IMG/VR virus record: IMGVR_UViG_3300050821_004652
Location: 1-64,000 of that record
Strand: one strand, 5' to 3'
DNA length: 64,000 bases
Source: a virus
This document shows positions 1 to 64,000 of the stretch, in pieces. The notes under the pieces were generated by a model that did no database searches, was not told the DNA's origin, and saw only the letters and a program-made list of their open reading frames with translations. The position numbers were made by a program, and so were the translations under genes. Each line of letters opens with the position of its first letter. The stretch's first letter is position 1.

Positions 1-257
1 ATCAATCGCTTCGTCCCAGGCGGATCCCCCGACGCGCCCACCACAGCCACCGTCAAAGCGTCCTCCGGAACCTCGATCGGCGGCGGCACTACTCGCCTCG
101 GACCCGGCAACCCGTCGCCCACCTTCGATGCCACCTCCGAAAGTGTTTCATGTGAAACATCCTCCGCGTCCCGACGCTTCTCCGTTGCCGTCCGCGCTAC
201 CATCGCCTCTTCCTTCGGCTTCGGCCGCCTTTTCTCCGGTTTCTTCATTCTGATCAT
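1..257 (-). CDS. truncated unknown protein (N-terminal part)
   Basis: A minus-strand reading frame runs open off the left edge, so only the first 80 or so residues are seen. Two in-frame ATGs exist, at 257 and 248; the second gives a start MKKPEKRRPKPKEE. No clear Shine-Dalgarno precedes either. The visible part is Lys/Arg/Glu-rich and probably disordered, followed by a Pro/Val-rich stretch. I do not recognise the family. It lies downstream of the terminase-small-subunit-like gene in the same direction, with 350 bases between them. Confidence 0.5.
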   Translation of the reverse strand, partial: MIRMKKPEKRRPKPKEEAMVARTATEKRRDAEDVSHETLSEVASKVGDGLPGPRRVVPPPIEVPEDALTVAVVGASGDPPGTKRL

Positions 258-608
258 ATGCGGAGTATGAACATGCTACAAATGATGTCAACTGTATAAC
301 GTGTATAATTTGCTGCGGGTTTTTACAGGATTTTTCACGCCGAGACTGGAAGGGGTCAGAACGTCCCTGGCCTGGCTTGGGCACCCCGGCCCCCCAAAGT
401 CCAATAGGCCCAAGGTTCGAGCGTGACCATGGAAGCGGCTTACGAGATCGGCCGGCGCCCTGGCGTGCCTGGACGGGCGCGTATCGCAGTGTGCAACCGT
501 CGTTGCCCAGTATGCGACGTATGCAGCGTATGAGCGCGCGTCAGAGTATGCGCAGTATGATCTTGCCTTGGTAGGGTAAGGTCAGACGCCGCTAACGCAT
601 TGACTTGC
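258..608. other. non-coding stretch with 9-base-period repeats
   Basis: No convincing gene is seen here on either strand; the ORFs are shadows. GTATG occurs at 510, 519, 528, 546 and 555, always in the same 9-base register. A smaller pair, GTATAA, sits at 294 and 303, again 9 bases apart. On the minus strand a TTGACA lies close upstream of the truncated gene but without a good -10. The stretch separates the terminase-small-subunit-like gene from the next minus-strand gene. Confidence 0.5.
510..563. repeat. six-unit 9-base iteron-like array
   Basis: Six consecutive 9-base units begin at 510, 519, 528, 537, 546 and 555. Five start with GTATG; the unit at 537 is degenerate. The position just downstream of the terminase-small-subunit-like gene makes a terminase or regulator binding array possible, but that is inference. 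Confidence 0.55.
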
Positions 609-1184
609 TTACTCTTTCGATTGGTCGCCTGAATCGGGGGACACCATAGGGACACTTGCGGGGCTCAATTCACCCTCGATCACCCGCGCTGCGCTCCCGT
701 CCCGCCGTTCGAGCGCTTCCCGTACTAGCTCGCCCAGGTCAAGCGTGACCGTCGCATCGGCCAGCTTGCGATCCTTCCACCGCTTCGAATCCCTGTTCAC
801 CAGGAGGAGCGCAGCCGCGTTCACATTCGGCGGATAGTGCTTTACCACATCCACTCTCTGTATAGCGCCATCCACCACTAAAACCTTTGTTTCCTTGTGC
901 TTATAGCCGTTCGCCGCAGCGTGCAGCGAGCGAGCAACCTTTGCCAAACCCAATTCCCTAGCCCGCAATAGGCGCCGAGCGAGGGTAGGTTGATCAGCCT
1001 TCCAGCGGCTGAAGGTATCGGGGCTAATACCAATGAACCCCGCAATATCTTCGTCCGACGCGCCCAGGTAGGCATAGTCGGCACAGAGCCTATCCAGGCT
1101 GGACGTGTAACGGCGTTCGGCCTGGACCTGTTCAAGCGCCAGGGCGGATTCGGCCGCCTGGGCTAGTTTCCGCTTACCGGGCAT
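609..1184 (-). CDS. terminase small subunit-like protein
   Basis: 191 residues. The N-terminal third carries a helix-turn-helix of the small-terminase type (a DED-I-A-FIGIS-TFSRW core at about residues 47-65). It is followed by the family's characteristic segment: a helix with ARSLHAAANGYKHKE, a short hairpin, and HYPPNVNAAALLLVNRDSKRW (conserved prolines then N-x-D-x-x-W). In this family the protein recognises phage DNA and recruits the large subunit for headful packaging. I chose ATG 1184 because it is the only ATG before the conserved part. It has no Shine-Dalgarno, but CATAAT sits exactly 6 bases upstream, suggesting a leaderless message. The large subunit is at 59471, far away in this linear window. 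Confidence 0.75.
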   Translation of the reverse strand: MPGKRKLAQAAESALALEQVQAERRYTSSLDRLCADYAYLGASDEDIAGFIGISPDTFSRWKADQPTLARRLLRARELGLAKVARSLHAAANGYKHKETKVLVVDGAIQRVDVVKHYPPNVNAAALLLVNRDSKRWKDRKLADATVTLDLGELVREALERRDGSAARVIEGELSPASVPMVSPDSGDQSKE

Positions 1185-1254
1185 CGGGGGATTATGCGCC
1201 AGGGCGGGCGCGCCGGCTAGGCTGGATGGTTCGACGACCCTTGCGTGTGGGAGA

Positions 1255-1368
1255 TCAGCATCCTTTGGGACAGGCAGCCAGAGCCGAAAGCGCCAGGATA
1301 ATGCCTTCGCAGCCACAGAGCGCAACGCAGACGCCCAGGATCAGCAGCACCAGGGCAAGGCGCGCCAT
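1255..1368 (-). CDS. 37-residue membrane/lipoprotein-like microprotein
   Basis: ATG 1368 overlaps the TGA of the upstream gene (TGATG), indicating coupled translation. The peptide is a single hydrophobic helix (LALVLLILGVCVALCGC) followed by a second weakly hydrophobic stretch ending in CPKGC. A cysteine after the helix could be a lipobox but the fit is loose. It is one of three consecutive membrane microproteins. Function unknown; holin or superinfection-exclusion roles would be guesses. Confidence 0.6.
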   Translation of the reverse strand: MARLALVLLILGVCVALCGCEGIILALSALAACPKGC

Positions 1369-1541
1369 CAGTGCAGCCCAGGCGATCCGGCTTCGATGGC
1401 GAAGCTAGGCACGTTCGGCTCAGGTGTGGCGATCAGCACCAGGGCAACCAAGGCGCCACACCAGAACACCAGAACCACCAGCAGGAAAAGACGCGCCAGC
1501 CGATCTAGCAGCGGCCGCTTGGGAAGCGCATGGCCCGTCAT
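1368..1541 (-). CDS. 57-residue single-span membrane protein
   Basis: Starts at ATG 1541, overlapping the stop of the upstream microprotein (ATGA). It has a basic N-terminus (HALPKRPLLDRLARL), one transmembrane helix at about residues 17-34 and a short outer tail; the positive-inside rule puts the C-terminus outside. It is translationally linked to genes on both sides. No family recognised. Confidence 0.65.
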   Translation of the reverse strand: MTGHALPKRPLLDRLARLFLLVVLVFWCGALVALVLIATPEPNVPSFAIEAGSPGLH

Positions 1542-1630
1542 CGTGACCGCTCCCATAGGGCAAAGCCCCCGTAGACCGTAGCCACGTACAGGCACCAAGC
1601 CCACCAGGGAACGATATCGAAACCCATCAT
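1538..1630 (-). CDS. 30-residue membrane microprotein
   Basis: A very short frame (MMGFDIVPWWAWCLYVATVY then GGFALWERSR) that starts inside the stop of the upstream gene and ends inside the start of the downstream gene, both ATGA overlaps. It is one Trp/Tyr-rich hydrophobic helix with a basic end. The two overlaps are the main evidence that it is translated. Function unknown. Confidence 0.6.
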   Translation of the reverse strand: MMGFDIVPWWAWCLYVATVYGGFALWERSR

Positions 1631-1857
1631 CGGCCACCCCTGGCAGCTAAATGGCGTTCCCAGTAGCCCGCAGCTGCGGCGACGCCATGATCCGCGGCGA
1701 GACGCGCGCCCCAATGCGAATCCGTGTAGTAGCTCGCCTCACCCACCAGGGACTCGAGTCGCTCGATCTCCGTTGCAGCCTCGCGCAAGAGATCAGCCCG
1801 CGGAGTCCCGTCCCATTGCGACGCCTCGCGCCGTAGCCGTTCCGACAGCATCGACAT
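1627..1857 (-). CDS. small helical protein, unknown
   Basis: 76 residues. The first half is a charged amphipathic helix (LSERLRREASQW, then an ATEIERLESL heptad-like run). The second half is a compact Trp/His-containing segment (TDSHWGARLAADHG, then AGYWERHLAARGG). It overlaps the regulator gene upstream by 65 bases in another frame and is ATGA-coupled to the microprotein downstream. Function not recognised. Confidence 0.6.
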   Translation of the reverse strand: MSMLSERLRREASQWDGTPRADLLREAATEIERLESLVGEASYYTDSHWGARLAADHGVAAAAGYWERHLAARGGR

Positions 1858-2014
1858 GCTTTTGCACCTTTCGAATCATCGACCGCGCCCGCTTGAGCGC
1901 AGCCGACCGAATGAACGTGGTCACAGTCTCGCCGGCCGCCGCAGCGCCAGCGTCAATTGCCTCTCGCTCGGACGGCTTGAGCCGCACCAGCAGGTTACTT
2001 TCACGTCGTTCCAT
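1793..2014 (-). CDS. ribbon-helix-helix (DUF1778/antitoxin-like) regulator
   Basis: 73 residues from ATG 2014. Pattern: a basic strand (ESNLLVRLKPSERE) then helix, Gly turn and helix (AAAAGETVTTFIRSAALKRA). This is the ribbon-helix-helix layout of Arc/MetJ-type and DUF1778 antitoxin-type repressors. An alternative ATG at 2023 lies inside the -10 element of its own promoter, so 2014 is preferred. The -10 TAGAAT ends 7 bases before ATG 2014, so the message is probably leaderless. TGCATATC boxes overlap the promoter, consistent with autoregulation. No toxin partner was recognised next to it. Confidence 0.7.
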   Translation of the reverse strand: MERRESNLLVRLKPSEREAIDAGAAAAGETVTTFIRSAALKRARSMIRKVQKHVDAVGTATARGVAMGRDSAG

Positions 2015-2021
2015 GGGCGCC

Positions 2022-2049
2022 ATTCTACACCCTGGAGATATGCAATCAA
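2022..2049 (-). promoter_or_regulatory. leftward promoter of the RHH regulator
   Basis: On the minus strand: -35 TTGATT (2044-2049), 16-base spacer, -10 TAGAAT (2022-2027). Transcription should start about at the A of ATG 2014. A TGCATATC box (2037-2044) occupies the spacer. Confidence 0.65.
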
Positions 2050-2340
2050 GACGCAGCGGACGATATGCACAAGGTCTCGTCACACTACCGGACTATTTGC
2101 ATTCAGTCCTATAATGATATGCACGAATAGTCCCGTTCCGGCCCCCAACTGTTGCGATAAACCGCTATTCATAACGCTTTCTATTGTGCGTGAACTGACA
2201 GGGAACAAATCGAATCTCGCGACTCCCTGGTATGTACCTACCAGCCCGCGCCCATCCCTCTACACGGTCAAATAAACCCACCTAGCGGCAATCATCTATT
2301 TTCAATTGCATATCACTTTGCCCTTGACCCCTGATATGCA
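2037..2340. repeat. five TGCATATC operator-like boxes
   Basis: GATATGCA, plus-strand orientation, at 2037-2044, 2062-2069, 2116-2123 and 2333-2340; the inverse TGCATATC at 2307-2314. The last two form a perfect 10-base inverted repeat (TTGCATATCA / TGATATGCAA, 2306-2315 and 2332-2341) with a 16-base spacer. They flank or overlap both divergent promoters, so they are the likely binding sites of the neighbouring regulator. 2124-2305 holds no gene that I can support. Confidence 0.65.
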
Positions 2341-2351
2341 AAGCGTAGGAT
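2324..2351 (+). promoter_or_regulatory. rightward early promoter
   Basis: -35 TTGACC (2324-2329), 16-base spacer, -10 TAGGAT (2346-2351). The right arm of the inverted TGCATATC pair fills the spacer, a repression geometry. It would transcribe the plus-strand operon starting at 2422. Confidence 0.65.
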
Positions 2352-2421
2352 GGCGACGAGGCAATCCGCCTCGCGCGCCCTATTGCGCGCCACACCAGGG
2401 CAGAGAAAGGCACTGTAGCAC

Positions 2422-2532
2422 ATGGACCTATTCTATCCCGTCCTCGGAGTCTTCGTCCTAATCGGACTCCCCGTCATCATCGTAGCCGTCGGCGCTTTTA
2501 TCGTGGACCACCTCGACCACAACGGCCGCTAA
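2422..2532 (+). CDS. 36-residue membrane microprotein
   Basis: MDLFYPVLGVFVLIGLPVII followed by VAVGAFIVDHLDHNGR: one long hydrophobic helix with a polar C-terminal tail. First frame after the rightward promoter. A weak purine-rich stretch lies upstream. Function unknown. Confidence 0.55.
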   Translation: MDLFYPVLGVFVLIGLPVIIVAVGAFIVDHLDHNGR

Positions 2533-2558
2533 CCACCAACCACCAGGGAAAATCCATC

Positions 2559-2774
2559 ATGCGATACAACGTCATCCCCGCACCCGTCCCGTCAGTCGGC
2601 GACCTAGTGTTAGTCACCTTTTGGGCGGACACCCGCCCCACCTTTTGCACCATAACCGGACACGGCGCCAAGAACGGCCGCCCGCTCCTCCACCTGGAGC
2701 AATGCACCAACAAGGCGTCGCGCTGGGCCTACCTCGACCAAATCCAGCCGCTCCCGCGCCCCTACCGCCGCTAA
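2559..2774 (+). CDS. 71-residue unknown protein, SH3/beta-barrel-like
   Basis: Preceded by AGGGA at a fair distance. The sequence alternates short beta-strand-like stretches (GDLVLVTFWA, FCTITGHGAK, RPLLHLEQC) around Gly turns, which suggests a small beta barrel. No family named. It lies between the 36-residue membrane protein and the AAA+ gene. Confidence 0.6.
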   Translation: MRYNVIPAPVPSVGDLVLVTFWADTRPTFCTITGHGAKNGRPLLHLEQCTNKASRWAYLDQIQPLPRPYRR

Positions 2775-2798
2775 CCTTTCCTCGCTTTAACCCCTAGC

Positions 2799-2829
2799 GC
2801 CCCGCCTGGATTGGACCCCAGAGCGGGGC
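2799..2829 (+). other. intergenic hairpin
   Basis: Arms GCCCCGC (2799-2805) and GCGGGGC (2823-2829), no following U-tract, 43 bases before the AAA+ start codon. The same arm sequences recur at 5962-5994. Confidence 0.55.
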
Positions 2830-2872
2830 TTAGGAGTCAGAAGGGCAATCAGGCACTTCGACAGAGGATCAC

Positions 2873-4453
2873 ATGCAGACACGATCACAGCGACTTGCGG
2901 CCGATGTTGCCGCAATCTTGCGGGCCCGCAACCCGCTTCTATGGATCATCACTCGCGAGGAAGCGCGAGTCGAAGGGCACCTATTCGAGGCAGCGGCGAA
3001 AGCCGGCTACCTCGCGCGCTCATGGGATGTGGCGCAGGGATTCGCCAACATCGACGGAACACGCCCCGAATGGGCAGACGTCAGCATGAGCGACCCAGGC
3101 GAAGCAATCAAAGCCATCGCCAGCCGCGCCACCAACGGCAGCGAACGCGGCGCCTGGATCATGCGCGATCTCCCCATATGGCTCGACGGCATGGCCGGCG
3201 CCGCACCGTGTCGCGCCTTGCGCAACCTCGCGCGGACACTTCCCAGCATCCCCCGCGAACGCGCCCAGGCCATCATCGTGCTTTCACCGTCCGGCAACAT
3301 TCCGGCCGAGTTAGCCGGCCATGCGACCGTCATTGAATGGACGCTTCCCGACCGCGAGGAAATCGCCGCCATTTTGGACGCCGCCATCGCTGGATTACCG
3401 GAAGACATGCAAGCCGCAGCGGCGCCCAACGGCACCAGGGAAAGCGCCATCGACGCCGCAGTGGGCCTATCAGGCGAGGAGGCAGCCGCCTGTTACGCGC
3501 GCTCCCTGATACAGACTCGCACGATCGACCCCGCCACGGTCTCCCAGGAAAAAAAGCGAGTCATTGCCAAGGAACGAGTCCTCGAATGGTTCGATCCGCT
3601 CCCAGGCGGACTCGACGCAGTGGGCGGACTCGACAACCTCAAGGCATGGCTTGTCAGCCGCGCCGCCGCCTACAGCCCCAAGGCCCGCGCCTATGGTCTC
3701 CCGATGCCGAAAGGCACTTTCCTCGGAGGCATCAGCGGATGCGGCAAGAGCCTGACATGCAAGGCGATAGCCACCGCATGGCAAGTCCCGCTCCTGAAAT
3801 TGGACCTCGGCGCCCTTAAATCCAAATTTGTCGGCGAGTCAGAAGGCAACCTCCGCAAGGCACTCGCGACCATCGAAGCCACGGGCCGTTGTGTCGTGTG
3901 GCTTGACGAAGTGGAAAAGGCACTCGCAGGCAGCAGCGGCCCGCAAGGCGACGGTGGAGTCAGCAGCGACGCGCTAGGCGCCATTCTCAATTGGATGCAG
4001 GAACGCAAGGGCGGTGCTTTCATCGTGGCCACCGCGAACGACGTTGCGAGCCTCCCTCCCGAGTTTTTACGCAAGGGCCGCTTTGATCAAGTATGGTGGA
4101 TCGACTTGCCCACCCTTACTGAACGCGCCGCCATCATCGGCGCCGCCATGCGGGCCCACGGTCGCAAGGCCGACACCATCGACGCCGCCCAGGTCGCCGC
4201 CGCTTGCGTGGATTTCACGGGCTCAGAGGTAGCCGAGCTAGTCCCCGACGCACTCTACAGCGCCTTTGCCGATGCCGAACGCGAACCCGTTACAGCGGAT
4301 TTCATCGCCGCCGCAGGCAACGTGACTCCCCTGGCCAAGACCGCCGCCGAGAAAATCAAGACTATGCGCGAGTGGGCAAAGGGACGCGCCCGCTATGCCA
4401 GCGCCCAGGACGCACCGACCGCCACCAGCTCCGGCCGCAAGCTGGACTTGTGA
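2873..4453 (+). CDS. AAA+ ATPase (Ycf46/FtsH-like)
   Basis: 526 residues. The N-terminal 230 residues form a degenerate ATPase-like/helical domain. The C-terminal AAA+ module has Walker A GISGCGKS (286-293), the pore-loop-like KFVGESEGNLRKA, Walker B VVWLDE (341-346), sensor 1 N389 and the arginine-finger box FLRKGRFD (398-405). This matches the Ycf46-type AAA family, found in bacteria, plastids and some phages, whose phage role is not settled; remodelling of a protein or nucleoprotein complex is the usual inference. The next gene is probably its partner. A hairpin lies 43 bases upstream. Confidence 0.9.
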   Translation: MQTRSQRLAADVAAILRARNPLLWIITREEARVEGHLFEAAAKAGYLARSWDVAQGFANIDGTRPEWADVSMSDPGEAIKAIASRATNGSERGAWIMRDLPIWLDGMAGAAPCRALRNLARTLPSIPRERAQAIIVLSPSGNIPAELAGHATVIEWTLPDREEIAAILDAAIAGLPEDMQAAAAPNGTRESAIDAAVGLSGEEAAACYARSLIQTRTIDPATVSQEKKRVIAKERVLEWFDPLPGGLDAVGGLDNLKAWLVSRAAAYSPKARAYGLPMPKGTFLGGISGCGKSLTCKAIATAWQVPLLKLDLGALKSKFVGESEGNLRKALATIEATGRCVVWLDEVEKALAGSSGPQGDGGVSSDALGAILNWMQERKGGAFIVATANDVASLPPEFLRKGRFDQVWWIDLPTLTERAAIIGAAMRAHGRKADTIDAAQVAAACVDFTGSEVAELVPDALYSAFADAEREPVTADFIAAAGNVTPLAKTAAEKIKTMREWAKGRARYASAQDAPTATSSGRKLDL

Positions 4454-4466
4454 CCGCTCACCTTGA

Positions 4467-4490
4467 CCCCCGCAGCGTACTTTGCGGGGG
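4467..4490 (+). other. intergenic hairpin
   Basis: Perfect 8-base arms CCCCCGCA (4467-4474) and TGCGGGGG (4483-4490), 8-base loop, no U-tract; 50 bases before the next start codon. Confidence 0.6.
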
Positions 4491-4540
4491 AATAGGCCAG
4501 CGATCATCCGACCGACTGGAAACCACGAAGGGACCACGCC

Positions 4541-5326
4541 ATGCAATCAACCACCCTCCGCCCTGGCCTGCTGGTATCGCTGAATACTAGCGTCCGCGGT
4601 AACGTCGAATACTATAAACAGGACATCGACGCCGCCTATCGTTCCAACGATGGCACCGTCCGCGCCAAATGGGAAACCGAGAAGGTAATACGCGACCCCG
4701 CCGAGTATGAAGCGGCGATCAAGATACGCGGCAAGATTCGCTCGCTGATCTCCGGAATATGCGCCAAGTCCGCTTTCGGCCTCTTGTGCCGGCAGGACCG
4801 CAAAGACGACCTAGAGGCAGCCATTGCCGAAGGGCAGCAGATGGCCCGCGATTTCAACCGCACGGCCCGCCTGACCGCCGTTTCCGCCTACGTCGTGACC
4901 GGCATCATTGCCCAGGACGACGCCCAGGCCGTGCAGGCGATCAATTCCGAGATTCGCGAATTGCTCCAAAACATGGAGGCAGGAGTCCGCCAGTTGGACG
5001 TGGAGTCGATCCGAGACGCCGCCAACCGCGCCAAGAACCTCGCGGCCATGTTGACCCCGGAGGCAGCCGCCCGCGTTCAAGTGGCCATCGACGCCGTGCG
5101 CACCACCGCCCGCCAGCTTGTGAAGGCAGGCGAGACCGCATCCGTTGAGATCGACGCGCGCGCGATCCGCGCTATCACCGAGTCCCGCACCGCATTCTTG
5201 GACCTGGACGACAACGGCCAGGAAATGGCCGCCCCAGTCGTTTCAGGGCGCGCGCTGGACCTCGACCCCACATCGACCCTCGAATCGCTCCCAGCAGCCC
5301 CGCAACGCAGCCTGGAGCTTTTCTAG
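4541..5326 (+). CDS. helical protein next to AAA+ ATPase, unknown
   Basis: 261 residues, almost all alpha-helical. An N-terminal charged segment is followed by a conserved-looking core (KIRSLISGICAKSAFGLLC, then helices with DFNRTARLTAVSAYVVTG). It ends in a disordered Pro/Ser tail with RALDL, similar to the RKLDL at the end of the AAA+ protein. The pair AAA+ ATPase plus helical protein suggests a complex. I do not recognise a named family. Confidence 0.75.
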   Translation: MQSTTLRPGLLVSLNTSVRGNVEYYKQDIDAAYRSNDGTVRAKWETEKVIRDPAEYEAAIKIRGKIRSLISGICAKSAFGLLCRQDRKDDLEAAIAEGQQMARDFNRTARLTAVSAYVVTGIIAQDDAQAVQAINSEIRELLQNMEAGVRQLDVESIRDAANRAKNLAAMLTPEAAARVQVAIDAVRTTARQLVKAGETASVEIDARAIRAITESRTAFLDLDDNGQEMAAPVVSGRALDLDPTSTLESLPAAPQRSLELF

Positions 5327-5338
5327 CGGCTATCGACC

Positions 5339-5367
5339 AATGCCGACCGCCTCAAGGGGCCGGCATT
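5339..5367 (+). other. intergenic hairpin
   Basis: Perfect arms AATGCCG (5339-5345) and CGGCATT (5361-5367), 26 bases before the next start codon. No U-tract. Confidence 0.5.
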
Positions 5368-5393
5368 ACTCGACAACCGTAGGAGCGAACACC

Positions 5394-5729
5394 ATGCCAT
5401 GCGATACCAGACTTAAGCCCAAGCAAACGATCTCCCAGCGTAAGGAAGAGATCACCAAAGTAATCGCGCGCCTGTCCGCCGGTCTCGTTTCCGGTTCGAT
5501 CAAGGTCAAACTTTCACCCCAAGGCGCCATCGCCTTCCAGGGGCTCACCGATCAGGACCGCGACGGAGTCACGGACGCTTGCGCCTATCGCCGCTTGATG
5601 GCCACGGGAAGCGCCCTGGCCAAGGCGAAGGTGCAGGCCGCCCAGACCTTGCTAGGCAAGCCCGTCCTCACCCACGGTGCCCACAGTCACGACGGGGGCG
5701 CGACGTGGTACCCATCCCACAAGCACTAG
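5394..5729 (+). CDS. 111-residue unknown protein
   Basis: Start ATG 5394 follows AGGAG by 7 bases. N-terminus MPCDTRLKPKQTISQRKEEI begins a basic amphipathic helix. A central beta-like section (SGSIKVKLSPQGAIAFQG) is followed by an Asp-rich turn (DQDRDG) and a His-rich end (HGAHSHDGG, then YPSHKH) that could bind metal. Many phages carry similar small proteins of unknown function. Confidence 0.65.
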   Translation: MPCDTRLKPKQTISQRKEEITKVIARLSAGLVSGSIKVKLSPQGAIAFQGLTDQDRDGVTDACAYRRLMATGSALAKAKVQAAQTLLGKPVLTHGAHSHDGGATWYPSHKH

Positions 5730-5738
5730 GAGGCAGCC

Positions 5739-5942
5739 TTGCACGTATGGAAAGCAACCGCCTGGAACGGCTCCAATCCGAGCGTTCACTACGCGCCCAC
5801 CAAAGCCGAGGCCGCAGCCTGGATCAAAGAAGGAGACGCCGACAGTTTCGAGATCACGCAAATAACCGTTGGCCCAGGCCGGAAAGGAGTCGCCGCAGTC
5901 CTCAATAATCTAATTTCCTACTATTGCCTGAACGAACACTAG
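5739..5942 (+). CDS. 67-residue unknown protein, TTG start
   Basis: The TTG start is supported by AGGAGG, which overlaps the upstream stop codon, at ideal spacing; no ATG gives the same fit. Sequence pattern HVWKATAWNGS, then KAEAAAWIKEGDAD, then VGPGRKGVAAVLNNLI suggests a small alpha/beta protein. Function not recognised. Confidence 0.6.
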   Translation: MHVWKATAWNGSNPSVHYAPTKAEAAAWIKEGDADSFEITQITVGPGRKGVAAVLNNLISYYCLNEH

Positions 5943-5961
5943 GAGACGCCGCACCCTGCCA

Positions 5962-5994
5962 GCCCCGCCGAGGCATGAAACCCTCGCGCGGGGC
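5962..5994 (+). other. intergenic hairpin
   Basis: Arms GCCCCGC (5962-5968) and GCGGGGC (5988-5994) with an inner GAGG/CCTC helix, 42 bases before the next start codon; the outer arms are identical to those at 2799-2829. Confidence 0.6.
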
Positions 5995-6036
5995 CAAGGC
6001 AGTGCAGCAAGGACCAGCACAACAGGAGATCAACCA

Positions 6037-6360
6037 ATGACACCCGCCAAGAGCCTAGACGCACTCCACAACCACGCCCGCAGCTTTGTCACCCACTGGG
6101 CAAGCGACGACGGAGCGGACGACTTGCCGGCCGCCCGCGCCGCTTGTCGCGATGTGGCGAGCGCAGCGTCAGCACTCACCAAGGCGAACGACGCCGCCCG
6201 CGCCATGCTGGCCGCGCTGGAAAGTGTATTCCAAGGGATGCGAGTCGAAACACGCGGCGCCGATGGACGCCCCACCAAAGTCTATCTAACGCTGGAATCG
6301 TGCCTACCCGTCGCACCCGCCATCGCCCAGGCGAAGGCCGCAGGGATCACCACGCCATGA
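6037..6360 (+). CDS. 107-residue unknown helical protein
   Basis: Good AGGAG spacing to ATG 6037. The middle (NDAARAMLAALESVFQGM) and the C-terminal APAIAQAKAAGI closely resemble parts of the protein at 7374 (NAARAMLAALKAMNG and AAIAQAEAAGI), so the two share a common C-terminal module. It is ATGA-coupled to the next gene. Function unknown. Confidence 0.65.
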   Translation: MTPAKSLDALHNHARSFVTHWASDDGADDLPAARAACRDVASAASALTKANDAARAMLAALESVFQGMRVETRGADGRPTKVYLTLESCLPVAPAIAQAKAAGITTP

Positions 6361-6536
6361 CCCAGCCGGAAGAACCCACCAAGCCGCAAGCCTACGAGCA
6401 AGGCCGACAGGCGCGCCGAGATCAGCGCCCGTCGTGGGATTGCCCGTTGACCTACCCGCCACACATCCGCGCCGCATGGGGCGAGGGATGGCGCGACAGC
6501 GACGCCATGATCCGCGCCCTGGCGCCGCATCAATAA
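6357..6536 (+). CDS. RMF/CrpP-like small protein
   Basis: 59 residues from ATG 6357 (ATGA overlap with the previous gene). The pattern YEQGRQARRDQ, then CPL, then AAWGEGWRDSD matches the ribosome modulation factor / CrpP-like fold. In that fold A-x-x-x-G-x-x-A begins the first helix and W-x-x-G-W ends the second. RMF dimerises ribosomes in stationary phase; CrpP-like proteins were reported with other roles. Which, if any, applies here is unknown. Neighbours are all small early proteins. Confidence 0.65.
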   Translation: MTQPEEPTKPQAYEQGRQARRDQRPSWDCPLTYPPHIRAAWGEGWRDSDAMIRALAPHQ

Positions 6537-6664
6537 ATCCATTCCGGTTTTCCCATGGCCACACTCGCGCAGTGAGATCACCGGGCACGGTCGGCCCCAG
6601 CAGGACCGGTCGCACCCCGTGGACTCGCAAAGCCACGACGACGACAACCACAGGAGAGAATCAC

Positions 6665-6871
6665 ATGACGATGTTTTATGCCCGCCTCATAAAGGGACGC
6701 GATGTTATCGAGCTAGTAGGGGAACCCACGCCGGACTCCCTGCTGGCCGCAGCCCGCAAGGCTCAAGAACTGCTGGCCAATGGCTGGACCTTCGTGCCCC
6801 AGGCCGAGCTTGCGGCCGAGGTACGGACCGCCACCATCCCCAGGCCCGGCCATTGGCCAACCGTCCAATGA
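6665..6871 (+). CDS. 68-residue unknown protein
   Basis: Start ATG 6665 follows AGGAGAG. It opens with a beta strand pair (MFYARLIKGRDVIELVG), then a helix (DSLLAAARKAQELLANG) and a Trp-containing end. ATGA overlap with the next gene. No family recognised. The 128-base gap before it (6537-6664) holds only a weak hairpin. Confidence 0.6.
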   Translation: MTMFYARLIKGRDVIELVGEPTPDSLLAAARKAQELLANGWTFVPQAELAAEVRTATIPRPGHWPTVQ

Positions 6872-7053
6872 CACGCAAAGCCGCCCTGGCCGCACTAAAG
6901 GCAGCCGCCGCCCAGGACGACCGCAAGACATGGACGCGAGTCTATGTGGAGAACCGAGTCAGCTTGCCCGTTGCGCTGCAAATGTGGCGCGAGGGACAAG
7001 CCTTCGCCCGATGGATCAAAGAACGCGACGCACAGAAGGAAACCACGCCATGA
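6868..7053 (+). CDS. 61-residue unknown protein
   Basis: Begins inside the upstream stop (ATGA) and ends inside the next start (ATGA). It is wholly helical, basic and Trp/Arg-rich (KTWTRVYVENRVSLPVALQM, then WREGQAFARWIKERD). The central segment VYVENRVSLPVALQMWREG looks like an HTH recognition pattern but is too short to be sure. Confidence 0.6.
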   Translation: MTRKAALAALKAAAAQDDRKTWTRVYVENRVSLPVALQMWREGQAFARWIKERDAQKETTP

Positions 7054-7280
7054 CCACCACCAAGGGACTTTTCATTTGTACCGCTTGCGGCTCTGCCGAC
7101 GTTCGCTGCGACGCCTACGCCGAATGGGACCACGACAGTCAGCAGTGGTCGCTTACGACCACATTCGACAACACCGACTGCGAAAATTGCGGCGGAGAAT
7201 GTCACGTCGAATGGGTTGCGCTCGACAGCGAAAAGGCCCGCAACGGACTCGCCATGCAGGAAGCCGCCGCGGAAACCTAG
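7050..7280 (+). CDS. zinc-ribbon protein
   Basis: 76 residues. Two Cys pairs, CTAC at residues 9-12 and CENCGGEC further on, form a zinc-ribbon arrangement with an acidic, Trp-containing insert between them. Small zinc ribbons are frequent in phage early regions, often with unknown binding partners. ATGA-coupled to the preceding gene. Confidence 0.7.
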   Translation: MTTTKGLFICTACGSADVRCDAYAEWDHDSQQWSLTTTFDNTDCENCGGECHVEWVALDSEKARNGLAMQEAAAET

Positions 7281-7295
7281 CCGCTTTGACGGTGA

Positions 7296-7332
7296 GGGAG
7301 AGACTCGAATCCGACTCGGTTTCGACTCTCCC
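7296..7332 (+). other. intergenic hairpin
   Basis: Arms GGGAGAG (7296-7302) and CTCTCCC (7326-7332) with further TCGA-type pairing inside, 41 bases before the next start codon. Confidence 0.55.
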
Positions 7333-7373
7333 GATCCGCCAGTGCAGCAAACCACTGGAGAAGGAAACGACAC

Positions 7374-7757
7374 ATGACAACTACAACGAGACTCAGTGAC
7401 AGAACCTGGAAGAAGCTAGACGCCGAACACGCCACCTATTGCCAGAATTGCGACTGGCAGGGACACACCGACGACCTAGACCCCATCGCCAACGTGTGGG
7501 AACGCACGGACGAAGGAGACACAATATGGGCAGGCGACTGCCCCGAGTGTGGCGCAATGTGCTTCACCGTGGCCGAGATAGAACGCCAGGAAAAACTACC
7601 AAACGCCGCCCGCGCCATGCTGGCCGCGCTGAAGGCAATGAACGGATATTTTCCGACCGCCCTACCAGCGCCCGGAGTACTTCCCACCGAGAAGATTTTG
7701 CGGATGCGCGCCGCCATCGCCCAAGCCGAAGCCGCCGGCATAAAGGTGCAGCCATGA
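7374..7757 (+). CDS. zinc-ribbon protein with repeated helical tail
   Basis: 127 residues. A CQNC pair and a later CPEC pair make a treble-clef/zinc-ribbon domain in the first 65 residues (YCQNCDWQGHT, then GDCPECGAMC). The tail NAARAMLAALKAMNG through IAQAEAAGIKVQP is nearly the same as the end of the 6037-6360 protein, so that module is duplicated in the operon. ATGA overlap with the next gene. Confidence 0.7.
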   Translation: MTTTTRLSDRTWKKLDAEHATYCQNCDWQGHTDDLDPIANVWERTDEGDTIWAGDCPECGAMCFTVAEIERQEKLPNAARAMLAALKAMNGYFPTALPAPGVLPTEKILRMRAAIAQAEAAGIKVQP

Positions 7758-8200
7758 GAAAGCCACGCCCCTATGTCGTGCGCCTGGAATGGGCCTCCAC
7801 GATCAGCTATTGCGACGTTGCAGTTAGCGCCCGCAATCCAGCCGAAGCCGTCCAAACCGCTTTCGAGGAATGTGACTACGATCAGCAGGACAACTATGAC
7901 GACGGCGGAGAGACGTTCGCCACCGCCGTCATACCCTTTCGCACCACCGCCCAGGCCGAGGCTTGCATCGACAACCGCGCCGCATGGGACTACGGCGGCT
8001 ATGCGAACGTGCCACTAGAGCACCGCGACCCTCGCGACATTGCCTACGCTCACGAAAAGCGCGCCAACTATCTCGCCCAAGCCGCCAAGCGTGCCCGCGA
8101 CTTGCTGGCCACGATCAGCCCGCAGACTTACGGAGACCTCGCAGCCCAGGTTGAGAACGAGATTCGCAAGCTGGACTATTTGTTGCAGGTGCAGCCATGA
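7754..8200 (+). CDS. 148-residue unknown protein
   Basis: Starts MRKPRPYVVRLEW at the ATGA junction. The N-terminal half is alpha/beta (RLEWASTISYCDVAVSARNP, then a helix AEAVQTAFEE) with a very acidic insert (DYDQQDNYDDGG). The C-terminal third is a helical hairpin (AQAAKRARDLL, then AAQVENEIRKLDYLLQ). No known family. Confidence 0.65.
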   Translation: MRKPRPYVVRLEWASTISYCDVAVSARNPAEAVQTAFEECDYDQQDNYDDGGETFATAVIPFRTTAQAEACIDNRAAWDYGGYANVPLEHRDPRDIAYAHEKRANYLAQAAKRARDLLATISPQTYGDLAAQVENEIRKLDYLLQVQP

Positions 8201-8436
8201 CCGCGCTCCGCTTCGTCGACCATCTTTTCCGCAGCGACGTTCGAGTCGCAATCCAACCTGACGACGCCGTAGCAGGCGCCGTCGAACAGCGCGGCCGATT
8301 CTTTTGGGCCGCCCTGGTGGATGAATCCACATGGAGCGCTTGCACCGCTCCCGAATGGATAGGGACCAGATGCACGCTTGACGCTGCGCAACGCCTTGTC
8401 GCGCGCAAATGGGGAAGGAGATTCGGCCATGAGTAA
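8197..8436 (+). CDS. 79-residue unknown protein
   Basis: ATGA-coupled to the gene before. Beta-rich start (ALRFVDHLFRSDVRVAI), a GRFFWAALVDEST strand, then a helix (DAAQRLVARKWG). Function not recognised. Confidence 0.6.
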   Translation: MTALRFVDHLFRSDVRVAIQPDDAVAGAVEQRGRFFWAALVDESTWSACTAPEWIGTRCTLDAAQRLVARKWGRRFGHE

Positions 8437-8668
8437 AGGTTACGAAATCCGCGCCGCGCGCCGCGCCCGCGAACGCGAGCGAAACCTATGCGGCGAAACG
8501 CTGGCCGAGTATCACGCCCGCGAGAACCCCGCGCGCGCCGCACCAGGGGCCGACATTCCCCGAGTCCGATGCCATGCCACTCACGACTTGTTCGGTCCGG
8601 TTTTCGAGCATCCGGCCGCACGACAATTCAATATGGGATTCCTCCTCGGATGGAGACGCCGTGGCTAA
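8429..8668 (+). CDS. 79-residue basic protein, unknown
   Basis: ATG 8429 lies behind GGAAGGAG and overlaps the previous gene by 8 bases. Arg-rich helix at the start (EIRAARRARERERN), then a loop with CHATHD and a hydrophobic end FNMGFLLGWRRRG. Unknown. Confidence 0.6.
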   Translation: MSKGYEIRAARRARERERNLCGETLAEYHARENPARAAPGADIPRVRCHATHDLFGPVFEHPAARQFNMGFLLGWRRRG

Positions 8669-8924
8669 AATTTACGACTTCCCGATGAAGGGACCGCCGC
8701 CCCCAACGGCGGTCCTTTTTCGTCGAACCCTTCGATCTCTTTACGGAGAACATTGGAAAGAGCGCGGCGCCCTCGCGCTCGACCTCAACTTGCGCACCGT
8801 CCGCCGCATGGCCGATGGACAGCGCCCGATCCCGCGCGACATTTGGGAAACCCTCCACCGCTTGCTCTTGGAAAAGACCAACCTCGCGCTCCTGACCCGC
8901 CGCCTGCCGGACGCGCCTCCGTAA
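8661..8924 (+). CDS. HTH DNA-binding protein with terminator in its 5' end
   Basis: 87 residues from GTG 8661, which overlaps the upstream stop and has GGAG at good spacing. The helix-turn-helix core is YGEHWKERGALALDLNLRTV then RRMADGQRPIPRDIWETL, a pattern common in small phage regulators. Codons 11-20 double as a perfect rho-independent terminator (8691-8720), so most transcripts entering the gene should stop there. Full expression would then need readthrough or antitermination. No later in-frame start codon lies between the terminator and the HTH. Confidence 0.7.
   Translation: MAKIYDFPMKGPPPPTAVLFRRTLRSLYGEHWKERGALALDLNLRTVRRMADGQRPIPRDIWETLHRLLLEKTNLALLTRRLPDAPP
8691..8720 (+). terminator. 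rho-independent terminator inside the HTH gene
   Basis: Perfect 9-base arms GGACCGCCG (8691-8699) and CGGCGGTCC (8707-8715), 7-base loop, then TTTTT (8716-8720). Confidence 0.85.
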
Positions 8925-8940
8925 AAAGAATCCGGTTTTC

Positions 8941-8969
8941 CCGTGTCGATTCGGTTGTGCCGTGTCGAT
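8941..8969 (+). repeat. direct repeat CCGTGTCGAT
   Basis: Two identical 10-base copies at 8941-8950 and 8960-8969, 19 bases apart start to start, in the gap before the 9003 gene. Possible regulator site; no clear promoter hexamers. Confidence 0.4.
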
Positions 8970-9002
8970 ATGCTTGCATCAGGCCAAAAGGGAATCACTC
9001 GA

Positions 9003-9359
9003 ATGCTTAAGCCAAACCTATTCAAAAAGGGTCACGTTGACCCGAAGCCCACGACATCACGACGCGAGCTTATCGCCAGAACGCTATTCGAAAGCTGGGC
9101 AAAAAGGCACCCCGGCTGCCTCTACACATGGTCCGATATCTGCGGCATGTCGCCAATGTGGGACAAGATGCTGCTGGGCTGGATGGAAGACGCGCACGCC
9201 GCCATCCAGGCGATCCCGTTCGAAGAAGATCTCCCCGGCCTCTTTGCCGAAGCGCGCAATCACGATGAAGATCGGTTTTGCCATGGCTACAATGCCGGTC
9301 TCGAGAAGGCTTTCGAGATCGTCATGGCCTGGCGCAAGGCAATGATCGACGGACTTTAG
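9003..9359 (+). CDS. 118-residue unknown protein
   Basis: ATG 9003 is preceded by AAGGGA; a GTG at 8943 would extend it but lacks a site and runs through the direct repeat. The protein starts with a basic segment (MLKPNLFKKGHVDPKPTTSR), then helices rich in aromatics and acids (WSDICGMSPMWDKMLLGWME, then HDEDRFCHGYNAGLEKAFEI). The last plus-strand gene before the convergent junction at 9356-9359. Family unknown. Confidence 0.6.
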   Translation: MLKPNLFKKGHVDPKPTTSRRELIARTLFESWAKRHPGCLYTWSDICGMSPMWDKMLLGWMEDAHAAIQAIPFEEDLPGLFAEARNHDEDRFCHGYNAGLEKAFEIVMAWRKAMIDGL

Positions 9360-10057
9360 TTGCCCAGCGCGTGATAGCCGGCCGGCGCCGCATTCGTGAA
9401 CGATGCGAGCGCAAATTGCGCGGTGACAATCGCCGGCGTCGTGGGGTCGCTCACCACGACGTATGCCGGAAAGATGCTCCCGCCGCCGAGCGCGCTGATG
9501 TTTAGGCCGCCAGTGTTCGTCGCCGGATTTTGATTGGCCAAAATATCGTTGAGCCATCCGCCAGTGCCGACCCGTTCCCACAGCAGACCGAGAGTCGGAT
9601 TGATCGCGAAACCAAGCACCGATCCGGCACTATAAGAGCCGATAGTCGCAATCTGCGTGCTGTTCTGTTCGACAGCGCCCGAATGAAAGAACCCGATCGT
9701 CAGATTGGAATCGAACCCCAGCGTATTGCCAGCAGTCACGAGCATTGACGAATTTCCAACGCCGACCTGAGTGAACTGCCCAGGGTCCATTTGCGTCACG
9801 ATGAGCTCGAAATAGTAATTCTTGCTGCCAACCGCGCCGACGTCCGTCCGCCCCGGATAGCCTTGCGTGGCCAGTAACGGCGCAGTCGCCACCAGCTTGT
9901 TAGGAGACAACGTGACGTTCGGATCGTGCTGCGTGGGACTCCAGGTGACCACCGTCGGCCCAGCACCACCGCTTGCCTTCACCAAGCCTTGCGGCATCCG
10001 CCCTGGTGGCAGCTTCGTAAACGGAAAAGTACCAGGAGGAAGATCCGACGCGCTCAT
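9356..10057 (-). CDS. SPRY-like beta-sandwich virion/fibre protein
   Basis: 233 residues. After a Pro/Gly-rich start, the middle reads as a SPRY-type jelly roll: KNYYFELIVTQMD, then VGVGNSSML, then GSYSAGSVLGFAINPTLG and LLWERVGTGGWLND. This resembles the SPRY order of a YFEV strand, a G-D-V-I-G-like turn and a W-x-x-N/G-G-x-W end. In phages such domains sit on tail fibres or host-recognition proteins. It is the last gene of the fibre operon. Confidence 0.65.
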   Translation of the reverse strand: MSASDLPPGTFPFTKLPPGRMPQGLVKASGGAGPTVVTWSPTQHDPNVTLSPNKLVATAPLLATQGYPGRTDVGAVGSKNYYFELIVTQMDPGQFTQVGVGNSSMLVTAGNTLGFDSNLTIGFFHSGAVEQNSTQIATIGSYSAGSVLGFAINPTLGLLWERVGTGGWLNDILANQNPATNTGGLNISALGGGSIFPAYVVVSDPTTPAIVTAQFALASFTNAAPAGYHALGN

Positions 10058-10533
10058 GGCTTCGCGGGAAATTCGCTCGCCATCACCGTCTCATGGGTGA
10101 GCGGCGTATGCTTGGCATAGTCCGGTCCCTGCGTCGCCAGCACAGCACCGTAGCAGAGATCACACAACGCCATGCCGCCGATCGACCCGTCAGGACGCGC
10201 CTTGTTCTCCACGATGACGCCGGTCGCCGCGCGCTCGCAGCGGATAGTCGGCTTTCCCGCCCGACCCCTAAGCGGCGCCTGGCAGCGCGCGATATCAATG
10301 CCGTCCCGACCGACGCGCGCAACGATCCTCGGATGAAACCGCGGGCCGCTTGACCGACCACGAAGCATCCCTTGTGAGGAAGCGGCGCGAGCAGCAACAA
10401 CTTCCGGGTGTGCCTTCACCCAATCCCGCGCCCTTTTCATCGCCTCTATCTGACCAGGCGTGGGCATTCCGTAATCGTCCGGCGCCGGCGGCGAAGGCTC
10501 CTGCCCGCTTGCGTTCGTGAAGACCGCTGCCAT
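10054..10533 (-). CDS. 159-residue unknown protein of the fibre operon
   Basis: ATGA overlap with the SPRY-like gene. A helix (PGQIEAMKRARDWVKAHPEV) is followed by a basic loop and a Cys-containing C-terminal half (IDIARCQAPLRG, IRCERAATG, ALCDLCYGAVLA), where four Cys could form a zinc site. Its place between two fibre genes suggests a tail-associated or chaperone role, but nothing in the sequence proves it. Confidence 0.6.
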   Translation of the reverse strand: MAAVFTNASGQEPSPPAPDDYGMPTPGQIEAMKRARDWVKAHPEVVAARAASSQGMLRGRSSGPRFHPRIVARVGRDGIDIARCQAPLRGRAGKPTIRCERAATGVIVENKARPDGSIGGMALCDLCYGAVLATQGPDYAKHTPLTHETVMASEFPAKP

Positions 10534-10543
10534 CTCCGTGCTC

Positions 10544-11989
10544 CTAAATTAGCTGCTGGGTGACAACCTCGATGAAGAGATTCCAGCCAGCACCAGGCCC
10601 GATGAAACCGGCCGCGCTGTTGCTCGCATCGACGTAAAGACCACCAGCCCCCGTGACCTTCGCCGTCACTTCACCAGTGTCCGTGTCCTCGTTGAAGGAA
10701 TAGCTCCAATAGATCGCAAAGATACTGTGAGCGAGACCGCCGCCGACGGCTTGCAGCAAATAAGTCTGTCCATTGCCCGTGGAGTGCGCCGCGTCGCACC
10801 ACAAAAGATTGCCGCCTCCGCCACCTGGCACCCAAACGGCGCCGTTAGTCTCCGCACCGTTGCTGCTGCAATTGTTTTCGAAATGGCAGCCGATCACCAT
10901 GCGGATACCGCTGTTGGCGAAGATGCCCGCGCTGCAATTGCCGATGAAATTCGTGGAGTAGACGAAGACTCCCGACGGCTCCTGGAAGGCCGTATCGGCC
11001 GAAAGCAGCAATCCGTAACCGTTGCCCCCCGTGTTCGAGAAGTTGCCGTTTACCCGAAGATCTCCCCCATGGATGTTGATTGACGAAATAACACCGCCGC
11101 CAGCGCCAGAAGACGGATTGCGCAGATCGAGCCCGGAGCGAACGGCACCACGACAGAAGCATCCGTACAAGTCAGCCTCGAACACCGCTCCATAAAACTG
11201 AATGCCATCTTGCGCGCAGCCGATCCCGGACACGTTGTAAAACTGCACGCCATAAATTCCATTGGCGTGCGAAGCACAAGAGATGGTGATGCAGTTTTGC
11301 GCGACCGGAGTCCCACCCGTGTTCACGCCGTAGACCGTCAGATCATGGATCGCGAAACCAGCGACCTCGGTATTGGTCGGCGCACTGTTCTGGATGGCGA
11401 ATGTCAGAACGTCTTCGCTCGTATTCGTGAAGCCGGGCGAGATATGCGCGCCATGGAAATTGAACACCAGATCGTTGCCGCCGCCATTCATCGTCACCAG
11501 GATCGGCGCCGCAGCGACATAATCTCCCCAAATCCAATCGGCTCCATCGCCGTTGTCCACCGCGTTCTGCAAGAATGTTTGCATGTTCGGAACGGGCGAC
11601 GGCGGATAGCCGCCGCTGGCGTTCTGAAAAGTTGGAACCGCTCCGGCACCAGCAGAAGTGAGCACCTGGCCCGCTGTTCCTGGTGCTCCTGTCCACTGCG
11701 GCACCCCACCAGGCCCCGTCACGAGCACGTTGCCTTCGGCCGCGGCCGCCGTCACTCCTACCGGATTGGTGCCATTGCCGTACAGAATGCCGTTGAGGGT
11801 GAGCGACGACAAACCAGTGCCGCCGTTGGGAACCGACAGGACCGTCACAGGACCACCTCCGACAAAATCTGCAATCTGCTGGAGGGTGATGACTTGCTTA
11901 ATCCCTCCCGCGCTGATGACCTCGAAACGCTCGTCGCCCGTGAGCTCGACGAGTTGCTGGACGCCAGGAACCTGCGGAACACTGGCCAC
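10544..11989 (-). CDS. tail spike/fibre with right-handed beta-helix
   Basis: 481 residues, GTG start at 11989 two bases after the previous stop. Residues 1-130 form a fibre-shaft-like region with the phage-typical VPNGGTGLSSLTLNGILYGN motif and GTAGQVLTSAGAGAVPT. The rest is an Asn/Gly/Val-rich right-handed beta-helix (runs such as GIQFYGAVFEADLYGCF and GIFANSGIRMVIGCHFENN). This is the architecture of trimeric receptor-binding spikes and depolymerases. Catalytic residues cannot be assigned by eye. Confidence 0.75.
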   Translation of the reverse strand: MASVPQVPGVQQLVELTGDERFEVISAGGIKQVITLQQIADFVGGGPVTVLSVPNGGTGLSSLTLNGILYGNGTNPVGVTAAAAEGNVLVTGPGGVPQWTGAPGTAGQVLTSAGAGAVPTFQNASGGYPPSPVPNMQTFLQNAVDNGDGADWIWGDYVAAAPILVTMNGGGNDLVFNFHGAHISPGFTNTSEDVLTFAIQNSAPTNTEVAGFAIHDLTVYGVNTGGTPVAQNCITISCASHANGIYGVQFYNVSGIGCAQDGIQFYGAVFEADLYGCFCRGAVRSGLDLRNPSSGAGGGVISSINIHGGDLRVNGNFSNTGGNGYGLLLSADTAFQEPSGVFVYSTNFIGNCSAGIFANSGIRMVIGCHFENNCSSNGAETNGAVWVPGGGGGNLLWCDAAHSTGNGQTYLLQAVGGGLAHSIFAIYWSYSFNEDTDTGEVTAKVTGAGGLYVDASNSAAGFIGPGAGWNLFIEVVTQQLI

Positions 11990-11990
11990 G

Positions 11991-12299
11991 TCACGGCACC
12001 ACCGGATTGAGAAGTTGCATGTTCGTGCCGTTGTACCGCATCAACCCCGTGGCGCCGACTAGCGCATCACCCGACGCTAGGGCCGTTGAAGCGCGCTTCA
12101 CCAGGCCAACGGCTCCCAGACCGCTCACGTTGATAGTAGCCGCTCCCGTATTGGTGCCACCAAACTGGCAGGTATAGAGCGCCCCGGTCGTCAAAGCCGC
12201 CAGCGGCGGGCTTGGCGTCGCCACGATAGTATTGGTGCCCGTGGTCGTGCCCAGGTCACCATTTTGCATGATGTTGCCAGAAATAGCGTTGGCGACCAT
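11991..12299 (-). CDS. short tail-fibre/adhesin protein
   Basis: 102 residues, Gly/Thr/Ala-rich beta protein. TGALYTCQFGGTNTGAATIN, then GLVKRASTALASGDALVGAT and MRYNGTNMQLLNP correspond to a repeating unit found near the C-terminus of many phage tail fibres. First gene of the fibre operon, behind a promoter (12327-12355) and a GAGGG site. Confidence 0.65.
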   Translation of the reverse strand: MVANAISGNIMQNGDLGTTTGTNTIVATPSPPLAALTTGALYTCQFGGTNTGAATINVSGLGAVGLVKRASTALASGDALVGATGLMRYNGTNMQLLNPVVP

Positions 12300-12326
12300 C
12301 CAAACCCTCTACCTAATGTAGGCGGC

Positions 12327-12355
12327 AGTATAGCCGCAAACCCGCGATCTCCCAA
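12327..12355 (-). promoter_or_regulatory. promoter of the fibre operon
   Basis: Minus strand: -35 TTGGGA (12350-12355), 17-base spacer, -10 TATACT (12327-12332), 28 bases before ATG 12299. Confidence 0.6.
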
Positions 12356-12357
12356 GG

Positions 12358-12552
12358 CTACGGTTCAGCCGAAACCCTAGTGTAGGCGAAAAGCCGGACG
12401 CACGCCCATCGCCGGCAATACTCGCGTACCGATTCCCGATCATGGTGCCAGTCCTGCACCGGATCTTCGGCATACAGACCGCCCAGATGTCGAAAGCCGC
12501 CGCAATAGCACTCAAAGGCCGCAGCTTCGATGCGCTCTTGCACTGGCGTCAT
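12358..12552 (-). CDS. 64-residue unknown protein
   Basis: ATGA overlap with the upstream replication-type gene supports the start. Helical, with Cys/His/Trp residues (AAAFECYCGGFRHLGG, DWHHDRESVREYCRRWACV). Overlaps the upstream edge of the fibre promoter. Function unknown. Confidence 0.55.
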   Translation of the reverse strand: MTPVQERIEAAAFECYCGGFRHLGGLYAEDPVQDWHHDRESVREYCRRWACVRLFAYTRVSAEP

Positions 12553-13247
12553 GGCTCCGCCTGCGCCTCGTCGCCTTCAGGCACCTCGAACCAATCGCCA
12601 GGCTCAAGATCCACCGGCGTCTTTGCAGGCGGTCCGCGCCGCATGTTCTGTACCGGGGTCGCGATTTCCTTTTTGGAATAGTGCCCGGCCAGGACATAGC
12701 CCCGGCACTCCTCCATTTGCCGCTTCCACTCTTCCGGGTGCATCTTCTCCGCGGGCCAGCCGAACGTGTCCATCCGGTCTCGACTCACCACACCCTGGAT
12801 AACCTGCAAGACTTTTTCCCCAGAGAGCCACACGCGATCGGCGCTTTCCGGCTTCCAGGCCAGGTCATCGGCTTGGCGGCGCGCCTCGATCAAGCACCAG
12901 AACGCCACACGCTGCCCGTGCACGGCACCAAGATCGTTGCCCTGGTCGATTGCCCAATTGTCCAATAGCTGGGCCCGCCGCGTCGCGTGTCCCTTGAAGT
13001 CGATCGCCGGCGTGCCCCGAAGACGATTCGGTTGTGGCAGGACCGCTTCGAAGTCCTTCGGCAACGGGAAGGGCTGCCGCGGCGTCGGAGAGAAACCAGA
13101 CACCACCTCGACCCAGGCGCCGGCGAGCTCCTTGCCTTCAAACTTCTCGAGTTTTTGCCGATACGCCGGCCACGCCGCGGTCACAGCCTCTTCGTCCAGG
13201 CCTTTGTAGACTGCGATCATCGCCGCCATCAGTTCTTTGAGCGTCAT
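12549..13247 (-). CDS. replication-accessory-type protein (loader/P-like), tentative
   Basis: 232 residues. The N-terminal helices (KELMAAMIAVYKGLDEEAVT, then AWPAYRQKLEKFEG) and the motif FSPTPRQPFPLPKDFEAVLP are typical of proteins that follow a replisome-organiser gene in temperate phage replication blocks. Many of those serve as helicase loaders. It has no P-loop. The directly overlapping upstream gene is of the organiser type, which supports this reading but does not prove it. Confidence 0.5.
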   Translation of the reverse strand: MTLKELMAAMIAVYKGLDEEAVTAAWPAYRQKLEKFEGKELAGAWVEVVSGFSPTPRQPFPLPKDFEAVLPQPNRLRGTPAIDFKGHATRRAQLLDNWAIDQGNDLGAVHGQRVAFWCLIEARRQADDLAWKPESADRVWLSGEKVLQVIQGVVSRDRMDTFGWPAEKMHPEEWKRQMEECRGYVLAGHYSKKEIATPVQNMRRGPPAKTPVDLEPGDWFEVPEGDEAQAEP

Positions 13248-13690
13248 CAGTTGAGCCTATCCAACGCCGCCTTAGCCTTGGCGATGCGCTCATCATTCCA
13301 GTTTTTCTTCGGCGCCGGCTGCACGAAGCCGCCGACCGGATCGTCGTAGACGCCTTCCAGCAGATTGCGGATCGATTTTTGTTGGAGGAAAAAATCCAGG
13401 CTGGGCCCTTTCCAAGTCTCCTCGCCGTTTTTGTACCGGCCTTTGGCCGTCGTCAGAAAAGTGCTTTTGGAGGCACGCTCTAAGGCCGTTTTCCAGCCCG
13501 CCAGGCCACCGTAGGTTTTCATGGCCCTCCGGATCGCCGTGATCCTTGCGTCATCACAGACGGTCGATTTCCGCCAGCCAACGAGCGCCGCAACCTCATT
13601 GTAGATATCGAGAACCTTCTGAATGTTTGGCGCCGGCTTGCCAGCAACCTCGAAATCCCCGCCGCCCCACATATCAAGTTGCTCTGCCAT
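13247..13690 (-). CDS. replisome-organiser C-terminal-like protein
   Basis: 147 residues. The stretch KTALERASKSTFLTTAKGRY then WKGPSLDFFLQQKSIRNLLE and GVYDD matches the conserved C-terminal part of many phage replication initiators (a W-x-x-ALE-A-x-S-x-FL then DFFLQ then LLEG-Y pattern). Those initiators normally also carry an N-terminal winged helix, absent here, so it is a short form. It overlaps its downstream partner by one base. Confidence 0.6.
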   Translation of the reverse strand: MAEQLDMWGGGDFEVAGKPAPNIQKVLDIYNEVAALVGWRKSTVCDDARITAIRRAMKTYGGLAGWKTALERASKSTFLTTAKGRYKNGEETWKGPSLDFFLQQKSIRNLLEGVYDDPVGGFVQPAPKKNWNDERIAKAKAALDRLN

Positions 13691-13908
13691 CAGACCAACC
13701 CCTTTTCTTCCGCCCAGGATCTTGGCAGCGTGAGCGTGCCCTGGTTCCGCGGCGGCGCTCCACCGTCTAATTCAGCAACAGACTTTGGCACCCATTCCTT
13801 GCGCGGCGTCGACACCGACGTCGACACCAGGTAAGCGCCCTGATTTTCTTCCCCTGGATAGGTTTCCTTGTGCAACGTCACCTCGATGTCGACGAGATCG
13901 CTACGCAT
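13690..13908 (-). CDS. 72-residue unknown beta protein
   Basis: Coupled to the organiser-like gene by a one-base overlap. Strands LVDIEVTLHKETYPG and GAYLVSTSVSTPRKEWVP, then a motif LTLPRSWAEEKGLV that ends the protein and looks like a SpoVT/AbrB-type or strand-helix end. No firm family. Confidence 0.55.
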   Translation of the reverse strand: MRSDLVDIEVTLHKETYPGEENQGAYLVSTSVSTPRKEWVPKSVAELDGGAPPRNQGTLTLPRSWAEEKGLV

Positions 13909-13911
13909 TCG

Positions 13912-14109
13912 TCACCCTTTCTTCGAACCATCACGATAAAGCCGTCCCTCTCGTATGCCCTTGTCCCGATCCTCCAACTCCGCCTTACGCTTCTCGAATT
14001 CCTCGCCAACCAGCTTTCGCCCTGGCAGCCCCGCGCCGCTACCTTGGAGCTCGATCATCCAATACGGGGGCTTATTCTTTTGACCTGGTGGTCGCCCCCG
14101 CTTTGCCAT
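13912..14109 (-). CDS. small basic protein, possibly DNA-binding
   Basis: 65 residues. MAKRGRPPGQKNKPP is an AT-hook-like start (RGRPPG). The remainder is helical and charged (EFEKRKAELEDRDKGIREG). An AT-hook suggests binding to AT-rich minor grooves; this is motif-based inference. Confidence 0.6.
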   Translation of the reverse strand: MAKRGRPPGQKNKPPYWMIELQGSGAGLPGRKLVGEEFEKRKAELEDRDKGIREGRLYRDGSKKG

Positions 14110-14549
14110 TACACAGCCTCGCGCGGATACATTACTGATCGTTCGACTCTGATTCTGAAAGTAAGACTCTGAAAACCTTCAGATTCTAAGCAGCCATCGC
14201 CTCCCAGCACTCTGCACACTGTATGCAAAGACGCACGGGAGTCTGCCCAATGAGCCACCTTGGCGCTCATTCCAGATCCCAGATCATGCAAGCCGTCTAT
14301 TCGGCGCACCAGACAGGCGTAGACCCCACATGCCAGGACTGAGCAGAGGCGGGAGGGTGAGGGAGGCGGATTACGAAGGGGCCCCCGACAACTTGCACAA
14401 GGCAACGATCGTTTGTGGACGGGAGCGAACAGAACGGGCATAAATGGTTGCCCGGCTGCCACAACAGCCATCTGGACCATCGCGGTTGCCTCCGCCTTGG
14501 TCCGCAAGCGCCCTGGTTCATAGCCGGGGCGTTTGCACGTTTGGATCAT
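14109..14549 (-). CDS. doubtful ORF
   Basis: A 146-codon frame with an ATGA junction to the upstream gene. Its first half (EPGRLRTKAEATAMVQMAVV) could be coding. Its second half is Cys/Ser/Leu-mixed and runs across a palindrome/repeat region (14134-14183) that looks regulatory. Competing frames in the same stretch are no better. Either a shorter protein ends by frameshift here or the stretch is mostly non-coding. Confidence 0.3.
   Translation of the reverse strand: MIQTCKRPGYEPGRLRTKAEATAMVQMAVVAAGQPFMPVLFAPVHKRSLPCASCRGPLRNPPPSPSRLCSVLACGVYACLVRRIDGLHDLGSGMSAKVAHWADSRASLHTVCRVLGGDGCLESEGFQSLTFRIRVERSVMYPREAV
14134..14183. promoter_or_regulatory. operator-like repeats upstream of the AT-hook gene
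   Basis: A 16-base palindrome TCTGAAAACCTTCAGA (14168-14183), a direct repeat GACTCTGA (14145 and 14165, 20 bases apart) and the box ACTGATCGTTCG (14134-14145). The last matches 11 of 12 bases of ACTGATCGTTTG in the Cro-like divergent operator at 17519-17530. Confidence 0.45.
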
Positions 14550-14797
14550 GTCACAGACTCCGCCTGTGAGTCACGAGCATCGTTTAAGGGTGCCGGATTT
14601 TTCCGGAAAGGCAGCAGATAGGCATAGAGCGCGTCGCGCATCACGCGCGCCAGGGGAATACCTTTGCGCTCTGCCAGGCGCGTTGCCAGGATGAAATCGA
14701 CCGGATCGAAACTCACCATCACCCGCGGCGATCGTTGCCCTCCCCGCATAGAGCCTCGAGCCGGCCGTGCATCTCGCTTACCGTTCAGCGTCGCCAT
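14546..14797 (-). CDS. small ribbon-helix-helix-like protein
   Basis: 83 residues with a basic N-terminus, a strand RVMVSFDPVDFILATRLAER and a helix IPLARVMRDALYAYLLPFRK, the strand-helix-turn-helix layout of RHH proteins. Probably a second regulator; the divergent plus-strand gene at 14875 and the palindrome between them are possible targets. Confidence 0.6.
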   Translation of the reverse strand: MATLNGKRDARPARGSMRGGQRSPRVMVSFDPVDFILATRLAERKGIPLARVMRDALYAYLLPFRKNPAPLNDARDSQAESVT

Positions 14798-14839
14798 TTC
14801 TAGTGCCCCCGTGCTGATTGTGGAATATATTTGGTGTCA

Positions 14840-14853
14840 CGGGAATTTTCCCG
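14840..14853. promoter_or_regulatory. 14-base palindrome between divergent genes
   Basis: CGGGAATTTTCCCG is a perfect palindrome 22 bases before ATG 14875. It lies next to an AT-rich TATATT stretch (14825-14832) that could serve as a -10 for either strand. Confidence 0.5.
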
Positions 14854-14874
14854 CCTTTGCAAAGGTGTCCATCC

Positions 14875-15312
14875 ATGTGCGATTTTAGTTTGGAAGCCTT
14901 CAAGTCCGAGAAGGCCGACGTTGGTGTCAGCTACGAGCTCAAGCGGACCGTCAGCGGTTCGAAGGGCTTTTTCAAGACCTACAACAGTCTCAACTATGCC
15001 GAAAGCTGCGCCGCCTGCGTGACCGAAGGGTCGGTGCTCCGCATCGAGATCCCCGAAGCCATGCAGTACGAGAACGGCGTCACTGCGATCGAGGACGTCA
15101 TCTTCACCCAGAAAAAGCAGAGTGAAGGCTACGGCTATCGCGACGGCGTGCGCCTCGAAAACGGGAAGCAATATCTCCTCCAGGACTTCCCCGAAGGCAC
15201 CCGCGCCACTGTCCTGATGCTGGCCGATACTGCCGCACCCGAGGACAAGGCCGTCGCCTCCGACGCGCCGCCGGCCGCAGCGCCAATGTTCTACGGCGAG
15301 TACGCCGGCTGA
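14875..15312 (+). CDS. conserved MCD-SL family protein, unknown function
   Basis: 145 residues from ATG 14875. The order MCDFSLEAFKSEKADVG, then KGFFK, then CAACVTEGSVLRIEI, YRDGVRLENGKQYLLQDFPE and TRATVLML matches, as I recall it, a family of chromosomal proteins in GC-rich proteobacteria that begin MCDYSL. Those have no assigned function. It is the only plus-strand gene between minus-strand neighbours and has its own terminator and an upstream palindrome, so it looks like an acquired cargo gene. The final 25 residues are an Ala/Pro tail. Confidence 0.65.
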   Translation: MCDFSLEAFKSEKADVGVSYELKRTVSGSKGFFKTYNSLNYAESCAACVTEGSVLRIEIPEAMQYENGVTAIEDVIFTQKKQSEGYGYRDGVRLENGKQYLLQDFPEGTRATVLMLADTAAPEDKAVASDAPPAAAPMFYGEYAG

Positions 15313-15343
15313 TTTCGTTGCCGCGTGTGGACCAACAAGGGAA

Positions 15344-15370
15344 GGCGCCCATGATCGGGCGCCTTTTCTA
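15344..15370 (+). terminator. rho-independent terminator of the cargo gene
   Basis: Arms GGCGCCC (15344-15350) and GGGCGCC (15357-15363) around ATGATC, then TTTTCTA. It also abuts the 3' end of the convergent minus-strand gene. Confidence 0.85.
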
Positions 15371-15649
15371 TTCGGCATGGGCCAGCCGCCACACATTGTT
15401 GAGATGCGACACGCCCTTACGCTGGCCAGCTTTTTCGAACTGACCGGCGCGACGCCTTCCCTCCAGCATTACGAGAAACCGGCTATATTCCGTGCCTGGT
15501 TTCACGCCCGCGACCTTGGCGAGCTCTGACGTCAAGGCCTCTCCTTGCCGCAATCGAGGCAGCACCCCAGCGAGCCACTTTGCCTCGATATCCGCCTTGT
15601 GGATGCGCCACCATTGGCGCTCGATGCGAGGGTCCACATAATCGCTCAT
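15368..15649 (-). CDS. 93-residue HTH-like protein
   Basis: ATG 15649 has AGGAGG four bases upstream, better than an ATG at 15709. Helices ERQWWRIHKADIEAKWLAGV and a segment EALTSELAKVAGVKPGTEYS resembling a winged-helix recognition region, then GVSHLNNVWRLAHAE. Probably DNA-binding, not certain. Lies directly downstream of the resolvase. Confidence 0.6.
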   Translation of the reverse strand: MSDYVDPRIERQWWRIHKADIEAKWLAGVLPRLRQGEALTSELAKVAGVKPGTEYSRFLVMLEGRRRAGQFEKAGQRKGVSHLNNVWRLAHAE

Positions 15650-15686
15650 GTCGCCTCCTGGCAGATCGTCCACATAGCTCGGCCAT

Positions 15687-16205
15687 CTACTCGGCATGCC
15701 GCCACTCATCGGCTTCGATCAGCGCCACCATCGCGACGGCGCACGCATCGGCCTGGTGATCGTCAGCCACCCGGAAACCACGCGCCAGGGCCGCATTCAC
15801 CATGTCGCGCTTTTTATCTTCCAGGCGCCCCCGTCCAGTCATCACCTTCTTGGCCGAAACCGATTCGACCTCCCGACATTCAATCCCGTGCTTGGCGGCC
15901 GTCGTTTCGATCACCGCCGCCCACGTAATCTGTCCTCGCAGCACCTGTGGCGTCGTCTTGATTTTGGACGGCTTGGCATTCGGCTTGGGCGTGCGGGGAA
16001 TCCACGGGCTTTCGAACACGATCAAGTCCGGTTTCCACTTAGCGATCATGCCTTCAAGCCACTTCATCAGCACCCAACCGCGCGTGCCGTAGTCATCCGG
16101 ATCCCACGTCTTCGGCAGCTTGAGCGTCCCGCAGACCGGCAGATCGTCTTCGTGGAAGAGCGCCCAGCCGGTCCGCGTCGATAGATCGAGTCCCAGGCAG
16201 ATCAG
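15687..16205 (-). CDS. RuvC-like Holliday-junction resolvase
   Basis: 172 residues if translation begins at CTG 16205. Motifs of the RuvC fold are complete: GLDLSTRTGWALF (first Asp), a later LIVFESPWIP (Glu), the helix RGQITWAAVIETTAAKHG, then the C-terminal DDHQADACAVAM (last acidic pair). The conserved first Asp lies upstream of the first ATG (16073), so that start would cripple the enzyme. No ATG, GTG or TTG lies in frame between the previous stop and the motif. The CTG overlaps the TGA of the upstream gene as CTGA, like the ATGA joints elsewhere. It would resolve or trim branched DNA from Bet-driven recombination before packaging. Confidence 0.8.
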   Translation of the reverse strand: MICLGLDLSTRTGWALFHEDDLPVCGTLKLPKTWDPDDYGTRGWVLMKWLEGMIAKWKPDLIVFESPWIPRTPKPNAKPSKIKTTPQVLRGQITWAAVIETTAAKHGIECREVESVSAKKVMTGRGRLEDKKRDMVNAALARGFRVADDHQADACAVAMVALIEADEWRHAE

Positions 16206-16774
16206 GACCGCAGCCCTTCGCGAGTCACCGCCTGGCCGCGTTCGTAGTTTTCTTTCCAGCTTTCGAATTCAGCCGTACCAGGGTTGAAGGGATTGTTGTC
16301 CGGATTCTCCCCGGCCTTGCCCGCATTGAACGCCTGCAACACCGGGTCGATCTTTTCTTCCGGCGGCAGCATGTTTTGGAAGAGCGACAGTTGTTCGAGC
16401 AGTGGGCCGCCGTCGATGCGAACTAGGTCGGCCGCATCGGCGTAGTCCTGGTGAACGTGGCCCAGGTCTCGCTTGCGCTCGCGTTCCAGGATGTCGAAGC
16501 CGGCCAGCGAGAAGCCGTCCTTTTTGGCACGTTTGCGATCCTGGCTGTAGACGCTGCGCGCTTGGCGCGTCTCTTCTGAGAGCTCCGCGATCTTATCGAG
16601 CCCCTTCCGGAGATCCTTCATCCACCGCTCTTTCATCTCGTCCGACAGGCCCAGCGCCGGTCCGGGCGCGCCGTTGTCGCCCGGCCGCTTCCGCTTCGCC
16701 TTTTTCGGTAAAATCGCGATTGCCTTTCCCTTCACCTTGCCTTTCGTGTTTTTCGCACGCGCTCTGCTGGCCAT
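16202..16774 (-). CDS. 190-residue coiled-coil protein, unknown
   Basis: AAGGAT precedes ATG 16774. The first 35 residues are Lys-rich (KGKAIAILPKKAKRKRPGDN), then a long helix (RWMKDLRKGLDKIAELSEET), a GFDILERERKRDLGHVHQDY helix and LLEQLSLF. The basic tail plus helical hairpin resembles GapR-like or other small nucleoid-type proteins by layout only. Coupled by CTGA overlap to the resolvase. Confidence 0.55.
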   Translation of the reverse strand: MASRARAKNTKGKVKGKAIAILPKKAKRKRPGDNGAPGPALGLSDEMKERWMKDLRKGLDKIAELSEETRQARSVYSQDRKRAKKDGFSLAGFDILERERKRDLGHVHQDYADAADLVRIDGGPLLEQLSLFQNMLPPEEKIDPVLQAFNAGKAGENPDNNPFNPGTAEFESWKENYERGQAVTREGLRS

Positions 16775-16871
16775 GACTTATCCTTTCGTTGTGGACACTT
16801 ACATTCTGGCTCTAATATCGCAGATGTGAAATACACATCGAATGATTCGCCCCCAGCACCAGAGACCAGGC

Positions 16872-17273
16872 CTAGCCCTTGACGTCGACCTTGGGACGAA
16901 CCAATGGAATGCGCCCGCCGCCGAGGCTGGAAGGCTGAACTGCGGCGGGCGCTGCGGTGGAAGGGAGAGCACCGCAATCCGCCGGCGCGGGTACACCGGC
17001 AGATGGAAAGAGCATCTTGAGCGCATCGGCTCGAGACAGACGCTTGCTCTGCGTCAACAGTTTGTAGTGGCTTCGCTGTAGGAGCGTCATGGGTGGCAGC
17101 CCGCGGCTACCGCCCATCCTGTTCCCCATCATGCGGACGCTCGACATCATTGCGTGGCGCTTGCGCCGATAGTGCCGCAGCACGTCGACCAGCATGTCGA
17201 TCGCCGCCGTACACTCCGCGATCGTTTGGCCGTCAGGCAGCCTTCGCGCCCACTCCGGTTCCGCGCCTGGCAT
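16872..17273 (-). CDS. 133-residue unknown protein
   Basis: ATG 17273 follows GGAGG, inside the end of the Cro-like gene. A helix AECTAAIDMLVDVLRHYRRK is followed by a basic Met-rich stretch (HAMMSSVRMMGNRMGG) and a helix SRADALKMLFPSAGVP, ending in an Ala/Pro-rich tail. Not recognised. 98 bases to the next gene hold no other frame worth calling. Confidence 0.55.
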   Translation of the reverse strand: MPGAEPEWARRLPDGQTIAECTAAIDMLVDVLRHYRRKRHAMMSSVRMMGNRMGGSRGLPPMTLLQRSHYKLLTQSKRLSRADALKMLFPSAGVPAPADCGALPSTAAPAAVQPSSLGGGRIPLVRPKVDVKG

Positions 17274-17472
17274 TGATCCTCCGCTTTTCGAAGACCCCAA
17301 GCCGCCACGACGGAACGCGCCCGACCCGGTGCCAATAAAGCACCGTCGCGAAAGGCACGTCGATCTCAGCAGCAAACTGTTTTAGGGCAGTCATATCCTG
17401 GCGGCCGTTGCGAACGCTGGGAAGATCTTCGATTAGGCTCGCCAGGTATTGAAGGGCTTCGCGCTCTGTCAT
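17233..17472 (-). CDS. Cro/YdaS-like HTH repressor
   Basis: 79 residues from ATG 17472. The core ALKQFAAEIDVPFATVLYWH then RVGRVPSWRLGVFEKRR is a Cro/YdaS-type helix-turn-helix (turn at IDVPFATVLYW). It starts right after a promoter whose -10 is 7 bases from the ATG, so the transcript is probably leaderless. The divergent operator (CAAACGA / TCGTTTG) covers both its promoter and that of the rightward operon, so it likely governs the switch between the two. Confidence 0.75.
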   Translation of the reverse strand: MTEREALQYLASLIEDLPSVRNGRQDMTALKQFAAEIDVPFATVLYWHRVGRVPSWRLGVFEKRRINARRGTGVGAKAA

Positions 17473-17479
17473 GGCCGAA

Positions 17480-17544
17480 CAATTAAGCCGAAACGAAAAA
17501 ATGTCAAACGAGTTGTTGACTGATCGTTTGGGATTGCATAGAAC
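17480..17544. promoter_or_regulatory. divergent promoters and operator of the Cro-like switch
   Basis: Leftward: -35 TTGACA (17502-17507), 16-base spacer, -10 TAATTG (17480-17485), 7 bases to ATG 17472. Rightward: -35 TTGACT (17516-17521), 17-base spacer, -10 TAGAAC (17539-17544), 6 bases to ATG 17551. Perfect inverted arms CAAACGA (17505-17511) and TCGTTTG (17524-17530) overlap both -35 elements. Confidence 0.75.
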
Positions 17545-17550
17545 CCCGAC

Positions 17551-17733
17551 ATGACGAACAAGGACCCGCGCTACCACTGCGCTCCGCCGCCAGGCCACGA
17601 TGACGTGTGGGTTGCAGGATGGTTTCCCGCAAAGCCCGTCATTCTTTCTCTCTGGAAATTTGATCCAACCATGCCGCTCACCGGCCTCGCGCTCCGCCTC
17701 TTGGCCGTGAGCAACGCCTGGAGGCATGAGTGA
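17551..17733 (+). CDS. 60-residue unknown protein
   Basis: First gene of the rightward operon, probably leaderless. Pattern HCAPPPGHDDVWVAGWFPAK then VILSLWKFD suggests a small beta domain with a Cys/His/Trp patch. GTGA overlap with the next gene. Function unknown. Confidence 0.6.
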   Translation: MTNKDPRYHCAPPPGHDDVWVAGWFPAKPVILSLWKFDPTMPLTGLALRLLAVSNAWRHE

Positions 17734-17897
17734 GCTTCAGCGTCGGCCCACTCCTCTTGCTTTGGTTCATCTTCGCAACCCCGGTCGAGTTGCCGGACGA
17801 AACGATGCCGGTGCCGCCGTCCTGGCCCGCCCAGGACAAGATGCTGCTGCCCGCAACTCTCCCCGTAGAATTCGTCCAGATCATTGTGGACGCATAG
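17730..17897 (+). CDS. 55-residue membrane-anchored or secreted protein
   Basis: GTG 17730 overlaps the previous stop as GTGA. Hydrophobic start FSVGPLLLLWFIFATPVELP reads as a membrane anchor or uncleaved signal, followed by a Pro-rich short tail (MPVPPSWPAQDK). Another frame over the same bases is less convincing. Unknown function. Confidence 0.5.
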   Translation: MSFSVGPLLLLWFIFATPVELPDETMPVPPSWPAQDKMLLPATLPVEFVQIIVDA

Positions 17898-17935
17898 GCA
17901 CCGGCCTTCTCCGGCAATCACAGAAGGGAAACACG

Positions 17936-18697
17936 ATGAGGAAGTTTATTGGGGGCGCGTCGATTTTCTTGGCTTTAGCGGGACCGGCCCACGCTTGGGA
18001 CGATCCGCCCAAGCCGGCGCCCGCTCCGGCTGCCACCGCGATTGCTGGCGCCTCGGCCACGGCGATCAACCAGAACAATATTAGCAGCTACAACATCAAT
18101 CAGAACAAGCAGCTTCAGTTCCAGGGTCAGTTTCAGAAGCAGACCGCGACCGGCGGCGTAGGGAACGGCGGCGCCGGAGGCAACGTCACCAACAACATCA
18201 CGACCGGCGGAGGCGGCGGCGCGACACCGGCAACGGCGGTCAACCCGAATGCCACGGTGAACAACAACGCCGCCGCCAGCCAGCCGGGATCGACCTACAG
18301 CACGGTTTATACCCAGAACGGCAACAGCCCCTGGAACAACCCCGCGGCCTCTGCCGTGGCGCCCAGCGTCTATGCTGCGTCGATCTGCCAGTCCGCGATC
18401 TCCGGCGCCGCTCAGACCCCGCTCTTTGGCCTATCCTTCGGATCGGTCCAGGGACTGGACGTCTGCATCAAGATGATGATGGCCGAACAGGCGAAGACCA
18501 ACGGCCGCCAGGACATGGCGACTTACTTCTACTGCCAGGCGAAGGAATGGCGGGACGCCTTCAAGGCGACCGGAACGCCGTGCCCGCAGGACGCGCCCAA
18601 GCAGACTGCCCAGGCGGTCGCGCCCATGCAGACCGCCTCGACGCTGCCGCCCAACTGTTCGATCGTGCAGCCCGGCAACTACGTCACTTGCCGCTGA
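17936..18697 (+). CDS. secreted Asn/Gln/Gly-rich protein
   Basis: 253 residues from ATG 17936 (AGAAGGG upstream). Signal peptide MRKFIGGASIFLALAGPAHA with an AHA-W cleavage site. Residues 45-150 are low-complexity: Asn/Gln-rich (INQNNISSYNINQNKQ), then Gly/Asn/Thr-rich. A folded C-terminal part has Cys residues and a Met-rich helix (SICQSAISGAAQTPLFGLSF, then CIKMMMAEQ and YFYCQAKEW). From memory, phages of other Gram-negatives carry exported proteins of the same plan without a known role. The long unpaired Asn/Gln region could be amyloid- or adhesin-like. Confidence 0.7.
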   Translation: MRKFIGGASIFLALAGPAHAWDDPPKPAPAPAATAIAGASATAINQNNISSYNINQNKQLQFQGQFQKQTATGGVGNGGAGGNVTNNITTGGGGGATPATAVNPNATVNNNAAASQPGSTYSTVYTQNGNSPWNNPAASAVAPSVYAASICQSAISGAAQTPLFGLSFGSVQGLDVCIKMMMAEQAKTNGRQDMATYFYCQAKEWRDAFKATGTPCPQDAPKQTAQAVAPMQTASTLPPNCSIVQPGNYVTCR

Positions 18698-18759
18698 CTT
18701 GCTCCCTTGCCTTCGGCCGCTCATCGGCCGGAGGATAGGCAACAAGCCGGAGGGTCAAC

Positions 18760-18930
18760 ATGCCAAGGACAAAGTGTTGCTGCTGGTGTGGCGAGGATCT
18801 AGGTGTCCCACACGACCGCGAGCCTGAAAGCTGCGGCAAACCCGAGTGCAATCGCGAGCTTCGCAATCAGCTACGGGAAGAACGCGAGGAAGCGCACGAA
18901 CGGCTTGACCGCGATATGGGATGGGATTGA
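18760..18930 (+). CDS. 56-residue Cys-rich protein
   Basis: GGAGG before ATG 18760. MPRTKCCCWCGEDLG then CGKPECNRELRNQLR: CxxC-type pairs form a probable zinc knuckle, followed by a charged helix. TGATG overlap with the next gene. Function unknown. Confidence 0.6.
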   Translation: MPRTKCCCWCGEDLGVPHDREPESCGKPECNRELRNQLREEREEAHERLDRDMGWD

Positions 18931-19058
18931 TGACCCACCCGGAACACGAAGACATGAAGTGCGATGGCGACGACGAGATCGACCCCGTGCTCGTGACGAC
19001 GCTCATCATCGGCATTCAGCTTTGCCTCTTCTATATCGTTTGGCGGATCTTCGGATGA
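18930..19058 (+). CDS. 42-residue membrane microprotein
   Basis: TGATG overlap upstream, ATGA overlap downstream. Acidic first half (MTHPEHEDMKCDGDDEID) then one transmembrane helix (LVTTLIIGIQLCLFYIVW). Unknown. Confidence 0.6.
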   Translation: MTHPEHEDMKCDGDDEIDPVLVTTLIIGIQLCLFYIVWRIFG

Positions 19059-19396
19059 TCGAGCATTTCTGGCGCGCGAAGCTGGTGCCCGGCGGTCCAT
19101 TCGTGGGAGTAAAAACCTTCCTTGGGCCGCCCCTGGTCGACGGCGAATATCTCGACCGCTCGCCCAGGTGGCAGGCGATCATCCGCAACGAGACCACGGC
19201 GCGCGCCATCCTGATGCTTGGCAACGAGAACGCGCCGGTGGAGATCGACGGCAAGAATATCCGCAGCGTCCAGGCGATCACTAAGGAAGACTACCTCTTG
19301 CTGATCCGACATTCCGAGTGGGCGACCAAGCACGCGCCGCATCTCCCCGACGCCAATCCCGAAACCCCTATCGACTGGATGAAGGTGCCACTATGA
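19055..19396 (+). CDS. conserved phage protein, unknown
   Basis: 113 residues from the ATGA junction. The pattern GPPLVDGEYLDRSPRWQA then YLLLIRHSEWATKHAPHLP resembles small proteins found upstream of single-strand annealing genes in many phages: G-P-P, LDRSPRWQA, then a helix with W and P. Beta-rich first part, helical end. Function unknown. Confidence 0.65.
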   Translation: MIEHFWRAKLVPGGPFVGVKTFLGPPLVDGEYLDRSPRWQAIIRNETTARAILMLGNENAPVEIDGKNIRSVQAITKEDYLLLIRHSEWATKHAPHLPDANPETPIDWMKVPL

Positions 19397-19641
19397 GCAG
19401 GCAACCAGTGGGACAGATCGAGCTACGCAGGGAAGGGCTATGGTGGGTCGGATATTACAATGGCAGCACCAGGATCGAATTAGCCCGCGTTCTCATGCAC
19501 CTCGCAGAGGAAGAACCGCAGGTAAAAGAGGCCTTCGTCGAATTTATGAAAACGATGGTCGGACGAGTCATTGCGCAAGTCACAGGGAGAAATCCGACCT
19601 TTGACGCACCGCACCCAGCACCCAGAAGGAGCGAACATTGA
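19393..19641 (+). CDS. 82-residue unknown protein
   Basis: ATGA-coupled. A beta hairpin (IELRREGLWWVGYYNGSTRI) followed by helix EEPQVKEAFVEFMKTMVGRV and a basic Pro/Arg tail. Not recognised; its position suggests a role in recombination or its regulation. Confidence 0.6.
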   Translation: MSRQPVGQIELRREGLWWVGYYNGSTRIELARVLMHLAEEEPQVKEAFVEFMKTMVGRVIAQVTGRNPTFDAPHPAPRRSEH

Positions 19642-20375
19642 CCATGGCAACGATCGGCGACAACAGCGGCGAGCTTACCGAGGCTCAGAAGATCGCCGCC
19701 AACCTTGCGGAGAAATACCCGCAGATCATCGCCAGGGCGAACGAGATCCTTAACCGGCTTGAGAAGACGCCGGCGGTAATCGCCACCAAGGACGAATCGG
19801 ACAAGGTGAGCGAATTCATCCGAGTCTGCATGACGTTCGACAGCGTGGCGGACGACACCCGCGACACCGAAAAGCGTCCCTACTGGGACGCCGGCAAAGC
19901 GGTGGACGGTTTTTTCAATAACCTTCGCGCGATCGTATCCAAGGTCAGAGACGACCTGAAAGCCCGCGCCAAAGCCTACGACGTCAAGATGCTTAAGGAA
20001 GAGGAGGAACGGCGCAAAAAGGCGGCTGACCTTCTCAGGGAAGAAGCCGAAATCCTGGCCGCCAAGGCGAAAACCCCAGAGCAGGAGATGAATGCCAAGG
20101 CGACCATGATGGACGCACGGGACGCCGAAGCCGCCATCGCCGTCAAGCCGGCCGAGCTCACCCGCACGCGCACCGCTACCGGCGTCACCCGCAGCCTCAC
20201 CGTGATCTGGAAACACGAAGTCACCGATCCCAAGAAGGTGCCGAAGAAGTACCTGGCACCAAGCGCCGCGCTAATCGACGCCGCCATCAAGGCCGCCACC
20301 ACAGAAGACCGCAAGTGCGATCTCGAGATTCCCGGCGTCAGGATCTATCCCGACTACGATTCGCGGGTGCGCTGA
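19638..20375 (+). CDS. coiled-coil recombination-module protein, unknown
   Basis: 245 residues. The TTG at 19638 is 6 bases from AAGGAG and overlaps the previous stop; an ATG at 19644 (12 bases) is the alternative. The middle is a long charged coiled coil (KMLKEEEERRKKAADLLREE). The C-terminal third has strands and the ending EIPGVRIYPDYDSRV, shared by phage proteins next to recT/bet genes. Those are thought to assist the annealing protein, but no activity is established to my knowledge. Confidence 0.65.
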   Translation: MTMATIGDNSGELTEAQKIAANLAEKYPQIIARANEILNRLEKTPAVIATKDESDKVSEFIRVCMTFDSVADDTRDTEKRPYWDAGKAVDGFFNNLRAIVSKVRDDLKARAKAYDVKMLKEEEERRKKAADLLREEAEILAAKAKTPEQEMNAKATMMDARDAEAAIAVKPAELTRTRTATGVTRSLTVIWKHEVTDPKKVPKKYLAPSAALIDAAIKAATTEDRKCDLEIPGVRIYPDYDSRVR

Positions 20376-20608
20376 TGCTGACACCTTCAGCATGGCTGAC
20401 CGTGCAACGGTCGGAGACCGGGGAAGATCCGGATACTGAAATCGTGATCGTGGAAATAAGGGGCTGGAACCACGGCGCCACGTTCGAATTCAAGGTGCAT
20501 GAGGTTCAAGCCCTATTCGACGACCTGAAGCGCGCTCTTGAGGACTCTGTGCCGATGATGCGCCACGAAGATCTCGGCTTAACGGACCCCGATGACATAC
20601 CGTTTTGA
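20375..20608 (+). CDS. 77-residue unknown protein
   Basis: TGATG overlap gives the start (ATG 20375). Beta hairpin (WLTVQRSETGEDPDTEIVIV, then EIRGWNHGATFEFKVHEV) and a helix (ALFDDLKRALED). Likely a small beta-sheet protein of the recombination operon. Confidence 0.6.
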   Translation: MLTPSAWLTVQRSETGEDPDTEIVIVEIRGWNHGATFEFKVHEVQALFDDLKRALEDSVPMMRHEDLGLTDPDDIPF

Positions 20609-20825
20609 GCCATACATGCCCAAACTCGGCTTCACCAAACGCCCGCTCTGTCCGTTTTGCAGCGCGCCATGGACAGACGCCATGATTCGCGTGTTCGACA
20701 TCGACGCCCGTCACGGACGCGACAGTTACGATTTTGGCCCCGAGGACCAGCAAGCCACCGTCGACATCACCTGTACCACATGCAAGCGGCTGATCTACCG
20801 CAAGCACTACAAGGGAGATAGCTAA
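20592..20825 (+). CDS. zinc-finger protein
   Basis: 77 residues from ATG 20592 (overlaps the previous gene by 17 bases); an in-frame ATG at 20616 is possible. Two Cys pairs, CPFC and CTTC, about 40 residues apart, make a zinc ribbon. TAATG overlap with bet. Confidence 0.65.
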   Translation: MTYRFEPYMPKLGFTKRPLCPFCSAPWTDAMIRVFDIDARHGRDSYDFGPEDQQATVDITCTTCKRLIYRKHYKGDS

Positions 20826-22171
20826 TGGCCACCACGACCACGAAGACCGACCAGCAGACGAACAGCAGGCCAATGCCTCCCCCGTTGAAGCCGGCCGAGA
20901 GCAAAGGCCAGGTCGCAGTGATCGCGCCGTTGCGCATGGCATTTCCCGAAGTCTACAAGAAGGAATTCGAGATCACAGAGACCGATTGGCGCGCGCTCAC
21001 GGATGCGGTGTTCCCTGGCGCCAGGACCATCGAGGCAGTCGGGATGGCCCTGGCCTACTGCAAGAAGCGCAACCTCGACATTTTCAAGCGGCCCGTTCAC
21101 ATCGTTTCGATCTATAGCGCCGCGCTCAAGAAGACGGTGGAGTCCGTTTGGCCAGGCATCAACGAACTGCGCACGACGGCGATGCGAACCAACAACTACG
21201 CCGGCATGGAGAAGCCGGAGTACGGGCCGATGATCAAGAAAGTTTTCGGCGGCGGGAAAGTGAAAAGACGTAACGACCACGGCGACGACTATTGGGCGGA
21301 GGAACCTACGATCGAGCTAGAGTTTCCCGAATGGTGTGAGATTACCGTCCATCGTTTCGTGCAAGGCCACAAGGTCACCTTCCCTGGCCCTCGCGTCTAC
21401 TGGCTCGAGACCTACGCCACCAAAGGACACTTCAGCACGCTCCCAAATGATATGTGGGAGAAGCGTTCTAACGGCCAGCTAGAGAAGTGTGCCGAGGCTG
21501 CCGCCTTGCGTCGCGCCTTTCCGGAAGAGATTGGCGATGACCATGTGATCGAAGAACTCGGCGCCTTCAATCGAACGGAGCCGGTGGACATCACCGAAAC
21601 CGGCAGCGTGACGGTAGGCAAAGAGACGCCACCGGAACCGACGCGCGAATCAGTCAAAAAGGAATCGGCCACCCCTACATCGGCCGATACTGGGCAAGCC
21701 GCCAAGACTTCCCCGGCGGCGGGCGGCGGCGATAGTACGGCTAAGGCAACCCCGCCCGACGCCAAACCCGAGGCCGCCGCCCAGCCCGAGATCAAACCCA
21801 AGACCGGCAAGCGCAAGACGAAGGCAAAGCCGGTCACCGATGTGGTCGACCAGAACCAGGCGGCAGGCAAAGAGACCGGCCCGGACGATGGCGCCGCGAC
21901 CGAGCAGGAACAGGCCGCAGCAGCCGGCCAGCCCGAGAAGCCGGAGCCGCTGATTTTCGAGCCCTACAAACGCGCCGGAGATTTTTTCATATTCTCCGAT
22001 CCGTTCCTTGAGGATCCGAAACGCACCCCCGACGAGGCGCGCCAGTGGGAAGCCTTCTATCGCAACTACATCAAGAACATGAGCGAGCAAGGGAGTCCGG
22101 CTGCCAAGGAAGCGCTGGCAAGCACAATAGGGCTATACAGCGCCGTCCTGGCCAGGGAGAAGCCGGAATAG
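20825..22171 (+). CDS. bet: phage recombination protein Bet (RecT family)
   Basis: 448 residues. Residues 30-230 contain the RecT/Redbeta core: VFPGARTIEAVGMALAYCKK, NLDIFKRPVHIVSIY, TVESVWPGINELRTTAMRT, then LEKCAEAAALRRAFPEEIG. This protein anneals complementary single strands in phage recombination. Beyond residue 250 a 150-residue Pro/Lys/Glu/Ala-rich disordered region is followed by a short acidic/aromatic end (EPLIFEPYKRAGDFFIF), an unusually long tail for the family. No recognisable exonuclease partner is adjacent; NinB and an H3TH protein follow. Confidence 0.9.
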   Translation: MATTTTKTDQQTNSRPMPPPLKPAESKGQVAVIAPLRMAFPEVYKKEFEITETDWRALTDAVFPGARTIEAVGMALAYCKKRNLDIFKRPVHIVSIYSAALKKTVESVWPGINELRTTAMRTNNYAGMEKPEYGPMIKKVFGGGKVKRRNDHGDDYWAEEPTIELEFPEWCEITVHRFVQGHKVTFPGPRVYWLETYATKGHFSTLPNDMWEKRSNGQLEKCAEAAALRRAFPEEIGDDHVIEELGAFNRTEPVDITETGSVTVGKETPPEPTRESVKKESATPTSADTGQAAKTSPAAGGGDSTAKATPPDAKPEAAAQPEIKPKTGKRKTKAKPVTDVVDQNQAAGKETGPDDGAATEQEQAAAAGQPEKPEPLIFEPYKRAGDFFIFSDPFLEDPKRTPDEARQWEAFYRNYIKNMSEQGSPAAKEALASTIGLYSAVLAREKPE

Positions 22172-22621
22172 ATGCGTACCTGGACGTACTGGCTCCGCGT
22201 CGAACGAGACCGCGATCTTGCCCTGAGCGCAATTTACAAGGCGAAACTCAATGACGGCTGGCAAGTCCAGCTTCGCAAGTTGCGCACCCTCGAACAGAAC
22301 GCGCGCCTCCATGCCATGCTGACAGACGTGGCAGGACAGTTGCTATGGCCGCAGCCGCCCCGCAACGATGGCGAGCTCCACGACGTCGAATGGTGGAAAC
22401 GGCGGACCGAGCTAGGATGGCTCATCGACATCAACGAAAAGCCGGAAGTGATCGAATCCCTAGACGGCTCGACGTTCGCTTTGCTGCTGCCGCACACTTC
22501 TGATCTCGATACGGAGCAGATGGCATCCTACATCGAATGGCTCACCGCCTTCGGGACCATGAACGGAGTTGTATTCACCGATCCGAACGAAGGGCCACCC
22601 GTGCCGGAGGATTATCGATGA
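22172..22621 (+). CDS. ninB: NinB-family recombination protein
   Basis: 149 residues. KLRTLEQNARLHAMLTDVAG at about 35-54, the central Trp cluster (VEWWKRRTELGWL) and the C-terminal LDTEQMASYIEWLTAFGTMN are the NinB pattern. NinB (lambda Orf) binds single-stranded DNA and SSB and substitutes for host RecFOR mediators. It directly follows bet, as expected for a recombination-mediator role. ATGA overlap with the next gene. Confidence 0.85.
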   Translation: MRTWTYWLRVERDRDLALSAIYKAKLNDGWQVQLRKLRTLEQNARLHAMLTDVAGQLLWPQPPRNDGELHDVEWWKRRTELGWLIDINEKPEVIESLDGSTFALLLPHTSDLDTEQMASYIEWLTAFGTMNGVVFTDPNEGPPVPEDYR

Positions 22622-22890
22622 GGCAAGCGCCGATCGGCAGCCTGCAACAAATGGTAATCGACGTCATGGCGCTGACAGGCGATGCCTCTGACAATGTGCC
22701 AGGCGCCCCCGGCATTGGCAAAAAGACCGCAGCCAAATTGATCCAGAGATGGGGTTCGCTCGATGCCCTGATAATCTCCGCGCGCACCGGCTATACCGAC
22801 CAGGTGCTGACGCCACGGTTGGCGAAAATCATCAGCGACAATCTTGAAATGATTTTGCTGTCGCGCGAACTGGTGAGGCTTGATCGATGA
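22618..22890 (+). CDS. stand-alone H3TH domain of a 5'-3' flap exonuclease
   Basis: 90 residues from the ATGA junction. The core VIDVMALTGDASDNVPGAPG then IGKKTAAKLIQRWGSLDALI is the signature of the 5'-3' exonuclease family (last acidic residues of the active site followed by the helix-3-turn-helix DNA-binding motif). The normal N-terminal PIN-like domain (about 170 residues with the first acidic cluster) is missing, and I see no gene for it in the window. It may act with another protein or bind DNA ends only. Confidence 0.75.
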   Translation: MRQAPIGSLQQMVIDVMALTGDASDNVPGAPGIGKKTAAKLIQRWGSLDALIISARTGYTDQVLTPRLAKIISDNLEMILLSRELVRLDR

Positions 22891-23081
22891 CGACTATTAC
22901 CCAAACACAATGCGACCGTTGCGGCCTACGCTCGCGCGGCAACGCCTCCCTAGAAGCAGCAGTGTGGTCACGTTTCCAGATCATGCAAAATAATGTCCGA
23001 GCGAGTCACCGCACCGGAGATCTTTGCCCCCAATGCGCCGATGACTTACTGAAATTCCTCGATCCGCGGACGCCCCGATGA
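22887..23081 (+). CDS. zinc-ribbon protein
   Basis: 64 residues. CDRC at residues 9-12 and CPQC near residue 47 with basic residues between them. ATGA overlaps on both sides. Small zinc-binding protein of unknown target. Confidence 0.65.
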   Translation: MTTITQTQCDRCGLRSRGNASLEAAVWSRFQIMQNNVRASHRTGDLCPQCADDLLKFLDPRTPR

Positions 23082-23299
23082 CCGACCGCCGCGAGGAGAT
23101 CGCCCGACTGATAGCGTACTGGCATGGCGCCAAGATTACCGTCGTGAGGCAGGGTCGCGCACTGACGGTCGCAGCCCAGCGCGGCTATGATAGCGGTTGG
23201 CATTGGGAGATCGACCGCTATGTCGACGCTCACTGGAAAGAATATCTGCCGGCGGCCGAAGCAGTGATCTCGTTTATGGAGCCGGACTACGTAGGATGA
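23078..23299 (+). CDS. 73-residue unknown protein
   Basis: ATGA overlaps both neighbours. Helix (RREEIARLIAYWHGAKI), strand (TVVRQGRALTVAAQ) and a helix with Trp residues. Alpha/beta; not recognised. Confidence 0.6.
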   Translation: MTDRREEIARLIAYWHGAKITVVRQGRALTVAAQRGYDSGWHWEIDRYVDAHWKEYLPAAEAVISFMEPDYVG

Positions 23300-23640
23300 T
23301 TCCCAAGACCAGCAGCCGATCGCGCGTCAAGAAAGGCCCATGGCGATCCGAGAAGTACAAGCGCTGGGTCAAGGAGAACCACGGCTGCCTGATTTGTGGC
23401 AACGAGGCGCACGACGCGCATCACATTCGAGAAATGCTTCCCAGGACCATGGGAGTCCAGAAGGGCGATATGTGGGTCGTGCCGCTTTGCGCAACGCACC
23501 ACGACTTGCTTCACCGAGGCGCGATGAAATTCTGGCGAGGGTCCGCGTTTAATCCAATCGCATGGTGTGTTGCGACCTATGCGAGATGGCAGAAGGAAAC
23601 CGGCCATCAGCCGCCGGCGCGTCCTTTCAGGAAGCAGTAG
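23296..23640 (+). CDS. HNH-type endonuclease
   Basis: 114 residues. CLICGNEAHDAHHIREMLP supplies the first Cys pair and the His-His of the HNH motif. WVVPLCATHHDLLHRG supplies the second half (L-C-x-x-HH-x-x-x-H). The layout matches the small HNH proteins (DUF968-like) that end phage recombination operons next to NinB. Nicking or junction cleavage is likely. Its 3' end overlaps the convergent minus-strand gene by 34 bases. Confidence 0.85.
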   Translation: MIPKTSSRSRVKKGPWRSEKYKRWVKENHGCLICGNEAHDAHHIREMLPRTMGVQKGDMWVVPLCATHHDLLHRGAMKFWRGSAFNPIAWCVATYARWQKETGHQPPARPFRKQ

Positions 23641-24044
23641 ACGTAACCGTTCTGCTCACAGATGTGCGAGTGCAGCGGCGCCTTGTTGTCCTGGTCGGGC
23701 AGGATCTTTTCGTCGGGGATACGATACCAATCCCAGCGCAGCGGATAGGTGACCGCATTACCAGGGAACGGCGAGCCCTTGTAGTAGGCCCACCAATGAC
23801 CGTCCTCACGGAGCTCCGCGCGCACCGGCCGGCAGTCGCCCTCGCGCGCCGTTCCACTGCAACATGAGCGGTTGCCAGGCCCATAGGGCAGTTGCAGTTT
23901 CATGTACCAGTCGTGATTTTCCTGGTGCCCGCAATCACGCGCGCCCTCGACGCAATCCTCGCTGTAGACCGGCAGGCAATCGTAAACGGCGAACGCCATA
24001 AAAATCATCGCCAGAGCAAGGAAGGCTAAACGATTCGTCCTCAT
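23607..24044 (-). CDS. exported Cys-rich protein
   Basis: 145 residues from ATG 24044 (ATGA with the beta-helix gene). Signal/anchor MRTNRLAFLALAMIFMAFAV, then eight Cys in the mature part (CGHQENHDWYMKL, NRSCCSGTAREGDCRPV, HSHICEQNGYVYCFLKG). The order CCSG/DCRPV, then W-Y-R-I-P, then H-x-C and YCF resembles exported proteins of alphaproteobacteria and their phages with no known function. Last gene of the late operon. Confidence 0.65.
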   Translation of the reverse strand: MRTNRLAFLALAMIFMAFAVYDCLPVYSEDCVEGARDCGHQENHDWYMKLQLPYGPGNRSCCSGTAREGDCRPVRAELREDGHWWAYYKGSPFPGNAVTYPLRWDWYRIPDEKILPDQDNKAPLHSHICEQNGYVYCFLKGRAGG

Positions 24045-25822
24045 TGAAATGTGCCGTTCGGATCCTGTCCGGCGCCTTGCCAAAAACTCTTATTGCCCGT
24101 CGTTTGGTTCCACCAGAAAGGCGACGTGTTGGTGCCCAGCGTATAGTGGTTCCGATCGAATTTGTTGTTGCGAGTATAAAGCGCGGTATCGCCATCATCC
24201 TCGACGGCGCCAATGCCGCCGCCGGCAGACACATCGATCGTGTTGTCATGCACCCAAAGGTTTTGCACGAGCCACGTACCGCAGCACGGCTCCTGGCCGG
24301 TGCTGCCCTGCCTGTTCTGTTGGACGAGACCAATAGCGTTGCCAGGCGACTTCGCGACGATCGTGTTGTTATAGATCTCTACCTGGCCCTGTGGCGTCGT
24401 GCTCGTAATGCCGCCAGAGGCATTGATTTGAATGGCGCTGCACCACAACCAATTGCACGTCGGCCCTTCAGCCGAAGAGGATCCGTTGTTCGAAAAGGTA
24501 TTGTCGTGGATCGAGGCGTTGTAGCCAATCTCATGCTGGAGCCCGGTCCAATTGTTCTCGGACCGATTGAACGAATAGGTGATGTTGTTGTTATCGTAGT
24601 CGTCCCAAAAGCCTGGCCCATGATTGTCGTGGGTGTAGTTATAGGAGACGACAGCGCCAGTGGTTGACCATAGCTTGCCGCCGCCGCATTGATTGTTGCA
24701 GTCGTATTTGTTGGTGTAATTGTTGAAGGCAATCTCGTTGTCGAGGATCTGGATGCCCGAACCAGGGTTGGAGCCGTAGCAGAGCTCGAGATTGTGATGG
24801 CAGTAGTTGTACTGGACGAGACCGCCACCGGCGACGGCGACCCCATCGCCATCGTTCATGCGGACTTCGTTGTTGAGGATCTTCCAGCCGGTCGCGTTCT
24901 GTCCGTCGATCGCCACCACCTGGCTCCCGCCCACGTAATTCTGCACGATTAAATTCTGAACGGTGACATTCGGATTCGACGACGTGCTGGCAAAGGCATG
25001 GGTGGTCGTGCCGCCGCCATCGAGAATCGTGCCTACCACGCCGATGAAAGTGTCGCCCGACTTCGGTGTGACGCTCTGACCGGAGAATGTTCCGGCCCCC
25101 AGGCAGAACGTAGTGCCTGTGCCCGCGGCATTGACCGCAGCCTGGATATTCGCGCCGGCCGCAATCTGTGTTCCGATGCAGGAAATGTTACCCTGCTGCC
25201 CAACCGGCGCCCGCGGTCCCACCGTCGCAGGAGGCGGCGTAGGCGCCGACGTCGACACGAAATAGCCCTGCCAAACGAACCATTGCCCGTTGTTGTTCAG
25301 GACATAGAGTTGACCGCCATTGGCCACTTCCATCGTGACGCCCGCGGCGCCTGGCGCCGCCTGATTACTGTTGAGCAGGATGACCGATCCCCCCGGCACG
25401 CCCGAAGCACCGAAACTCCAGGTGCCCGCGATCGTGGTGAGCGTCGACGACGTTGGCGCATTGATAATGCTGCCGTCGGGAGAGATGGTCGGAGGCGGCG
25501 TGTTCGGCGCGGATGTTTGCGTAAAGCCGCCGCTCTGCCAGATGAACCATTGTCCGGAACTGTTAAGCACATAGAGATGGCCGCCATTCGCCACTTCCAT
25601 TTCAGTGCCCGCCGCTTGTGGCGCAGCCTGGACATTGTTGAGCAGGATCACGCTTCCACCGGGAACACCCGGCGCCCCAAATGACCAGGTGCCGTCGGTT
25701 GTCACCACCGTAGGCGACGGCTGCGGCGCAGGCGGGGTGATGGTCGTGCCGTCAGGCGACACTTGAGCGAATGCCGGAAACGCAAACAGCAGCAGAGCCG
25801 CCAGGATCGACTTGAAACGCAT
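24041..25822 (-). CDS. secreted right-handed beta-helix protein
   Basis: 593 residues from ATG 25822 (GGGAGA upstream). Signal peptide MRFKSILAALLLFAFPAFA. Two tandem copies of an 85-residue beta module follow: VSPDGTTITPP, GTWSFGAPGVPGGSVILLN, GQWFIWQ, then the same order again with ISPDGSIINAP and GQWFVWQ. The next 350 residues are an Asn/Gly-rich parallel beta-helix of the pectate-lyase/NosD type (ILNNEVRMNDGDGVAVAGGG, IQILDNEIAFNN, VWVHDNTI-like turns). Sec export is unusual for a phage spike. It may be a secreted polysaccharide-active or surface protein released or displayed late, but catalytic residues are not assignable. Confidence 0.75.
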   Translation of the reverse strand: MRFKSILAALLLFAFPAFAQVSPDGTTITPPAPQPSPTVVTTDGTWSFGAPGVPGGSVILLNNVQAAPQAAGTEMEVANGGHLYVLNSSGQWFIWQSGGFTQTSAPNTPPPTISPDGSIINAPTSSTLTTIAGTWSFGASGVPGGSVILLNSNQAAPGAAGVTMEVANGGQLYVLNNNGQWFVWQGYFVSTSAPTPPPATVGPRAPVGQQGNISCIGTQIAAGANIQAAVNAAGTGTTFCLGAGTFSGQSVTPKSGDTFIGVVGTILDGGGTTTHAFASTSSNPNVTVQNLIVQNYVGGSQVVAIDGQNATGWKILNNEVRMNDGDGVAVAGGGLVQYNYCHHNLELCYGSNPGSGIQILDNEIAFNNYTNKYDCNNQCGGGKLWSTTGAVVSYNYTHDNHGPGFWDDYDNNNITYSFNRSENNWTGLQHEIGYNASIHDNTFSNNGSSSAEGPTCNWLWCSAIQINASGGITSTTPQGQVEIYNNTIVAKSPGNAIGLVQQNRQGSTGQEPCCGTWLVQNLWVHDNTIDVSAGGGIGAVEDDGDTALYTRNNKFDRNHYTLGTNTSPFWWNQTTGNKSFWQGAGQDPNGTFQ

Positions 25823-25824
25823 GG

Positions 25825-26037
25825 CTATCTCCCAGGCTTCCAACCGCACTTCGCGGCGCCGTAGTCGTTGTGGACCAGGATATCCCTGGCCGTGATTTCC
25901 GTCAGGACGTCGCGCTTGCTGACCAGGATCGGTCGCTGGGTAGCGCAGAACGAGTCAGTCGCTATCGGGGCGTTCCCATCGCTTGTGCAACTCGCCAGCA
26001 GGATCAGGCTCGCTATCGACACGGGTCTCCACAGCAT
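25825..26037 (-). CDS. o-spanin (Rz1-like lipoprotein)
   Basis: 70 residues from ATG 26037, which lies inside the i-spanin gene in another frame, the classical overlapping Rz/Rz1 layout. Lipobox VSIASLILLASC, then DSFCATQRPILVSKRDVLTE and ILVHNDYGAAKCGW, a pattern frequent in o-spanins of GC-rich phages (two further Cys, HN-x-x-x-G). It would sit in the outer membrane and join the i-spanin across the periplasm to fuse the membranes at lysis. Confidence 0.8.
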   Translation of the reverse strand: MLWRPVSIASLILLASCTSDGNAPIATDSFCATQRPILVSKRDVLTEITARDILVHNDYGAAKCGWKPGR

Positions 26038-26179
26038 TGTGAGTCTCCACGTCCTTGATAACCCCTCCCTGCTCCTTCGTTTGCTCAGTCTTCTCGCCGA
26101 GCTCTTCGGCAGTGCTCCCCCGTAGTTTGAGCCACAGCCCAACTACGAGGGAGATCAGTCCCGTCAAAAATCCCCACAT
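25955..26179 (-). CDS. i-spanin (Rz-like)
   Basis: 74 residues. N-terminal membrane helix GFLTGLISLVVGLWLKLRG followed by a charged helix (STAEELGEKTEQTKEQGGVI), shorter than typical Rz proteins. It overlaps the o-spanin gene by 83 bases. Context (holin, glycosidase, o-spanin) is the main support; the periplasmic part is short, so the pair may be atypical. Confidence 0.65.
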   Translation of the reverse strand: MWGFLTGLISLVVGLWLKLRGSTAEELGEKTEQTKEQGGVIKDVETHNAVETRVDSEPDPAGELHKRWERPDSD

Positions 26180-26509
26180 CTATTTGACGAACTTGCCCGT
26201 GACGGCCACGCCGGCAACCATCGGCGCCGGAGCCGCCGCGCCGGCCTTGGCAGTTGCCGCCGGCTGCACCGCCGCACAGATCGCATTGGCCACCGCTTCC
26301 GGCAATGCCAGGAGCGGATTATTGGCCGCCACGATCGCCGCCACGGACTCCACCGAAGGCAGATAACCACACAGGCCGACGGCGGCCTGCTGAATCTGGG
26401 TCTCGAAATTCAGCGTAGTTGGGTTGGTGGTCCACGCCTGGATCTGTGAGCATCCGGCCACGCCGGCAAGCGCCCACACTCCAATCAGGATCTTCGCATT
26501 TAGACGCAT
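26180..26509 (-). CDS. lysis-region lipoprotein
   Basis: 109 residues. Signal peptide with lipobox KILIGVWALAGVAGC (LAGVAGC). The mature part is helical with two Cys and a Pro/Ala-rich end (SVESVAAIVAANNPLLALPE). Placed between the papain-like protease and spanins, it adds a lipoprotein to the cassette. Role unknown. Confidence 0.7.
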   Translation of the reverse strand: MRLNAKILIGVWALAGVAGCSQIQAWTTNPTTLNFETQIQQAAVGLCGYLPSVESVAAIVAANNPLLALPEAVANAICAAVQPAATAKAGAAAPAPMVAGVAVTGKFVK

Positions 26510-26518
26510 CTCTCTCTC

Positions 26519-27355
26519 CTAATGTTGGAAATGACCAGTGATCGGCACGCCCGCAACCTCCGGCACGTTCGCCTGGTAGGTGCCCCAAGCGTCATTGCCG
26601 GTCGTATCCCCAAGAACCCAAGACATCGGCATCCAGAAATACCCTTCTAGACCCCATGTCGCACCCCAAGAGTTGCGCACCAGCACCCATGTCGGCTCGA
26701 GCCCGGCGGGATTTGCCTGGGAAGTCAGGAATTCCGGACTGGCGAGGAAATTGAGATCGTAGCCGCAACCCACGACACAGTGGCCGGCAATGATCGTCGG
26801 ATTGCTCGCCGGCAGCAGGATGCCGGTGCCTGCAACAAAATCATCGTCCAGGGCCTGCGGCACTTCGAATGAGAAGACGCACGAGCCTTCATTGGCGATG
26901 TAGTCGACGAGATCTTCCTGGACCGACAGTTGCACGTAGGTCTGGATAGACCTGATCGTCTGATCGGGCGCCGGCGGCGCCAGGGCGAATTTGTCGACGT
27001 CGTAAGGCCACTCCGCCTCGCTGATGATGCCGGCCTGCATGACCTTCATCATGTCGCGAGTGTAGACGCCAGAGTCGGTCGACGTCGTGCCCTCAATCCA
27101 GCGCCCGTTGTAATAGGCCGCCAGGCGCGACGCCATGAACCCTGGAAAGACTTCCGCCAGCTTGCCGGCCGCGGCGTTGCCGGTGCAGCTACCAATGTTC
27201 AGTTGGTTGAACGCCTGTGGAAAGTTGGCGCGACGATCCACTCGGCTGGGCGGCGGCGCCGCCACCAACGGCATGATCCGGGGAACATAGCGAAAATCGC
27301 GGCCATCAGGCGGCGACCGCTTTCCTCCAAGGTGCCTGCCGTTGGGAGTGATCAT
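26519..27355 (-). CDS. papain-like (C1A-type) cysteine peptidase
   Basis: 278 residues. The C1A catalytic set is visible in order: oxyanion Gln51 and Cys57 in FNQLNIGSCTGNAAAG (the Q-to-C distance of 6 is that of papain), His192 in IIAGHCVVGCGYD and Asn228 in WVLVRNSWGATWGLEGYF. An RDFRYVP-like opening is common to small bacterial and phage C1 proteins. No signal peptide is seen. It overlaps the holin gene by four bases, so it belongs to the lysis cassette. It may cut peptide cross-links of the wall or host proteins; papain-fold peptidases are rare in such cassettes. Confidence 0.85.
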   Translation of the reverse strand: MITPNGRHLGGKRSPPDGRDFRYVPRIMPLVAAPPPSRVDRRANFPQAFNQLNIGSCTGNAAAGKLAEVFPGFMASRLAAYYNGRWIEGTTSTDSGVYTRDMMKVMQAGIISEAEWPYDVDKFALAPPAPDQTIRSIQTYVQLSVQEDLVDYIANEGSCVFSFEVPQALDDDFVAGTGILLPASNPTIIAGHCVVGCGYDLNFLASPEFLTSQANPAGLEPTWVLVRNSWGATWGLEGYFWMPMSWVLGDTTGNDAWGTYQANVPEVAGVPITGHFQH

Positions 27356-27777
27356 ACCTTGGTGCCCTTCTTGGCATCCGCCTCATTCTGGGTTTCTGTC
27401 ACCACGTTAGGATGGTTGACGTTATCGAGCGCCATGGCGGCGAGCTTGCCATTGACGCCATCTTTCACCACCACGGTAGCGACGTCCGGAACCTTCTCCG
27501 CCACCGACACCTTGTCAGCGTCAGAGAGCTTGTTGAGCGCTTCTTTCTGTTCGTCCGGAGACATATGCGCGACGCCCGCCACCTTGGCCGAGTTGCGCTG
27601 CAACCAGGCGAACACGAGAGTAACGATCGTAGGCGTGAGAATGGTGGCAAGCATCAAGTCAGCCTGGACGTCCGCGCTGGCCATGTGCCCCGAAGTGACG
27701 AGCCAGTTGGCCAATGGTCCTGATGCGCCGAACAGGCCCAACAAGATTGCGATAACCTGTTCTTTGTTCAGCCCCAC
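27352..27777 (-). CDS. holin-like membrane protein
   Basis: 141 residues from GTG 27777; the AGGAGG overlaps the stop of the endolysin gene. Two transmembrane segments (EQVIAILLGLFGASGPLANW at about 5-24 and LMLATILTPTIVTLVFAWLQ at about 42-61) are followed by a charged helical tail with PDEQKEALNKLSDADK. Location between glycosidase and peptidase genes fits a holin; the tail is long for the class. Confidence 0.75.
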   Translation of the reverse strand: MGLNKEQVIAILLGLFGASGPLANWLVTSGHMASADVQADLMLATILTPTIVTLVFAWLQRNSAKVAGVAHMSPDEQKEALNKLSDADKVSVAEKVPDVATVVVKDGVNGKLAAMALDNVNHPNVVTETQNEADAKKGTKV

Positions 27778-27779
27778 GA

Positions 27780-28250
27780 TCAACCTCCTAGAAGTTTTTG
27801 CAACGTAGCCCAGTTCGCCAGGTACTCTTCGACCGTCGCCGCTCCCGCGGGCGTATTGTAATAGAGCTTGTAATACTGGGCTTGGTCCTCCGGCGTCGTG
27901 GGGATCGCGCCAGGGCAGCGCCAGTAGTAGAACCGCGCCATCGCACATTCATAGTAGAGATTGCCGATCAGTTGGTTCACCGGATCCAGGCCGGGCGCGA
28001 TGAGCCCCTGCACATAGGTCCAGAATTGGCTCCTCTGCACATCGGCATAGAGCCCCTGTGCCGTTACCGGCTCGATCTCGAAAAGACCCAGCGCCGGACC
28101 GGCGCCGTATTGGTGCAGGGCGATCAGGCCACTTTCCTGCATGGCTGTCCCCATAAGCAGATCAATCGCTTGGGGAGTGTCGGGGGTCATGGCCATCACG
28201 ATCGGCGCGACAACCAGGGAACGAAACTGGGATGCGTTAATGCCGCTCAT
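27780..28250 (-). CDS. lysozyme-like endolysin (transglycosylase fold)
   Basis: 156 residues. LLMGTAMQESGLIALHQYGA carries the catalytic Glu39 (QES motif), then GPALGLFEIEPVTAQGLY, the family's G-x-x-G-x-F-x-x-E-P signature. The C-terminus has aromatic-rich helices (MARFYYWRCPGAIPTTPED). It degrades peptidoglycan glycan strands. No signal peptide, so the adjacent holin would release it. The ATG lies 6 bases from an extended -10 and lacks a Shine-Dalgarno. Confidence 0.85.
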   Translation of the reverse strand: MSGINASQFRSLVVAPIVMAMTPDTPQAIDLLMGTAMQESGLIALHQYGAGPALGLFEIEPVTAQGLYADVQRSQFWTYVQGLIAPGLDPVNQLIGNLYYECAMARFYYWRCPGAIPTTPEDQAQYYKLYYNTPAGAATVEEYLANWATLQKLLGG

Positions 28251-28256
28251 GGGGAA

Positions 28257-28266
28257 AGTATATCAC
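28257..28266 (-). promoter_or_regulatory. extended -10 late-type promoter of the lysis genes
   Basis: On the minus strand GTGATATACT (TGn-TATACT) ends 6 bases before ATG 28250. No -35 consensus upstream. The same GTGATATA core occurs at 61180-61189 and 56024-56033 with similar spacing. Confidence 0.6.
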
Positions 28267-28290
28267 GGCCTGGTTGCTTTTGCGCCAGCC

Positions 28291-31200
28291 CTAAAAATCA
28301 GGCGGCTCCGCCTCGATATGCTTGAATTTATCGTGCTTCAGGGCCTGGGCCTTCTGGATAATTGTCGGATCCTTGGCGATGATCGCCCCGCGCGCCGCCT
28401 CGCGCGACTGCTTCACCGTTTCGCGGATCACCAGAGAGCGGGACTCCGGCGGGAACGTCCGCCACTGTGGCGACCGCACCATCATATCCAGGCGTGACTT
28501 AGCCATCCGGCCGGCGATGCGGGCAAAGTCATCATGCTGCTGCGGGGTGAGCTCGACGCCGCGGATGGTGCGGGCCACCGGGCCAGGATGAAGGCCAAGT
28601 TTCACCATCTCCTGGTTTACCGGGTCCGTCCCGACATGCTGCATGTAAATCGCAGAGATACCGGCGCCGGCGAGCGCCGCGCGCGTCGGCATTTCATTGC
28701 CCCAGATATCGCGACGCGGCAGCAGATTTTCCGATTCCCACGGGATCTTGGCGCGCATCGCGTCGACCACCGTGCGCGCCTCGCGGGAATAAGGGTCGAT
28801 CGCCCGAGCCTCCTGGCCCTCGCCCACCGAAAACGGGATGAACGAAGAAGCGAAATTCCGAATCCACGCCTCGCCATAGCGATCCGAATCCTCGACCGCC
28901 CGGATCAGGTCCGCCGGGCCGCGCATGAAACTCTCGTCCAAAATGTTCTGGGTGATCGCATGGCCGAAGTGCGCAGCCGCCTTCTGGAATTCGCCCTCAT
29001 TCGCCAGGTGCGCCGCTTCGTACATATCGGCGCCGATGCCCATCAGCATCCCCATGGGCCCAAGACGGTGCGTGTCGTACCAGAAATCGCCAACCCGAAC
29101 GCTGTGCGCCTGGTTGCCGGCGAGGCGCCACATCGCGGACTCGCGCGGATCGCTAGGCCCCGAACCGCTTGCCAGGCCTTCGGCGGCCAGGGCGCCGATC
29201 GTCACCGCGAAAGCCGTCCCCATCAGCATGCGAGCCTGCGCGCGGTCCTGGGCGATATTGCCGTTCTTACCCATGAGATCGGCCCGGAGCTCTGACGAGA
29301 AGAGACCCACCGGCGTGCGCTTGATGATCGACTGGTCGATCACGTTGCTGCTGATATGAACGAACGGGTCGACGAACTTCAGCAACTGCGTCGGCCCCAG
29401 CAGCGGCAGATTGAATTCGTGATTAGTGAGCCGCGACAGCTTCTGCGTCCACTCGCTGCCCTGGCCCATCAGGGTCAATTCGGTCGCATTCTCCCGCGCC
29501 CTGGCCATCATGTCCGGCGGCGGATTTTGCCGAAGATCGGCCACGCGCGCATCAAAAGCCGCTCCCGTCAAACCCTCATTCGACGCCTTGCGATAAGCCT
29601 GTGCTGCCAGGTCCATCGAATAGTTGGAGGCACGGAAGAACGAGTGAATCGCCGCCACGCCGCGCCCAGGCAGCCGGATCGTCGTGCCCGTCGGCAACAT
29701 GACATCACCCACCCGCAGGTTAGGGATGGCGCCGGTCGACGAGTATTCCGTGCCGAAAAGCCCGACCTCGCCGGCAGCCCGCGCCTTCTGGAGCGCATCG
29801 CTGGCAATGAACGCATCCCGCATGCCGCGCACCACGCCGAACAGCGATCCCATGACGTCAGAAGCCTTCGCCGCTTCGTTCAGCATCGCCGGCACCGCAA
29901 GCGTCGCGCCCGGCTGAAACGGCATCGCCATGTTGCGGGTCTCGCCTGGCAGCATGGTGGTGACGCCAGTGTTGAGAGAGTCGAGCGTGGCCTGGAGCGC
30001 GGAAGGACCGCTGCGAAGTGCCGCCCGCAGTTGGGCGCCGACCTCACCGATCCGAACCGTTTCACCCTCTCGACCAAACGCCTTCCGGATAGCGCCGATA
30101 CCCGCGGCGGCTGCGGTCTCCGGACCGGCCTTCTGGATAGCCAGGATCAGGTTGCCGACTGAATAGGTCGTGTGCGTTGCAGGCCCCGAGATCAGACCGT
30201 TGATCCAGTATTCCAGGACCATGCGGCCAAACCCGCGCTTGCTGGTGTCGCGAATGAATTTAGACGTCTGCTCCGGCGTCATGTATTGCGAACCCAATCG
30301 CGCCTCTTCCCGCATCTGAAACAGGGTGCGGCCGGTCGCCTGCTTCATAAACTCATTGAGATCGGCGCCGCCCTCTTCAGTCATATTCCGGAAAGCACGA
30401 AGCGCGCGGCCCGCCTCCGCCGTCGCCCCCGATAGGGTCGCCTGGATCATCTTGTGCCGGTCTCGAGCCTCGGCATAGGCCAGCACGGCGTCATCGCCGG
30501 CGCCGTCGCGCGCAGCATCTCGCATCTTCGCCGCCACGTCGGTCGCGGATTCGATAGCCAGCCGGCGAAGTGCCACGACCTCCTCGGCATTGAACGCCTG
30601 GCCGCGCACCCACCGATCGACCAGGCCCTGTGCTCCCTCCATGCCGATCGCATCAGCCAGGTCCATCACCTGACCAGGCGTCACGACGCCGCGGCGATCA
30701 CCGATGAAATCGTTATTGGCGCGTGCCGACTGCCGCATCGCCTCGCGCACATCCTCTACGTTGGTGAGGTTTTCGAGTCGGATGTTCCCGGCTTTGTCGA
30801 CGAGGGGGGATTCCTCGGATCCGAAGACGGTAGCTGGCCGGGTGGCGAGTGGAGGTTCAGCAGTTCCGCCAGCCCCTGGTCGCTGTTCGGATCCTGGTAC
30901 GTTTGTGCCTTCTCTCTTAGTCTCGTCTCCGCCCCGTAGCTTCGCGCTACCATTTTCGCCCACGCCGCCGCCTCCGGGCTCAACTGCGGCTGGCTGGCCA
31001 CCTGCTCCCACTTGGCCTGGTTCTGTTGCGCCAGCGCCAACTTCTCCTCCGGCGTTAGCGGCTGCGGCTTGCTCGACTTGGGCGACGGCTGCTTGGATTT
31101 CATTTGCCACACGCGGCGGCGGTTCGGCCACCGTCCTCTCAATTTCCGCCGCGGCGCGATCGGCAACCGCCGCCGCCTCGACCGGCTCAGTGAATTTCGC

Positions 31201-34200
31201 GTCGCCCGTGAGCACGTCGGCCAGGTTCGGCCCACGCTTGGTCTCCGGTGCGATCACGGTAGGCTTCGGCTCCTCCGCCAGCATACGATCGAACACCTGT
31301 CGCACATCGTCGCTGATCGGCACGCCAAGTTGCTTGATCGTCTGGTAAATCTGCATCAGCCAGTTTTTGAACTGCGCAAAGACGTTTGCCAGCCCGGCCG
31401 ACGGCGCGCGGCCTTCCCGGAGATACTGTTCGAACCAGTCTGCCATTTGCTCGTGATGCTTGTTCGTGACCTCGCTGCGGTCCTTCACGCCCAGGCGATC
31501 GTAGAGCGTTTGCACGTCATCCTTGATCTGCTGCGGCGCCTCCGGATGCTCGCTGTCCCGCATCAGTTGTTCAAAGAAATCGTGGCCAGTTTCGTGAATG
31601 AACGTGGAGGCGTCCGCCGTCTTCGCCAGCGTGATGATCGGCCGGGCCTGACCCTCGATAAACCGGATGCGGCCCTTCGCCCCCTGGAATAGCTCGCCCT
31701 GCTTCCGGCCTTCAGTATCGAACAGGCCGCCCGCCGGCGGAGGCGCGTTGCCGCCCTTTTTCAGCTTCTCCGGTGCAGCGGGCTTCGCCGGCGTTGCGCC
31801 GGCAAGAGGCTCGACGCCAGGGATGAGCGTTTGTGGCAAACCTTCCTGACCGGGCTCGACCTTGAGATCGCGCGGCGTCGTGAATTCCGCCTTGTAGCTC
31901 GGAACCTTGTAGCCGTAATTCGCGTCGGACTGCTGGTAGACGCGCCGACCCTCTTTCGTCACGAGCATGCGCTGGCCGGTGGTTTCGTTCTGATAGACCG
32001 CATCGCCAATCAGGTTGTAGCCAATCGGTACGTCTTTTCCGGGGATCACCGGCGGCAACCTATCCTGCGATGAATTGGGCCGGCGCTGCTCGAACGTGCG
32101 CTCGATCGGCACGCCGGTGGCAGGCGTCAAGAACCCTTCTCCCGACGTGCCAGGGATCACCGGATTGACCGCGCGCTCCGCCCCAAAGACACGCTGCACC
32201 GTCGTTGCCGGCGCCGCGCGAGCCTGATCGGCTTCAAAAGCCTGGACGAACCCCCGGAGATTCGCCAGGACCAGGCTGTCCTCGCCATCTTCCTTGGCGA
32301 TGGCGATTCGCTCTTCCCACTGATTGTAGAGCTCCCAGGCTCGGTCCAAGGCGACGTCGCGATGTTCACCCGGCTGCCGATTATAGATCTTGGAGAGATC
32401 TTCCAGCGCGTCCGCCGACAGATTCTCGCGCTCTTTGAGATCGTCCAACGCCGTGCCTGCATCCTTCTCAAAGGCTGCCGTGCGCGCCAGGCGGTCGCGC
32501 TCATCGCCAGAACGACGCTCCGGCACTGCCTCGCCGGCCGCTTTCGCCCGCTTGCGCTCCGCCTTGTCCGCCTTCTGGAGGCGCGTTCTTTCCTCCTGCA
32601 CGACCAGATCGAAGCCATGCGCGGGCCCTGGCCCACGGACCGGCGCAGCCGCGGCAGCAGCCGGCTCCTGTACCGCCGCAACCGGCGCCGCGGGTGACAC
32701 CGCAGGGGGTGTTGACGGGGCCTCGACACCCCCCGGCGTGGCCGCGGCAACCGGCGGCTCATTCCCCGTGCGATCGGGCAGCCGCTCGAGCCCGACCAGC
32801 CAGTCCATCGAATTCTCGTCTTTGGGGATCTTCACAGGCGGAGTGAATTCGTATTGCGATAGGCCGGCCCCATCCAGCAGAAACTTCCCATCCTCGAACT
32901 GGACGACCGTCAGGCCCTTGATCGGGCCGGCATTGACCTTGGCGCCGGGAAACCATCCCTCGAAACCCTTGGGAAGGGGGGTTTCCGCAGGGGTATTTGC
33001 CGGGGCTGCCGGGGTTTCCGCAGGGGCAGCGGCAGCCGGGGCGGTCTCCGGTGCCACCGCGGCTGGCGGCGCTGTAGCGGGCTCCGTAGCCGCAGGAGCA
33101 GCCGGCGCCGGCGGCGCGCGCCGACCGCCAGGACCGCGAATATCTGCCCCCTCCGCTCGGTAGAGCTCGAGCGGCGTCCCCAGCTTGCCTTGGAACATGG
33201 CCGCTCGCGTGGCGTAACGGTCCGCCAGGAGCCTTCCGGCGTGCTGGGCCTCATCCACCGGGCGCCCGGCCGCAACAAGCTGGCGCGCCACGTCCGCCGC
33301 GATGGTGGCCTTCTGGGCGTCGATCGAGGCGCCAACCTGGATGGGCGTAGGTGAAGTCTGTTCAGTTGAACCGCGAGTGAGGCGGGTCAATTCCATCAGA
33401 TTTTCCCTGGAGGGATCATCCGCGTATTTCTGCCTTGCCGCGACGAGCGCCGCGTCATCGGCGGGAGCAGTAGGCGGCGGGACCGTGCCGCTGCCGATCG
33501 CCTCCTGGGCACGTCGGTAGGCCGGGGCGATCTCATCCCGCGCCATGTCCCGCATTTGCTCGTCGACCGCCATGAACCGCTGGCGGGCTTGGGTGATCTC
33601 CGACGTGTCCTGGCCGCGACCTTCAAGGTAGGCCTGCCGGCGAGCCAGCATCTCATCACTCTCGCGTTGAACGTCGCGAATTTGCGCCTTCAGCCGGCGA
33701 GCCTCCGGTCCGCCCGCGTAACCGTTGCGCTTGGCTACCCATTCGTCGAGTTGCGCCTGGAGCGCATTTCGCCGGTCGACGAGCGGCTGGATCATCTCGT
33801 CGGTCGGATTGCTCTGGCTGTTCACCCAATTCCGTAGCTCATCCCGCTGGGCGAACAGGGCATCGTACCGCTCGAAAAGCTCTGGCTCCATCCGCCGCGC
33901 GACGGCGGTAGGATCTGGCACGGCGCTCTGCGGATTGAGCACCTGTTGTTCGACGCGCGCCGCGTCCTGCGCCGTCATTTCTGCCGTCGGATCCTGCTTC
34001 TCGGTGCCCTGAAACACGCCTTCCGTGATGCCAGGGCCCATGACCTTCGAGTCACCGACCTCTGCGATCGTCGGGAAGCGGAAATCCTGCGGCCCCGTTA
34101 GGGATGGCCCGGCGTACCGGGACAGCGCCTCGCCTACCTGCCGAACCGGCCCGGCGCCAACCTCGCTGATTCGCTGGCCCAACCGCGTCGGTTGGTTGAA

Positions 34201-34878
34201 AACCACGCCGAATCCGGTGCTGATCGCTACCTTGGTCCAGTCGACGTCACCGCGCTCCGCCTCTTGGGCGAGCTCCATGCCACCCATGAGACCGCCGCCG
34301 AACAAGCGGCCGGTCACCGGATTGGCAAGGATGCGCTGGAGCGCCGTGGCATTCTCCGGAAGCACGGCTTTGCCCAGACCACCAGGCCGCATCGTCGCAG
34401 CGTAGGGGATCATCCCGCCGATGAACGTGCCAACCGGATGCTGTGCTTCATCGAGCCGTTGCTGGCGATCGTCCATGCCCAGCGCGTCGCGCCATGAATC
34501 GGGCATTTGCCGCAGCGCCCAGTCCTGTGCTTTGTCGATCGCCCAGCTACCACCGAACATGCCGGCGATGCCGCCCGCGATCGTGCCGCCCGCAATCGTG
34601 AACGGCTCCGCCGGGGGAAAGAGCGCACCGACCGCCGCGCCCAGACCGGCGCCCGCTTCCGCGCCCGCGGCCGCGCCGACCAGGCCGCCCGCGGCCGGCG
34701 CCGTCGATCGCACCGCGCTTCGGGCCATGGCGCCGCCCAGCGAAGCGTGGGGCGCCGCTACGCCGCCATTTGCTTTGACCAGATCCGCAAACGGATCGTT
34801 GGGATCGGACTCGCCGTTGCCTTGGCGAACCAGATCACCAAACGGATCGTCGACCGGAGCGGCGTTAGGGTCGGCCAT
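28291..34878 (-). CDS. giant polyvalent ejection/internal virion protein
   Basis: 2195 residues, the largest gene. A Gly/Ala-rich hydrophobic zone (about 60-120, GGTIAGGIAGMFGGS) suggests membrane insertion. A Pro/Ala-rich linker (about 580-750) follows. A zincin-like motif HETGH at 1095-1099, in FIHETGHDFFEQLMRD, has a further H-E pair downstream (TNKHHEQMADWFEQYL). From about residue 1540 the sequence (LEYWINGLISGPATHTTYSV) resembles the large polyvalent-protein domain LPD38. Such proteins are carried in the virion and delivered with DNA. It is followed directly by the SLT-domain protein, as in podoviral ejectosome blocks. Confidence 0.75.
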   Translation of the reverse strand: MADPNAAPVDDPFGDLVRQGNGESDPNDPFADLVKANGGVAAPHASLGGAMARSAVRSTAPAAGGLVGAAAGAEAGAGLGAAVGALFPPAEPFTIAGGTIAGGIAGMFGGSWAIDKAQDWALRQMPDSWRDALGMDDRQQRLDEAQHPVGTFIGGMIPYAATMRPGGLGKAVLPENATALQRILANPVTGRLFGGGLMGGMELAQEAERGDVDWTKVAISTGFGVVFNQPTRLGQRISEVGAGPVRQVGEALSRYAGPSLTGPQDFRFPTIAEVGDSKVMGPGITEGVFQGTEKQDPTAEMTAQDAARVEQQVLNPQSAVPDPTAVARRMEPELFERYDALFAQRDELRNWVNSQSNPTDEMIQPLVDRRNALQAQLDEWVAKRNGYAGGPEARRLKAQIRDVQRESDEMLARRQAYLEGRGQDTSEITQARQRFMAVDEQMRDMARDEIAPAYRRAQEAIGSGTVPPPTAPADDAALVAARQKYADDPSRENLMELTRLTRGSTEQTSPTPIQVGASIDAQKATIAADVARQLVAAGRPVDEAQHAGRLLADRYATRAAMFQGKLGTPLELYRAEGADIRGPGGRRAPPAPAAPAATEPATAPPAAVAPETAPAAAAPAETPAAPANTPAETPLPKGFEGWFPGAKVNAGPIKGLTVVQFEDGKFLLDGAGLSQYEFTPPVKIPKDENSMDWLVGLERLPDRTGNEPPVAAATPGGVEAPSTPPAVSPAAPVAAVQEPAAAAAAPVRGPGPAHGFDLVVQEERTRLQKADKAERKRAKAAGEAVPERRSGDERDRLARTAAFEKDAGTALDDLKERENLSADALEDLSKIYNRQPGEHRDVALDRAWELYNQWEERIAIAKEDGEDSLVLANLRGFVQAFEADQARAAPATTVQRVFGAERAVNPVIPGTSGEGFLTPATGVPIERTFEQRRPNSSQDRLPPVIPGKDVPIGYNLIGDAVYQNETTGQRMLVTKEGRRVYQQSDANYGYKVPSYKAEFTTPRDLKVEPGQEGLPQTLIPGVEPLAGATPAKPAAPEKLKKGGNAPPPAGGLFDTEGRKQGELFQGAKGRIRFIEGQARPIITLAKTADASTFIHETGHDFFEQLMRDSEHPEAPQQIKDDVQTLYDRLGVKDRSEVTNKHHEQMADWFEQYLREGRAPSAGLANVFAQFKNWLMQIYQTIKQLGVPISDDVRQVFDRMLAEEPKPTVIAPETKRGPNLADVLTGDAKFTEPVEAAAVADRAAAEIERTVAEPPPRVANEIQAAVAQVEQAAAANAGGEVGAGATEPGQVGAGGQPAAVEPGGGGVGENGSAKLRGGDETKREGTNVPGSEQRPGAGGTAEPPLATRPATVFGSEESPLVDKAGNIRLENLTNVEDVREAMRQSARANNDFIGDRRGVVTPGQVMDLADAIGMEGAQGLVDRWVRGQAFNAEEVVALRRLAIESATDVAAKMRDAARDGAGDDAVLAYAEARDRHKMIQATLSGATAEAGRALRAFRNMTEEGGADLNEFMKQATGRTLFQMREEARLGSQYMTPEQTSKFIRDTSKRGFGRMVLEYWINGLISGPATHTTYSVGNLILAIQKAGPETAAAAGIGAIRKAFGREGETVRIGEVGAQLRAALRSGPSALQATLDSLNTGVTTMLPGETRNMAMPFQPGATLAVPAMLNEAAKASDVMGSLFGVVRGMRDAFIASDALQKARAAGEVGLFGTEYSSTGAIPNLRVGDVMLPTGTTIRLPGRGVAAIHSFFRASNYSMDLAAQAYRKASNEGLTGAAFDARVADLRQNPPPDMMARARENATELTLMGQGSEWTQKLSRLTNHEFNLPLLGPTQLLKFVDPFVHISSNVIDQSIIKRTPVGLFSSELRADLMGKNGNIAQDRAQARMLMGTAFAVTIGALAAEGLASGSGPSDPRESAMWRLAGNQAHSVRVGDFWYDTHRLGPMGMLMGIGADMYEAAHLANEGEFQKAAAHFGHAITQNILDESFMRGPADLIRAVEDSDRYGEAWIRNFASSFIPFSVGEGQEARAIDPYSREARTVVDAMRAKIPWESENLLPRRDIWGNEMPTRAALAGAGISAIYMQHVGTDPVNQEMVKLGLHPGPVARTIRGVELTPQQHDDFARIAGRMAKSRLDMMVRSPQWRTFPPESRSLVIRETVKQSREAARGAIIAKDPTIIQKAQALKHDKFKHIEAEPPDF

Positions 34879-37661
34879 CAGTGGACCGTGGGGGGAACAT
34901 CTTTTTCCAGGAAATCGTGCAGCAGCTTATAGCGCGCTTCGGCCGTCGCCTCATCCGGGTAGGACGGGAATTTGTCCATGCCCTCTTTCCTGGCACGCTC
35001 GGCTGCCGCATCCGGCGAAATGATCTTGTTGTCCCAAACGGTCGGGATCACGTAGGTTTTCCCATCGACCTCAATCGTCGCCGCCAACAGGGAAGACGTC
35101 TTGCCGTCCGGACGCTTCACACCGCCTTGAGCCAGGTTGCCAAGGTGGTGCTGGTAGAGGTTCTTTTCCTCCGGCGTCAGGTGCAGCACCTTATCCGCCT
35201 CATACATATTCGCTTCCCGATTTACCGGAACCGTCGGCTTGGCTGGCGGCGCAGCCGCTGGCGCCGCCCCTGCCGGCGGCATTCCCGGCACGCCGCTCGG
35301 TTCGCCAGGCACCGCAGATTCCGCGGATCGCCGCTGCAAGCGATCGAGAATGTCCTTCGCGCTATAACCACCCGCCCCGAAGTGGTTGTCGAAATACTGC
35401 TGTGCCTGCGGCGTTGGATTCTGCCGCAGTCGATTGATGATCTCGGTCCACACCGGGATTGGAAACTCCTGGCCGGACGCATTGATCGGGGGATGGCTGA
35501 TCAGCGTGTTCCAGGTGTCGGTATTAATGCCCTCCGGCGGCGGCGGAATGGGGGCGCGTGGCACCACCGCAACCTCACCGCTGGCCTTGAGCTTGTCCGC
35601 TTCCATTTGAGCCTTCGGACGCATCCCGTCGACCAGCTTGTCGACGTTCTCTTGGGTGAGAAATTTCCACGGATCGCCGCCGCCCTTCATCCAGGCGTCA
35701 TAGGCACTCAAAAATTGCGGCACGAATTTGCCACTAAAGATGCGCTCACCGACCGGATCCTTGAGACCGGGCATGCCGGGGATCTCACTTTCCGTCTGAA
35801 ACGAAAGCCGTTTCTTGGCATAGGTCATAAGAGACTGTTGCGCTTGCGCGACGCTATGATCGTTCACGCTCCGCTGGGTTTCCTTGACGGTAGCCAAGAG
35901 GTTTTGAGCGCCGGCCAGGGTGAGGTTTCCCCCAGGCCCAGCCATGGCAAGAATATCGCTCGGTTCGGAGAGGCGATTCGGATCACCCACGGGCAGCAGG
36001 ATGCGCTTGCGCGCTTCCCAGAAGCCGTCGCCATAAACCTGTGACGCCTGCTCGACGTCGCCCTTGAGATGCTTCGTCAACGCGTCGTCCAGGGCGAGCT
36101 TCGTGTGGCCCTCGAGCCGCGGGTCGTTGGCGATCTTCTGGCGCATGGACACATCCGGAGCCGTCAGCATTTGCGTGACGTACTCGTTGGTCGCCGCGTC
36201 GTTGGCGTCCTTCTTGGCCTTCGCGTCGGCCAGCGATGCGGTTTCGGCTGCCCGATAGCGTCGCTCGATATTGCGCTCGGCAAGATCCTTCTGCTTGTCG
36301 GTCATGCCGCTCGATTCGACCGAGTTGATCGCATTGGCTTTGGCTTTGATCGGATCAATCAGGCCCAGGCGCTGCGCTTTGTCCGCCACGTAAGTGGAGA
36401 CTTTCGTGTGGTTGCCGTCTTCCTTGTCGATCACCCACGGAATAGGCGAGCCCGGAGGCGACACATTGCCGGGACCGGAGAAATAGGCGACTGCGGTCCG
36501 CGCCCAGTCGCCATTGTATTTGTCCATGTAGTAATCGGTGATGCGGCGGCTCACCCGCGCATTGTCCGCCTTGTTGACGATGCTTTCGCCAGGCTTGGCA
36601 AACTGCGCAAACGTGCCCGGCGTGATCTGACCGATGCCTTGAGCGTTGTCGACCGACACCTTGAGCGTTCCGTCCGGATTGGTGTGCTGCCCTCCGGATT
36701 CTCCGCCGATCGTCGCCCGGCTCATCGCATCCTTGGTGACCGGCTGGCCGCCTTCCAATGGCGTGTACGGCGCCGCTATCGCATTCGCCACGGCACCGTG
36801 AGCGAAGTCCTCGCCAATCTTCTCGTCCGCTCGTGTACGAACGTGATCGGCCAGAATGTGATAGTCGGTCCCAAGCTGGGCCTTGTACTTAGGCTCTTCG
36901 ATCATGCGCTGCGCGCGCACCGGATCAGTCGCGGCGATCGACAGAATTTGCGCCTTCGTCGCTTCCTTCAAGCCAAGCTGCTTGGCCTCTTCGTACATCG
37001 CATCGCCAGGCTGCGCGCCCTGGAGTTGGGCGAGCTTCACATGCGCGCTGACGATGGCGGCGCCGGTGCTCCGGACGATATTCGGATCGTTCGGATTGGC
37101 TGACAGCATGTCGAGGTTGGTCTTGATCTCGCTCTGTGCCGTGCCGACGGCGAAGGCGTTCCCTTGCGTGTCAGCGTGCGTGCCCATTTGGCTCGAGATC
37201 ACCGCACGCAGACGCCGCGAGAAGTTGTCGAATCGAAGCTGCGAATCCGGGGACCACAGATTGCCGCGCGCGTCCGTCAGCAACTTGTCCAGCCGTTGCT
37301 CGTAATCCGCCCGCTGATCGAGCGCCGCTTTGCCCTTCAGACCGAGATAGCCAAGGTTGGGCGTACCGTCCGGATTCGGATTGTTCGGATCGCCATGAAG
37401 CAGCTTGTTCGCCGCGTCCTGGAATTGATTCGAAACGTAGTCCGCCGAGATCTCGCCCCAGTGCTCGGACGTTTGCGTAAGCTGCCGGCCGGCCCCCTGG
37501 ATCTCCTGGCCCGCCTCTTGCGCAAACATCGCTGGCGTCTGGTTGACCTTCAACTCCGGCAGATTCGGCGCGCGGCCGGGCTGCAAGCGCTGATAGGGCG
37601 CCGGGACGCTTTCCGAGGGATTGCGCGTCGGGATGCCGGCGGTATCGGGATTGGTCGCCAT
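34878..37661 (-). CDS. internal virion protein with lytic transglycosylase domain
   Basis: 927 residues. The SLT domain lies at about 310-420: RATIGGESGGQHTNPDG (catalytic Glu), DNAQGIGQITPGTFAQFAKP, then YYMDKYNGDWARTAVAYFSG. The N-terminal 300 residues are helical like T7-type core proteins. The C-terminus has a small domain found on phage ejection proteins (KTYVIPTVWDNKIISPDAAA, then PSYPDEATAEARYKLLHDFL). It would locally open peptidoglycan during DNA entry. One-base overlap with the giant protein. Confidence 0.85.
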   Translation of the reverse strand: MATNPDTAGIPTRNPSESVPAPYQRLQPGRAPNLPELKVNQTPAMFAQEAGQEIQGAGRQLTQTSEHWGEISADYVSNQFQDAANKLLHGDPNNPNPDGTPNLGYLGLKGKAALDQRADYEQRLDKLLTDARGNLWSPDSQLRFDNFSRRLRAVISSQMGTHADTQGNAFAVGTAQSEIKTNLDMLSANPNDPNIVRSTGAAIVSAHVKLAQLQGAQPGDAMYEEAKQLGLKEATKAQILSIAATDPVRAQRMIEEPKYKAQLGTDYHILADHVRTRADEKIGEDFAHGAVANAIAAPYTPLEGGQPVTKDAMSRATIGGESGGQHTNPDGTLKVSVDNAQGIGQITPGTFAQFAKPGESIVNKADNARVSRRITDYYMDKYNGDWARTAVAYFSGPGNVSPPGSPIPWVIDKEDGNHTKVSTYVADKAQRLGLIDPIKAKANAINSVESSGMTDKQKDLAERNIERRYRAAETASLADAKAKKDANDAATNEYVTQMLTAPDVSMRQKIANDPRLEGHTKLALDDALTKHLKGDVEQASQVYGDGFWEARKRILLPVGDPNRLSEPSDILAMAGPGGNLTLAGAQNLLATVKETQRSVNDHSVAQAQQSLMTYAKKRLSFQTESEIPGMPGLKDPVGERIFSGKFVPQFLSAYDAWMKGGGDPWKFLTQENVDKLVDGMRPKAQMEADKLKASGEVAVVPRAPIPPPPEGINTDTWNTLISHPPINASGQEFPIPVWTEIINRLRQNPTPQAQQYFDNHFGAGGYSAKDILDRLQRRSAESAVPGEPSGVPGMPPAGAAPAAAPPAKPTVPVNREANMYEADKVLHLTPEEKNLYQHHLGNLAQGGVKRPDGKTSSLLAATIEVDGKTYVIPTVWDNKIISPDAAAERARKEGMDKFPSYPDEATAEARYKLLHDFLEKDVPPTVH

Positions 37662-37665
37662 CAGA

Positions 37666-38484
37666 TTAAACCGCGGTCAAGATGCCGCCGAGATCCGCCG
37701 GCACATAAGAGCCACCAGCGCCAGTGCCGACAGGACCGCTTGCGGTCACAGTAGGCGTCGCGCCGGAACTATCGCTGCCAAAGCCGGTGAACTTCAGAGG
37801 CAGTGACGAAGCACTGTTCAACAGCGACGCCACGCCCCCGATTTGCGTACCCTCCGCCGCCAGGCCAGCGCCTTGCTGGATAGCCGGAATCTCACCCTGC
37901 TCGAACGTCGCCTGCCCGTAGAGCTCTTCGGCATTGGTCGCCAGCAATTGCGATTCCGAAGTCTCAAGCCCGGCCTGTGCCTCATATGTGCCGGCCGTGG
38001 TGTTGTAGCCCCAGTCTTGCAGCTTGGCGTCGGATAGCGCCGTTTCCGCATCGAGTTGCGCCGCCCGCGCCGCATCCGATCGCACGGCCACCGCGGACCC
38101 GGTGTTGACGTCGATATTGTTCGCCGCGGTATTGGCCTTGATCTTGCCGACCGTTGCCGCGCCCTTCAGTCCGGTATTCGCGGCAGTGACTTCGCCCGCC
38201 TGCACCACGCGCGCGCCGGCCATTTGTGCGATCTTCGCATTGTTTTGTGCCACGACGGCCTGGTAGGCGGCCACCTGCGACTGGTATTCGGACTGGTTGC
38301 CGGCGTAGGTCGTCGCGTAGGTTTGCTCCTGCTGCTGCTCGCCCTGGAGCTCACCTTGGAGAAGCTGACCTTGCGCCTTGATACCGGCACCGGACGCGCC
38401 CGCGGCCGCGCCGGCGATACCTGAAATCGCACTAATGCCGCTCAGACCGAGACCGATAGCAGAGGCTGTGGAGACGCCCGACAT
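37666..38484 (-). CDS. internal virion/core protein (T7 gp14-type)
   Basis: 272 residues. Hydrophobic Gly/Ala N-terminus (AIGLGLSGISAISGIAGAAA), Gln-rich helices (LLQGELQGEQQQEQTYATTY, VAAYQAVVAQNNAKIAQ) and a beta-like C-terminal part. This matches the composition and position of gp14-like core proteins that form the outer-membrane part of the ejection channel. It sits upstream of the two other internal proteins. Confidence 0.7.
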   Translation of the reverse strand: MSGVSTASAIGLGLSGISAISGIAGAAAGASGAGIKAQGQLLQGELQGEQQQEQTYATTYAGNQSEYQSQVAAYQAVVAQNNAKIAQMAGARVVQAGEVTAANTGLKGAATVGKIKANTAANNIDVNTGSAVAVRSDAARAAQLDAETALSDAKLQDWGYNTTAGTYEAQAGLETSESQLLATNAEELYGQATFEQGEIPAIQQGAGLAAEGTQIGGVASLLNSASSLPLKFTGFGSDSSGATPTVTASGPVGTGAGGSYVPADLGGILTAV

Positions 38485-38486
38485 GC

Positions 38487-38945
38487 TTATTCTCCCGTGA
38501 TCAGGATAGTGTTCATATCGTCGCGATGCGACGCCAGGAGATCATATTCGTCAGTGAATTCACGCTCCGCCTCTTCCACCGTTCGAACCTTTGTCGGAAA
38601 CATCATCGTGAGATAGGTGTCCGCCAGCGCCACGAAGATCTGCTTGCGGCCTGCACTGGCGCACAATTCGCAGTACCCAGTGTAGCGCACCCAATCGCTT
38701 CCCAGGAAAACCACCGCATCGCCGCACAGGATCAATGACGTCGCAATTTTCATCAGGACGCCCGTGATCATAACTCCGGCCGGAATGAAAACCGTCCGGC
38801 GATAAATGCCGTTGTGGAAGATATGCGACGTTCTGATGCCGACTTGCGGCCTTTGGCCATTCCACGCCTCGACTTCACGCACCACGTCGATCACTTCCGG
38901 CGGCATGGCCGGAACAATCTGATTCAGGCTGACGAGATCACCCAT
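38487..38945 (-). CDS. cupin-like virion-module protein
   Basis: 152 residues. FHNGIYRRTVFIPAGVMITG, then SLILCGDAVVFLGSDWVRYT and a later AGRKQIFVALADTYLTMMFP follow a double-stranded beta-helix order (P-A-G, strand, G-D, then G-R-K-Q and T-Y-L-T-M). Homologues, as I recall, occur in podovirus tail/ejection blocks. Function unknown. Overlaps the GNAT gene. Confidence 0.65.
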   Translation of the reverse strand: MGDLVSLNQIVPAMPPEVIDVVREVEAWNGQRPQVGIRTSHIFHNGIYRRTVFIPAGVMITGVLMKIATSLILCGDAVVFLGSDWVRYTGYCELCASAGRKQIFVALADTYLTMMFPTKVRTVEEAEREFTDEYDLLASHRDDMNTILITGE

Positions 38946-39393
38946 ACGTCACCTGTTTAAAGAAGACCCGGTTGGTCTCCGCATAGCCCACCCGCGGCAA
39001 GACTTCCGACAAGGCCCCACCGAATGGCGCACTCACCAGCAGCCGGCCACCGGCGTGCTGCGCTGCAATTGCTTCTGCCACCCGAAGGAGCCGCAGCCCA
39101 GCACCAGACATGCGATGCGCGCTTCCTACGAAGAATGCTTCCGTGACCGCAACCATAATGCTGTATTTCGGCAAAACCGTTGTCAGAACGAGCACGAATC
39201 CGACCAAGCGCTCATCGATCACAGAAATACGTGTGTGCAGCACTCCCATCTCGCAAAGCTGGCGATACCGGCGTGGATCGAATTGCGGCGCCGGCATGCC
39301 GGGGATACGCCCTTCTTCGGCATATTCCGCCACGAGCTCCGGATATCCGGCAAGCGCTTCTAGCTCAAGGAAAGTACATTTATGGATGGTCAT
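38938..39393 (-). CDS. GNAT-fold acetyltransferase-like protein
   Basis: 151 residues. Strands HTRISVIDERLVGFVLVLTT, a helix GAGLRLLRVAEAIAAQHAGG (acetyl-CoA loop region) and VSAPFGGALSEVLPRVGYAE. The ordering matches the GNAT fold, and GYAETNRVFFKQ is the typical end. Virion-block GNAT proteins exist in many podoviruses with no shown substrate. ATGA-coupled with a 34-residue gene. Confidence 0.7.
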   Translation of the reverse strand: MTIHKCTFLELEALAGYPELVAEYAEEGRIPGMPAPQFDPRRYRQLCEMGVLHTRISVIDERLVGFVLVLTTVLPKYSIMVAVTEAFFVGSAHRMSGAGLRLLRVAEAIAAQHAGGRLLVSAPFGGALSEVLPRVGYAETNRVFFKQVTYG

Positions 39394-39494
39394 TCTTTTT
39401 TCGCCGACTTCGGTGGCTGCGGCTTCGGCTTTGCCGGATAGAGCCCCGGCCTGCGATAGAAGCCGACCGGCGGCGCTTTGCTGGGTTTCACCAT
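39390..39494 (-). CDS. 34-residue basic Pro-rich peptide
   Basis: ATG 39494 overlaps the end of the upstream gene and the stop overlaps the GNAT start (ATGA). Lys/Pro-rich (VKPSKAPPVGFYRRPGLYPA, then KPKPQPPKSAKKE). Small virion-associated peptides of this kind are known, but nothing specific can be said. Confidence 0.6.
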   Translation of the reverse strand: MVKPSKAPPVGFYRRPGLYPAKPKPQPPKSAKKE

Positions 39495-40036
39495 GGCAGA
39501 CTCGCTTCCGAATAGCCCATTTGGATGCCTAGCCCCAAACCTGTGGGGATCAGCAGATCAGGATTCGTTTTCAGTTCCAGCACCAGGCGGCGCCGTCCGC
39601 GCGACGAGAAAGCCGGCGCACCAGGAGTAGCCGGCGGCCCGACGTAAAACCCAAGGAACGCCGCCAGGCGCAACGCTTCATCGTGGCCGTCGATCACGGT
39701 CGTTTCCAGCACCCGCTTGGACGCCATCATCGCGTCGAGTTGCCGGCGCGTCTCACGAAGAAACGCCACCGGATACTCCGCGCCCTTGTTCGAGATCACC
39801 AGCCAAACGTAACCGCACGGCTCCAACCATCCTCCGGTCACCCCGAATAGCGCACCGATCTCTCCATCGATCATCCAGGTCCGCTTGAATTCCGACAGGT
39901 TGAACAAATGGATGAGCCGATGGTGCATGCTGGCGCCCGTGCGTTCCAGCGCCTCGCGCTGTTGCGGCCGCAGCCGGCGGCTGATCTGACCGCAATGGTA
40001 CCTTTTGGCGGGAATTATCTCGAACCGGGGGCTCAT
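39488..40036 (-). CDS. DUF2833/gp13-like acyltransferase-fold protein
   Basis: 182 residues. RRLRPQQREALERTGASMHH, then RTWMIDGEIGALFGVTGGWL, then helix AYPVAFLRETRRQLDAMMAS-like and DEALRLAAFLGFYVGPP follow the order of DUF2833 proteins such as T7 gp13 (a GNAT-like fold). In T7 it helps internal core assembly. Its place between the tail nozzle gene and the internal virion genes agrees. Confidence 0.65.
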   Translation of the reverse strand: MSPRFEIIPAKRYHCGQISRRLRPQQREALERTGASMHHRLIHLFNLSEFKRTWMIDGEIGALFGVTGGWLEPCGYVWLVISNKGAEYPVAFLRETRRQLDAMMASKRVLETTVIDGHDEALRLAAFLGFYVGPPATPGAPAFSSRGRRRLVLELKTNPDLLIPTGLGLGIQMGYSEASLPW

Positions 40037-43000
40037 TGTGCCGGCATATTACCCTGTTTTCCGGGCGGCGGCTCCTTTAGCTGGGGCTCGTCTCCCGGCC
40101 AGTCCTCCGGAATGATCGAAAGGCAATTCATCGGCAGCGGGTTGCTTTGCTGCAACGCCACCTGGCCCTTGGTGTCATAGCCGCCCGGCATGATGATCCG
40201 GACGTCGCCAGTCCAAAGCGGAACCACGGTGGACCCGAAGGACGGCGAGGCCTTGTCCGGCACCGGCGCGAGATTGGTCCAGGCAGGCGCAATCTGTGGC
40301 GGACTGAGAGTGGACCCGTCCGGCTGGTTCGCCCCCATCATAAAGCTGCGGGACTGCTCCATGCGCGCCGTCACTGCGGGAATCTTCTTCCGCTGGCCCT
40401 GGCCCGTCGGGCTCTGCCCCGCTTCCAGGTAAAGCGACTGAAGCTGGGCAGTAAAGCCCAAGCCGACCACGACATTCGAAGCGGGCGTTGCCAGCGTAAT
40501 CTCGCCCTGCGGCGTCACCACTTGCGGCGGGATCACGATACCGTCGGCCACGCCGGTCACCGTGGCCCCGCGCAGATGAATCAGCCCCTCGATGGTCGAC
40601 GTCGGCGTCGTGAGCGTCCAATCGCCGGCGGGGATCGGCATGATCTCGCCGTTGGTGTTCGGCACCGTGAGCACGAACGGTTGCAGGATGTTCGCAATCG
40701 CCTCCGTGGGACTCGGCGCGCCCGTAATCACCGCGCTGCCTCCCGCCGCGCGCACCACATCACCAATGGCATTCAGGAAGAAGCCGGGGTTGGAAGTGAG
40801 CGTGACCGTGTTGAGCAAGGTCACGATGCCTTCGAAGCCACTGCCGCCCTCACTGCCCGCCGGATCGAAGGTCACAATCTGCGGGCTCACATAGCCGGCG
40901 CCGCCCGCGATGCTCACGCCCGTGATCACGCCGCCTACAATCGTCGGCGTCAGCACCGCTCCCGTGCCCGGTCCCTCGCCATTATTGTCGACCAGAGACA
41001 TTTGCGTGCCGCTCGAGTAACCCTGGCCGCCGGCCACGACAGTGACGGCCGTCGGCGTTCCGGATCCGGTGGCGGAGCTTATCGTCAGAACGCCATCCGG
41101 AGTTGGTTGAACGAGCGCCAGGCCGCAATCGACGCACCATGCTTCATCGATCGTGTTCCACAGACGATTATCCATGCGCTCGATCATGTAGGCGGTATTC
41201 GTGCCGATCTCGCGCTGGACCGCCAGATAAAGCGCGTCGACCGGCGGCTCGGTGATCGAGCTCACGCTGACCACTAGGCCATTCGTGTCATGCCGCGCCC
41301 AGGCGGCAATTTGCTCCGGCTTGACGTAGGTGAGGCTCAACAGGATGCCATCGTTCCGTTGCGCCCAGAGGATTTTGTACGGCTCTTCCGTCCAGGCCCA
41401 TTGCTCGATCTGGTAGGTCTGGAAGAGATGCGCCGAGTTAAGCGTGAGATCCGACCCGGTGTAGATGTTCTGGTAGAACTGGTAGGCCAGGTCGCGAACG
41501 ATTGCGCCCTTCGCCTGCACATACAGAATGTCGTAGTCGATCTTGATCGGCGGCACGAGATTGGAGCAGCCGTTGAACGCCTGTGGCTGGGCCTGCTGAT
41601 TGGATGGCGTGATTGGCTGCGGATTGAGCGAACTACCGCCGGTGCCCGTCAATTGCCACGCCTCGCGGCCTGTCAGCACCACCAGGCCGCCCGGCATGTC
41701 GACCATGAACTGGATGCCGTCAACCTGGACCGACCAGGGCGCGCCGGTGATCGCATCGCTGTCCAGCGTGGGCACCGAGACATCAAAATTCGTGAAAGAG
41801 CCCGGCTGGCTCATCACGTACTGATCAGGCTGATTGATCGAGTTGGCGTAGACCCGCCGCTCTTGGGCATAGGCGACCGTGCTCGGATAGTCATTCACCG
41901 TCGGCCAGGGATTCGTAAATTGCGGGGGAGTCGTCGTGTAGTCCGGCACGATGCCACCCGAATCATAGAAAGCGTTTCCGTTGACGATGCTCGCCACGAA
42001 GCCGTAGGGCTGCCCCGCGGGAATTCCCGTGAACTGCAAAGGCTGGGTCTTATAGACGTTGTATGTGAGCACCCCCGGCAGTGTCGTCCACACGAAGGTG
42101 ATCGTGCCGGGCGTTGTTTCGATATCGACCAGCCCAGGTCCACTCGTAGCGCCCGCCGGCAGACTTTCCGACAGATCGGCCGGATTGACCACGGTCACCT
42201 GGTAGCCATAGGCCGTGTTGCCGTTCCCGGTGAAGCCAATGCCGACGATGCCAGGCGGCCCGATCGTGGGACCGGGAATCACCGCATGGAAAGTCCAGCT
42301 TGTGTCGGAGTGCCGCGTCAGGTCATAGGGCGGGTAAATCGAAAGCGTGTCCTGGTTCAAGCAGCAGATCGACATGACGTCGGCCGACTGGGTGAATTTC
42401 AGCCATGCAAGGTCCGCTTCAGCATAGGGCGATGCGGTCGTGTAGATGCGCGCCGCCTGGCCGCCTCCCAGATAGGTTCCAAACGCCGTTGCGTCGATCG
42501 CATTGCCATAGACGTCGTTCAGCGTGAAGGTCGCCCCGGAGACATTCTCCACCACGAAGACCTGGTTGTTGACTTCGGTCTCTCCCAGGACAAGCGTGAT
42601 CTCGATCCAGTCGCCATTGCTGTAGGGCGCGGTCGACGTAATGATCGTGACATTGAACGTCACCCCGACACCGCTTCCGGTGCTCGACGAAACCGAAACC
42701 GGATTCGTCGGATCGACTGTATAGCTGCCCGCATTGGCAACCGAGACCGCGTTCACTCCCATGATGGCATTCGAGAAGCTGGCGCCAAGACCGCTGCCCG
42801 ATGTGCTGGCCTGCGTGAAGGTGAAACTCGCCGGATTGGTGGTAAAGACGCCGGCATTGGTGATCGCGAATGTCAGCACGCCTAGCTGGACATTGAGTTG
42901 CGCGCCTGTCAGGCCGCCCCCTGTCACCGGCTCCGCCGATGGCGTCGTAGGATTGACGGTGTAGGATCCCGCCACCGTGATGCTATTTACCGCGGTGATG

Positions 43001-43722
43001 ATGCCACCGGCGATCGTCACCGATGCCTGAAACTTCGTCCCGGTGCCAGTCGTGCCCGTAACCGTCGCAAGTCCGTTGGTGCCGCCCGTGCCCGCAGCAT
43101 GGATAGTCGCCGCCACCACTTGTGTCGTGATGACCGTCAGGATAGCCGCGGTCGACTGGACGCCGCCCGTGAGGTGAAGCGTGTCACCTGGTGCATAGAC
43201 CCCGTTGCCGGCATTGAACAACGCCAGAGATAGAATCTTGGTGTTGGTCACCGCCAGGATGGCCGGCGCCGAGAACGAACCGCCTGCCAGCGTCAGTTGA
43301 TCGCCCGGCGCGTAGGAAGCCGTCACACCCCCATTGTTCGGCGTCGCGGCTGACACGCCGTTGATCAGCATGGTGACGATGGCTGGATTGCCATTCGTGA
43401 TATTGGCAATCGGCAACGATGGCTCGGTCACATAGGCGCCATTGGCAATGACGCGCATGTAGAAGTTGCCGAATTCGAGCTCGAGCCCCTGGCTGATCGA
43501 AAACTGGAATGGAATCAGACGAGGCGGAAGGGTGCGGCCGGTCTGTTTGGAGAATCCGACGAAGGCCGTTCCACCTCGGCTATAGGCGCCCCCGGAATAC
43601 TTCGGCCACATATTGCGCATGGTCGCGGCGCCGACCTTGTTGCGCGCAAGATCCTGGCGACCGAACAGGCCGGGTGAGATCTCGCCTAGAGTCCATGCGG
43701 GCTGCTGAAACGGGAACGCCAT
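40033..43722 (-). CDS. tail tubular protein B-like nozzle protein
   Basis: 1229 residues. The start AWTLGEISPGLFGRQDLARN then MRNMWPKYSGGAYSRGGTAF is the signature of podoviral nozzle (gp12-like) proteins: GE-x-SP, R-D, MRN, G-G-x-x-R-G. Residues 110-400 and 900-1020 are inserted Gly/Thr/Val-rich beta repeats (AVSVANAGSYTVDPT, VTVVAGGQGYSSGT-like), which make it longer than T7 gp12. The middle is the canonical beta-propeller region (YAQERRVYANSINQPDQYVM). It caps the tail tube. Confidence 0.8.
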   Translation of the reverse strand: MAFPFQQPAWTLGEISPGLFGRQDLARNKVGAATMRNMWPKYSGGAYSRGGTAFVGFSKQTGRTLPPRLIPFQFSISQGLELEFGNFYMRVIANGAYVTEPSLPIANITNGNPAIVTMLINGVSAATPNNGGVTASYAPGDQLTLAGGSFSAPAILAVTNTKILSLALFNAGNGVYAPGDTLHLTGGVQSTAAILTVITTQVVAATIHAAGTGGTNGLATVTGTTGTGTKFQASVTIAGGIITAVNSITVAGSYTVNPTTPSAEPVTGGGLTGAQLNVQLGVLTFAITNAGVFTTNPASFTFTQASTSGSGLGASFSNAIMGVNAVSVANAGSYTVDPTNPVSVSSSTGSGVGVTFNVTIITSTAPYSNGDWIEITLVLGETEVNNQVFVVENVSGATFTLNDVYGNAIDATAFGTYLGGGQAARIYTTASPYAEADLAWLKFTQSADVMSICCLNQDTLSIYPPYDLTRHSDTSWTFHAVIPGPTIGPPGIVGIGFTGNGNTAYGYQVTVVNPADLSESLPAGATSGPGLVDIETTPGTITFVWTTLPGVLTYNVYKTQPLQFTGIPAGQPYGFVASIVNGNAFYDSGGIVPDYTTTPPQFTNPWPTVNDYPSTVAYAQERRVYANSINQPDQYVMSQPGSFTNFDVSVPTLDSDAITGAPWSVQVDGIQFMVDMPGGLVVLTGREAWQLTGTGGSSLNPQPITPSNQQAQPQAFNGCSNLVPPIKIDYDILYVQAKGAIVRDLAYQFYQNIYTGSDLTLNSAHLFQTYQIEQWAWTEEPYKILWAQRNDGILLSLTYVKPEQIAAWARHDTNGLVVSVSSITEPPVDALYLAVQREIGTNTAYMIERMDNRLWNTIDEAWCVDCGLALVQPTPDGVLTISSATGSGTPTAVTVVAGGQGYSSGTQMSLVDNNGEGPGTGAVLTPTIVGGVITGVSIAGGAGYVSPQIVTFDPAGSEGGSGFEGIVTLLNTVTLTSNPGFFLNAIGDVVRAAGGSAVITGAPSPTEAIANILQPFVLTVPNTNGEIMPIPAGDWTLTTPTSTIEGLIHLRGATVTGVADGIVIPPQVVTPQGEITLATPASNVVVGLGFTAQLQSLYLEAGQSPTGQGQRKKIPAVTARMEQSRSFMMGANQPDGSTLSPPQIAPAWTNLAPVPDKASPSFGSTVVPLWTGDVRIIMPGGYDTKGQVALQQSNPLPMNCLSIIPEDWPGDEPQLKEPPPGKQGNMPAQ

Positions 43723-43730
43723 CGACCATC

Positions 43731-44633
43731 CTAGAAGCTGGAGCCATCGCTAAACCCGACACTCCCTGACCAGCCGCCGCCCCAGCACCCCCATGTCGCC
43801 CCATCGGAGGACCAGTCGCCGCCGATGCCGTTGCCCCCCAGCGTGTTTCGAAACCGCATCCAATCTACCTGAATATCGGAGCTCACCGTCATCTCATTGC
43901 CGTCCGCGATCCGCGCTTCCGTGATCTTGGCCTTGGCGATGGCGATCTGATCCTTGCGAACCGCCAGGCCCAGCTTGGGGTTTTTGCTCGACCACAGCGG
44001 CCAGCATACCTCGCTCGCCAGATAGGCGATCATGGCCGAAGTAAAGAGTTGGTCCCACAGTGAGGGATAGGTCGCGTCGAAGGTATAAACCAGCGAGGCA
44101 TTCTGCACGTTGGAGAGAATTACCGTGCTGCCGATCGGGCTCGAGCCGTGCGTCGGCTGATAGGGCACCGCCACCGGCTGCGAAAAATTCGGGTCGTTGG
44201 TCACGAGGAACTGTGATGGCCGGATGGGTTGCCAGAGGATCGCCGGATTGCCGCCCGTCGTGGGAGGAACATTCGGGTTGGGCGGCTGGATGTTGCCCGG
44301 CGGCACGCCCGGATTCTGGTAAGGCTTCCACGGGATGTAGCGGATCCTTTGACAGTCTGTCGGGTAGGCATATTCGTACTGGAAATTCGTACCCGGCACC
44401 TGGGTGCCTACGTTTGGCGTCACGCCAGAAGAGTCGGCCAGCAGAAACAACGGCACCTGTTTCCGGGCAAATCCCCATGGCGCCCCGCGAAGAAGATCCT
44501 CTCGGCAACGACCATAGGCGCGCAACAGCAGGTTTGCTTCACGGCCGCCCTGCTCGAGATTGCCCAACTCCATGTTGTAGCCACAGGCATCGAGCGCGAG
44601 GTTGGCAACGTCTACGGGATAGCCGATCGTCAT
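43731..44633 (-). CDS. tail tubular protein A-like protein, copy 1
   Basis: 300 residues. IGYPVDVANLALDACGYNM then CREDLLRGAPWGFARKQVPL is the gp11/gatekeeper pattern: N-A-L, then R-D-x-L-x-x-x-PW-FA. Then YAYPTDCQRIRYIP (strand) and YPSLWDQLFTSAMIAYLASE. The C-terminal 60 residues are Gly/Trp/Ser-rich. Three neighbouring genes share this pattern. ATGA overlap with copy 2. Confidence 0.75.
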   Translation of the reverse strand: MTIGYPVDVANLALDACGYNMELGNLEQGGREANLLLRAYGRCREDLLRGAPWGFARKQVPLFLLADSSGVTPNVGTQVPGTNFQYEYAYPTDCQRIRYIPWKPYQNPGVPPGNIQPPNPNVPPTTGGNPAILWQPIRPSQFLVTNDPNFSQPVAVPYQPTHGSSPIGSTVILSNVQNASLVYTFDATYPSLWDQLFTSAMIAYLASEVCWPLWSSKNPKLGLAVRKDQIAIAKAKITEARIADGNEMTVSSDIQVDWMRFRNTLGGNGIGGDWSSDGATWGCWGGGWSGSVGFSDGSSF

Positions 44634-45241
44634 CGCTGCTCCAACTCGCTGGTCGCCTGCTCACCGGCCGCCTGCGGAATGGTGGTGCGATTGGAATCGG
44701 CGCCCGTCAATTCCGGCCCGAGGAGCGCTGCCAGGCGGATCGCCAGCGCGTCGGTGAAGGCCACATCCCACGTCGTGGGGTCGGTGATGCGCGCCGTGAA
44801 GGAGGCTTGCGCGTTCTGCACGTTCGATAGCAGCACCCGTTGTGGCGGGGTGAATCTCGGATCGTTGTACTCCGAGAACGGATAGAACTGCGGGTCCGGG
44901 TTGAAGAGGAAATTCGGCTGCGGCTGGATGATCCGAATCTTGAGAGCATTCGAGGGAAACGCATACTCGAACGCCCATCCCGCCGGCGGCATCGACACCG
45001 GATCCCACGGGTAGCCGGCGGTCGGCACAAACTTCAGCAGTGTCAGCGCAGCCGTTTGCTCGGCAAAATCATAGTCGTATTCCCGCAGCATCTGATCGCG
45101 AGTCTGACCGTAGATATCGAGGATGCTACTGGCGTGATCGGAACCATCGAACAGCGAGCCCACGCGCAGCTTGAAGCCCATGCGAACGAGTGCCGCATTG
45201 GCGACTTCCGCAGGATTTTTGAGGCTGGTCGTGATGGCCAT
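44630..45241 (-). CDS. tail tubular protein A-like protein, copy 2
   Basis: 203 residues. NPAEVANAALVRMGFKLRVG, then RDQMLREYDYDFAEQTAALT, then FEYAFPSNALKIRIIQPQ and TTWDVAFTDALAIRLAALLG: the same elements in the same order as copies 1 and 3. Normal gp11 length. One-base overlap with copy 3. Confidence 0.75.
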   Translation of the reverse strand: MAITTSLKNPAEVANAALVRMGFKLRVGSLFDGSDHASSILDIYGQTRDQMLREYDYDFAEQTAALTLLKFVPTAGYPWDPVSMPPAGWAFEYAFPSNALKIRIIQPQPNFLFNPDPQFYPFSEYNDPRFTPPQRVLLSNVQNAQASFTARITDPTTWDVAFTDALAIRLAALLGPELTGADSNRTTIPQAAGEQATSELEQR

Positions 45242-45819
45242 CAGCCCTGCCTCGTTTCATTCGCTTTGGCCGCCGCCACGGACGACTGGAGGAAGGACTG
45301 TTCGGTATCAGGCCGGCCGGACAACGACATCGCGAGCTTCGACGCCAGCATGCGAGTGACGCTCTCGGTGAACAGCGCATCCCATACCGATTCTGTCGGA
45401 TTGTTGTTCAGCACGAGTTGAGCGCCGACGACGTTGGTCCAGATCACCTTGGACTGCACGCCGGAGACCAGGTTGTTGCCCACCGTCCACACTGTCGGCA
45501 GCGGATCGTTCGGATCGGTATTCGACGGATCGAGCAGTTGCCAGATCTCCACGGCAAAGGGCGGATAGAGATATTCCAGCGTCAGGCCAGGCAGGAACGA
45601 GACCGGACTGTTCGCCGTGAGTGTCGGCGTAAAAATCCTTCGCGCGAAGTCCCAGCCGAATTCACGCTCGACGGCCTGGACCGTGGGCCCATAGATCGTC
45701 GCCAGCGCAACGCCGGCTGGAGAGGAATCGAACGTCGGCGCAAAGCCGGTCACTGCCGGGGTATTGTCCCCCATCAGATCGATGGCGATATTCGCGACCT
45801 GGTTCGACGTAAGAGCCAT
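45241..45819 (-). CDS. tail tubular protein A-like protein, copy 3
   Basis: 192 residues. SNQVANIAIDLMGDNTPAVT, then VEREFGWDFARRIFTPTLT, LEYLYPPFAVEIWQLLD and ESVWDALFTESVTRMLASKL reproduce the gp11-type order. Overall identity among the copies is low by eye, so the duplication is old. The upstream neighbour is the collar-domain fibre. Confidence 0.75.
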   Translation of the reverse strand: MALTSNQVANIAIDLMGDNTPAVTGFAPTFDSSPAGVALATIYGPTVQAVEREFGWDFARRIFTPTLTANSPVSFLPGLTLEYLYPPFAVEIWQLLDPSNTDPNDPLPTVWTVGNNLVSGVQSKVIWTNVVGAQLVLNNNPTESVWDALFTESVTRMLASKLAMSLSGRPDTEQSFLQSSVAAAKANETRQG

Positions 45820-47268
45820 CTACTGGATCCGGCACATCATGTTCATAAGGACGGTCGGCTGCACGATGTTGAAAGCCGCGGACCCAAAAGTGCCGCTGCC
45901 GAAAACGCTGATCGACACGTTGCCGGTGATCGGCGTCGTGTTCGTGGTGGCCGAGATCGATCCCGTCGTCAGGGCATTGAAGTCGGCGCCCGCCGCGGCC
46001 GGCGCGCTGCCGGACCATCCACCGGACGTGCTGCCCGTTTGTCCGGACCCAAGGTTGATAAAATTCGTGCCGCTGGAGGTAAGACCAAGCGAGGTAGTCG
46101 CACTATTCTGCTGCGTGCCGCCCGTGGCTCCAAGCGTCGTACCGTTCGGCGTCATGCTGGCGTTCGTCAGACGATTCGCCGCCGTGCCGCCCATGTTGTC
46201 GAGACCGGCGATCACGCGCCCGCGAGCATCCGGTAAATTGAAAGTGGTGCTGCCATCGCCTGCCCCATAGGTCGTGCCGTAGACCGCAAAGGCCGCCGCA
46301 AAGGTCGTGCGTGAGATCGCCTGGCCATACGCCAGCGCCCAGGACGCCGGCGCCGTGTTGCCCGCGAAGGGAACGCAAATGCCGATCGGAAACGTGATCG
46401 CCTGGTTCACATAGGCAGTCGTGGCCACCAGGGTACTGTTGTCATTGGCTGCTTGCGTGACCGCAGTCGTGGCGCTTCCCAGAGTGCCAGCGGTGATCGC
46501 CGGCGATGAGAACGTGCCCCCGGTCACCGTAGGCGTGGAGATCGTCGGGCTCGAGATCGTGCCCCCCGTGATCGTCGGGCTGGTGAGCGTCTTGTTGGTG
46601 AGCGTGTCCGTCGTGGTGCGGCCGACAATCGTGTCTGTCGCATTCGGCAGCGTCCAGATACCGGAAGCGGTCGCCGGAACGGAAATCGTCGTGGTGCCAC
46701 TCGACGAACCGGAAAGCTGGAGCTCGCCCTGACAATCCTTGACCACCGAACCGTTGACGCTGTTCCAGCAAACGACGTCGTTCACGATGCTGGTCATGGG
46801 CCCGACGACGCCGCCGGAGACCGTGAACGGGAAAGCATAGCTCGTCCCGTTCAGGTTGATGACCATGCCCTGCGGGCTCGCCCCGCCAAACGGATTGTAG
46901 GCAATGACGCCCTGGCCGTTGACGTTGGCGGAAAACGACAGCGCGTGGCCGCCGCCGACGTTGGTGCTGGGCGCGTCCTGAATCTGGAATACCGTGCCCA
47001 ATTGCCCGGTGCCCTGGCCCGCGAATGGAGCAGTGCCCGTGCCTTGCGCCGTGATGTTGAGCTCGGAGAGGCCAATGCCCAGGCCGCCGCCGCCGGCAGG
47101 CCCCGCATCGCGGACGATCGGCTGAGTGCCGGATCCCGACTGGTTGTAGGTCGGAGCGTGCCCGGAAACCCAAGGCCCGGACTGGAGCACCGAGGACTGG
47201 CCACATGCAACGCCCGGAAGTGCCAACGCCAAAAAGGCGATGGCGTTGAGCAACGAACGAGCGGACAT
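45820..47268 (-). CDS. tail-collar-domain fibre with signal peptide
   Basis: 482 residues from ATG 47268 (GAGGAG upstream). N-terminal SARSLLNAIAFLALALPGVA then CGQ reads as a Sec signal. The shaft has long Thr/Ser repeats (SPTITGGTISSPTISTPTVT) after DTLTNKTL. The phage tail-collar domain near residue 320 has PASWALAYGQAISRTTFAAA, YGTTYGAGDGSTTFNLPDAR and GRVIAGLDNM. The collar domain places it at the tail; the signal peptide is not expected for a virion fibre. Confidence 0.75.
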   Translation of the reverse strand: MSARSLLNAIAFLALALPGVACGQSSVLQSGPWVSGHAPTYNQSGSGTQPIVRDAGPAGGGGLGIGLSELNITAQGTGTAPFAGQGTGQLGTVFQIQDAPSTNVGGGHALSFSANVNGQGVIAYNPFGGASPQGMVINLNGTSYAFPFTVSGGVVGPMTSIVNDVVCWNSVNGSVVKDCQGELQLSGSSSGTTTISVPATASGIWTLPNATDTIVGRTTTDTLTNKTLTSPTITGGTISSPTISTPTVTGGTFSSPAITAGTLGSATTAVTQAANDNSTLVATTAYVNQAITFPIGICVPFAGNTAPASWALAYGQAISRTTFAAAFAVYGTTYGAGDGSTTFNLPDARGRVIAGLDNMGGTAANRLTNASMTPNGTTLGATGGTQQNSATTSLGLTSSGTNFINLGSGQTGSTSGGWSGSAPAAAGADFNALTTGSISATTNTTPITGNVSISVFGSGTFGSAAFNIVQPTVLMNMMCRIQ

Positions 47269-47272
47269 GAAA

Positions 47273-47578
47273 CTACTCCTCTTCGGTGTCCTCATTCTCG
47301 ACGCGCATTTTCTGTAGCTGGATCTCGACCCGACAGGAACTGCCGTATTCGCCATCGCTTGCAGAAACGCTCGTCACTACGCCAAAGGCGCGTAGGTCGA
47401 TGGTATCCCCGACCGACGGCATCTCCAAATCCAGCTTCTCCATTTCCTTCTCGCAGAAGGAAATCCGGGTGCCATAGGGATAGACCGGACCTTTGGGGCG
47501 CGACGGCATCGACGGATAGGTGTCGACGACATCTTCGTCATTCATCTCAAGATCGACCATCGGACCTTTGAAACTCAT
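47273..47578 (-). CDS. conserved capsid-module protein
   Basis: 101 residues. PVYPYGTRISFCEKEMEKLD then MPSVGDTIDLRAFGVVTSVS and an acidic end. The pattern YPYG-x-RI-x-L then VGD then V-V-T-S-V-S is shared, as far as I know, by small phage proteins in capsid modules whose function is not settled. One beta-barrel-like domain. Confidence 0.6.
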   Translation of the reverse strand: MSFKGPMVDLEMNDEDVVDTYPSMPSRPKGPVYPYGTRISFCEKEMEKLDLEMPSVGDTIDLRAFGVVTSVSASDGEYGSSCRVEIQLQKMRVENEDTEEE

Positions 47579-47580
47579 GG

Positions 47581-47820
47581 CTACCTCTCGATTTCGTCAT
47601 CGCCTTTGGGACCTTGCTTGCCGAGATTGATAACCGGCAGCTTTTTCCCTTTGGCAACGTCATCCATCAGTTTCTTATTGGCCGCCCGCTCGGCATCCGT
47701 TGGCTCCTTGCGATCCTTGCTGTCCTTGTCCTGATCGCTTTCGTCTTCGTCATCCGCTCCCTGCATCGCCGCCAGCTTCAGGCTACGCGGGTTATCATAG
47801 AGCTTCGATTGCTTTGCCAC
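47581..47820 (-). CDS. small acidic protein with N-terminal LYDNPRS motif
   Basis: 79 residues. MAKQSKLYDNPRSLKLAAMQ carries the KLYDNPRS variant of a motif seen in four other proteins of this module (C-terminal in three of them). The rest is highly charged and disordered (DDEDESDQDKDSKDRKE). Probably a virion or assembly factor. Confidence 0.6.
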   Translation of the reverse strand: MAKQSKLYDNPRSLKLAAMQGADDEDESDQDKDSKDRKEPTDAERAANKKLMDDVAKGKKLPVINLGKQGPKGDDEIER

Positions 47821-47822
47821 CT

Positions 47823-48254
47823 TCAGGCCGCCGCAGGAGCGGCCGCCGGGGCGGCGCCAGCCTCAGCAACAGGCGCCGGCGCAGGAGTCGCGGCGCCCCC
47901 ACCGGCTTCCTCCGAGACCGCGCCCGGCCCGGCCGCCATTTCGGTGGCATGCTTGGACGCCATGGCATCGTGCTCATCCTGGTGGCGCTTGTGCATCTTG
48001 TCGTGCTCGGCCTTGTGGTTGCCGTGCATGTCGCGCCGCTCGGTGCGGTGACGCTCGTGCATCTCCTCCCGCTCCTGCTTATGGCGCTCGTGATGCCCCT
48101 TCTCTTCGGGCTTCGCCTCTTTGCCCTTGTCCGTGGGCTCGGGCGCCTTACCCTTTTCCTCGACCTTTTTCAGGGCAGGCTCTTGCGCCTTGTGCTCGCC
48201 GCGGGCCTTTTTCGAGGCGTCGCTGTCGTACATTTTCTCGCGGGCCATGATCAA
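47823..48254 (-). CDS. His-rich coiled-coil protein
   Basis: 143 residues. MIMAREKMYDSDASKKARGE bears the KMYD variant of the shared motif. A long His/Lys/Glu heptad region (HHERHKQEREEMHERHRTE) follows, then an Ala/Pro tail. Charged, extended, possibly DNA- or capsid-binding. ATGA overlap with the upstream gene. Confidence 0.6.
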   Translation of the reverse strand: MIMAREKMYDSDASKKARGEHKAQEPALKKVEEKGKAPEPTDKGKEAKPEEKGHHERHKQEREEMHERHRTERRDMHGNHKAEHDKMHKRHQDEHDAMASKHATEMAAGPGAVSEEAGGGAATPAPAPVAEAGAAPAAAPAAA

Positions 48255-48481
48255 TGCTCCGGGTGATGTCGCTGAGAACGCGGGTGAGGATACATCTTCT
48301 TCCGCCGGTGAGCCATTTTCTCAAAGGTCAACGCCAGGCGAGCTCGCTTGCCCTCTTTGCCGGGGGCGTCCTTTTCCTTCTCGGCATGCTCATGGACCGA
48401 CTCGCCCGCCTTTTCGGCCGACTTGGTGAAGGAACCCTCTTTCAGGTGCGCCTTCTGAATCCACTTTTTGCCCTTCGCCAT
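48251..48481 (-). CDS. small basic protein with C-terminal MYPHPRS motif
   Basis: 76 residues from ATG 48481 (GAGGAG). Lys-rich helix (WIQKAHLKEGSFTKSAEKAG) and the end HRRKKMYPHPRSQRHHPEH, the shared motif at the C-terminus. Possibly targets the capsid. Confidence 0.6.
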   Translation of the reverse strand: MAKGKKWIQKAHLKEGSFTKSAEKAGESVHEHAEKEKDAPGKEGKRARLALTFEKMAHRRKKMYPHPRSQRHHPEH

Positions 48482-48518
48482 CGGAACGCTCCTCGAGGCT
48501 ACGTCGCCCAGCGTCGAA

Positions 48519-48737
48519 CTAGGCATCGTGCTTGCGATGGGCGAAAGCGCCGCGGATCTTGCTATGGAACCAGCCACCAACAGAATCCGCGGCTACGCCC
48601 TCGTGATAAGTCTCCGCCGGCACGCCGTCATAGGAATAGAGGCCGCCGCCCTTGAACCGAATCCAAAGCGTCGTGCCCTCATGGCCCATCGCCTGGATAT
48701 TCTTGCTCTGCACGGGGGTGAGATGCGGAATTTTCAC
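48519..48737 (-). CDS. KTSC-domain protein
   Basis: 72 residues. VQSKNIQAMGHEGTTLWIRF then KGGGLYSYDGVPAETYHEGV and SVGGWFHSKIRGAF match the KTSC domain (S-x-x-I-x-A-x-G-Y/H, L-x-I-R-F, G-x-Y-x-Y-x-G-V-P). Its biochemical role is unknown. ATGA-coupled to the next gene. Confidence 0.8.
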   Translation of the reverse strand: MKIPHLTPVQSKNIQAMGHEGTTLWIRFKGGGLYSYDGVPAETYHEGVAADSVGGWFHSKIRGAFAHRKHDA

Positions 48738-48934
48738 TTCGTCGACCTCGGATGATCGTACATCTTCTCGCGCCGGTGCATCTTGTTGGCGTGCTTGTTG
48801 GCGGTCGCAATCGCGATACCTTCAGGCACGCCCTCTTTCAACATGGCGTTCGCCATCTCGGAAGCCTTGGCCGCCGACTTGCCCTTCAGCTTCTTATTGT
48901 GCCGCTTGGCAAATTCTTCCGGCGTCCAAGGCAT
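48734..48934 (-). CDS. small protein with C-terminal MYDHPRS motif
   Basis: 66 residues; ATG 48934 overlaps the upstream stop (TGATG). WTPEEFAKRHNKKLKGKSAA then KASEMANAMLKEGVPEGIAI is a known small phage/bacterial protein pattern (FA-x-x-HNKKL, ANA-L-x-x-G, EG-AIA-AN). It ends KMHRREKMYDHPRSTK with the shared motif. Confidence 0.65.
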   Translation of the reverse strand: MPWTPEEFAKRHNKKLKGKSAAKASEMANAMLKEGVPEGIAIATANKHANKMHRREKMYDHPRSTK

Positions 48935-49422
48935 CAGGTGGTGCGGATCCACACCGCCAGAGGCGCATTGAACATCCAGCAATACTTCGTGTTGGCGGTC
49001 AACGCGGTGACAGTGCCCAGGCCGAACGCCGCGAAAGCCTGTCCGGTATTGGCCGTCATCGTGACCGCAGTCTGCGTCTGACTATCCTCCACGCACACGC
49101 GCTGCCCGTCGCCCGGTGAGGCCGGCATCGTGATGGTCCCGGTCGCGAGCGTGCCCGCCGGATTGAGATAGAGGAAGCTGACAAACTTCGGAACCGTGAT
49201 CGTGAACGCGGTGAGCGGCACCTGGTAGGAATACTGCTCGATACCGGCGACGCCACCCGGAGGCGCGTACACGGCTTGAGCGCTCGGAGCGCTCAACGGC
49301 ACAACCTGTACCGAGTCGGTCTGACTGATGGCCCCGATCTGCGGCACAGGAACGCCCTGCGCGAGTGCCCAGCCGGCAAAAGCCAGGAGCGCGCCGGTAG
49401 CGAGGATAGCGAGCTTCTTCAT
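48934..49422 (-). CDS. secreted beta-domain protein in the capsid module
   Basis: 162 residues. Clear signal peptide MKKLAILATGALLAFAGWAL then AQ. The C-terminal half (GTLATGTITMPASPGDGQRV, then MTANTGQAFAAFGLGTVTAL, WMFNAPLAVWIRTT) is the beta-sandwich seen at the ends of phage adhesins and decoration proteins. The combination with a Sec signal is odd. Confidence 0.65.
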   Translation of the reverse strand: MKKLAILATGALLAFAGWALAQGVPVPQIGAISQTDSVQVVPLSAPSAQAVYAPPGGVAGIEQYSYQVPLTAFTITVPKFVSFLYLNPAGTLATGTITMPASPGDGQRVCVEDSQTQTAVTMTANTGQAFAAFGLGTVTALTANTKYCWMFNAPLAVWIRTT

Positions 49423-49433
49423 ATGACGATCTC

Positions 49434-50147
49434 CTAGTTGAGGATCAGGTAGTTGTAGGTACTGGTGTCGGACGCCGTGCCGGACACGGTAAAGCCAGTG
49501 CCAGGCGTGATGGTCAAGACGTGCGGCGAGGCGCCGACAGTACCACCCACCGTCTTGAGGGTGAAAATGATCACCGAGTTGGCCGTGACGCGCGAGTCGG
49601 TCACGGTCACCGCGCCACCGCCCGTCAGTGCGACATAGGTGCCGCTCGGCGCCGTCGGCATCGACTGGTAGAGCCCGACCATCGTAATCGCGCTCAGGCT
49701 CGTCAGGGTGACCAGGAAGACAACCATGCTGTTGCTCTGCACGGTGTTGATTCCGGACACAGTGACGCCAGTGCCGCCGGCGATCGTGGCCGTCGCGTTG
49801 GTCGTGTTTTCGTAGAAGTAGAGGAAACTTTGACCGACATAGGGGTTGGGGATTCCGGCGATGATGTGCGCCGCGGTGTCGGTCGTGTCCGTGAATGCCG
49901 TGTTGCTCTGCGAGCCGCCGCGCTGGGTAACCTTGCCGACAATGCCAGCCGCCGTGATCGTACCAGCGCCTACGGTGTTGAGCGCGGTGATAACGGGTGT
50001 TCCGCCATTGGCACCAAGGAAGAACTGATCGAGGGTCGACAGCGCCACGATGCAGGAAACTTCTCCCGCAAAGATCGGCAACGACATCGAGCCCAGAAGC
50101 TGAGCGAAGGTGAGATTTTTGGCGCCGGGGACAGGAGCAATGGCCAT
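49434..50147 (-). CDS. virion beta-repeat protein, unknown
   Basis: 237 residues, almost entirely Thr/Gly/Ala/Val-rich beta strands (GAGTITAAGIVGKVTQRGGS, GTGVTVSGINTVQSNSMVVF, VTVTDSRVTANSVIIFTLK). The last matches phage structural beta modules. Probably a head or fibre decoration. Adjacent to two other structural genes. Confidence 0.6.
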   Translation of the reverse strand: MAIAPVPGAKNLTFAQLLGSMSLPIFAGEVSCIVALSTLDQFFLGANGGTPVITALNTVGAGTITAAGIVGKVTQRGGSQSNTAFTDTTDTAAHIIAGIPNPYVGQSFLYFYENTTNATATIAGGTGVTVSGINTVQSNSMVVFLVTLTSLSAITMVGLYQSMPTAPSGTYVALTGGGAVTVTDSRVTANSVIIFTLKTVGGTVGASPHVLTITPGTGFTVSGTASDTSTYNYLILN

Positions 50148-50155
50148 GGGAACCT

Positions 50156-51049
50156 CTATGAAATAGCTGGTGTTTGCAGCGATACGCTCGCCTGGCCCGT
50201 CGTCGACATGCGGTATCTTACTGTGGTGTTCGCGACGCCGGTATAGGCAAGGCAGTTGAGGCGATAGAGCATCCCGGCTTCGGGATCACCGAACGACAGC
50301 GAAAGCGGCTTCGTCAACGCCCACTGCGCTTCCGTTCCATCGCCGCCCAGGCCGCAGGCGATCCAGTGCTTGCCGCCGTCGAAGCTGCGCTCGAGTTGCA
50401 GGGTGAGGTTGATCGGAGTCGCCGGCCCCATGATGACGCCCGTCGAATCGGCGCCTGACACGCCGATCGCATTTCCCGTCGGCGCGAACTCTATCAGCAC
50501 CGGGCCGCCCGCGGCTGGCGGCGGCGCGGACGTGGCGGCCGCCGAAGCAGTCAGCGTAAACGTCGTGTTGCTGGCAGCAAGAATGGTGGTGCCCGAAGGG
50601 AAATACGGGCTGTTCAGGATCGTGGCGCCGATCAGCGTCGTGAGATCGGCCGGCTGGGTCGGACCGCCGGTGATCGGCGGCGGGATGCTGATCGTGGCGG
50701 ATCCGTTGGTGATATTCCCCGCCCAGAACTGCGGCATGAAGGCCGCCACAAGCGATGCGGTGCCCCCGCCCGAGAAAACCGTCGCGCCAGGCGGGATGTT
50801 CGCGCCCACCAGGGTGTCACCGTTGGAAACGCTCGTGCCGCTCGCGGCCGTGATCGATGTCGATCCTTTGGTCGTGGTGAGCGTGTCGGAGAGCTCGCCC
50901 CACACGACGACGTTCATCGGCCCCCACGCGGTAAAGGCAGCGGACGGCCCGACGCCCGCGAACGTCCCTACGATCAGGGCGTTCGCGCGATCCGGCGAGC
51001 CGACGTTCTTGTTGGAACCGCTGACCCCAGCTAGTGAGGGAATTCCCAT
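50156..51049 (-). CDS. virion structural protein, unknown
   Basis: 297 residues, beta-rich. An Ala/Thr/Ser repeat (TTTKGSTSITAASGTSVSNG) occurs near residue 60. The C-terminal part NLTLQLERSFDGGKHWIACG then YRLNCLAYTGVANTTVRYRM resembles a phage baseplate/decoration beta sandwich (R-S-F-D-G-G-x-x-W). Function inferred from place only. Confidence 0.6.
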   Translation of the reverse strand: MGIPSLAGVSGSNKNVGSPDRANALIVGTFAGVGPSAAFTAWGPMNVVVWGELSDTLTTTKGSTSITAASGTSVSNGDTLVGANIPPGATVFSGGGTASLVAAFMPQFWAGNITNGSATISIPPPITGGPTQPADLTTLIGATILNSPYFPSGTTILAASNTTFTLTASAAATSAPPPAAGGPVLIEFAPTGNAIGVSGADSTGVIMGPATPINLTLQLERSFDGGKHWIACGLGGDGTEAQWALTKPLSLSFGDPEAGMLYRLNCLAYTGVANTTVRYRMSTTGQASVSLQTPAIS

Positions 51050-51052
51050 GAA

Positions 51053-51808
51053 CTACGAGACGCCTTTCGGGGCATTGGTGATCGCCTTGCGGGCAACCGT
51101 GCCCAGCACCGCGACCTCCGCCTGTGTGTGATCGTTCACGCCGACGATGCCAAGATCGTCGCTGAAATTCGGCTCTGCCGCCACATGCTGCCGCTTGGGC
51201 GGATCGCCCTTCACGACAAGGCCCTTGGCGGTGACCCACAAGGGGCGCGTGTCGGCGGTCGGCACGAAGACGGAGTGGCCGCCGGTAGTCGCCTTCCACG
51301 CGGCAAAGATCGCCTTGGCCACATCGTTGATGGGGACCATCGCGTCATTCGGCACGCCCGTGTAGAAAATCTCCACCGAGACGGCCACCTTGTCGACGAG
51401 GCGATAGGGCTCGATGAACCGTTCGTTGAGATAGACCTTGGAGATCAGCTTGTACTCCGGCCTGGTCGCGCCCTCCTGGTGAGCCGCCGTCAGGAGCTTG
51501 TCCATGCGCTCCGCTGCCGCCTCGCGCGCAGCAACCTCCTCCGGAGAGAGCGGCTTGCGATGCTGGCCCTGCTGACCGATCGCCGCCATGTTCATCGACA
51601 GCTTGCTCAACACCTGTTCGAGCAGATCGACGGCATTGGTGCTGACCGCGAGGCCCGCAGGCGGCTCCGCAGGCGCCCCTTCCGGCGCGGGTGTAACCGC
51701 AGCGAACATTTCCGCCTTGAACTGCTCCATGGCGGCTTTGACACGCGCGTTGACCGCCTCCTCGAACTCAGGCGTTTCGATTACCTTCTTGCGACCAGGA
51801 CTGGTCAT
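51053..51808 (-). CDS. virion-module protein, unknown
   Basis: 251 residues. N-terminal helices (ETPEFEEAVNARVKAAMEQF), a conserved-looking middle (SPEEVAAREAAAERMDKLLT) and a C-terminal beta part. It does not match a named domain I know. It lies between the cement protein and structural genes, so capsid or head completion is possible. Confidence 0.55.
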   Translation of the reverse strand: MTSPGRKKVIETPEFEEAVNARVKAAMEQFKAEMFAAVTPAPEGAPAEPPAGLAVSTNAVDLLEQVLSKLSMNMAAIGQQGQHRKPLSPEEVAAREAAAERMDKLLTAAHQEGATRPEYKLISKVYLNERFIEPYRLVDKVAVSVEIFYTGVPNDAMVPINDVAKAIFAAWKATTGGHSVFVPTADTRPLWVTAKGLVVKGDPPKRQHVAAEPNFSDDLGIVGVNDHTQAEVAVLGTVARKAITNAPKGVS

Positions 51809-51844
51809 AGCTGCTCCTTGTGCGCCAGAGAGCGGCGCGGAAGT

Positions 51845-52387
51845 TTAACCCTTCACCGCGAAGTTGGCGGCGGCGAACTTGTTGTTGAGCGTGGGCGTGC
51901 TCATGGTGACCATCGACCAGGCGATCGTGCCCGCCGTGAATGTGGCCGACGGCGTGAACAACAGGCTGATGAAGCGTGGATTGAAACCGTCCGGATATTC
52001 CGGCGGCCAGTCGAAGCGGCCAATGAAGCCGGAATTCGCCGGTCCATTGGCCACAAGCTGCGCAACGGTATAGGCCGGCGACTGGACGAAGGTCTGCCAG
52101 GGGCCGGGAATGCCGCCGCCGGCGTCGATAGCGCCCTGCACCGCGATGGTGAGAGTGCCGCTGCCGGCAAAGGTCGTACCGATGGCGGAGATGAGCAGCG
52201 GCCGTTCGCGGCCGACACCCAAGTCCGCTCCGAACACGGACGCATTGCCGATGATGGTGCCCGCAACCGGCGCCGTCACGCCAATGCCCAGGCCGAGCTC
52301 GTCATAGATATTCGAGCGGACCGCGGCGCTGGTGATGGCGAGGTTCGAGCCATAGGGCAGGAAGTTGACGAGTGAGTCGGTGAGCAT
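51845..52387 (-). CDS. Bbp16-like capsid cement protein
   Basis: 180 residues. MLTDSLVNFLPYGSNLAITS, then LGVGRERPLLISAIGTTFAG and TLTIAVQGAIDAG, a later QLVANGPANSGFIGRFDWPP and FISLLFTPSATFTAGTIAWS match the Bbp16 family of BPP-1-like phages. In that family the protein forms trimers that cement capsomers. It lies just downstream of the major capsid gene. Confidence 0.8.
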   Translation of the reverse strand: MLTDSLVNFLPYGSNLAITSAAVRSNIYDELGLGIGVTAPVAGTIIGNASVFGADLGVGRERPLLISAIGTTFAGSGTLTIAVQGAIDAGGGIPGPWQTFVQSPAYTVAQLVANGPANSGFIGRFDWPPEYPDGFNPRFISLLFTPSATFTAGTIAWSMVTMSTPTLNNKFAAANFAVKG

Positions 52388-52423
52388 GTGCGCTTTCTCC
52401 TAGAGAACTGGATACGACGGCCC

Positions 52424-53473
52424 TTACGTCAGGGCGCCTTCAGTGTTGGTAAGCTGATCGACCACCTTGATCGGAATGCCGCGGTACCCGGTGATCGGCA
52501 TGCCCGCATAGTCTTTCATCTCGAGCAGGACGTTGCGATCACGAATCGCCTGGATGTCGAGCGCATGACGGAGCGTGCGGTTCATGTAGAAGACCGGATG
52601 CACTCCATAATCCGCCAGCGGCGCGTCCGTCTTGTCGACGCCCGAAGTGGTGCGGGAGAGCTTCGGGAACAGCAGGAGCATTTGCCCCATGACCACGAAG
52701 AGATCTGGCGGCGTCGGGCCGAACAGGCCGACAGAGCCGGTGGTGGTGTCGAGGTTGGCGTAGCGCACGCCGTAGCGCCAATCCTTCGGGCAGAGACCGG
52801 CCTGCTGACGGAACCAGGAGGTGTACGCCTCGAAACGGTTGCCGAGAGAGTCGAAGCCGGGCGTGACGTCGCCCTTGTCCTCCATATCCAGGCCCGCCTT
52901 GGACCCTTCCGGGAAAACGCCGGTGATGGTCTCCGGACCCCAGCCAAGCAGCCACATCGAGCAGTTGGACGAACCTGTTCCGCCGCCGTTCAGCACGTTG
53001 GTCGCGTTCTGGGCGTTGGCGGCATTGATGGTGTTGTAGAATGGGCTGAAGCCCATGAATTCGATCGGCGTGAGTGACGTGTTGCCGTAGAAGAACGTCT
53101 GGACGATCGTCTGCGACATGCCTTCCAGGAAGGCCGCATCTTCCGTCTCGCGGAAGCGCTGGAGATCGCCGGAGTGCTCGCCCAGCGCGCGGTCCACCTG
53201 GCTGTAATCCTCGAGCATGCCCATGTCGATGCGCGCCTTCGCGGTGGTCGACTTCGAATAGGGCACGCCCATGTTGTACGAGCGCCAGGAGCCCGCCGGG
53301 ATCGACGTCCGGAAGACGAATTCATGCGTGGTTCGGCCGTTCGCCTTCACCCACGGAATGTCGTCATAGAAATCGTTGCACTGAGACAGCATCTCCGCGA
53401 TCTCGGGGATCTTGCCCTCCGGATCGAGGCGGGAAGCAACGTCGACCATCGTCGGCCATGAACCAGTCGCCAT
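52424..53473 (-). CDS. major capsid protein (BPP-1-like)
   Basis: 349 residues. Features of the BPP-1/Bbp17-type HK97-fold capsid protein: LSQCNDFYDDIPWVKANGRT, then YSKSTTAKARIDMGMLEDYS, a DRALGEHSG turn, EDAAFLEGMSQTIVQTFFYG and NRTLRHALDIQA. Between scaffold and cement genes, in the expected order. SD AGGAG upstream. The stop codon sits in a small hairpin (GCCCT/AGGGC) with no U-tract, which may trim transcripts. Confidence 0.88.
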   Translation of the reverse strand: MATGSWPTMVDVASRLDPEGKIPEIAEMLSQCNDFYDDIPWVKANGRTTHEFVFRTSIPAGSWRSYNMGVPYSKSTTAKARIDMGMLEDYSQVDRALGEHSGDLQRFRETEDAAFLEGMSQTIVQTFFYGNTSLTPIEFMGFSPFYNTINAANAQNATNVLNGGGTGSSNCSMWLLGWGPETITGVFPEGSKAGLDMEDKGDVTPGFDSLGNRFEAYTSWFRQQAGLCPKDWRYGVRYANLDTTTGSVGLFGPTPPDLFVVMGQMLLLFPKLSRTTSGVDKTDAPLADYGVHPVFYMNRTLRHALDIQAIRDRNVLLEMKDYAGMPITGYRGIPIKVVDQLTNTEGALT

Positions 53474-53495
53474 TTCAAACTCTCCTGTTCAGAAA

Positions 53496-54410
53496 CTAGC
53501 TTTTCGCCTTTTGAGAAGAAGGATGGTTGTAGATCAGGTCACGACGGCTCACGTTCGGGCCGCGTCCGTTGTCTTTCGGCACGCCGATCTCCGCCGACGG
53601 CACCGGAGGCTCGTCAAGAAACCGCGCCACGTTGTGAAGCATGCGCCACATGACCGGATGATCGCCGGAGCCGGTGACGCGGAAAAATTCGGAGGCAGCC
53701 TTCAGGTCCGCCGCGTAGCGCTTGGTGCCAGGCTTGGCAGAGCTCACCAGCAGATCACGCATGCGCGCGACGGCCTGCTTGGTGGTTTCGTACCCGTTGC
53801 CGCCAAGCTCCGGATCGGCCTGGATCTCTTTCTGCCAGGCCGCGCGAGTGTCGTTGAACTGCTTGTGCTGATGCTGGCCGACTTGCGCGGCGTAGTCCTT
53901 GATCGCCTGCAAATGAAAATCAATCAGCGGCTGGACGTTCGACGGATCGGCGCGGAAATTGTCCAGCGTTTCGTGAAGCTGGGTGCGGCGCTCGTCCGGC
54001 AGCGTCAGGAGATTTTCTGGGATCTCGTATTTGTATTCGACTTTGGGAAGCTCTGCCGGCTTAGGCGGCTCCGCCGGCGGCGCTTCCGTCGGTTTGTCGT
54101 CCGCCTTGACTTCAGCCGGCTTGACCTCGGCGGGTTTGACCTCGGCAGGCTTCTCTTCCGGCTTGACCTCGCCAGGCGCATCGACGGTCTCGAGCAGCGA
54201 CGGTGTTTCGACAACCGTCTTGGGCTCTTCGGCGACTACAGGCGCCGGTGCGACAGGCGGCGCGGCAGGCGGAGTCTCGACGACCACCGGCGCAGGCGCA
54301 GCAGCCACGACCGCCGGTGCGGGCGCAGCGCTTTCGGCCGGAATGCTCGCAGGCGGAACCGCGGCGACCGGGACCGGGGCGTCGGCGTCCACTTTGGCCG
54401 GATCAGGCAT
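53496..54410 (-). CDS. scaffolding protein
   Basis: 304 residues. The first 125 are a Pro/Ala/Glu disordered region with a thrice-repeated PAEVK unit. The rest is helical (PDERRTQLHETLDNFRADPS, NVQPLIDFHLQAIKDYAAQV). The C-terminal 15 residues contain SRRDLIYNHPSSQKAKS, a variant of the motif shared with four small proteins downstream. Position directly upstream of the capsid gene, acidic tail and coil fit a scaffold. C-terminal helices of scaffolds often bind coat protein. Confidence 0.75.
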   Translation of the reverse strand: MPDPAKVDADAPVPVAAVPPASIPAESAAPAPAVVAAAPAPVVVETPPAAPPVAPAPVVAEEPKTVVETPSLLETVDAPGEVKPEEKPAEVKPAEVKPAEVKADDKPTEAPPAEPPKPAELPKVEYKYEIPENLLTLPDERRTQLHETLDNFRADPSNVQPLIDFHLQAIKDYAAQVGQHQHKQFNDTRAAWQKEIQADPELGGNGYETTKQAVARMRDLLVSSAKPGTKRYAADLKAASEFFRVTGSGDHPVMWRMLHNVARFLDEPPVPSAEIGVPKDNGRGPNVSRRDLIYNHPSSQKAKS

Positions 54411-54784
54411 CAGATCACTACCTCAGCAAATCGGGGATCATTTTCGTGGAGCATATCCATGACGCCCTTCGGCTCGCGGAAGTGCCACAGTTGATAGAGG
54501 CGCTGGCCGATCTGCTGTTCGCCCAGGTGCAGCCACGAGGCGAGCGGATCTGGCGCGCCCGCCGGGCTCGAGCCGAAGATGGTCTCGAACGTGTGGCACT
54601 CGGCCAGGATGCTCCACAGGAAGCGGCGGCCGGCTTCGCTCGCCAGCACCAGCCTGAAAAATTCGCGGTCCTCCCGCTGCTTGCGCTTGATCTTCGACTC
54701 GCGACGCTTGCGCTGGGTCTCGTCGACAGCAGAGGCGACAGGCTCGGTCGACTCCAGGTCATCGCCTTCGGTCGGATCACTCAT
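54410..54784 (-). CDS. Bbp19-like protein
   Basis: 124 residues from ATG 54784 (ATGA). Basic heptads RKRRESKIKRKQREDREFFR, then LVLASEAGRRFLWSILAECH (L-A-x-x-AGRR-x-x-W-x-x-L-x-x-C), then LGEQQIGQRLYQLWHFREPK. This is the Bbp19 family of the BPP-1-type head module. Function not established. Confidence 0.75.
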   Translation of the reverse strand: MSDPTEGDDLESTEPVASAVDETQRKRRESKIKRKQREDREFFRLVLASEAGRRFLWSILAECHTFETIFGSSPAGAPDPLASWLHLGEQQIGQRLYQLWHFREPKGVMDMLHENDPRFAEVVI

Positions 54785-55245
54785 TGGAGGATGAACCCCT
54801 TCGGAACGGCGACCTTGCGGTTCTCCGGCCGGTACGGCAGTTGATCGGGCAGGATCAGTCCCGTCTTGCCGGTGGCGCGGTCCTTCAGTTCCTGTGCAGC
54901 CTTGCGCGCGAGCAGCAGGACTTCGGCGCACTTCAGGAACATCGGCCCCCTGCTGCGGAAGCGAAGCCAGTCCCCGCACTTCTTGTGAGTATCGATCGCG
55001 AACCGACCGATCGGCAGCCAGCGAGTATCGCCGCGCCACGCTGCGGCCTGCCGGCAGGCCCCCTCGACCAGGTGAAGTTGCTCGCGCAGCTTGACGTAGC
55101 GCTGCCCCTTGATGCGATTTTCCTGAGTTGCCAATGCCTTACAATGATCTGCCGCCTCTCCGAGAGAGGTGATCAGCCGGTCGAAGATCTCGACTTCTGT
55201 AAGGTTGGACACGGCAATCACTATGATGGCCGCGGGGAGACTCAC
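54781..55245 (-). CDS. unknown protein before the scaffold
   Basis: 154 residues with GTG 55245; later GTGs at 55221 and 55212 are possible. An EIFDRLITSLGEAADHCKAL helix is followed by QLHLVEGACRQAAAWRGDTR and a Cys/Trp/Arg segment (THKKCGDWLRFRSRGPMFL). All-helical core. Not recognised. It diverges from the small plus-strand operon at 55311. Confidence 0.55.
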   Translation of the reverse strand: MSLPAAIIVIAVSNLTEVEIFDRLITSLGEAADHCKALATQENRIKGQRYVKLREQLHLVEGACRQAAAWRGDTRWLPIGRFAIDTHKKCGDWLRFRSRGPMFLKCAEVLLLARKAAQELKDRATGKTGLILPDQLPYRPENRKVAVPKGFILQ

Positions 55246-55256
55246 ACAATGGGCGG

Positions 55257-55285
55257 TACAAACGGTGTTAAAACCCGGTTATAAT
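55257..55285 (+). promoter_or_regulatory. promoter of the 55311 operon
   Basis: -35 TACAAA (55257-55262), 17-base spacer, -10 TATAAT (55280-55285), followed by GGAG 5 bases before ATG 55311. Confidence 0.55.
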
Positions 55286-55310
55286 CCGCGCACCGGCGCA
55301 CCGGAGAAAA

Positions 55311-55526
55311 ATGACGCAAAATAGTCCATACCTCTCCCGCAAGCAGGCAGCAGCCTATCTTCGCAGTCAGGGGATCGCGGTTTCCCCCGGCACCCTGGCT
55401 CAATGGGGCCTGAAAAAGCGACAAGGAGAAGGGCCGCCATACAAGCGCTTCAAGAACGGTCTCGCGCTCTACACTCGAGAGGATCTGGACGAATGGCGCG
55501 ACAAGAATCTCCGACCGGTTGGGTGA
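55311..55526 (+). CDS. HTH (AlpA/MerR-like) regulator
   Basis: 71 residues. YLSRKQAAAYLRSQGIAVSP then LAQWGLKKRQGEGPPYKRF and LYTREDLDEWRDKNLR match the helix-turn-helix class 17/excisionase pattern (AA-x-L-x-x, P-x-T-L-x-x-W, G-P-x-x-x-x, Y-x-x-x-L-x-x-W). It is transcribed against the late genes from its own TATAAT promoter and is GTGA-coupled to the next gene. Confidence 0.75.
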   Translation: MTQNSPYLSRKQAAAYLRSQGIAVSPGTLAQWGLKKRQGEGPPYKRFKNGLALYTREDLDEWRDKNLRPVG

Positions 55527-55789
55527 ACGCCTACCGCTCCAACTCCGACACCGACGACCTGGTTTCCAAGCCGGCCTGGGATCCGGACACCTACCAGGCG
55601 CGCACCGCCTCCCCGCTCATGGCCGCCCTGGACCAGATGCCCAAGGCCTACCGCGAGCTCCTGGACGACATCGACGTGCATACCGTGTGGAAAGCCTTCC
55701 GGCGTGGCGTGCCCCCAAAGGTCGTCCGGATGCTTAAGGCCGCGGAAACCGTAGGCTGGGCAAAAGGCAATCGACCAGGCCCCAGATGA
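55523..55789 (+). CDS. 88-residue helical protein, unknown
   Basis: GTG 55523 overlaps the regulator stop (GTGA). TDDLVSKPAWDPDTYQARTA then MAALDQMPKAYRELLDDIDV and KAFRRGVPPKVVRMLKAAET make helices with a basic end. Likely works with the HTH protein. Its 3' end overlaps the convergent membrane-protein gene. Confidence 0.6.
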   Translation: MNAYRSNSDTDDLVSKPAWDPDTYQARTASPLMAALDQMPKAYRELLDDIDVHTVWKAFRRGVPPKVVRMLKAAETVGWAKGNRPGPR

Positions 55790-55973
55790 TGTAGAGCACG
55801 GCGATCAGCAGGAACGCCCACAGGACGATGTTGATCACCTGTGCAAGCAGGCTGCCCGGCCCGCCGAATTGGGCCAGCACCGCGGGGATCACCAGCCGGA
55901 TGATGGCGTAGAGCGCGCCAATGCCGACCAGCCAGATCATCAGCGTAAAGAAGAAGGCGACTGAAAAGCACAT
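55734..55973 (-). CDS. 79-residue membrane protein
   Basis: Two transmembrane stretches: FSVAFFFTLMIWLVGIGALY then AIIRLVIPAVLAQ, and VINIVLWAFLLIAVLYIIWG. ATG 55973 is the only start near the first helix. Similar small membrane proteins are common in phages and alphaproteobacteria; function unknown. Confidence 0.6.
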   Translation of the reverse strand: MCFSVAFFFTLMIWLVGIGALYAIIRLVIPAVLAQFGGPGSLLAQVINIVLWAFLLIAVLYIIWGLVDCLLPSLRFPRP

Positions 55974-56023
55974 GGCGGACACTCCCGTGTGTTGAGGGAA
56001 CGCCGGGGAAATCCCGTAGTTCC

Positions 56024-56033
56024 GTGATATAAC
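56024..56033 (+). promoter_or_regulatory. extended -10 promoter of the HEMCH lipoprotein
   Basis: GTGATATAAC (TGn-TATAAC), 8 bases before ATG 56042, no -35 and no Shine-Dalgarno. Third copy of the GTGATATA core. Confidence 0.5.
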
Positions 56034-56041
56034 CGATAGGC

Positions 56042-56407
56042 ATGGTCCTCCGCCATGCTCTTGCCGCCCTGGTGCTCCTCCTCGGAGCGTGCGCGGCCAC
56101 AACCCCGATCGCCTACAGCGACGCCTTCGACACAGCCGGCAATCGCCTCCCGATCGCCTGCCTGGACCTTGGCGACGTGCGTGTTTCGGTGGTGCTGCTT
56201 TCCCACCAGGCGATGCAGGCCAGGCTCCACAAGGACGGGTGGTCGCTTCTCGGACAATGGCGCACGCCGCGCGATCCGAAGGCCAGCGACGGCACCATTT
56301 ATCTCGACCGGGATCTCGAGCCGGCCATCTTCTACGACGCCATGCGCCACGAAATGTGCCACGCCAAGATGTTCAAGACGCGCGGCGATCCGAATTGGCA
56401 CCCCTAG
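56042..56407 (+). CDS. lipoprotein with zincin-like HEMCH motif
   Basis: 121 residues. Lipobox LAALVLLLGAC gives an outer- or inner-membrane lipoprotein. Mature part: SDAFDTAGNRLPIACLDLGD, LSHQAMQARLHKDGWSLLGQ, and near the end YDAMRHEMCHAKMFKTRGDP, with HEMCH as an HExxH zinc-protease signature. The transcription direction is opposite to the flanking late genes. It may be a surface metallopeptidase or simply a metal-binding lipoprotein. Confidence 0.7.
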   Translation: MVLRHALAALVLLLGACAATTPIAYSDAFDTAGNRLPIACLDLGDVRVSVVLLSHQAMQARLHKDGWSLLGQWRTPRDPKASDGTIYLDRDLEPAIFYDAMRHEMCHAKMFKTRGDPNWHP

Positions 56408-56533
56408 ACGCGGAAACGCCGCCCGGAGGGGGGTCCGAGCGGCATCCGCAAAGCCCAATCACAGAAGGAAACGACAACGACCAGGGAGGATCGTGGCCTG
56501 ATTATACGCCAGTTCCTGGCCGACGCAACCGGC

Positions 56534-56851
56534 TTAGGCCGGCGTGCCGGGGACCAGCGCGATCGACGTGAGTACAGGCGCAGGCACGGCCACGGTGACT
56601 GCCAGCGTCGCAGAAAAACTCTTGCCGCCGACGGCCAACGACACGCCGACATTCGTGGTGCCGGCCGCGACGCCGGTCTCGACGGCAGTCTGCCCATTCG
56701 CGCCGACCACCAGGGTGCCGATCGTGTTGTCGCTGTTCGACCAGGTAGGCGCCGCATCCGGCGTCGGAGGCGGCGACATGACGTTGCCGTTCTGATCGAG
56801 GTACTGAATCGCAATCGGTAGGGCCTGACCGACATTCATCGTTGCTGCCAT
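56534..56851 (-). CDS. single BIg2-domain protein
   Basis: 105 residues from ATG 56851 (GAGGAG). AATMNVGQALPIAIQYLDQN, PTWSNSDNTIGTLVVGANGQ and VETGVAAGTTNVGVSLAVG follow the bacterial Ig-like group 2 order (W-S-x-S-D/N-x-x-x-x-x-V-x-x-x-G, A-G-T). Such domains decorate capsids or tails. 56408-56533 holds no gene that I can support. Confidence 0.7.
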   Translation of the reverse strand: MAATMNVGQALPIAIQYLDQNGNVMSPPPTPDAAPTWSNSDNTIGTLVVGANGQTAVETGVAAGTTNVGVSLAVGGKSFSATLAVTVAVPAPVLTSIALVPGTPA

Positions 56852-56994
56852 GTGAATCTCCTCGCCATGGATAAGAAGGACGGAAAAGTTGCCCACCACC
56901 AGCCGAACAAGGATGGGATGCTCACGGTGATGGTGCCAGCGCTTCCAGTGGAAGTTTCGCATACAGGCAAACATATGCCTCTCATGTTGCATTT

Positions 56995-57034
56995 GCAAAA
57001 AGGACCCCGCCGGGAAGGACCGCCCGACGGGGCC
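56995..57034 (-). terminator. terminator after the portal gene
   Basis: Arms 57023-57032 and 57005-57014 (CCCGACGGGG with CCCCGCCGGG, one wobble), 8-base loop; read on the minus strand they are followed by TCCTTTTT. Confidence 0.7.
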
Positions 57035-57075
57035 AAAAGACGCGCTCACCGAATGAGGAAATGAGCGCGCCCCCT

Positions 57076-58929
57076 CTAACGTCCTTTCGGGAACGCTCCG
57101 GAACCGGCAATCGCATCGAGCGCCGACCCATTGTTGAGCGAGGTTTCCGAAAGAGTCTTCGCAGCCTGGACGGCGGCCATCGCATTGCCAGGCGCCGTCG
57201 CCGCGGTATGCGCCTGCTGCGTGGCCTGTGCCCGCGCCTGATCGTGCTGCTGCACCTGATCATCCGTGAACAGAATGTGCGTCCGCATGTGGGTAGCCTT
57301 GGCGTAGTCCTTGGCCCACTGATCGAGGTTCACGGTGCGCAGCGGATCCGGCAGCGTAGCCGCCTTCGCGGCGCTGGAGGCGGCGCCCATCGCAGCCAGG
57401 AAATCCTTCAGCGACACCGCATCCGAAGCCTGCATCGCCAGGCGCATGATCGACTGATATTCGATCTTGAACGTGCGCCCTTGGAGCGATGCCGGCATGT
57501 CCGGGATCATTCCGCGGCGCTGGCAGATCGCGAAGATGCGATTGATCGCCGGCGTTGCGACTTCGGTCTCATGGAGCTCGACCAGGGGCCCAAGCTGCTG
57601 CAAGCGCTCGAGATCGCGCTTGGTAAGCTCTAGCTCATTCTTCGGCTGCACGCCTTCCATACGCGAGATCGCCAGGAAGACGTCGACGAAGAGGCATTTT
57701 TCAGTGCGCAGGTTCACCGCCGCAATGTCGGCCGTGATGCCCTGGAGCCATACGGGATTCGGCTCGAACAGCGCCCAGAAGCCTTTCTTGCCGCCCGCCG
57801 TGTTCATGTAGGTGATGCGGGCCGGCATGATCGACGCGGGCTCGTTCTTCAATTCGGGGTCCGCGCCCATCGGCGGGCGCACGCCCTTTTCGATGAATTC
57901 GGCCTTGCGCAGCGATTCTAGCTGGACCTGTTTCGCATCACCCAGCGCGTCCATGCAGAACGACCGGCCATAGGGGTCGTTGCCGACCAGGCCGCCGCGC
58001 GCCACGACGAAGGGCTGCTCATGGAAACCGCGGATCGACAGCGGCTGGCTCCCCATGTCGCCCTTGACCCAGTAGACCTCGCGAAAGGGAAACAGCCTGG
58101 AGACCGGATAACGGTCCGTCTTCTGCCCCTTCGGTCCCATCAGCGGGTAGTTGGGCTCGATGATGTGGCAGATCACGACCTCGGTATCCATCGTGCCATC
58201 GTCGAACATCTTCTGGATCGACTGGGTGCATTTTTCGTAGCCGAACCATTCGACCGTTTGCAGGATCGTGAAGGTGTAGTCCCGGTGCAAGGTGTTGGTG
58301 TTGAGGCGCGAACCGCTGCCCAGCGTGTACTCGCCAGGGCACGGCAGGTAGACCCGGATCACGTCTTCCTTGTCTTCGTAGATGATCGGCGGCGACGTCC
58401 CGAACACTGTCTCGTCCTGGAACATTTGCGCCATTTGCACGAAGAAATTGCTCTGGTGCATCACGGTGTCGATGACATCGTAGACGCGCTCGAGCCAGGT
58501 CTTGCCGTCTGCCGGAATATCGTCGGTCTCCATGCCGACAATGCCCACGCCGAACCATTTGCGCGATGGCGACATGAGCCCCGTCCACAGCCCGGAGGCA
58601 CATACCCGGACCGCCTGTAGGCCGGTCGAATCGATGATGGCTTCGTTGACCGGCCGTCCGCGCCACATGCGATTCGCGACGATCGTCAGCCACTGCCAGC
58701 GCCGCGGCATGAAGAATTCGGCCAGCACCTGCCAGTGCAGGAGCCAGGACCAGCGCCAGGTGATCAGCGCGCGCCGGCGCCGTTCGACGTGATTGTAGAG
58801 AAGCGGCCACCAGGAAGCGACAAGCTGCGGCAGGACGTTGCTCTGCACCGGCATATTCGCCAGCGAGGACGAGTCGACGTCCTGGTAAGCGGCGTGAGCC
58901 TCTTCGCGGAGTGAAGCGCCGTCGGGCAT
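57076..58929 (-). CDS. podovirus portal (head-tail connector)
   Basis: 617 residues. WRWSWLLHWQVLAEFFMPRR, then VRVCASGLWTGLMSPSRKWF, then FVQMAQMFQDETVFGTSPPI and IYEDKEDVIRVYLPCPGEYT are the conserved portal segments of T7/BPP-1-type connectors. The end is a Gln-rich coil (DDQVQQHDQARAQATQQAHT). It lies between the terminase block and capsid genes. It forms the dodecameric DNA gate. Confidence 0.88.
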   Translation of the reverse strand: MPDGASLREEAHAAYQDVDSSSLANMPVQSNVLPQLVASWWPLLYNHVERRRRALITWRWSWLLHWQVLAEFFMPRRWQWLTIVANRMWRGRPVNEAIIDSTGLQAVRVCASGLWTGLMSPSRKWFGVGIVGMETDDIPADGKTWLERVYDVIDTVMHQSNFFVQMAQMFQDETVFGTSPPIIYEDKEDVIRVYLPCPGEYTLGSGSRLNTNTLHRDYTFTILQTVEWFGYEKCTQSIQKMFDDGTMDTEVVICHIIEPNYPLMGPKGQKTDRYPVSRLFPFREVYWVKGDMGSQPLSIRGFHEQPFVVARGGLVGNDPYGRSFCMDALGDAKQVQLESLRKAEFIEKGVRPPMGADPELKNEPASIMPARITYMNTAGGKKGFWALFEPNPVWLQGITADIAAVNLRTEKCLFVDVFLAISRMEGVQPKNELELTKRDLERLQQLGPLVELHETEVATPAINRIFAICQRRGMIPDMPASLQGRTFKIEYQSIMRLAMQASDAVSLKDFLAAMGAASSAAKAATLPDPLRTVNLDQWAKDYAKATHMRTHILFTDDQVQQHDQARAQATQQAHTAATAPGNAMAAVQAAKTLSETSLNNGSALDAIAGSGAFPKGR

Positions 58930-59258
58930 CAGACCGTCCCGGAGAGTGTCTTAGCTCCACCCGTAGTCGACGGCGGCGGCGCCCCTTGTGGGCTCGTGTC
59001 GACGGTATTGGCGTAGCCGGCAACGGCGCCGGCGGCGGCTGCGGCGCTCGCCTTGACGGCCTGGGCGGCAGCGGTCGGTCCCGCGCTCGCCAGGGTAGGC
59101 GGCGGCTGCGGGGCAGCCGGCGCGGGAGGAGGCGCCGGAGGCGGCGTGATCTGCTGCGGCGGGGGAGGAGGCGGCGGCGCAGAGAAATTGAACGCACCGC
59201 CACCGCCGGAGCCGCCACCGCCGAACAGGGAACCGATACCGCTGAAAACCGCGCTCAT
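58929..59258 (-). CDS. Pro/Gly-rich protein, unknown
   Basis: 109 residues from ATG 59258, ATG overlapping its neighbour. A Gly stretch (GSLFGGGGSGGGGAFNFS) is followed by a polyproline run and Ala-rich helix. Probably an extended or disordered virion factor. Confidence 0.55.
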   Translation of the reverse strand: MSAVFSGIGSLFGGGGSGGGGAFNFSAPPPPPPPQQITPPPAPPPAPAAPQPPPTLASAGPTAAAQAVKASAAAAAGAVAGYANTVDTSPQGAPPPSTTGGAKTLSGTV

Positions 59259-59467
59259 CAGCGCCTCGTATGGAGTTTGTCGGCTTCGAATTCGGTGCAG
59301 ACGAACAACATGACCTCGCGCCGCCTGATGAATTTCCGGCTCACCACGTCGAAAACCTCTCGCCGGCAGCGGGGATTGCTGAAATCCGTCATCCACATGA
59401 TGGCGATCAACCCGTCGGGGTTTTGCTTGGCAGAGACAATGCCCTCAAAGCGGTCCAGGTCGATCAT
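59258..59467 (-). CDS. 69-residue unknown protein
   Basis: MIDLDRFEGIVSAKQNPDGL then IAIMWMTDFSNPRCRREVFD. Alpha/beta with a basic C-terminal helix. Sits directly after the large terminase gene; could be a small terminase-associated factor. Unknown. Confidence 0.6.
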   Translation of the reverse strand: MIDLDRFEGIVSAKQNPDGLIAIMWMTDFSNPRCRREVFDVVSRKFIRRREVMLFVCTEFEADKLHTRR

Positions 59468-59470
59468 GCT

Positions 59471-60991
59471 CTACCGATAGGGATTGTAATCGTCCTTTGC
59501 ACCATATCCGGAATCCAGGCCCCTCTCAACGTCAGTGAAAGCGCGGTAATCGCCCTGCATCGCGGTATAGGCCGGCTTCCGCGTGCGCGCTTTGGGCGTG
59601 ACCTTCTCGGCAAACGTGAGCGCCAGGGCATCCGCTTCGTCGGGAGAAAACCCGAGTTTTTCGCGAATTTGCTCCTTGTCCTCGAGAATCAGCTTGTCGG
59701 TGTTTTTCTTCCGGAGAAACGTCGTCTTCGTCAGCGCCTGCATGAGCTCGATCGAGCCTTCGGTCTCCTCCGGGGGCAACGCGCCGCCTTCGTTTTTCAC
59801 CCAGTTAGCCAGCAGAAAATACATTTCCGCCCGCCTGTTGTAGTAGCGATCGTCCTGGTGGGCCTTGCTGTTGAACGCAACCGGAATCGGCTGCTTACCG
59901 AGCACCACAAGCTGGTCGATCCACGGGAATCCGTGGCCGCCGGTGGCGTCGACGAAAACGGCGTCGGCCTCAAATTCATCCCAGATGCGCGACGTGATCG
60001 AGGCGCCGGCAACGCCGTTCGCCACGTTGCGGTAGCGGTGCATTGGAAACGCCTGGAGACCTTGCCGGGGGAAGATCACCGAAGCGTCCAGGCCCTCGCG
60101 CGCCACGTCGACCCCGAGCACCTTGGCCATGCCGTACAGGTCATGCGGCCGATAGTGGCGCTTCATCGCCGCCTTCACGTCATCCTCGGAGAGCAGCGAG
60201 TTGATGGTGCCGTCCGGGAATTTCCCGAGCACGTTCACCATGACCCAAGGATTATCCCGCCCATACCGGCGGATCTGCGACCGTGCCCATTCAGGGCTGA
60301 CGCGCGGTGCGCGCATCGGATCGTCCGGGTCGGCCGTGATTTCCCGCACCGCCCAGCGACCATTTTCGTGAACGCCCTTGCGATCCTTGGCAGCGGCATA
60401 GAGCGCACCGTCGAGATCGGTCGGATTGCCGGCCATCACAAGATGGCCTTCCTTGCACGACGACAGGGCCGCTTCCGCGGTCACCACCACCGACTGCGGA
60501 ATGCCGCCGCCTTCGTCGATCAGGAACAGGATGTAATCCGCGTGCAGGCCGGCAAGGGTGTCCGCCTGGCTCTTGTTGTCACCCGTCTTCGGCCATGTCC
60601 GGGCCGACATGAACCAGGTCTCCGGCCGCGACTTATAAAAGATCCGGGTGGTGGTCCACTGGAATAGCTGGGTGAGCATCGTGCTTTCCCGCTGCCACTT
60701 CGCCATTTCCTTCCACAGACCGTCGCGAAGGTTGTCGCCCGAGATCGACGTCGCCGCGATGTTCGGCTCATCCCGCGTGGCCAGGAAATTCCAGCCCAGC
60801 CAGGCCAAGCACGTCGTCTTGCCGGGGCCCTTGCAGGCCTGCATGGCGATCATCGGCTCATGCGGGAACAGGCGCAGGATTTCGTCCTGCCACGCGTCGG
60901 GCTCGACTTTGAAGTGATCGCGAACGAAGAGATCGGGCCGCTCTGCCCAGCGTTGGAAATCACCGATCAGTTGGGCGCGGGTGCGACTCAC
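59471..60991 (-). CDS. terL: terminase large subunit
   Basis: 506 residues from GTG 60991 (GTGA overlap with the upstream gene). ATPase: Walker A ACKGPGKT (52-59) in IAMQACKGPGKTTCLAW, Walker B ILFLIDEGGG (Asp159/Glu160). Nuclease: GVDVAREG (Asp295), VFVDATGGHG (later Asp) and SPDEADALAL (final acidic residues). It cuts and translocates phage DNA into heads. A GTG 108 bases inside the longer frame is preferred because of the coupling. Confidence 0.95.
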   Translation of the reverse strand: MSRTRAQLIGDFQRWAERPDLFVRDHFKVEPDAWQDEILRLFPHEPMIAMQACKGPGKTTCLAWLGWNFLATRDEPNIAATSISGDNLRDGLWKEMAKWQRESTMLTQLFQWTTTRIFYKSRPETWFMSARTWPKTGDNKSQADTLAGLHADYILFLIDEGGGIPQSVVVTAEAALSSCKEGHLVMAGNPTDLDGALYAAAKDRKGVHENGRWAVREITADPDDPMRAPRVSPEWARSQIRRYGRDNPWVMVNVLGKFPDGTINSLLSEDDVKAAMKRHYRPHDLYGMAKVLGVDVAREGLDASVIFPRQGLQAFPMHRYRNVANGVAGASITSRIWDEFEADAVFVDATGGHGFPWIDQLVVLGKQPIPVAFNSKAHQDDRYYNRRAEMYFLLANWVKNEGGALPPEETEGSIELMQALTKTTFLRKKNTDKLILEDKEQIREKLGFSPDEADALALTFAEKVTPKARTRKPAYTAMQGDYRAFTDVERGLDSGYGAKDDYNPYR

Positions 60992-61173
60992 TTGACGACG
61001 GCCTTGGGTGTCTGGAGACGGACCATCGCGCGGTGGACCTTTTCCTGGTCCGTAAACATCCAGGGCGAGATCAAGTCGGCATAGCGATTGATGCGCCACT
61101 CCTGGAGCAGCTTTATCGCGCGGCGGTTTTCCTCAAGAAGCTCTTCGCGGGTCGGGGCCGAGGCGTTTTCCAT
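60988..61173 (-). CDS. 61-residue protein heading the terminase operon
   Basis: Helical and charged (APTREELLEENRRAIKLLQE, then WRINRYADLISPWMFTDQEK). It is the first gene after the extended -10 at 61180 and is GTGA-coupled to the large terminase. It may be a terminase accessory; too short to be the usual small subunit, which is at 609. Confidence 0.6.
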   Translation of the reverse strand: MENASAPTREELLEENRRAIKLLQEWRINRYADLISPWMFTDQEKVHRAMVRLQTPKAVVK

Positions 61174-61179
61174 CCCGGC

Positions 61180-61189
61180 ACTATATCAC
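61180..61189 (-). promoter_or_regulatory. extended -10 late promoter
   Basis: Minus strand GTGATATAGT ends 6 bases before ATG 61173, with no -35 and no Shine-Dalgarno. It lies at the head of the terminase/virion operon. Confidence 0.65.
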
Positions 61190-61377
61190 CGCATCTCTCG
61201 AAATAAATTGCCCTTACGCCACCAGGTGGCGCTTAGATAGGCCAGCCACCAGGAGAGGGAGCGCTGGTAGTAGTCCTCATTCGCGCAGCGCCGCGCCTCT
61301 CGCACACGCGCCAGCATACACTTGCCGGCGGCGTCCCTGCGATCTTCCAAGGCCGTTCGATAGCTAATCCTAACCAT
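61186..61377 (-). CDS. 63-residue unknown protein
   Basis: Overlaps the upstream gene by 8 bases. Arg/Trp-rich helices (EDRRDAAGKCMLARVREARR, then YYQRSLSWWLAYLSATWW). Its last codons overlap the extended -10 promoter. Possibly membrane- or nucleic-acid-associated. Unknown. Confidence 0.5.
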   Translation of the reverse strand: MVRISYRTALEDRRDAAGKCMLARVREARRCANEDYYQRSLSWWLAYLSATWWRKGNLFREMR

Positions 61378-61555
61378 CCAGATACCTTTTGCGCTGGAAA
61401 CTCTCGATCTCGGTGGCGATCCGAAGATACTCCGGGTCGACGATCGTTTCGTAATTCACCGGCGGCGTGGCAACGGACAGGCGCCGGAACGCGGCACCGT
61501 TTTCCTTCCACCAGGCCTCGAATTCCTCGACGCTACGCCAGGGTCCAGCTTTCAT
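61370..61555 (-). CDS. 61-residue unknown protein
   Basis: ATG 61555 gives the ATGA joint with the ASCH gene. KAGPWRSVEEFEAWWKENGA then PEYLRIATEIESFQRKRYLD. Helical. Not recognised. Confidence 0.55.
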   Translation of the reverse strand: MKAGPWRSVEEFEAWWKENGAAFRRLSVATPPVNYETIVDPEYLRIATEIESFQRKRYLDG

Positions 61556-61932
61556 GTGCGGAGATCCTTCCAAAAGATGATCATGCCCTCGAATTTCTCG
61601 ATTCGCCCGTGATGCAGGCGCCAGAACGCCTTTAGACGCAGCCAGTTGTCGAAGCCATCCTTGCGCGCGAAATCATCAAGCTGGCCGCGGAACGCAAACT
61701 CACTGCCGTCCCACAGGCCGATCACGTTATCGGAAAAACGCAGCGTGATCGGCAGAGCATCCACGCACGTCGCGCGCCCCAGGAGGCGACACTGTTTCGA
61801 TCTCATGCCGGTGTAGAGTTGCAATTCCTCGCCCTCGCGAGCGTGCCGCTTCCGGTGCGCCCGGATCGTCTGTGTCTTGCCGCCCATCAGGATCGGGTCA
61901 GCAAACATCTTCTGGAAGGAATAGGCGACCAC
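61552..61932 (-). CDS. ASCH/PUA-like domain protein
   Basis: 126 residues from GTG 61932 (TAGTG overlap). YSFQKMFADPILMGGKTQTI then RAHRKRHAREGEELQLYTGM and QCRLLGRATCVDALPITLRF match the ASCH layout: K-T-x-T-I-R, then G-E-x-L-x-L-Y-T-G, then a Cys-containing strand. ASCH proteins bind RNA or modified bases; phage copies may act in RNA or defence regulation. Confidence 0.7.
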   Translation of the reverse strand: MVAYSFQKMFADPILMGGKTQTIRAHRKRHAREGEELQLYTGMRSKQCRLLGRATCVDALPITLRFSDNVIGLWDGSEFAFRGQLDDFARKDGFDNWLRLKAFWRLHHGRIEKFEGMIIFWKDLRT

Positions 61933-62162
61933 TACTTCGGCCACCGATACTGGCGATGCCGGCGGCGTTGGATATTCTCGCAGGAGAGCTTGTCGCGCTC
62001 CGCACGAGCCGCCATCCACTCGCGCCACAGGCCGTGCGAGGCTTCATCGCCGCGGAAGACGCGCCCATGGTTCCCGCTGCGATAGAACGACTGGGACTCG
62101 ACGTAGGAGCGGTAGCGCTCCCACGCCGCCTTTTCGGCCATGACCTCCGGCGCGGCCGTCAT
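61932..62162 (-). CDS. 76-residue unknown protein
   Basis: ATG 62162 from the ATGA joint. TAAPEVMAEKAAWERYRSYV then SFYRSGNHGRVFRGDEASHG and a basic end. Mixed helical. Unknown. Confidence 0.55.
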   Translation of the reverse strand: MTAAPEVMAEKAAWERYRSYVESQSFYRSGNHGRVFRGDEASHGLWREWMAARAERDKLSCENIQRRRHRQYRWPK

Positions 62163-62428
62163 CCGGTGATGCCCTTCACCGCCCACATGACGGCCTCTTC
62201 CATCTTGGTTCGGGCCAGGCTGGTTTCGCGGCTGGCCTTGCAGTAGCGATCCAGGATCAAGAGAAAGTTTGCGCCTGTGTCCTTGACGATAAGCATGGCC
62301 GTTTTTTCTTCGTCCGTCAGGACGCGGTACTGATGGCGCATCGTATTGTTGGCGGTGCGCTTGTCCGACGCAGAATCGACCATCTCTGGTGCGCGCGGAT
62401 CGCCGCCGATATCCGTTGGCTCTGGCAT
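62159..62428 (-). CDS. Acb2/Tad1-hairpin-like protein (anti-CBASS candidate)
   Basis: 89 residues. After a disordered start, HQYRVLTDEEKTAMLIVKDT then GANFLLILDRYCKASRETSL and ARTKMEEAVMWAVKGITG follow the Acb2/Tad1 hairpin pattern: YR-x-L-x-x-EE, I-K-x-x-G, S-R-E-x-S-L-A-x-T-K-x-E-E-A-V-M-W-A-V. Acb2 proteins from phages form hexamers that sequester cyclic dinucleotides and trinucleotides, blocking CBASS signalling. Whether this one binds nucleotides is not shown. SD AGGAGG upstream. Confidence 0.75.
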   Translation of the reverse strand: MPEPTDIGGDPRAPEMVDSASDKRTANNTMRHQYRVLTDEEKTAMLIVKDTGANFLLILDRYCKASRETSLARTKMEEAVMWAVKGITG

Positions 62429-62440
62429 GGTTTGACCTCC

Positions 62441-62758
62441 TTAAACAGATCGTTCGCCGTTGGGATTCGTATCGGGTGTCGCGCCATCACCGGCCAATGG
62501 CGTGTACCCATCGAGGAACGCTTTGCGGGGCGAGATGGATTCGTAGCCATCTTCGTAGACGACATAAAAATCACCCGGCACAGGCAGCCCGCGAGCGAAG
62601 ACAGCAGGCTTGATCAGCTTGGGTGCATAGCCGGCCTCCATAAAGACCAGAAGCAGGTCCGTGTAAGCCGGCCGCACCTCTTTGATCTCGAGCGCATGCA
62701 CTTTCTTGTGGCACTGGTAGAGCGGCATCTCCATGGCAACTTGGTCTTCGCTCATCAT
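62441..62758 (-). CDS. conserved phage protein, unknown
   Basis: 105 residues. QVAMEMPLYQCHKKVHALEI then YAPKLIKPAVFARGLPVPGD and FYVVYEDGYESISPRKAFLD. This pattern (MPLY-CHK-VHA-K-I, GYAP, V-x-G-x-Y-V-V-Y-x-D-G-Y-x-S-x-S-P-x-x-A-F) is found in many phages near Acb2-like genes, as I recall. Function unknown. SD AGGAGG. Confidence 0.7.
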   Translation of the reverse strand: MMSEDQVAMEMPLYQCHKKVHALEIKEVRPAYTDLLLVFMEAGYAPKLIKPAVFARGLPVPGDFYVVYEDGYESISPRKAFLDGYTPLAGDGATPDTNPNGERSV

Positions 62759-62764
62759 TTCCTC

Positions 62765-62944
62765 CTAATGGTCCGCCAGGATTTCGTCGATCGCTTCGTC
62801 CCAATCATAGTCCGAGACGCAGCGAGGCTTTTCAACGCGCAATGCCTCCATGACATTGCGCGCAGCTTCACGGCGCGCGGCCGGCGTGATGTGGTCGTGG
62901 AAGTAGGGCGCGAGCGCCACCATGACGCGCTGTAGCCGGGTCAC
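62765..62944 (-). CDS. 59-residue unknown protein
   Basis: GTG 62944 overlaps the stop of the J-like gene (GTGA). LQRVMVALAPYFHDHITPAA then RREAARNVMEALRVE and YDWDEAIDEILADH. Helical. The TAG is followed by AGGAGG for the next gene. Unknown. Confidence 0.6.
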   Translation of the reverse strand: MTRLQRVMVALAPYFHDHITPAARREAARNVMEALRVEKPRCVSDYDWDEAIDEILADH

Positions 62945-63618
62945 GCTGATAGTTCCTTGTAGGCGGCTTCGCGGGCCAGGTTGAGTTGCAAGAGCGCACC
63001 TTCATCGGCGGCGGCCTGCTTGGCCGCAGCGCGATACATCAGGTCAACGTCCGCACGGGTTACCACGGCCCCCGGCTTGAATCCCAGCATGCCACGCCAC
63101 GGCGCACGATTGTCGGCGCCAGGCGGCGGCAGCGCATCGTAGCCGGCGAAGGCTTGGTCAAGGGTGCCCACGCCATAGCGGTCGACGCGGCGGATGGCGT
63201 CGATATGGTTGGCAATCGCGGCCATATTGCCAGCGACAGAGATCCACTTGTCGCAAGCGAGCACGCGATCCTTGCCTTTCAATTCGAAATAGACGGCAAC
63301 GCCAGGATCAGCCGGCGCCGTGCGATCAGCACGGGGCTCGCCGTAGCGGGTGAGCTCCATGTTGGTTGACACAACGATGCTCTGCGCACCCAGGAATTCA
63401 AGCTGCTGGGCCAGCCGCCCGCGCGCCGTGGGCAAGGTAACCGTCTTGCTGCCCTTCACCTGTTTAGTGACGCGCTGGAATCTGCCGTCCACTGTCTCGT
63501 AGTTCGAACGCTCCACCATGGCGCCCTCGCGGAAACTCACCGGCTCGCGATTATTTGCCGGCGTGCGCTTCCAGCCGTGCGGCCAGGACAGCGGATAGCG
63601 GGTGACCTCTTCGCTCAT
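62941..63618 (-). CDS. J-domain-like phage protein lacking HPD
   Basis: 225 residues from ATG 63618 (ATGA). YPLSWPHGWKRTP, LAQQLEFLGAQSIVVSTNME then GVAVYFELKGKDRVLACDKW, VAGNMAAIANHIDAIRRVDR match a phage/bacterial family whose C-terminus carries a DnaJ-type domain. Here the C-terminal helix pair reads VTRADVDLMYRAAAKQAAAD then LLQLNLAREAAYKEL, with the J-domain framework but no HPD tripeptide. It could not stimulate DnaK in the usual way. Confidence 0.7.
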   Translation of the reverse strand: MSEEVTRYPLSWPHGWKRTPANNREPVSFREGAMVERSNYETVDGRFQRVTKQVKGSKTVTLPTARGRLAQQLEFLGAQSIVVSTNMELTRYGEPRADRTAPADPGVAVYFELKGKDRVLACDKWISVAGNMAAIANHIDAIRRVDRYGVGTLDQAFAGYDALPPPGADNRAPWRGMLGFKPGAVVTRADVDLMYRAAAKQAAADEGALLQLNLAREAAYKELSA

Positions 63619-64000
63619 GGAAACTCCAGCCATTCACGGGTGCCAAGGGTGCGACCGGGGCGATAGCCGCCCCACTGCTTGAAGTGGAACGGCACGTTGT
63701 AGCCGACGCAGGCGTCGCGGGCATATTCGAACCAGGCCGGGTCGGGCTCGCGATAGCCGGGACCACTCTCGCCGCCGGCGATCAGCCAGTCGATGCAGCG
63801 GGCGCGTTCCGGATCCATCCAATCATCCCAGAACACCGCGGACAGCGCCGGTTCGTAGGAGACGAAGGTTGGAAAGCCCATTTCCTTGATCTGCCGCAGC
63901 TTCGGCATCCGAATGTCCGCCATGTCCTGATTTTCGATGGTGAAGCCGATCCGGATGTTCTGTTCGGTGCCCGTCGTATGCTGCCTGAGATATTTGCGCA
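63615..64000 (-). CDS. DUF5131 protein, N-terminus cut
   Basis: The frame is open through position 64000, so the first part lies outside. Visible: GFTIENQDMADIRMPKLRQI, FVSYEPALSAVF, RCIDWLIAGGESGPGYREPD and YNVPFHFKQWGGYRP. This is the C-terminal part of DUF5131 (phage Gp37/Gp68 type), whose missing N-terminus normally has a CxxCxxC-like cluster typical of radical SAM-like proteins. Role in phages unknown. Confidence 0.85.
   Translation of the reverse strand, partial: RKYLRQHTTGTEQNIRIGFTIENQDMADIRMPKLRQIKEMGFPTFVSYEPALSAVFWDDWMDPERARCIDWLIAGGESGPGYREPDPAWFEYARDACVGYNVPFHFKQWGGYRPGRTLGTREWLEFP

Follow-up and report, generated by a model that had tools for sequence, protein, structure and literature searches.

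A C-terminal scaffold peptide recurs on unrelated small head-module proteins of an epsilon15/BPP-1-type phage and is probably a coat-docking tag

The C-terminal peptide of the scaffolding protein encoded in a 64,000-nucleotide stretch of viral DNA (termed the window) recurs, in closely similar form, at one or the other end of four small proteins of the same capsid module. We consider it probable that this peptide serves as a coat-docking, capsid-targeting tag that the small proteins have taken from the scaffold. The motif, its sharing between proteins, its dependence on the GP7 coat system, its parallel change among phages and selection on the peptide are supported by the comparisons presented here. 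From these we infer that the docking partner is the coat, in the window its own GP7 protein, and that tagged proteins reside inside the head. A literature search revealed no earlier account of the scaffold motif or of its copies on other proteins.

The coat of the phage represented by the window is of the epsilon15/BPP-1 (GP7) type, and its relatives in the PDB are 3j4u (BPP-1) and 3j40 (epsilon15). The coat gene is immediately preceded, on its 5′ side, by the scaffold gene, an order shared with BPP-1, phiV10 and epsilon15, and the module as a whole fits this type, with a cement protein (a weak match) downstream and a head-tail connector upstream. The features considered are as follows.

53496..54410, minus strand: scaffolding protein, 304 aa, epsilon15 gp6/BPP-1 bbp18 family (phrog_458, E 2e-9)
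53514..53537, minus strand: scaffold C-terminal tag LIYNHPSS, residues 292-299
52424..53473, minus strand: major coat protein, Pfam GP7 (PF20911, E 1.1e-96)
51845-52387: cement-like gene, weak match only (phrog_427, E 0.001)
48734..48934, minus strand: small basic protein, 66 aa, net charge +8, C-terminal tag; tagged homologs in relatives L002, L003 and L188
48743..48763, minus strand: C-terminal tag MYDHPRS of the 66-aa protein
48519..48737, minus strand: KTSC-domain protein, untagged, amid the tagged genes (PF13619, E 3e-13)
48251..48481, minus strand: small basic protein, 76 aa, net charge +10, C-terminal tag (phrog_20603, E 2.5e-7)
48275..48295, minus strand: C-terminal tag MYPHPRS of this phrog_20603-family protein
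47823..48248, minus strand: K/E/H-rich protein, 141 aa, N-terminal tag; N-tagged homologs in L001, L003, L008, L019, L195 and L196
48213..48233, minus strand: degenerate N-terminal tag MYDSDAS of the 141-aa protein
47581..47820, minus strand: small charged protein, 79 aa, N-terminal tag; L001 has N-tagged proteins that begin similarly
47782..47802, minus strand: N-terminal tag LYDNPRS of the 79-aa protein
47273..47578, minus strand: epsilon15 gp10-like protein, untagged in the window (PF21628, E 3.3e-7)

All five tagged proteins and their termini are present as a preliminary description of this DNA had reported them, with gene starts at 48934, 48481 and the ATG at 48248 set by comparison with homologs. 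The five had also been described as otherwise unrelated, and once the tags are removed their bodies indeed show no significant mutual similarity. A strict pattern, [ILM]Y[DNP][HN]P[RS]S, was searched in the 605 six-frame ORFs of the window (66,406 residues) and in 200 shuffles. It gave exactly four matches, compared with a shuffle mean of 0.0, and all four are terminal and lie within the capsid module: they are the listed peptides of the scaffold and of the 66-, 76- and 79-aa proteins. A scan of the DNA with a degenerate pattern gave four loci. The fifth terminus, KMYDSDASKK at the start of the 141-aa protein, does not carry the proline. Homologs have MYDHASSKK (L003), LYDHASSNK (L008), LYDAPASKK (L001) and LYDHPSSGK (L196) at the same position, and at the level of sequence they confirm KMYDSDASKK as a divergent copy of the motif. 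The L001 proteins that begin like the 79-aa protein carry MADRAKLYDHPRSS and MIDRAKLYDNARSP.

The YDHPRS form, although found as first described, represents just the local variant of a wider motif. Among dereplicated relatives, 120 of 124 carry a scaffold C-terminal motif of the form aliphatic-[Y/F]-[P/G/D]; the pair [ILMVF][YF] is located 1-19 residues from the scaffold end in 120 of 124 loci and is followed by P, G or D in 99 of those 120. Named isolates also fit, including cases where W replaces Y (AF, BUCT708). In an alignment of 51 scaffolds with a mean column identity of 20%, few columns come close to invariance, and Tyr294 is one of them. AlphaFold2 predicts for the window scaffold a confident helical core (139-266) followed by a low-confidence, disordered tail. 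A search by sequence returned no solved structure of this scaffold family, and Foldseek gave nothing significant against the PDB; its best match in BFVD, annotated 'putative protease', comes from an uncultured phage and is probably a member of the same family.

This last annotation bears on whether the peptide could be a cleavage or processing signal, as was also suggested earlier, or one for degradation, with a protease cutting or recognizing it during maturation. Its terminal position would suit such a role, and public records label the scaffold family 'protease'. That label for phrog_458 is probably a misnomer. The predicted scaffold is helical, and the Foldseek matches, the best of them probable family members, point to no protease fold. 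Profiles for S78 (PF04586) and ClpP (PF00574) prohead proteases found no match in seven records, including those of the window, BPP-1, phiV10 and epsilon15, whereas controls were positive. Moreover, the coat and cement proteins of the BPP-1 capsid are reported to be uncleaved (PMC3863775). Because no prohead protease of the S78 or ClpP type was found in these records, we regard a processing signal as very unlikely.

Recurrence of the tag in the modules of relatives, a check that the preliminary description had proposed, was assessed by scoring how closely ORF ends resemble, in an anchored comparison, the scaffold tail encoded by the phage concerned. At a score of at least 30, 52 ORFs on the same strand qualified and none on the opposite strand. 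The argument is built on this likeness because the bare motif [ILM]Y[PGDSTAN] is barely enriched at gene ends (5.3% vs 3.8%). Small-protein tags match the scaffold variant of the phage that encodes them, with YDHP[RS]S found in the window's clade, LYG in phiV10 and FYP in epsilon15. In phiV10 the scaffold ends AAEVLYGK and the gp10-like protein has AAETLYGNGGE; the corresponding pairs are DLISAFYPKK and ELKDAFYPDGEDD in epsilon15, and ARRLYAASNMNP and AQRLYGASSMSA in BPP-1. In Caulobacter phage Jess A (host C. vibrioides CB15) the scaffold terminates in AKSLYPNSNHN and the gp10-like protein in AAKLYKDTD. SPLYTHPTS is present twice in L019, and the L181 tags read MYSEESRQKM, MYSVESKKKM and IYEKSRSKM. 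Tags occur on 31 of 51 dereplicated gp10-like proteins, among them those of the three named phages; the gp10-like protein is untagged in the window's clade, and in many loci the scaffold is the sole tagged protein found.

Possession of the tag follows the GP7 system. Homologs of phrog_16160 are tagged in 7 of 7 GP7 records and in 0 of 44 others (Fisher 8.6e-9), the latter including 0 of 14 in non-GP7 records longer than 40 kb. For phrog_20603 the proportions are 22 of 27 with a GP7 coat and 5 of 40 without, and all five exceptions are truncated contigs from this type of phage, which carry a gp10-like gene and end before the expected coat gene. The phrog_20603 tails also covary with their own scaffolds: the observed value was reached in none of 20,000 permutations, and when shuffles were confined to coat clusters of ~60% or ~65% identity, p was 0.00025 and 0.003 respectively. 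The gp10-like proteins covary less strongly with the scaffold, restricted shuffles giving p 0.0017-0.03.

Could the small genes instead be recent duplicates of the scaffold gene's 3′ end, with the peptide left as a functionless relic? The tags of one phage are closely alike, and two L003 tags have the codon stretch AGC CGA ATG TAC GAT CAC CCA in common, as such descent would predict. Yet tags stand at either the N- or the C-termini of unrelated families, 78 of 129 identical tag residues are encoded by different codons, homologs outside the GP7 system are without the tag and the parallel change holds across distant phages. We therefore judge this origin highly improbable, the least probable of the explanations considered. 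A binding partner common to the tag copies, with selection acting on the peptide rather than on the DNA, appears well supported.

In the reading we prefer, the peptide would be a short linear docking motif, consisting of an aliphatic residue, an aromatic one (Y, less often F or W), then P, G or D and a few further residues, all borne on a flexible tail. It would belong primarily to the scaffolding protein of epsilon15/BPP-1-type podophages, which carries it at the extreme C-terminus and, while the procapsid assembles, most likely uses it to dock onto the inside of the GP7 coat. Copies would have been acquired at either terminus by unrelated small proteins, which would thereby share the docking site and be built into the procapsid as proteins of the head interior. 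Some of these may remain with the DNA once the scaffold has left and be ejected like T4 internal proteins. Tag and docking site would drift together, which is our proposed reason why every copy in one phage matches the local variant.

The earlier proposal of a coat-binding recruitment tag is thus strengthened by the near-universal scaffold end, by the tie of the small-protein copies to the GP7 system and by parallel change, while coat binding and head location remain its conjectural part. The tag might instead bind the portal or the helical core of the scaffold, so that the scaffold core, and not the coat, would be where small proteins are recruited. Joint inheritance of coat, scaffold and portal means that this arrangement predicts identical sharing, covariation and GP7 dependence; co-occurrence does not have the power to tell coat from scaffold core, as 121 of the 124 loci encode homologous scaffold bodies. 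An affinity for the core has, in addition, been ascribed to T4 CTS proteins (PMC9026906). The scaffold's own terminal tag is better explained by docking on something other than itself, and we consider portal or core binding unlikely, though less so than the other alternatives.

By analogy, the tag is best read as functionally like the T4 CTS or encapsulin targeting peptides while belonging to neither. The T4 CTS is N-terminal and is removed by the gp21 protease, whereas the tag here is N- or C-terminal, equals the scaffold's own C-terminus and occurs where no S78- or ClpP-type prohead protease was found. In the herpesvirus scaffold/protease pair, one C-terminal coat-binding tail is common to both proteins and thereby brings the second inside; those genes overlap, whereas the present copies are separately placed on unrelated genes. 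The T4 CTS, a peptide of ~10 residues on differing small basic proteins (IPI-IPIII), directs these into the prohead and by itself carries foreign proteins there (PMC9026906). The likeness, with sequences compared at motif level only, lies in one short peptide borne by several unrelated head-module proteins. Encapsulin cargo-loading peptides are short, terminal and anchored by hydrophobic residues, and dock cargo inside an HK97-fold shell (PMC7925596). They resemble the tag in being short and terminal, and its putative docking on the coat would be a further parallel, but they are LGI-like rather than aliphatic-aromatic-[PGD]; encapsulins also operate without scaffold or DNA packaging, whereas the window coat is encoded in a phage module together with a scaffold and a head-tail connector. 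The window scaffold is itself a member of the epsilon15 gp6/BPP-1 bbp18 family and shares the C-terminal motif.

These observations lead to a proposal for how epsilon15/BPP-1 phages pick accessory head cargo. We lean slightly towards a portable encapsidation code operating family-wide, in which a 6-10 residue copy of the scaffold tail at either end would admit a small protein, tag, tail and docking site would co-evolve, and epsilon15 gp10 would be internal cargo. The published finding of gp10 in the virion is called putative, and where the protein lies is disputed (PMC9207676); if the proposal is true, this protein, doubted on the outer shell, is an internal cargo protein. Such a tag, being short and protease-independent, would also provide an easy means of directing proteins into a T=7 phage shell. 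T4 internal head proteins, which are ejected with the DNA, include host take-over and anti-restriction proteins. For the small-protein families phrog_20603, phrog_16160, phrog_2423 and phrog_16759, the tag suggests a location in the head, and likeness to the scaffold tail may offer a sequence rule for finding further internal head proteins.

The minus strand of the window, which covers 64 kb of a 69,084-base IMG/VR virus record, encodes a podophage head module like those of epsilon15 and BPP-1, with a coat gene of the GP7 family:

57076-58929, minus strand, head-tail connector
53496-54410, minus strand, scaffold (phrog_458)
52424-53473, minus strand, GP7-type coat
47273-47578, minus strand, gp10-like gene, after the coat and small genes

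The preliminary description had reported a short terminal peptide on the scaffold and on four small proteins (48734-48934, 48251-48481, 47823-48254 and 47581-47820) said to be otherwise unrelated. All five termini are present, and the bodies of the proteins without their tags are indeed unrelated. Across every six-frame ORF of the window, the strict pattern [ILM]Y[DNP][HN]P[RS]S has four matches, each in one of these proteins (shuffles, mean 0.0); the fifth terminus, MYDSDAS, is degenerate, with fuller versions in homologues. A KTSC-domain gene (48519-48737, minus strand) lies untagged among the tagged genes, apparently likewise in two relatives (L002 and L008).

GP7-coat loci were collected from viral and genome collections and dereplicated to 128 (coat identity below 90%). 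The motif, for which a search of related modules had been proposed, is present there: in 120 of 124 dereplicated scaffolds [ILMVF][YF] lies 1-19 residues before the C-terminus, and the next residue is mostly P (53), G (24) or D (22). Two of the remaining four still have a terminal Tyr (RRYINTQ in locus L235, RRRYGSN in L113), and for the other two the wrong ORF was probably taken. When 51 scaffolds are aligned, at a mean column identity of 20%, the motif Tyr is among the few nearly invariant residues. The motif recurs in isolates of Pseudomonas, Acinetobacter, Vibrio, Xanthomonas, Nostoc, Klebsiella and Stenotrophomonas, Y sometimes being replaced by F or W. AlphaFold2 gives the scaffold a confident helical core (139-266) and then a low-confidence tail containing the motif. 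On these sequences, the tag is the scaffold's own tail, family-wide. The scaffold family (window 53496-54410; NC_005357, NC_004775) is labelled 'protease/peptidase' in PHROGs and in public records of phages, a name that looks wrong: the predicted structure is helical, and no protease domain was found.

The same phages have a second conserved C-terminal peptide, on a small gene between terminase and connector that ends ...(G)KTLLG[GQAS] in many isolates (L338-L349). Xanthomonas phage 10KY502B has a KTLLG-like end twice (KTALGV, KTVLGS), and the window counterpart (58929-59396, minus strand) ends TTGGAKTLSGTV. The record of Limnohabitans phage DC33 (PQ492659.1, L343) says inovirus, a label that looks wrong, since the 39 kb genome has a coat gene of the GP7 type.

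Other proteins carry the same tag variant as the scaffold of their own phage. The variant is YDHP[RS]S in the window's clade, and the paired ends are gp6 ...SAFYPKK and gp10 ...DAFYPDGEDD in epsilon15, ...EVLYGK and ...ETLYGNGGE in phiV10, and ...RRLYAASNMNP and ...QRLYGASSMSA in BPP-1. Three adjacent small genes of locus L041 have KMYPKLATNDGD, TIYPKQGKK and KLYPNQK, its gp10-like protein being tagged too; L181 has MYSEESRQKM, IYEKSRSKM and an N-terminal MYSVESKKKM, and L235 has RRYINTQGM, RRYGGTQAM and KRYSNP. Scored against the scaffold tail of the same phage, 52 coding-strand ORF ends reach at least 30, with 0 on the opposite strand. At score 26, at least one tagged non-scaffold ORF occurs in 45 of 124 dereplicated loci, and a few of these are due to chance, because the opposite strand yields 6 ORFs at that score against 67.

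Homologues of two small-protein families were sought with queries stripped of the tag, and their records were then checked over the whole length for the GP7 coat. The tag occurs in 7 of 7 GP7 records of phrog_16160 versus 0 of 44 others (Fisher 8.6e-9; 0 of 14 for others above 40 kb only), and in 22 of 27 versus 5 of 40 for phrog_20603 (1.6e-8). In the five tagged phrog_20603 exceptions a gp10-like gene is present and the contig breaks off at the expected coat-gene site. Four of the five 'untagged' members from GP7 records still end in a Tyr-containing tail, visibly matching the variant of their own scaffold in L235 and L023, less clearly in L184 and L204. These counts indicate that the tag is an add-on accompanying the GP7 coat/scaffold system and not part of either family. 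The phrog_20603 domain, that of a small protein in the window, is embedded, in other phages, in K/E-rich proteins of 750-830 aa (L207, L214, L216-L218, L234, L258).

Similarity of phrog_20603 tails to their own scaffold exceeds that in all 20,000 permutations. With partners shuffled only within coat clusters, which reduces the effect of relatedness without removing it, p is 0.00025 (cut at about 60% identity) and 0.003 (65%); gp10-like proteins show weaker co-change (p 0.0017-0.03). Different codons encode 78 of 129 identical tag residues compared within one phage, which argues for a peptide that is kept, not a recent DNA copy.

Epsilon15 gp10, proposed from virion proteomics and termed putative, was assigned by the 3J40 model to the outer shell; on re-examination a 130-residue protein fits that density, and the 111-residue assignment was called incorrect (PMC9207676). 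The scaffold-type tail of gp10 would fit a predicted internal position.

Nearest in function is the T4 capsid targeting sequence, ten N-terminal residues common to small basic proteins, sufficient for entry and cut by gp21 (PMC9026906). The tag differs in cleavage, as far as tested, since no S78 or ClpP-type protease was found in the seven records searched. Encapsulin targeting peptides dock from within on an HK97-fold shell (PMC7925596), but the present tag belongs to no encapsulin. By analogy, the tag would work like both while being a member of neither; no earlier description of it was found in the open-licence papers searched.

Two small tagged proteins of the window are strongly basic (net +8 and +10), and the two tagged at the N-terminus have a net charge close to zero. 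The tag's occurrence at either end, with tag-bearing tails left unstructured by AlphaFold2 in both proteins modelled, fits a linear motif. Common to the scaffold and tuned to it, such a motif would most simply mark a shared docking site. In several viruses the scaffold binds coat through its C-terminus, and coat would be the partner here; binding to the portal or the scaffold core instead seems unlikely. Docking on coat through the site shared with the scaffold, unrelated small proteins would be co-assembled into the procapsid, and may then stay in the virion and be ejected.
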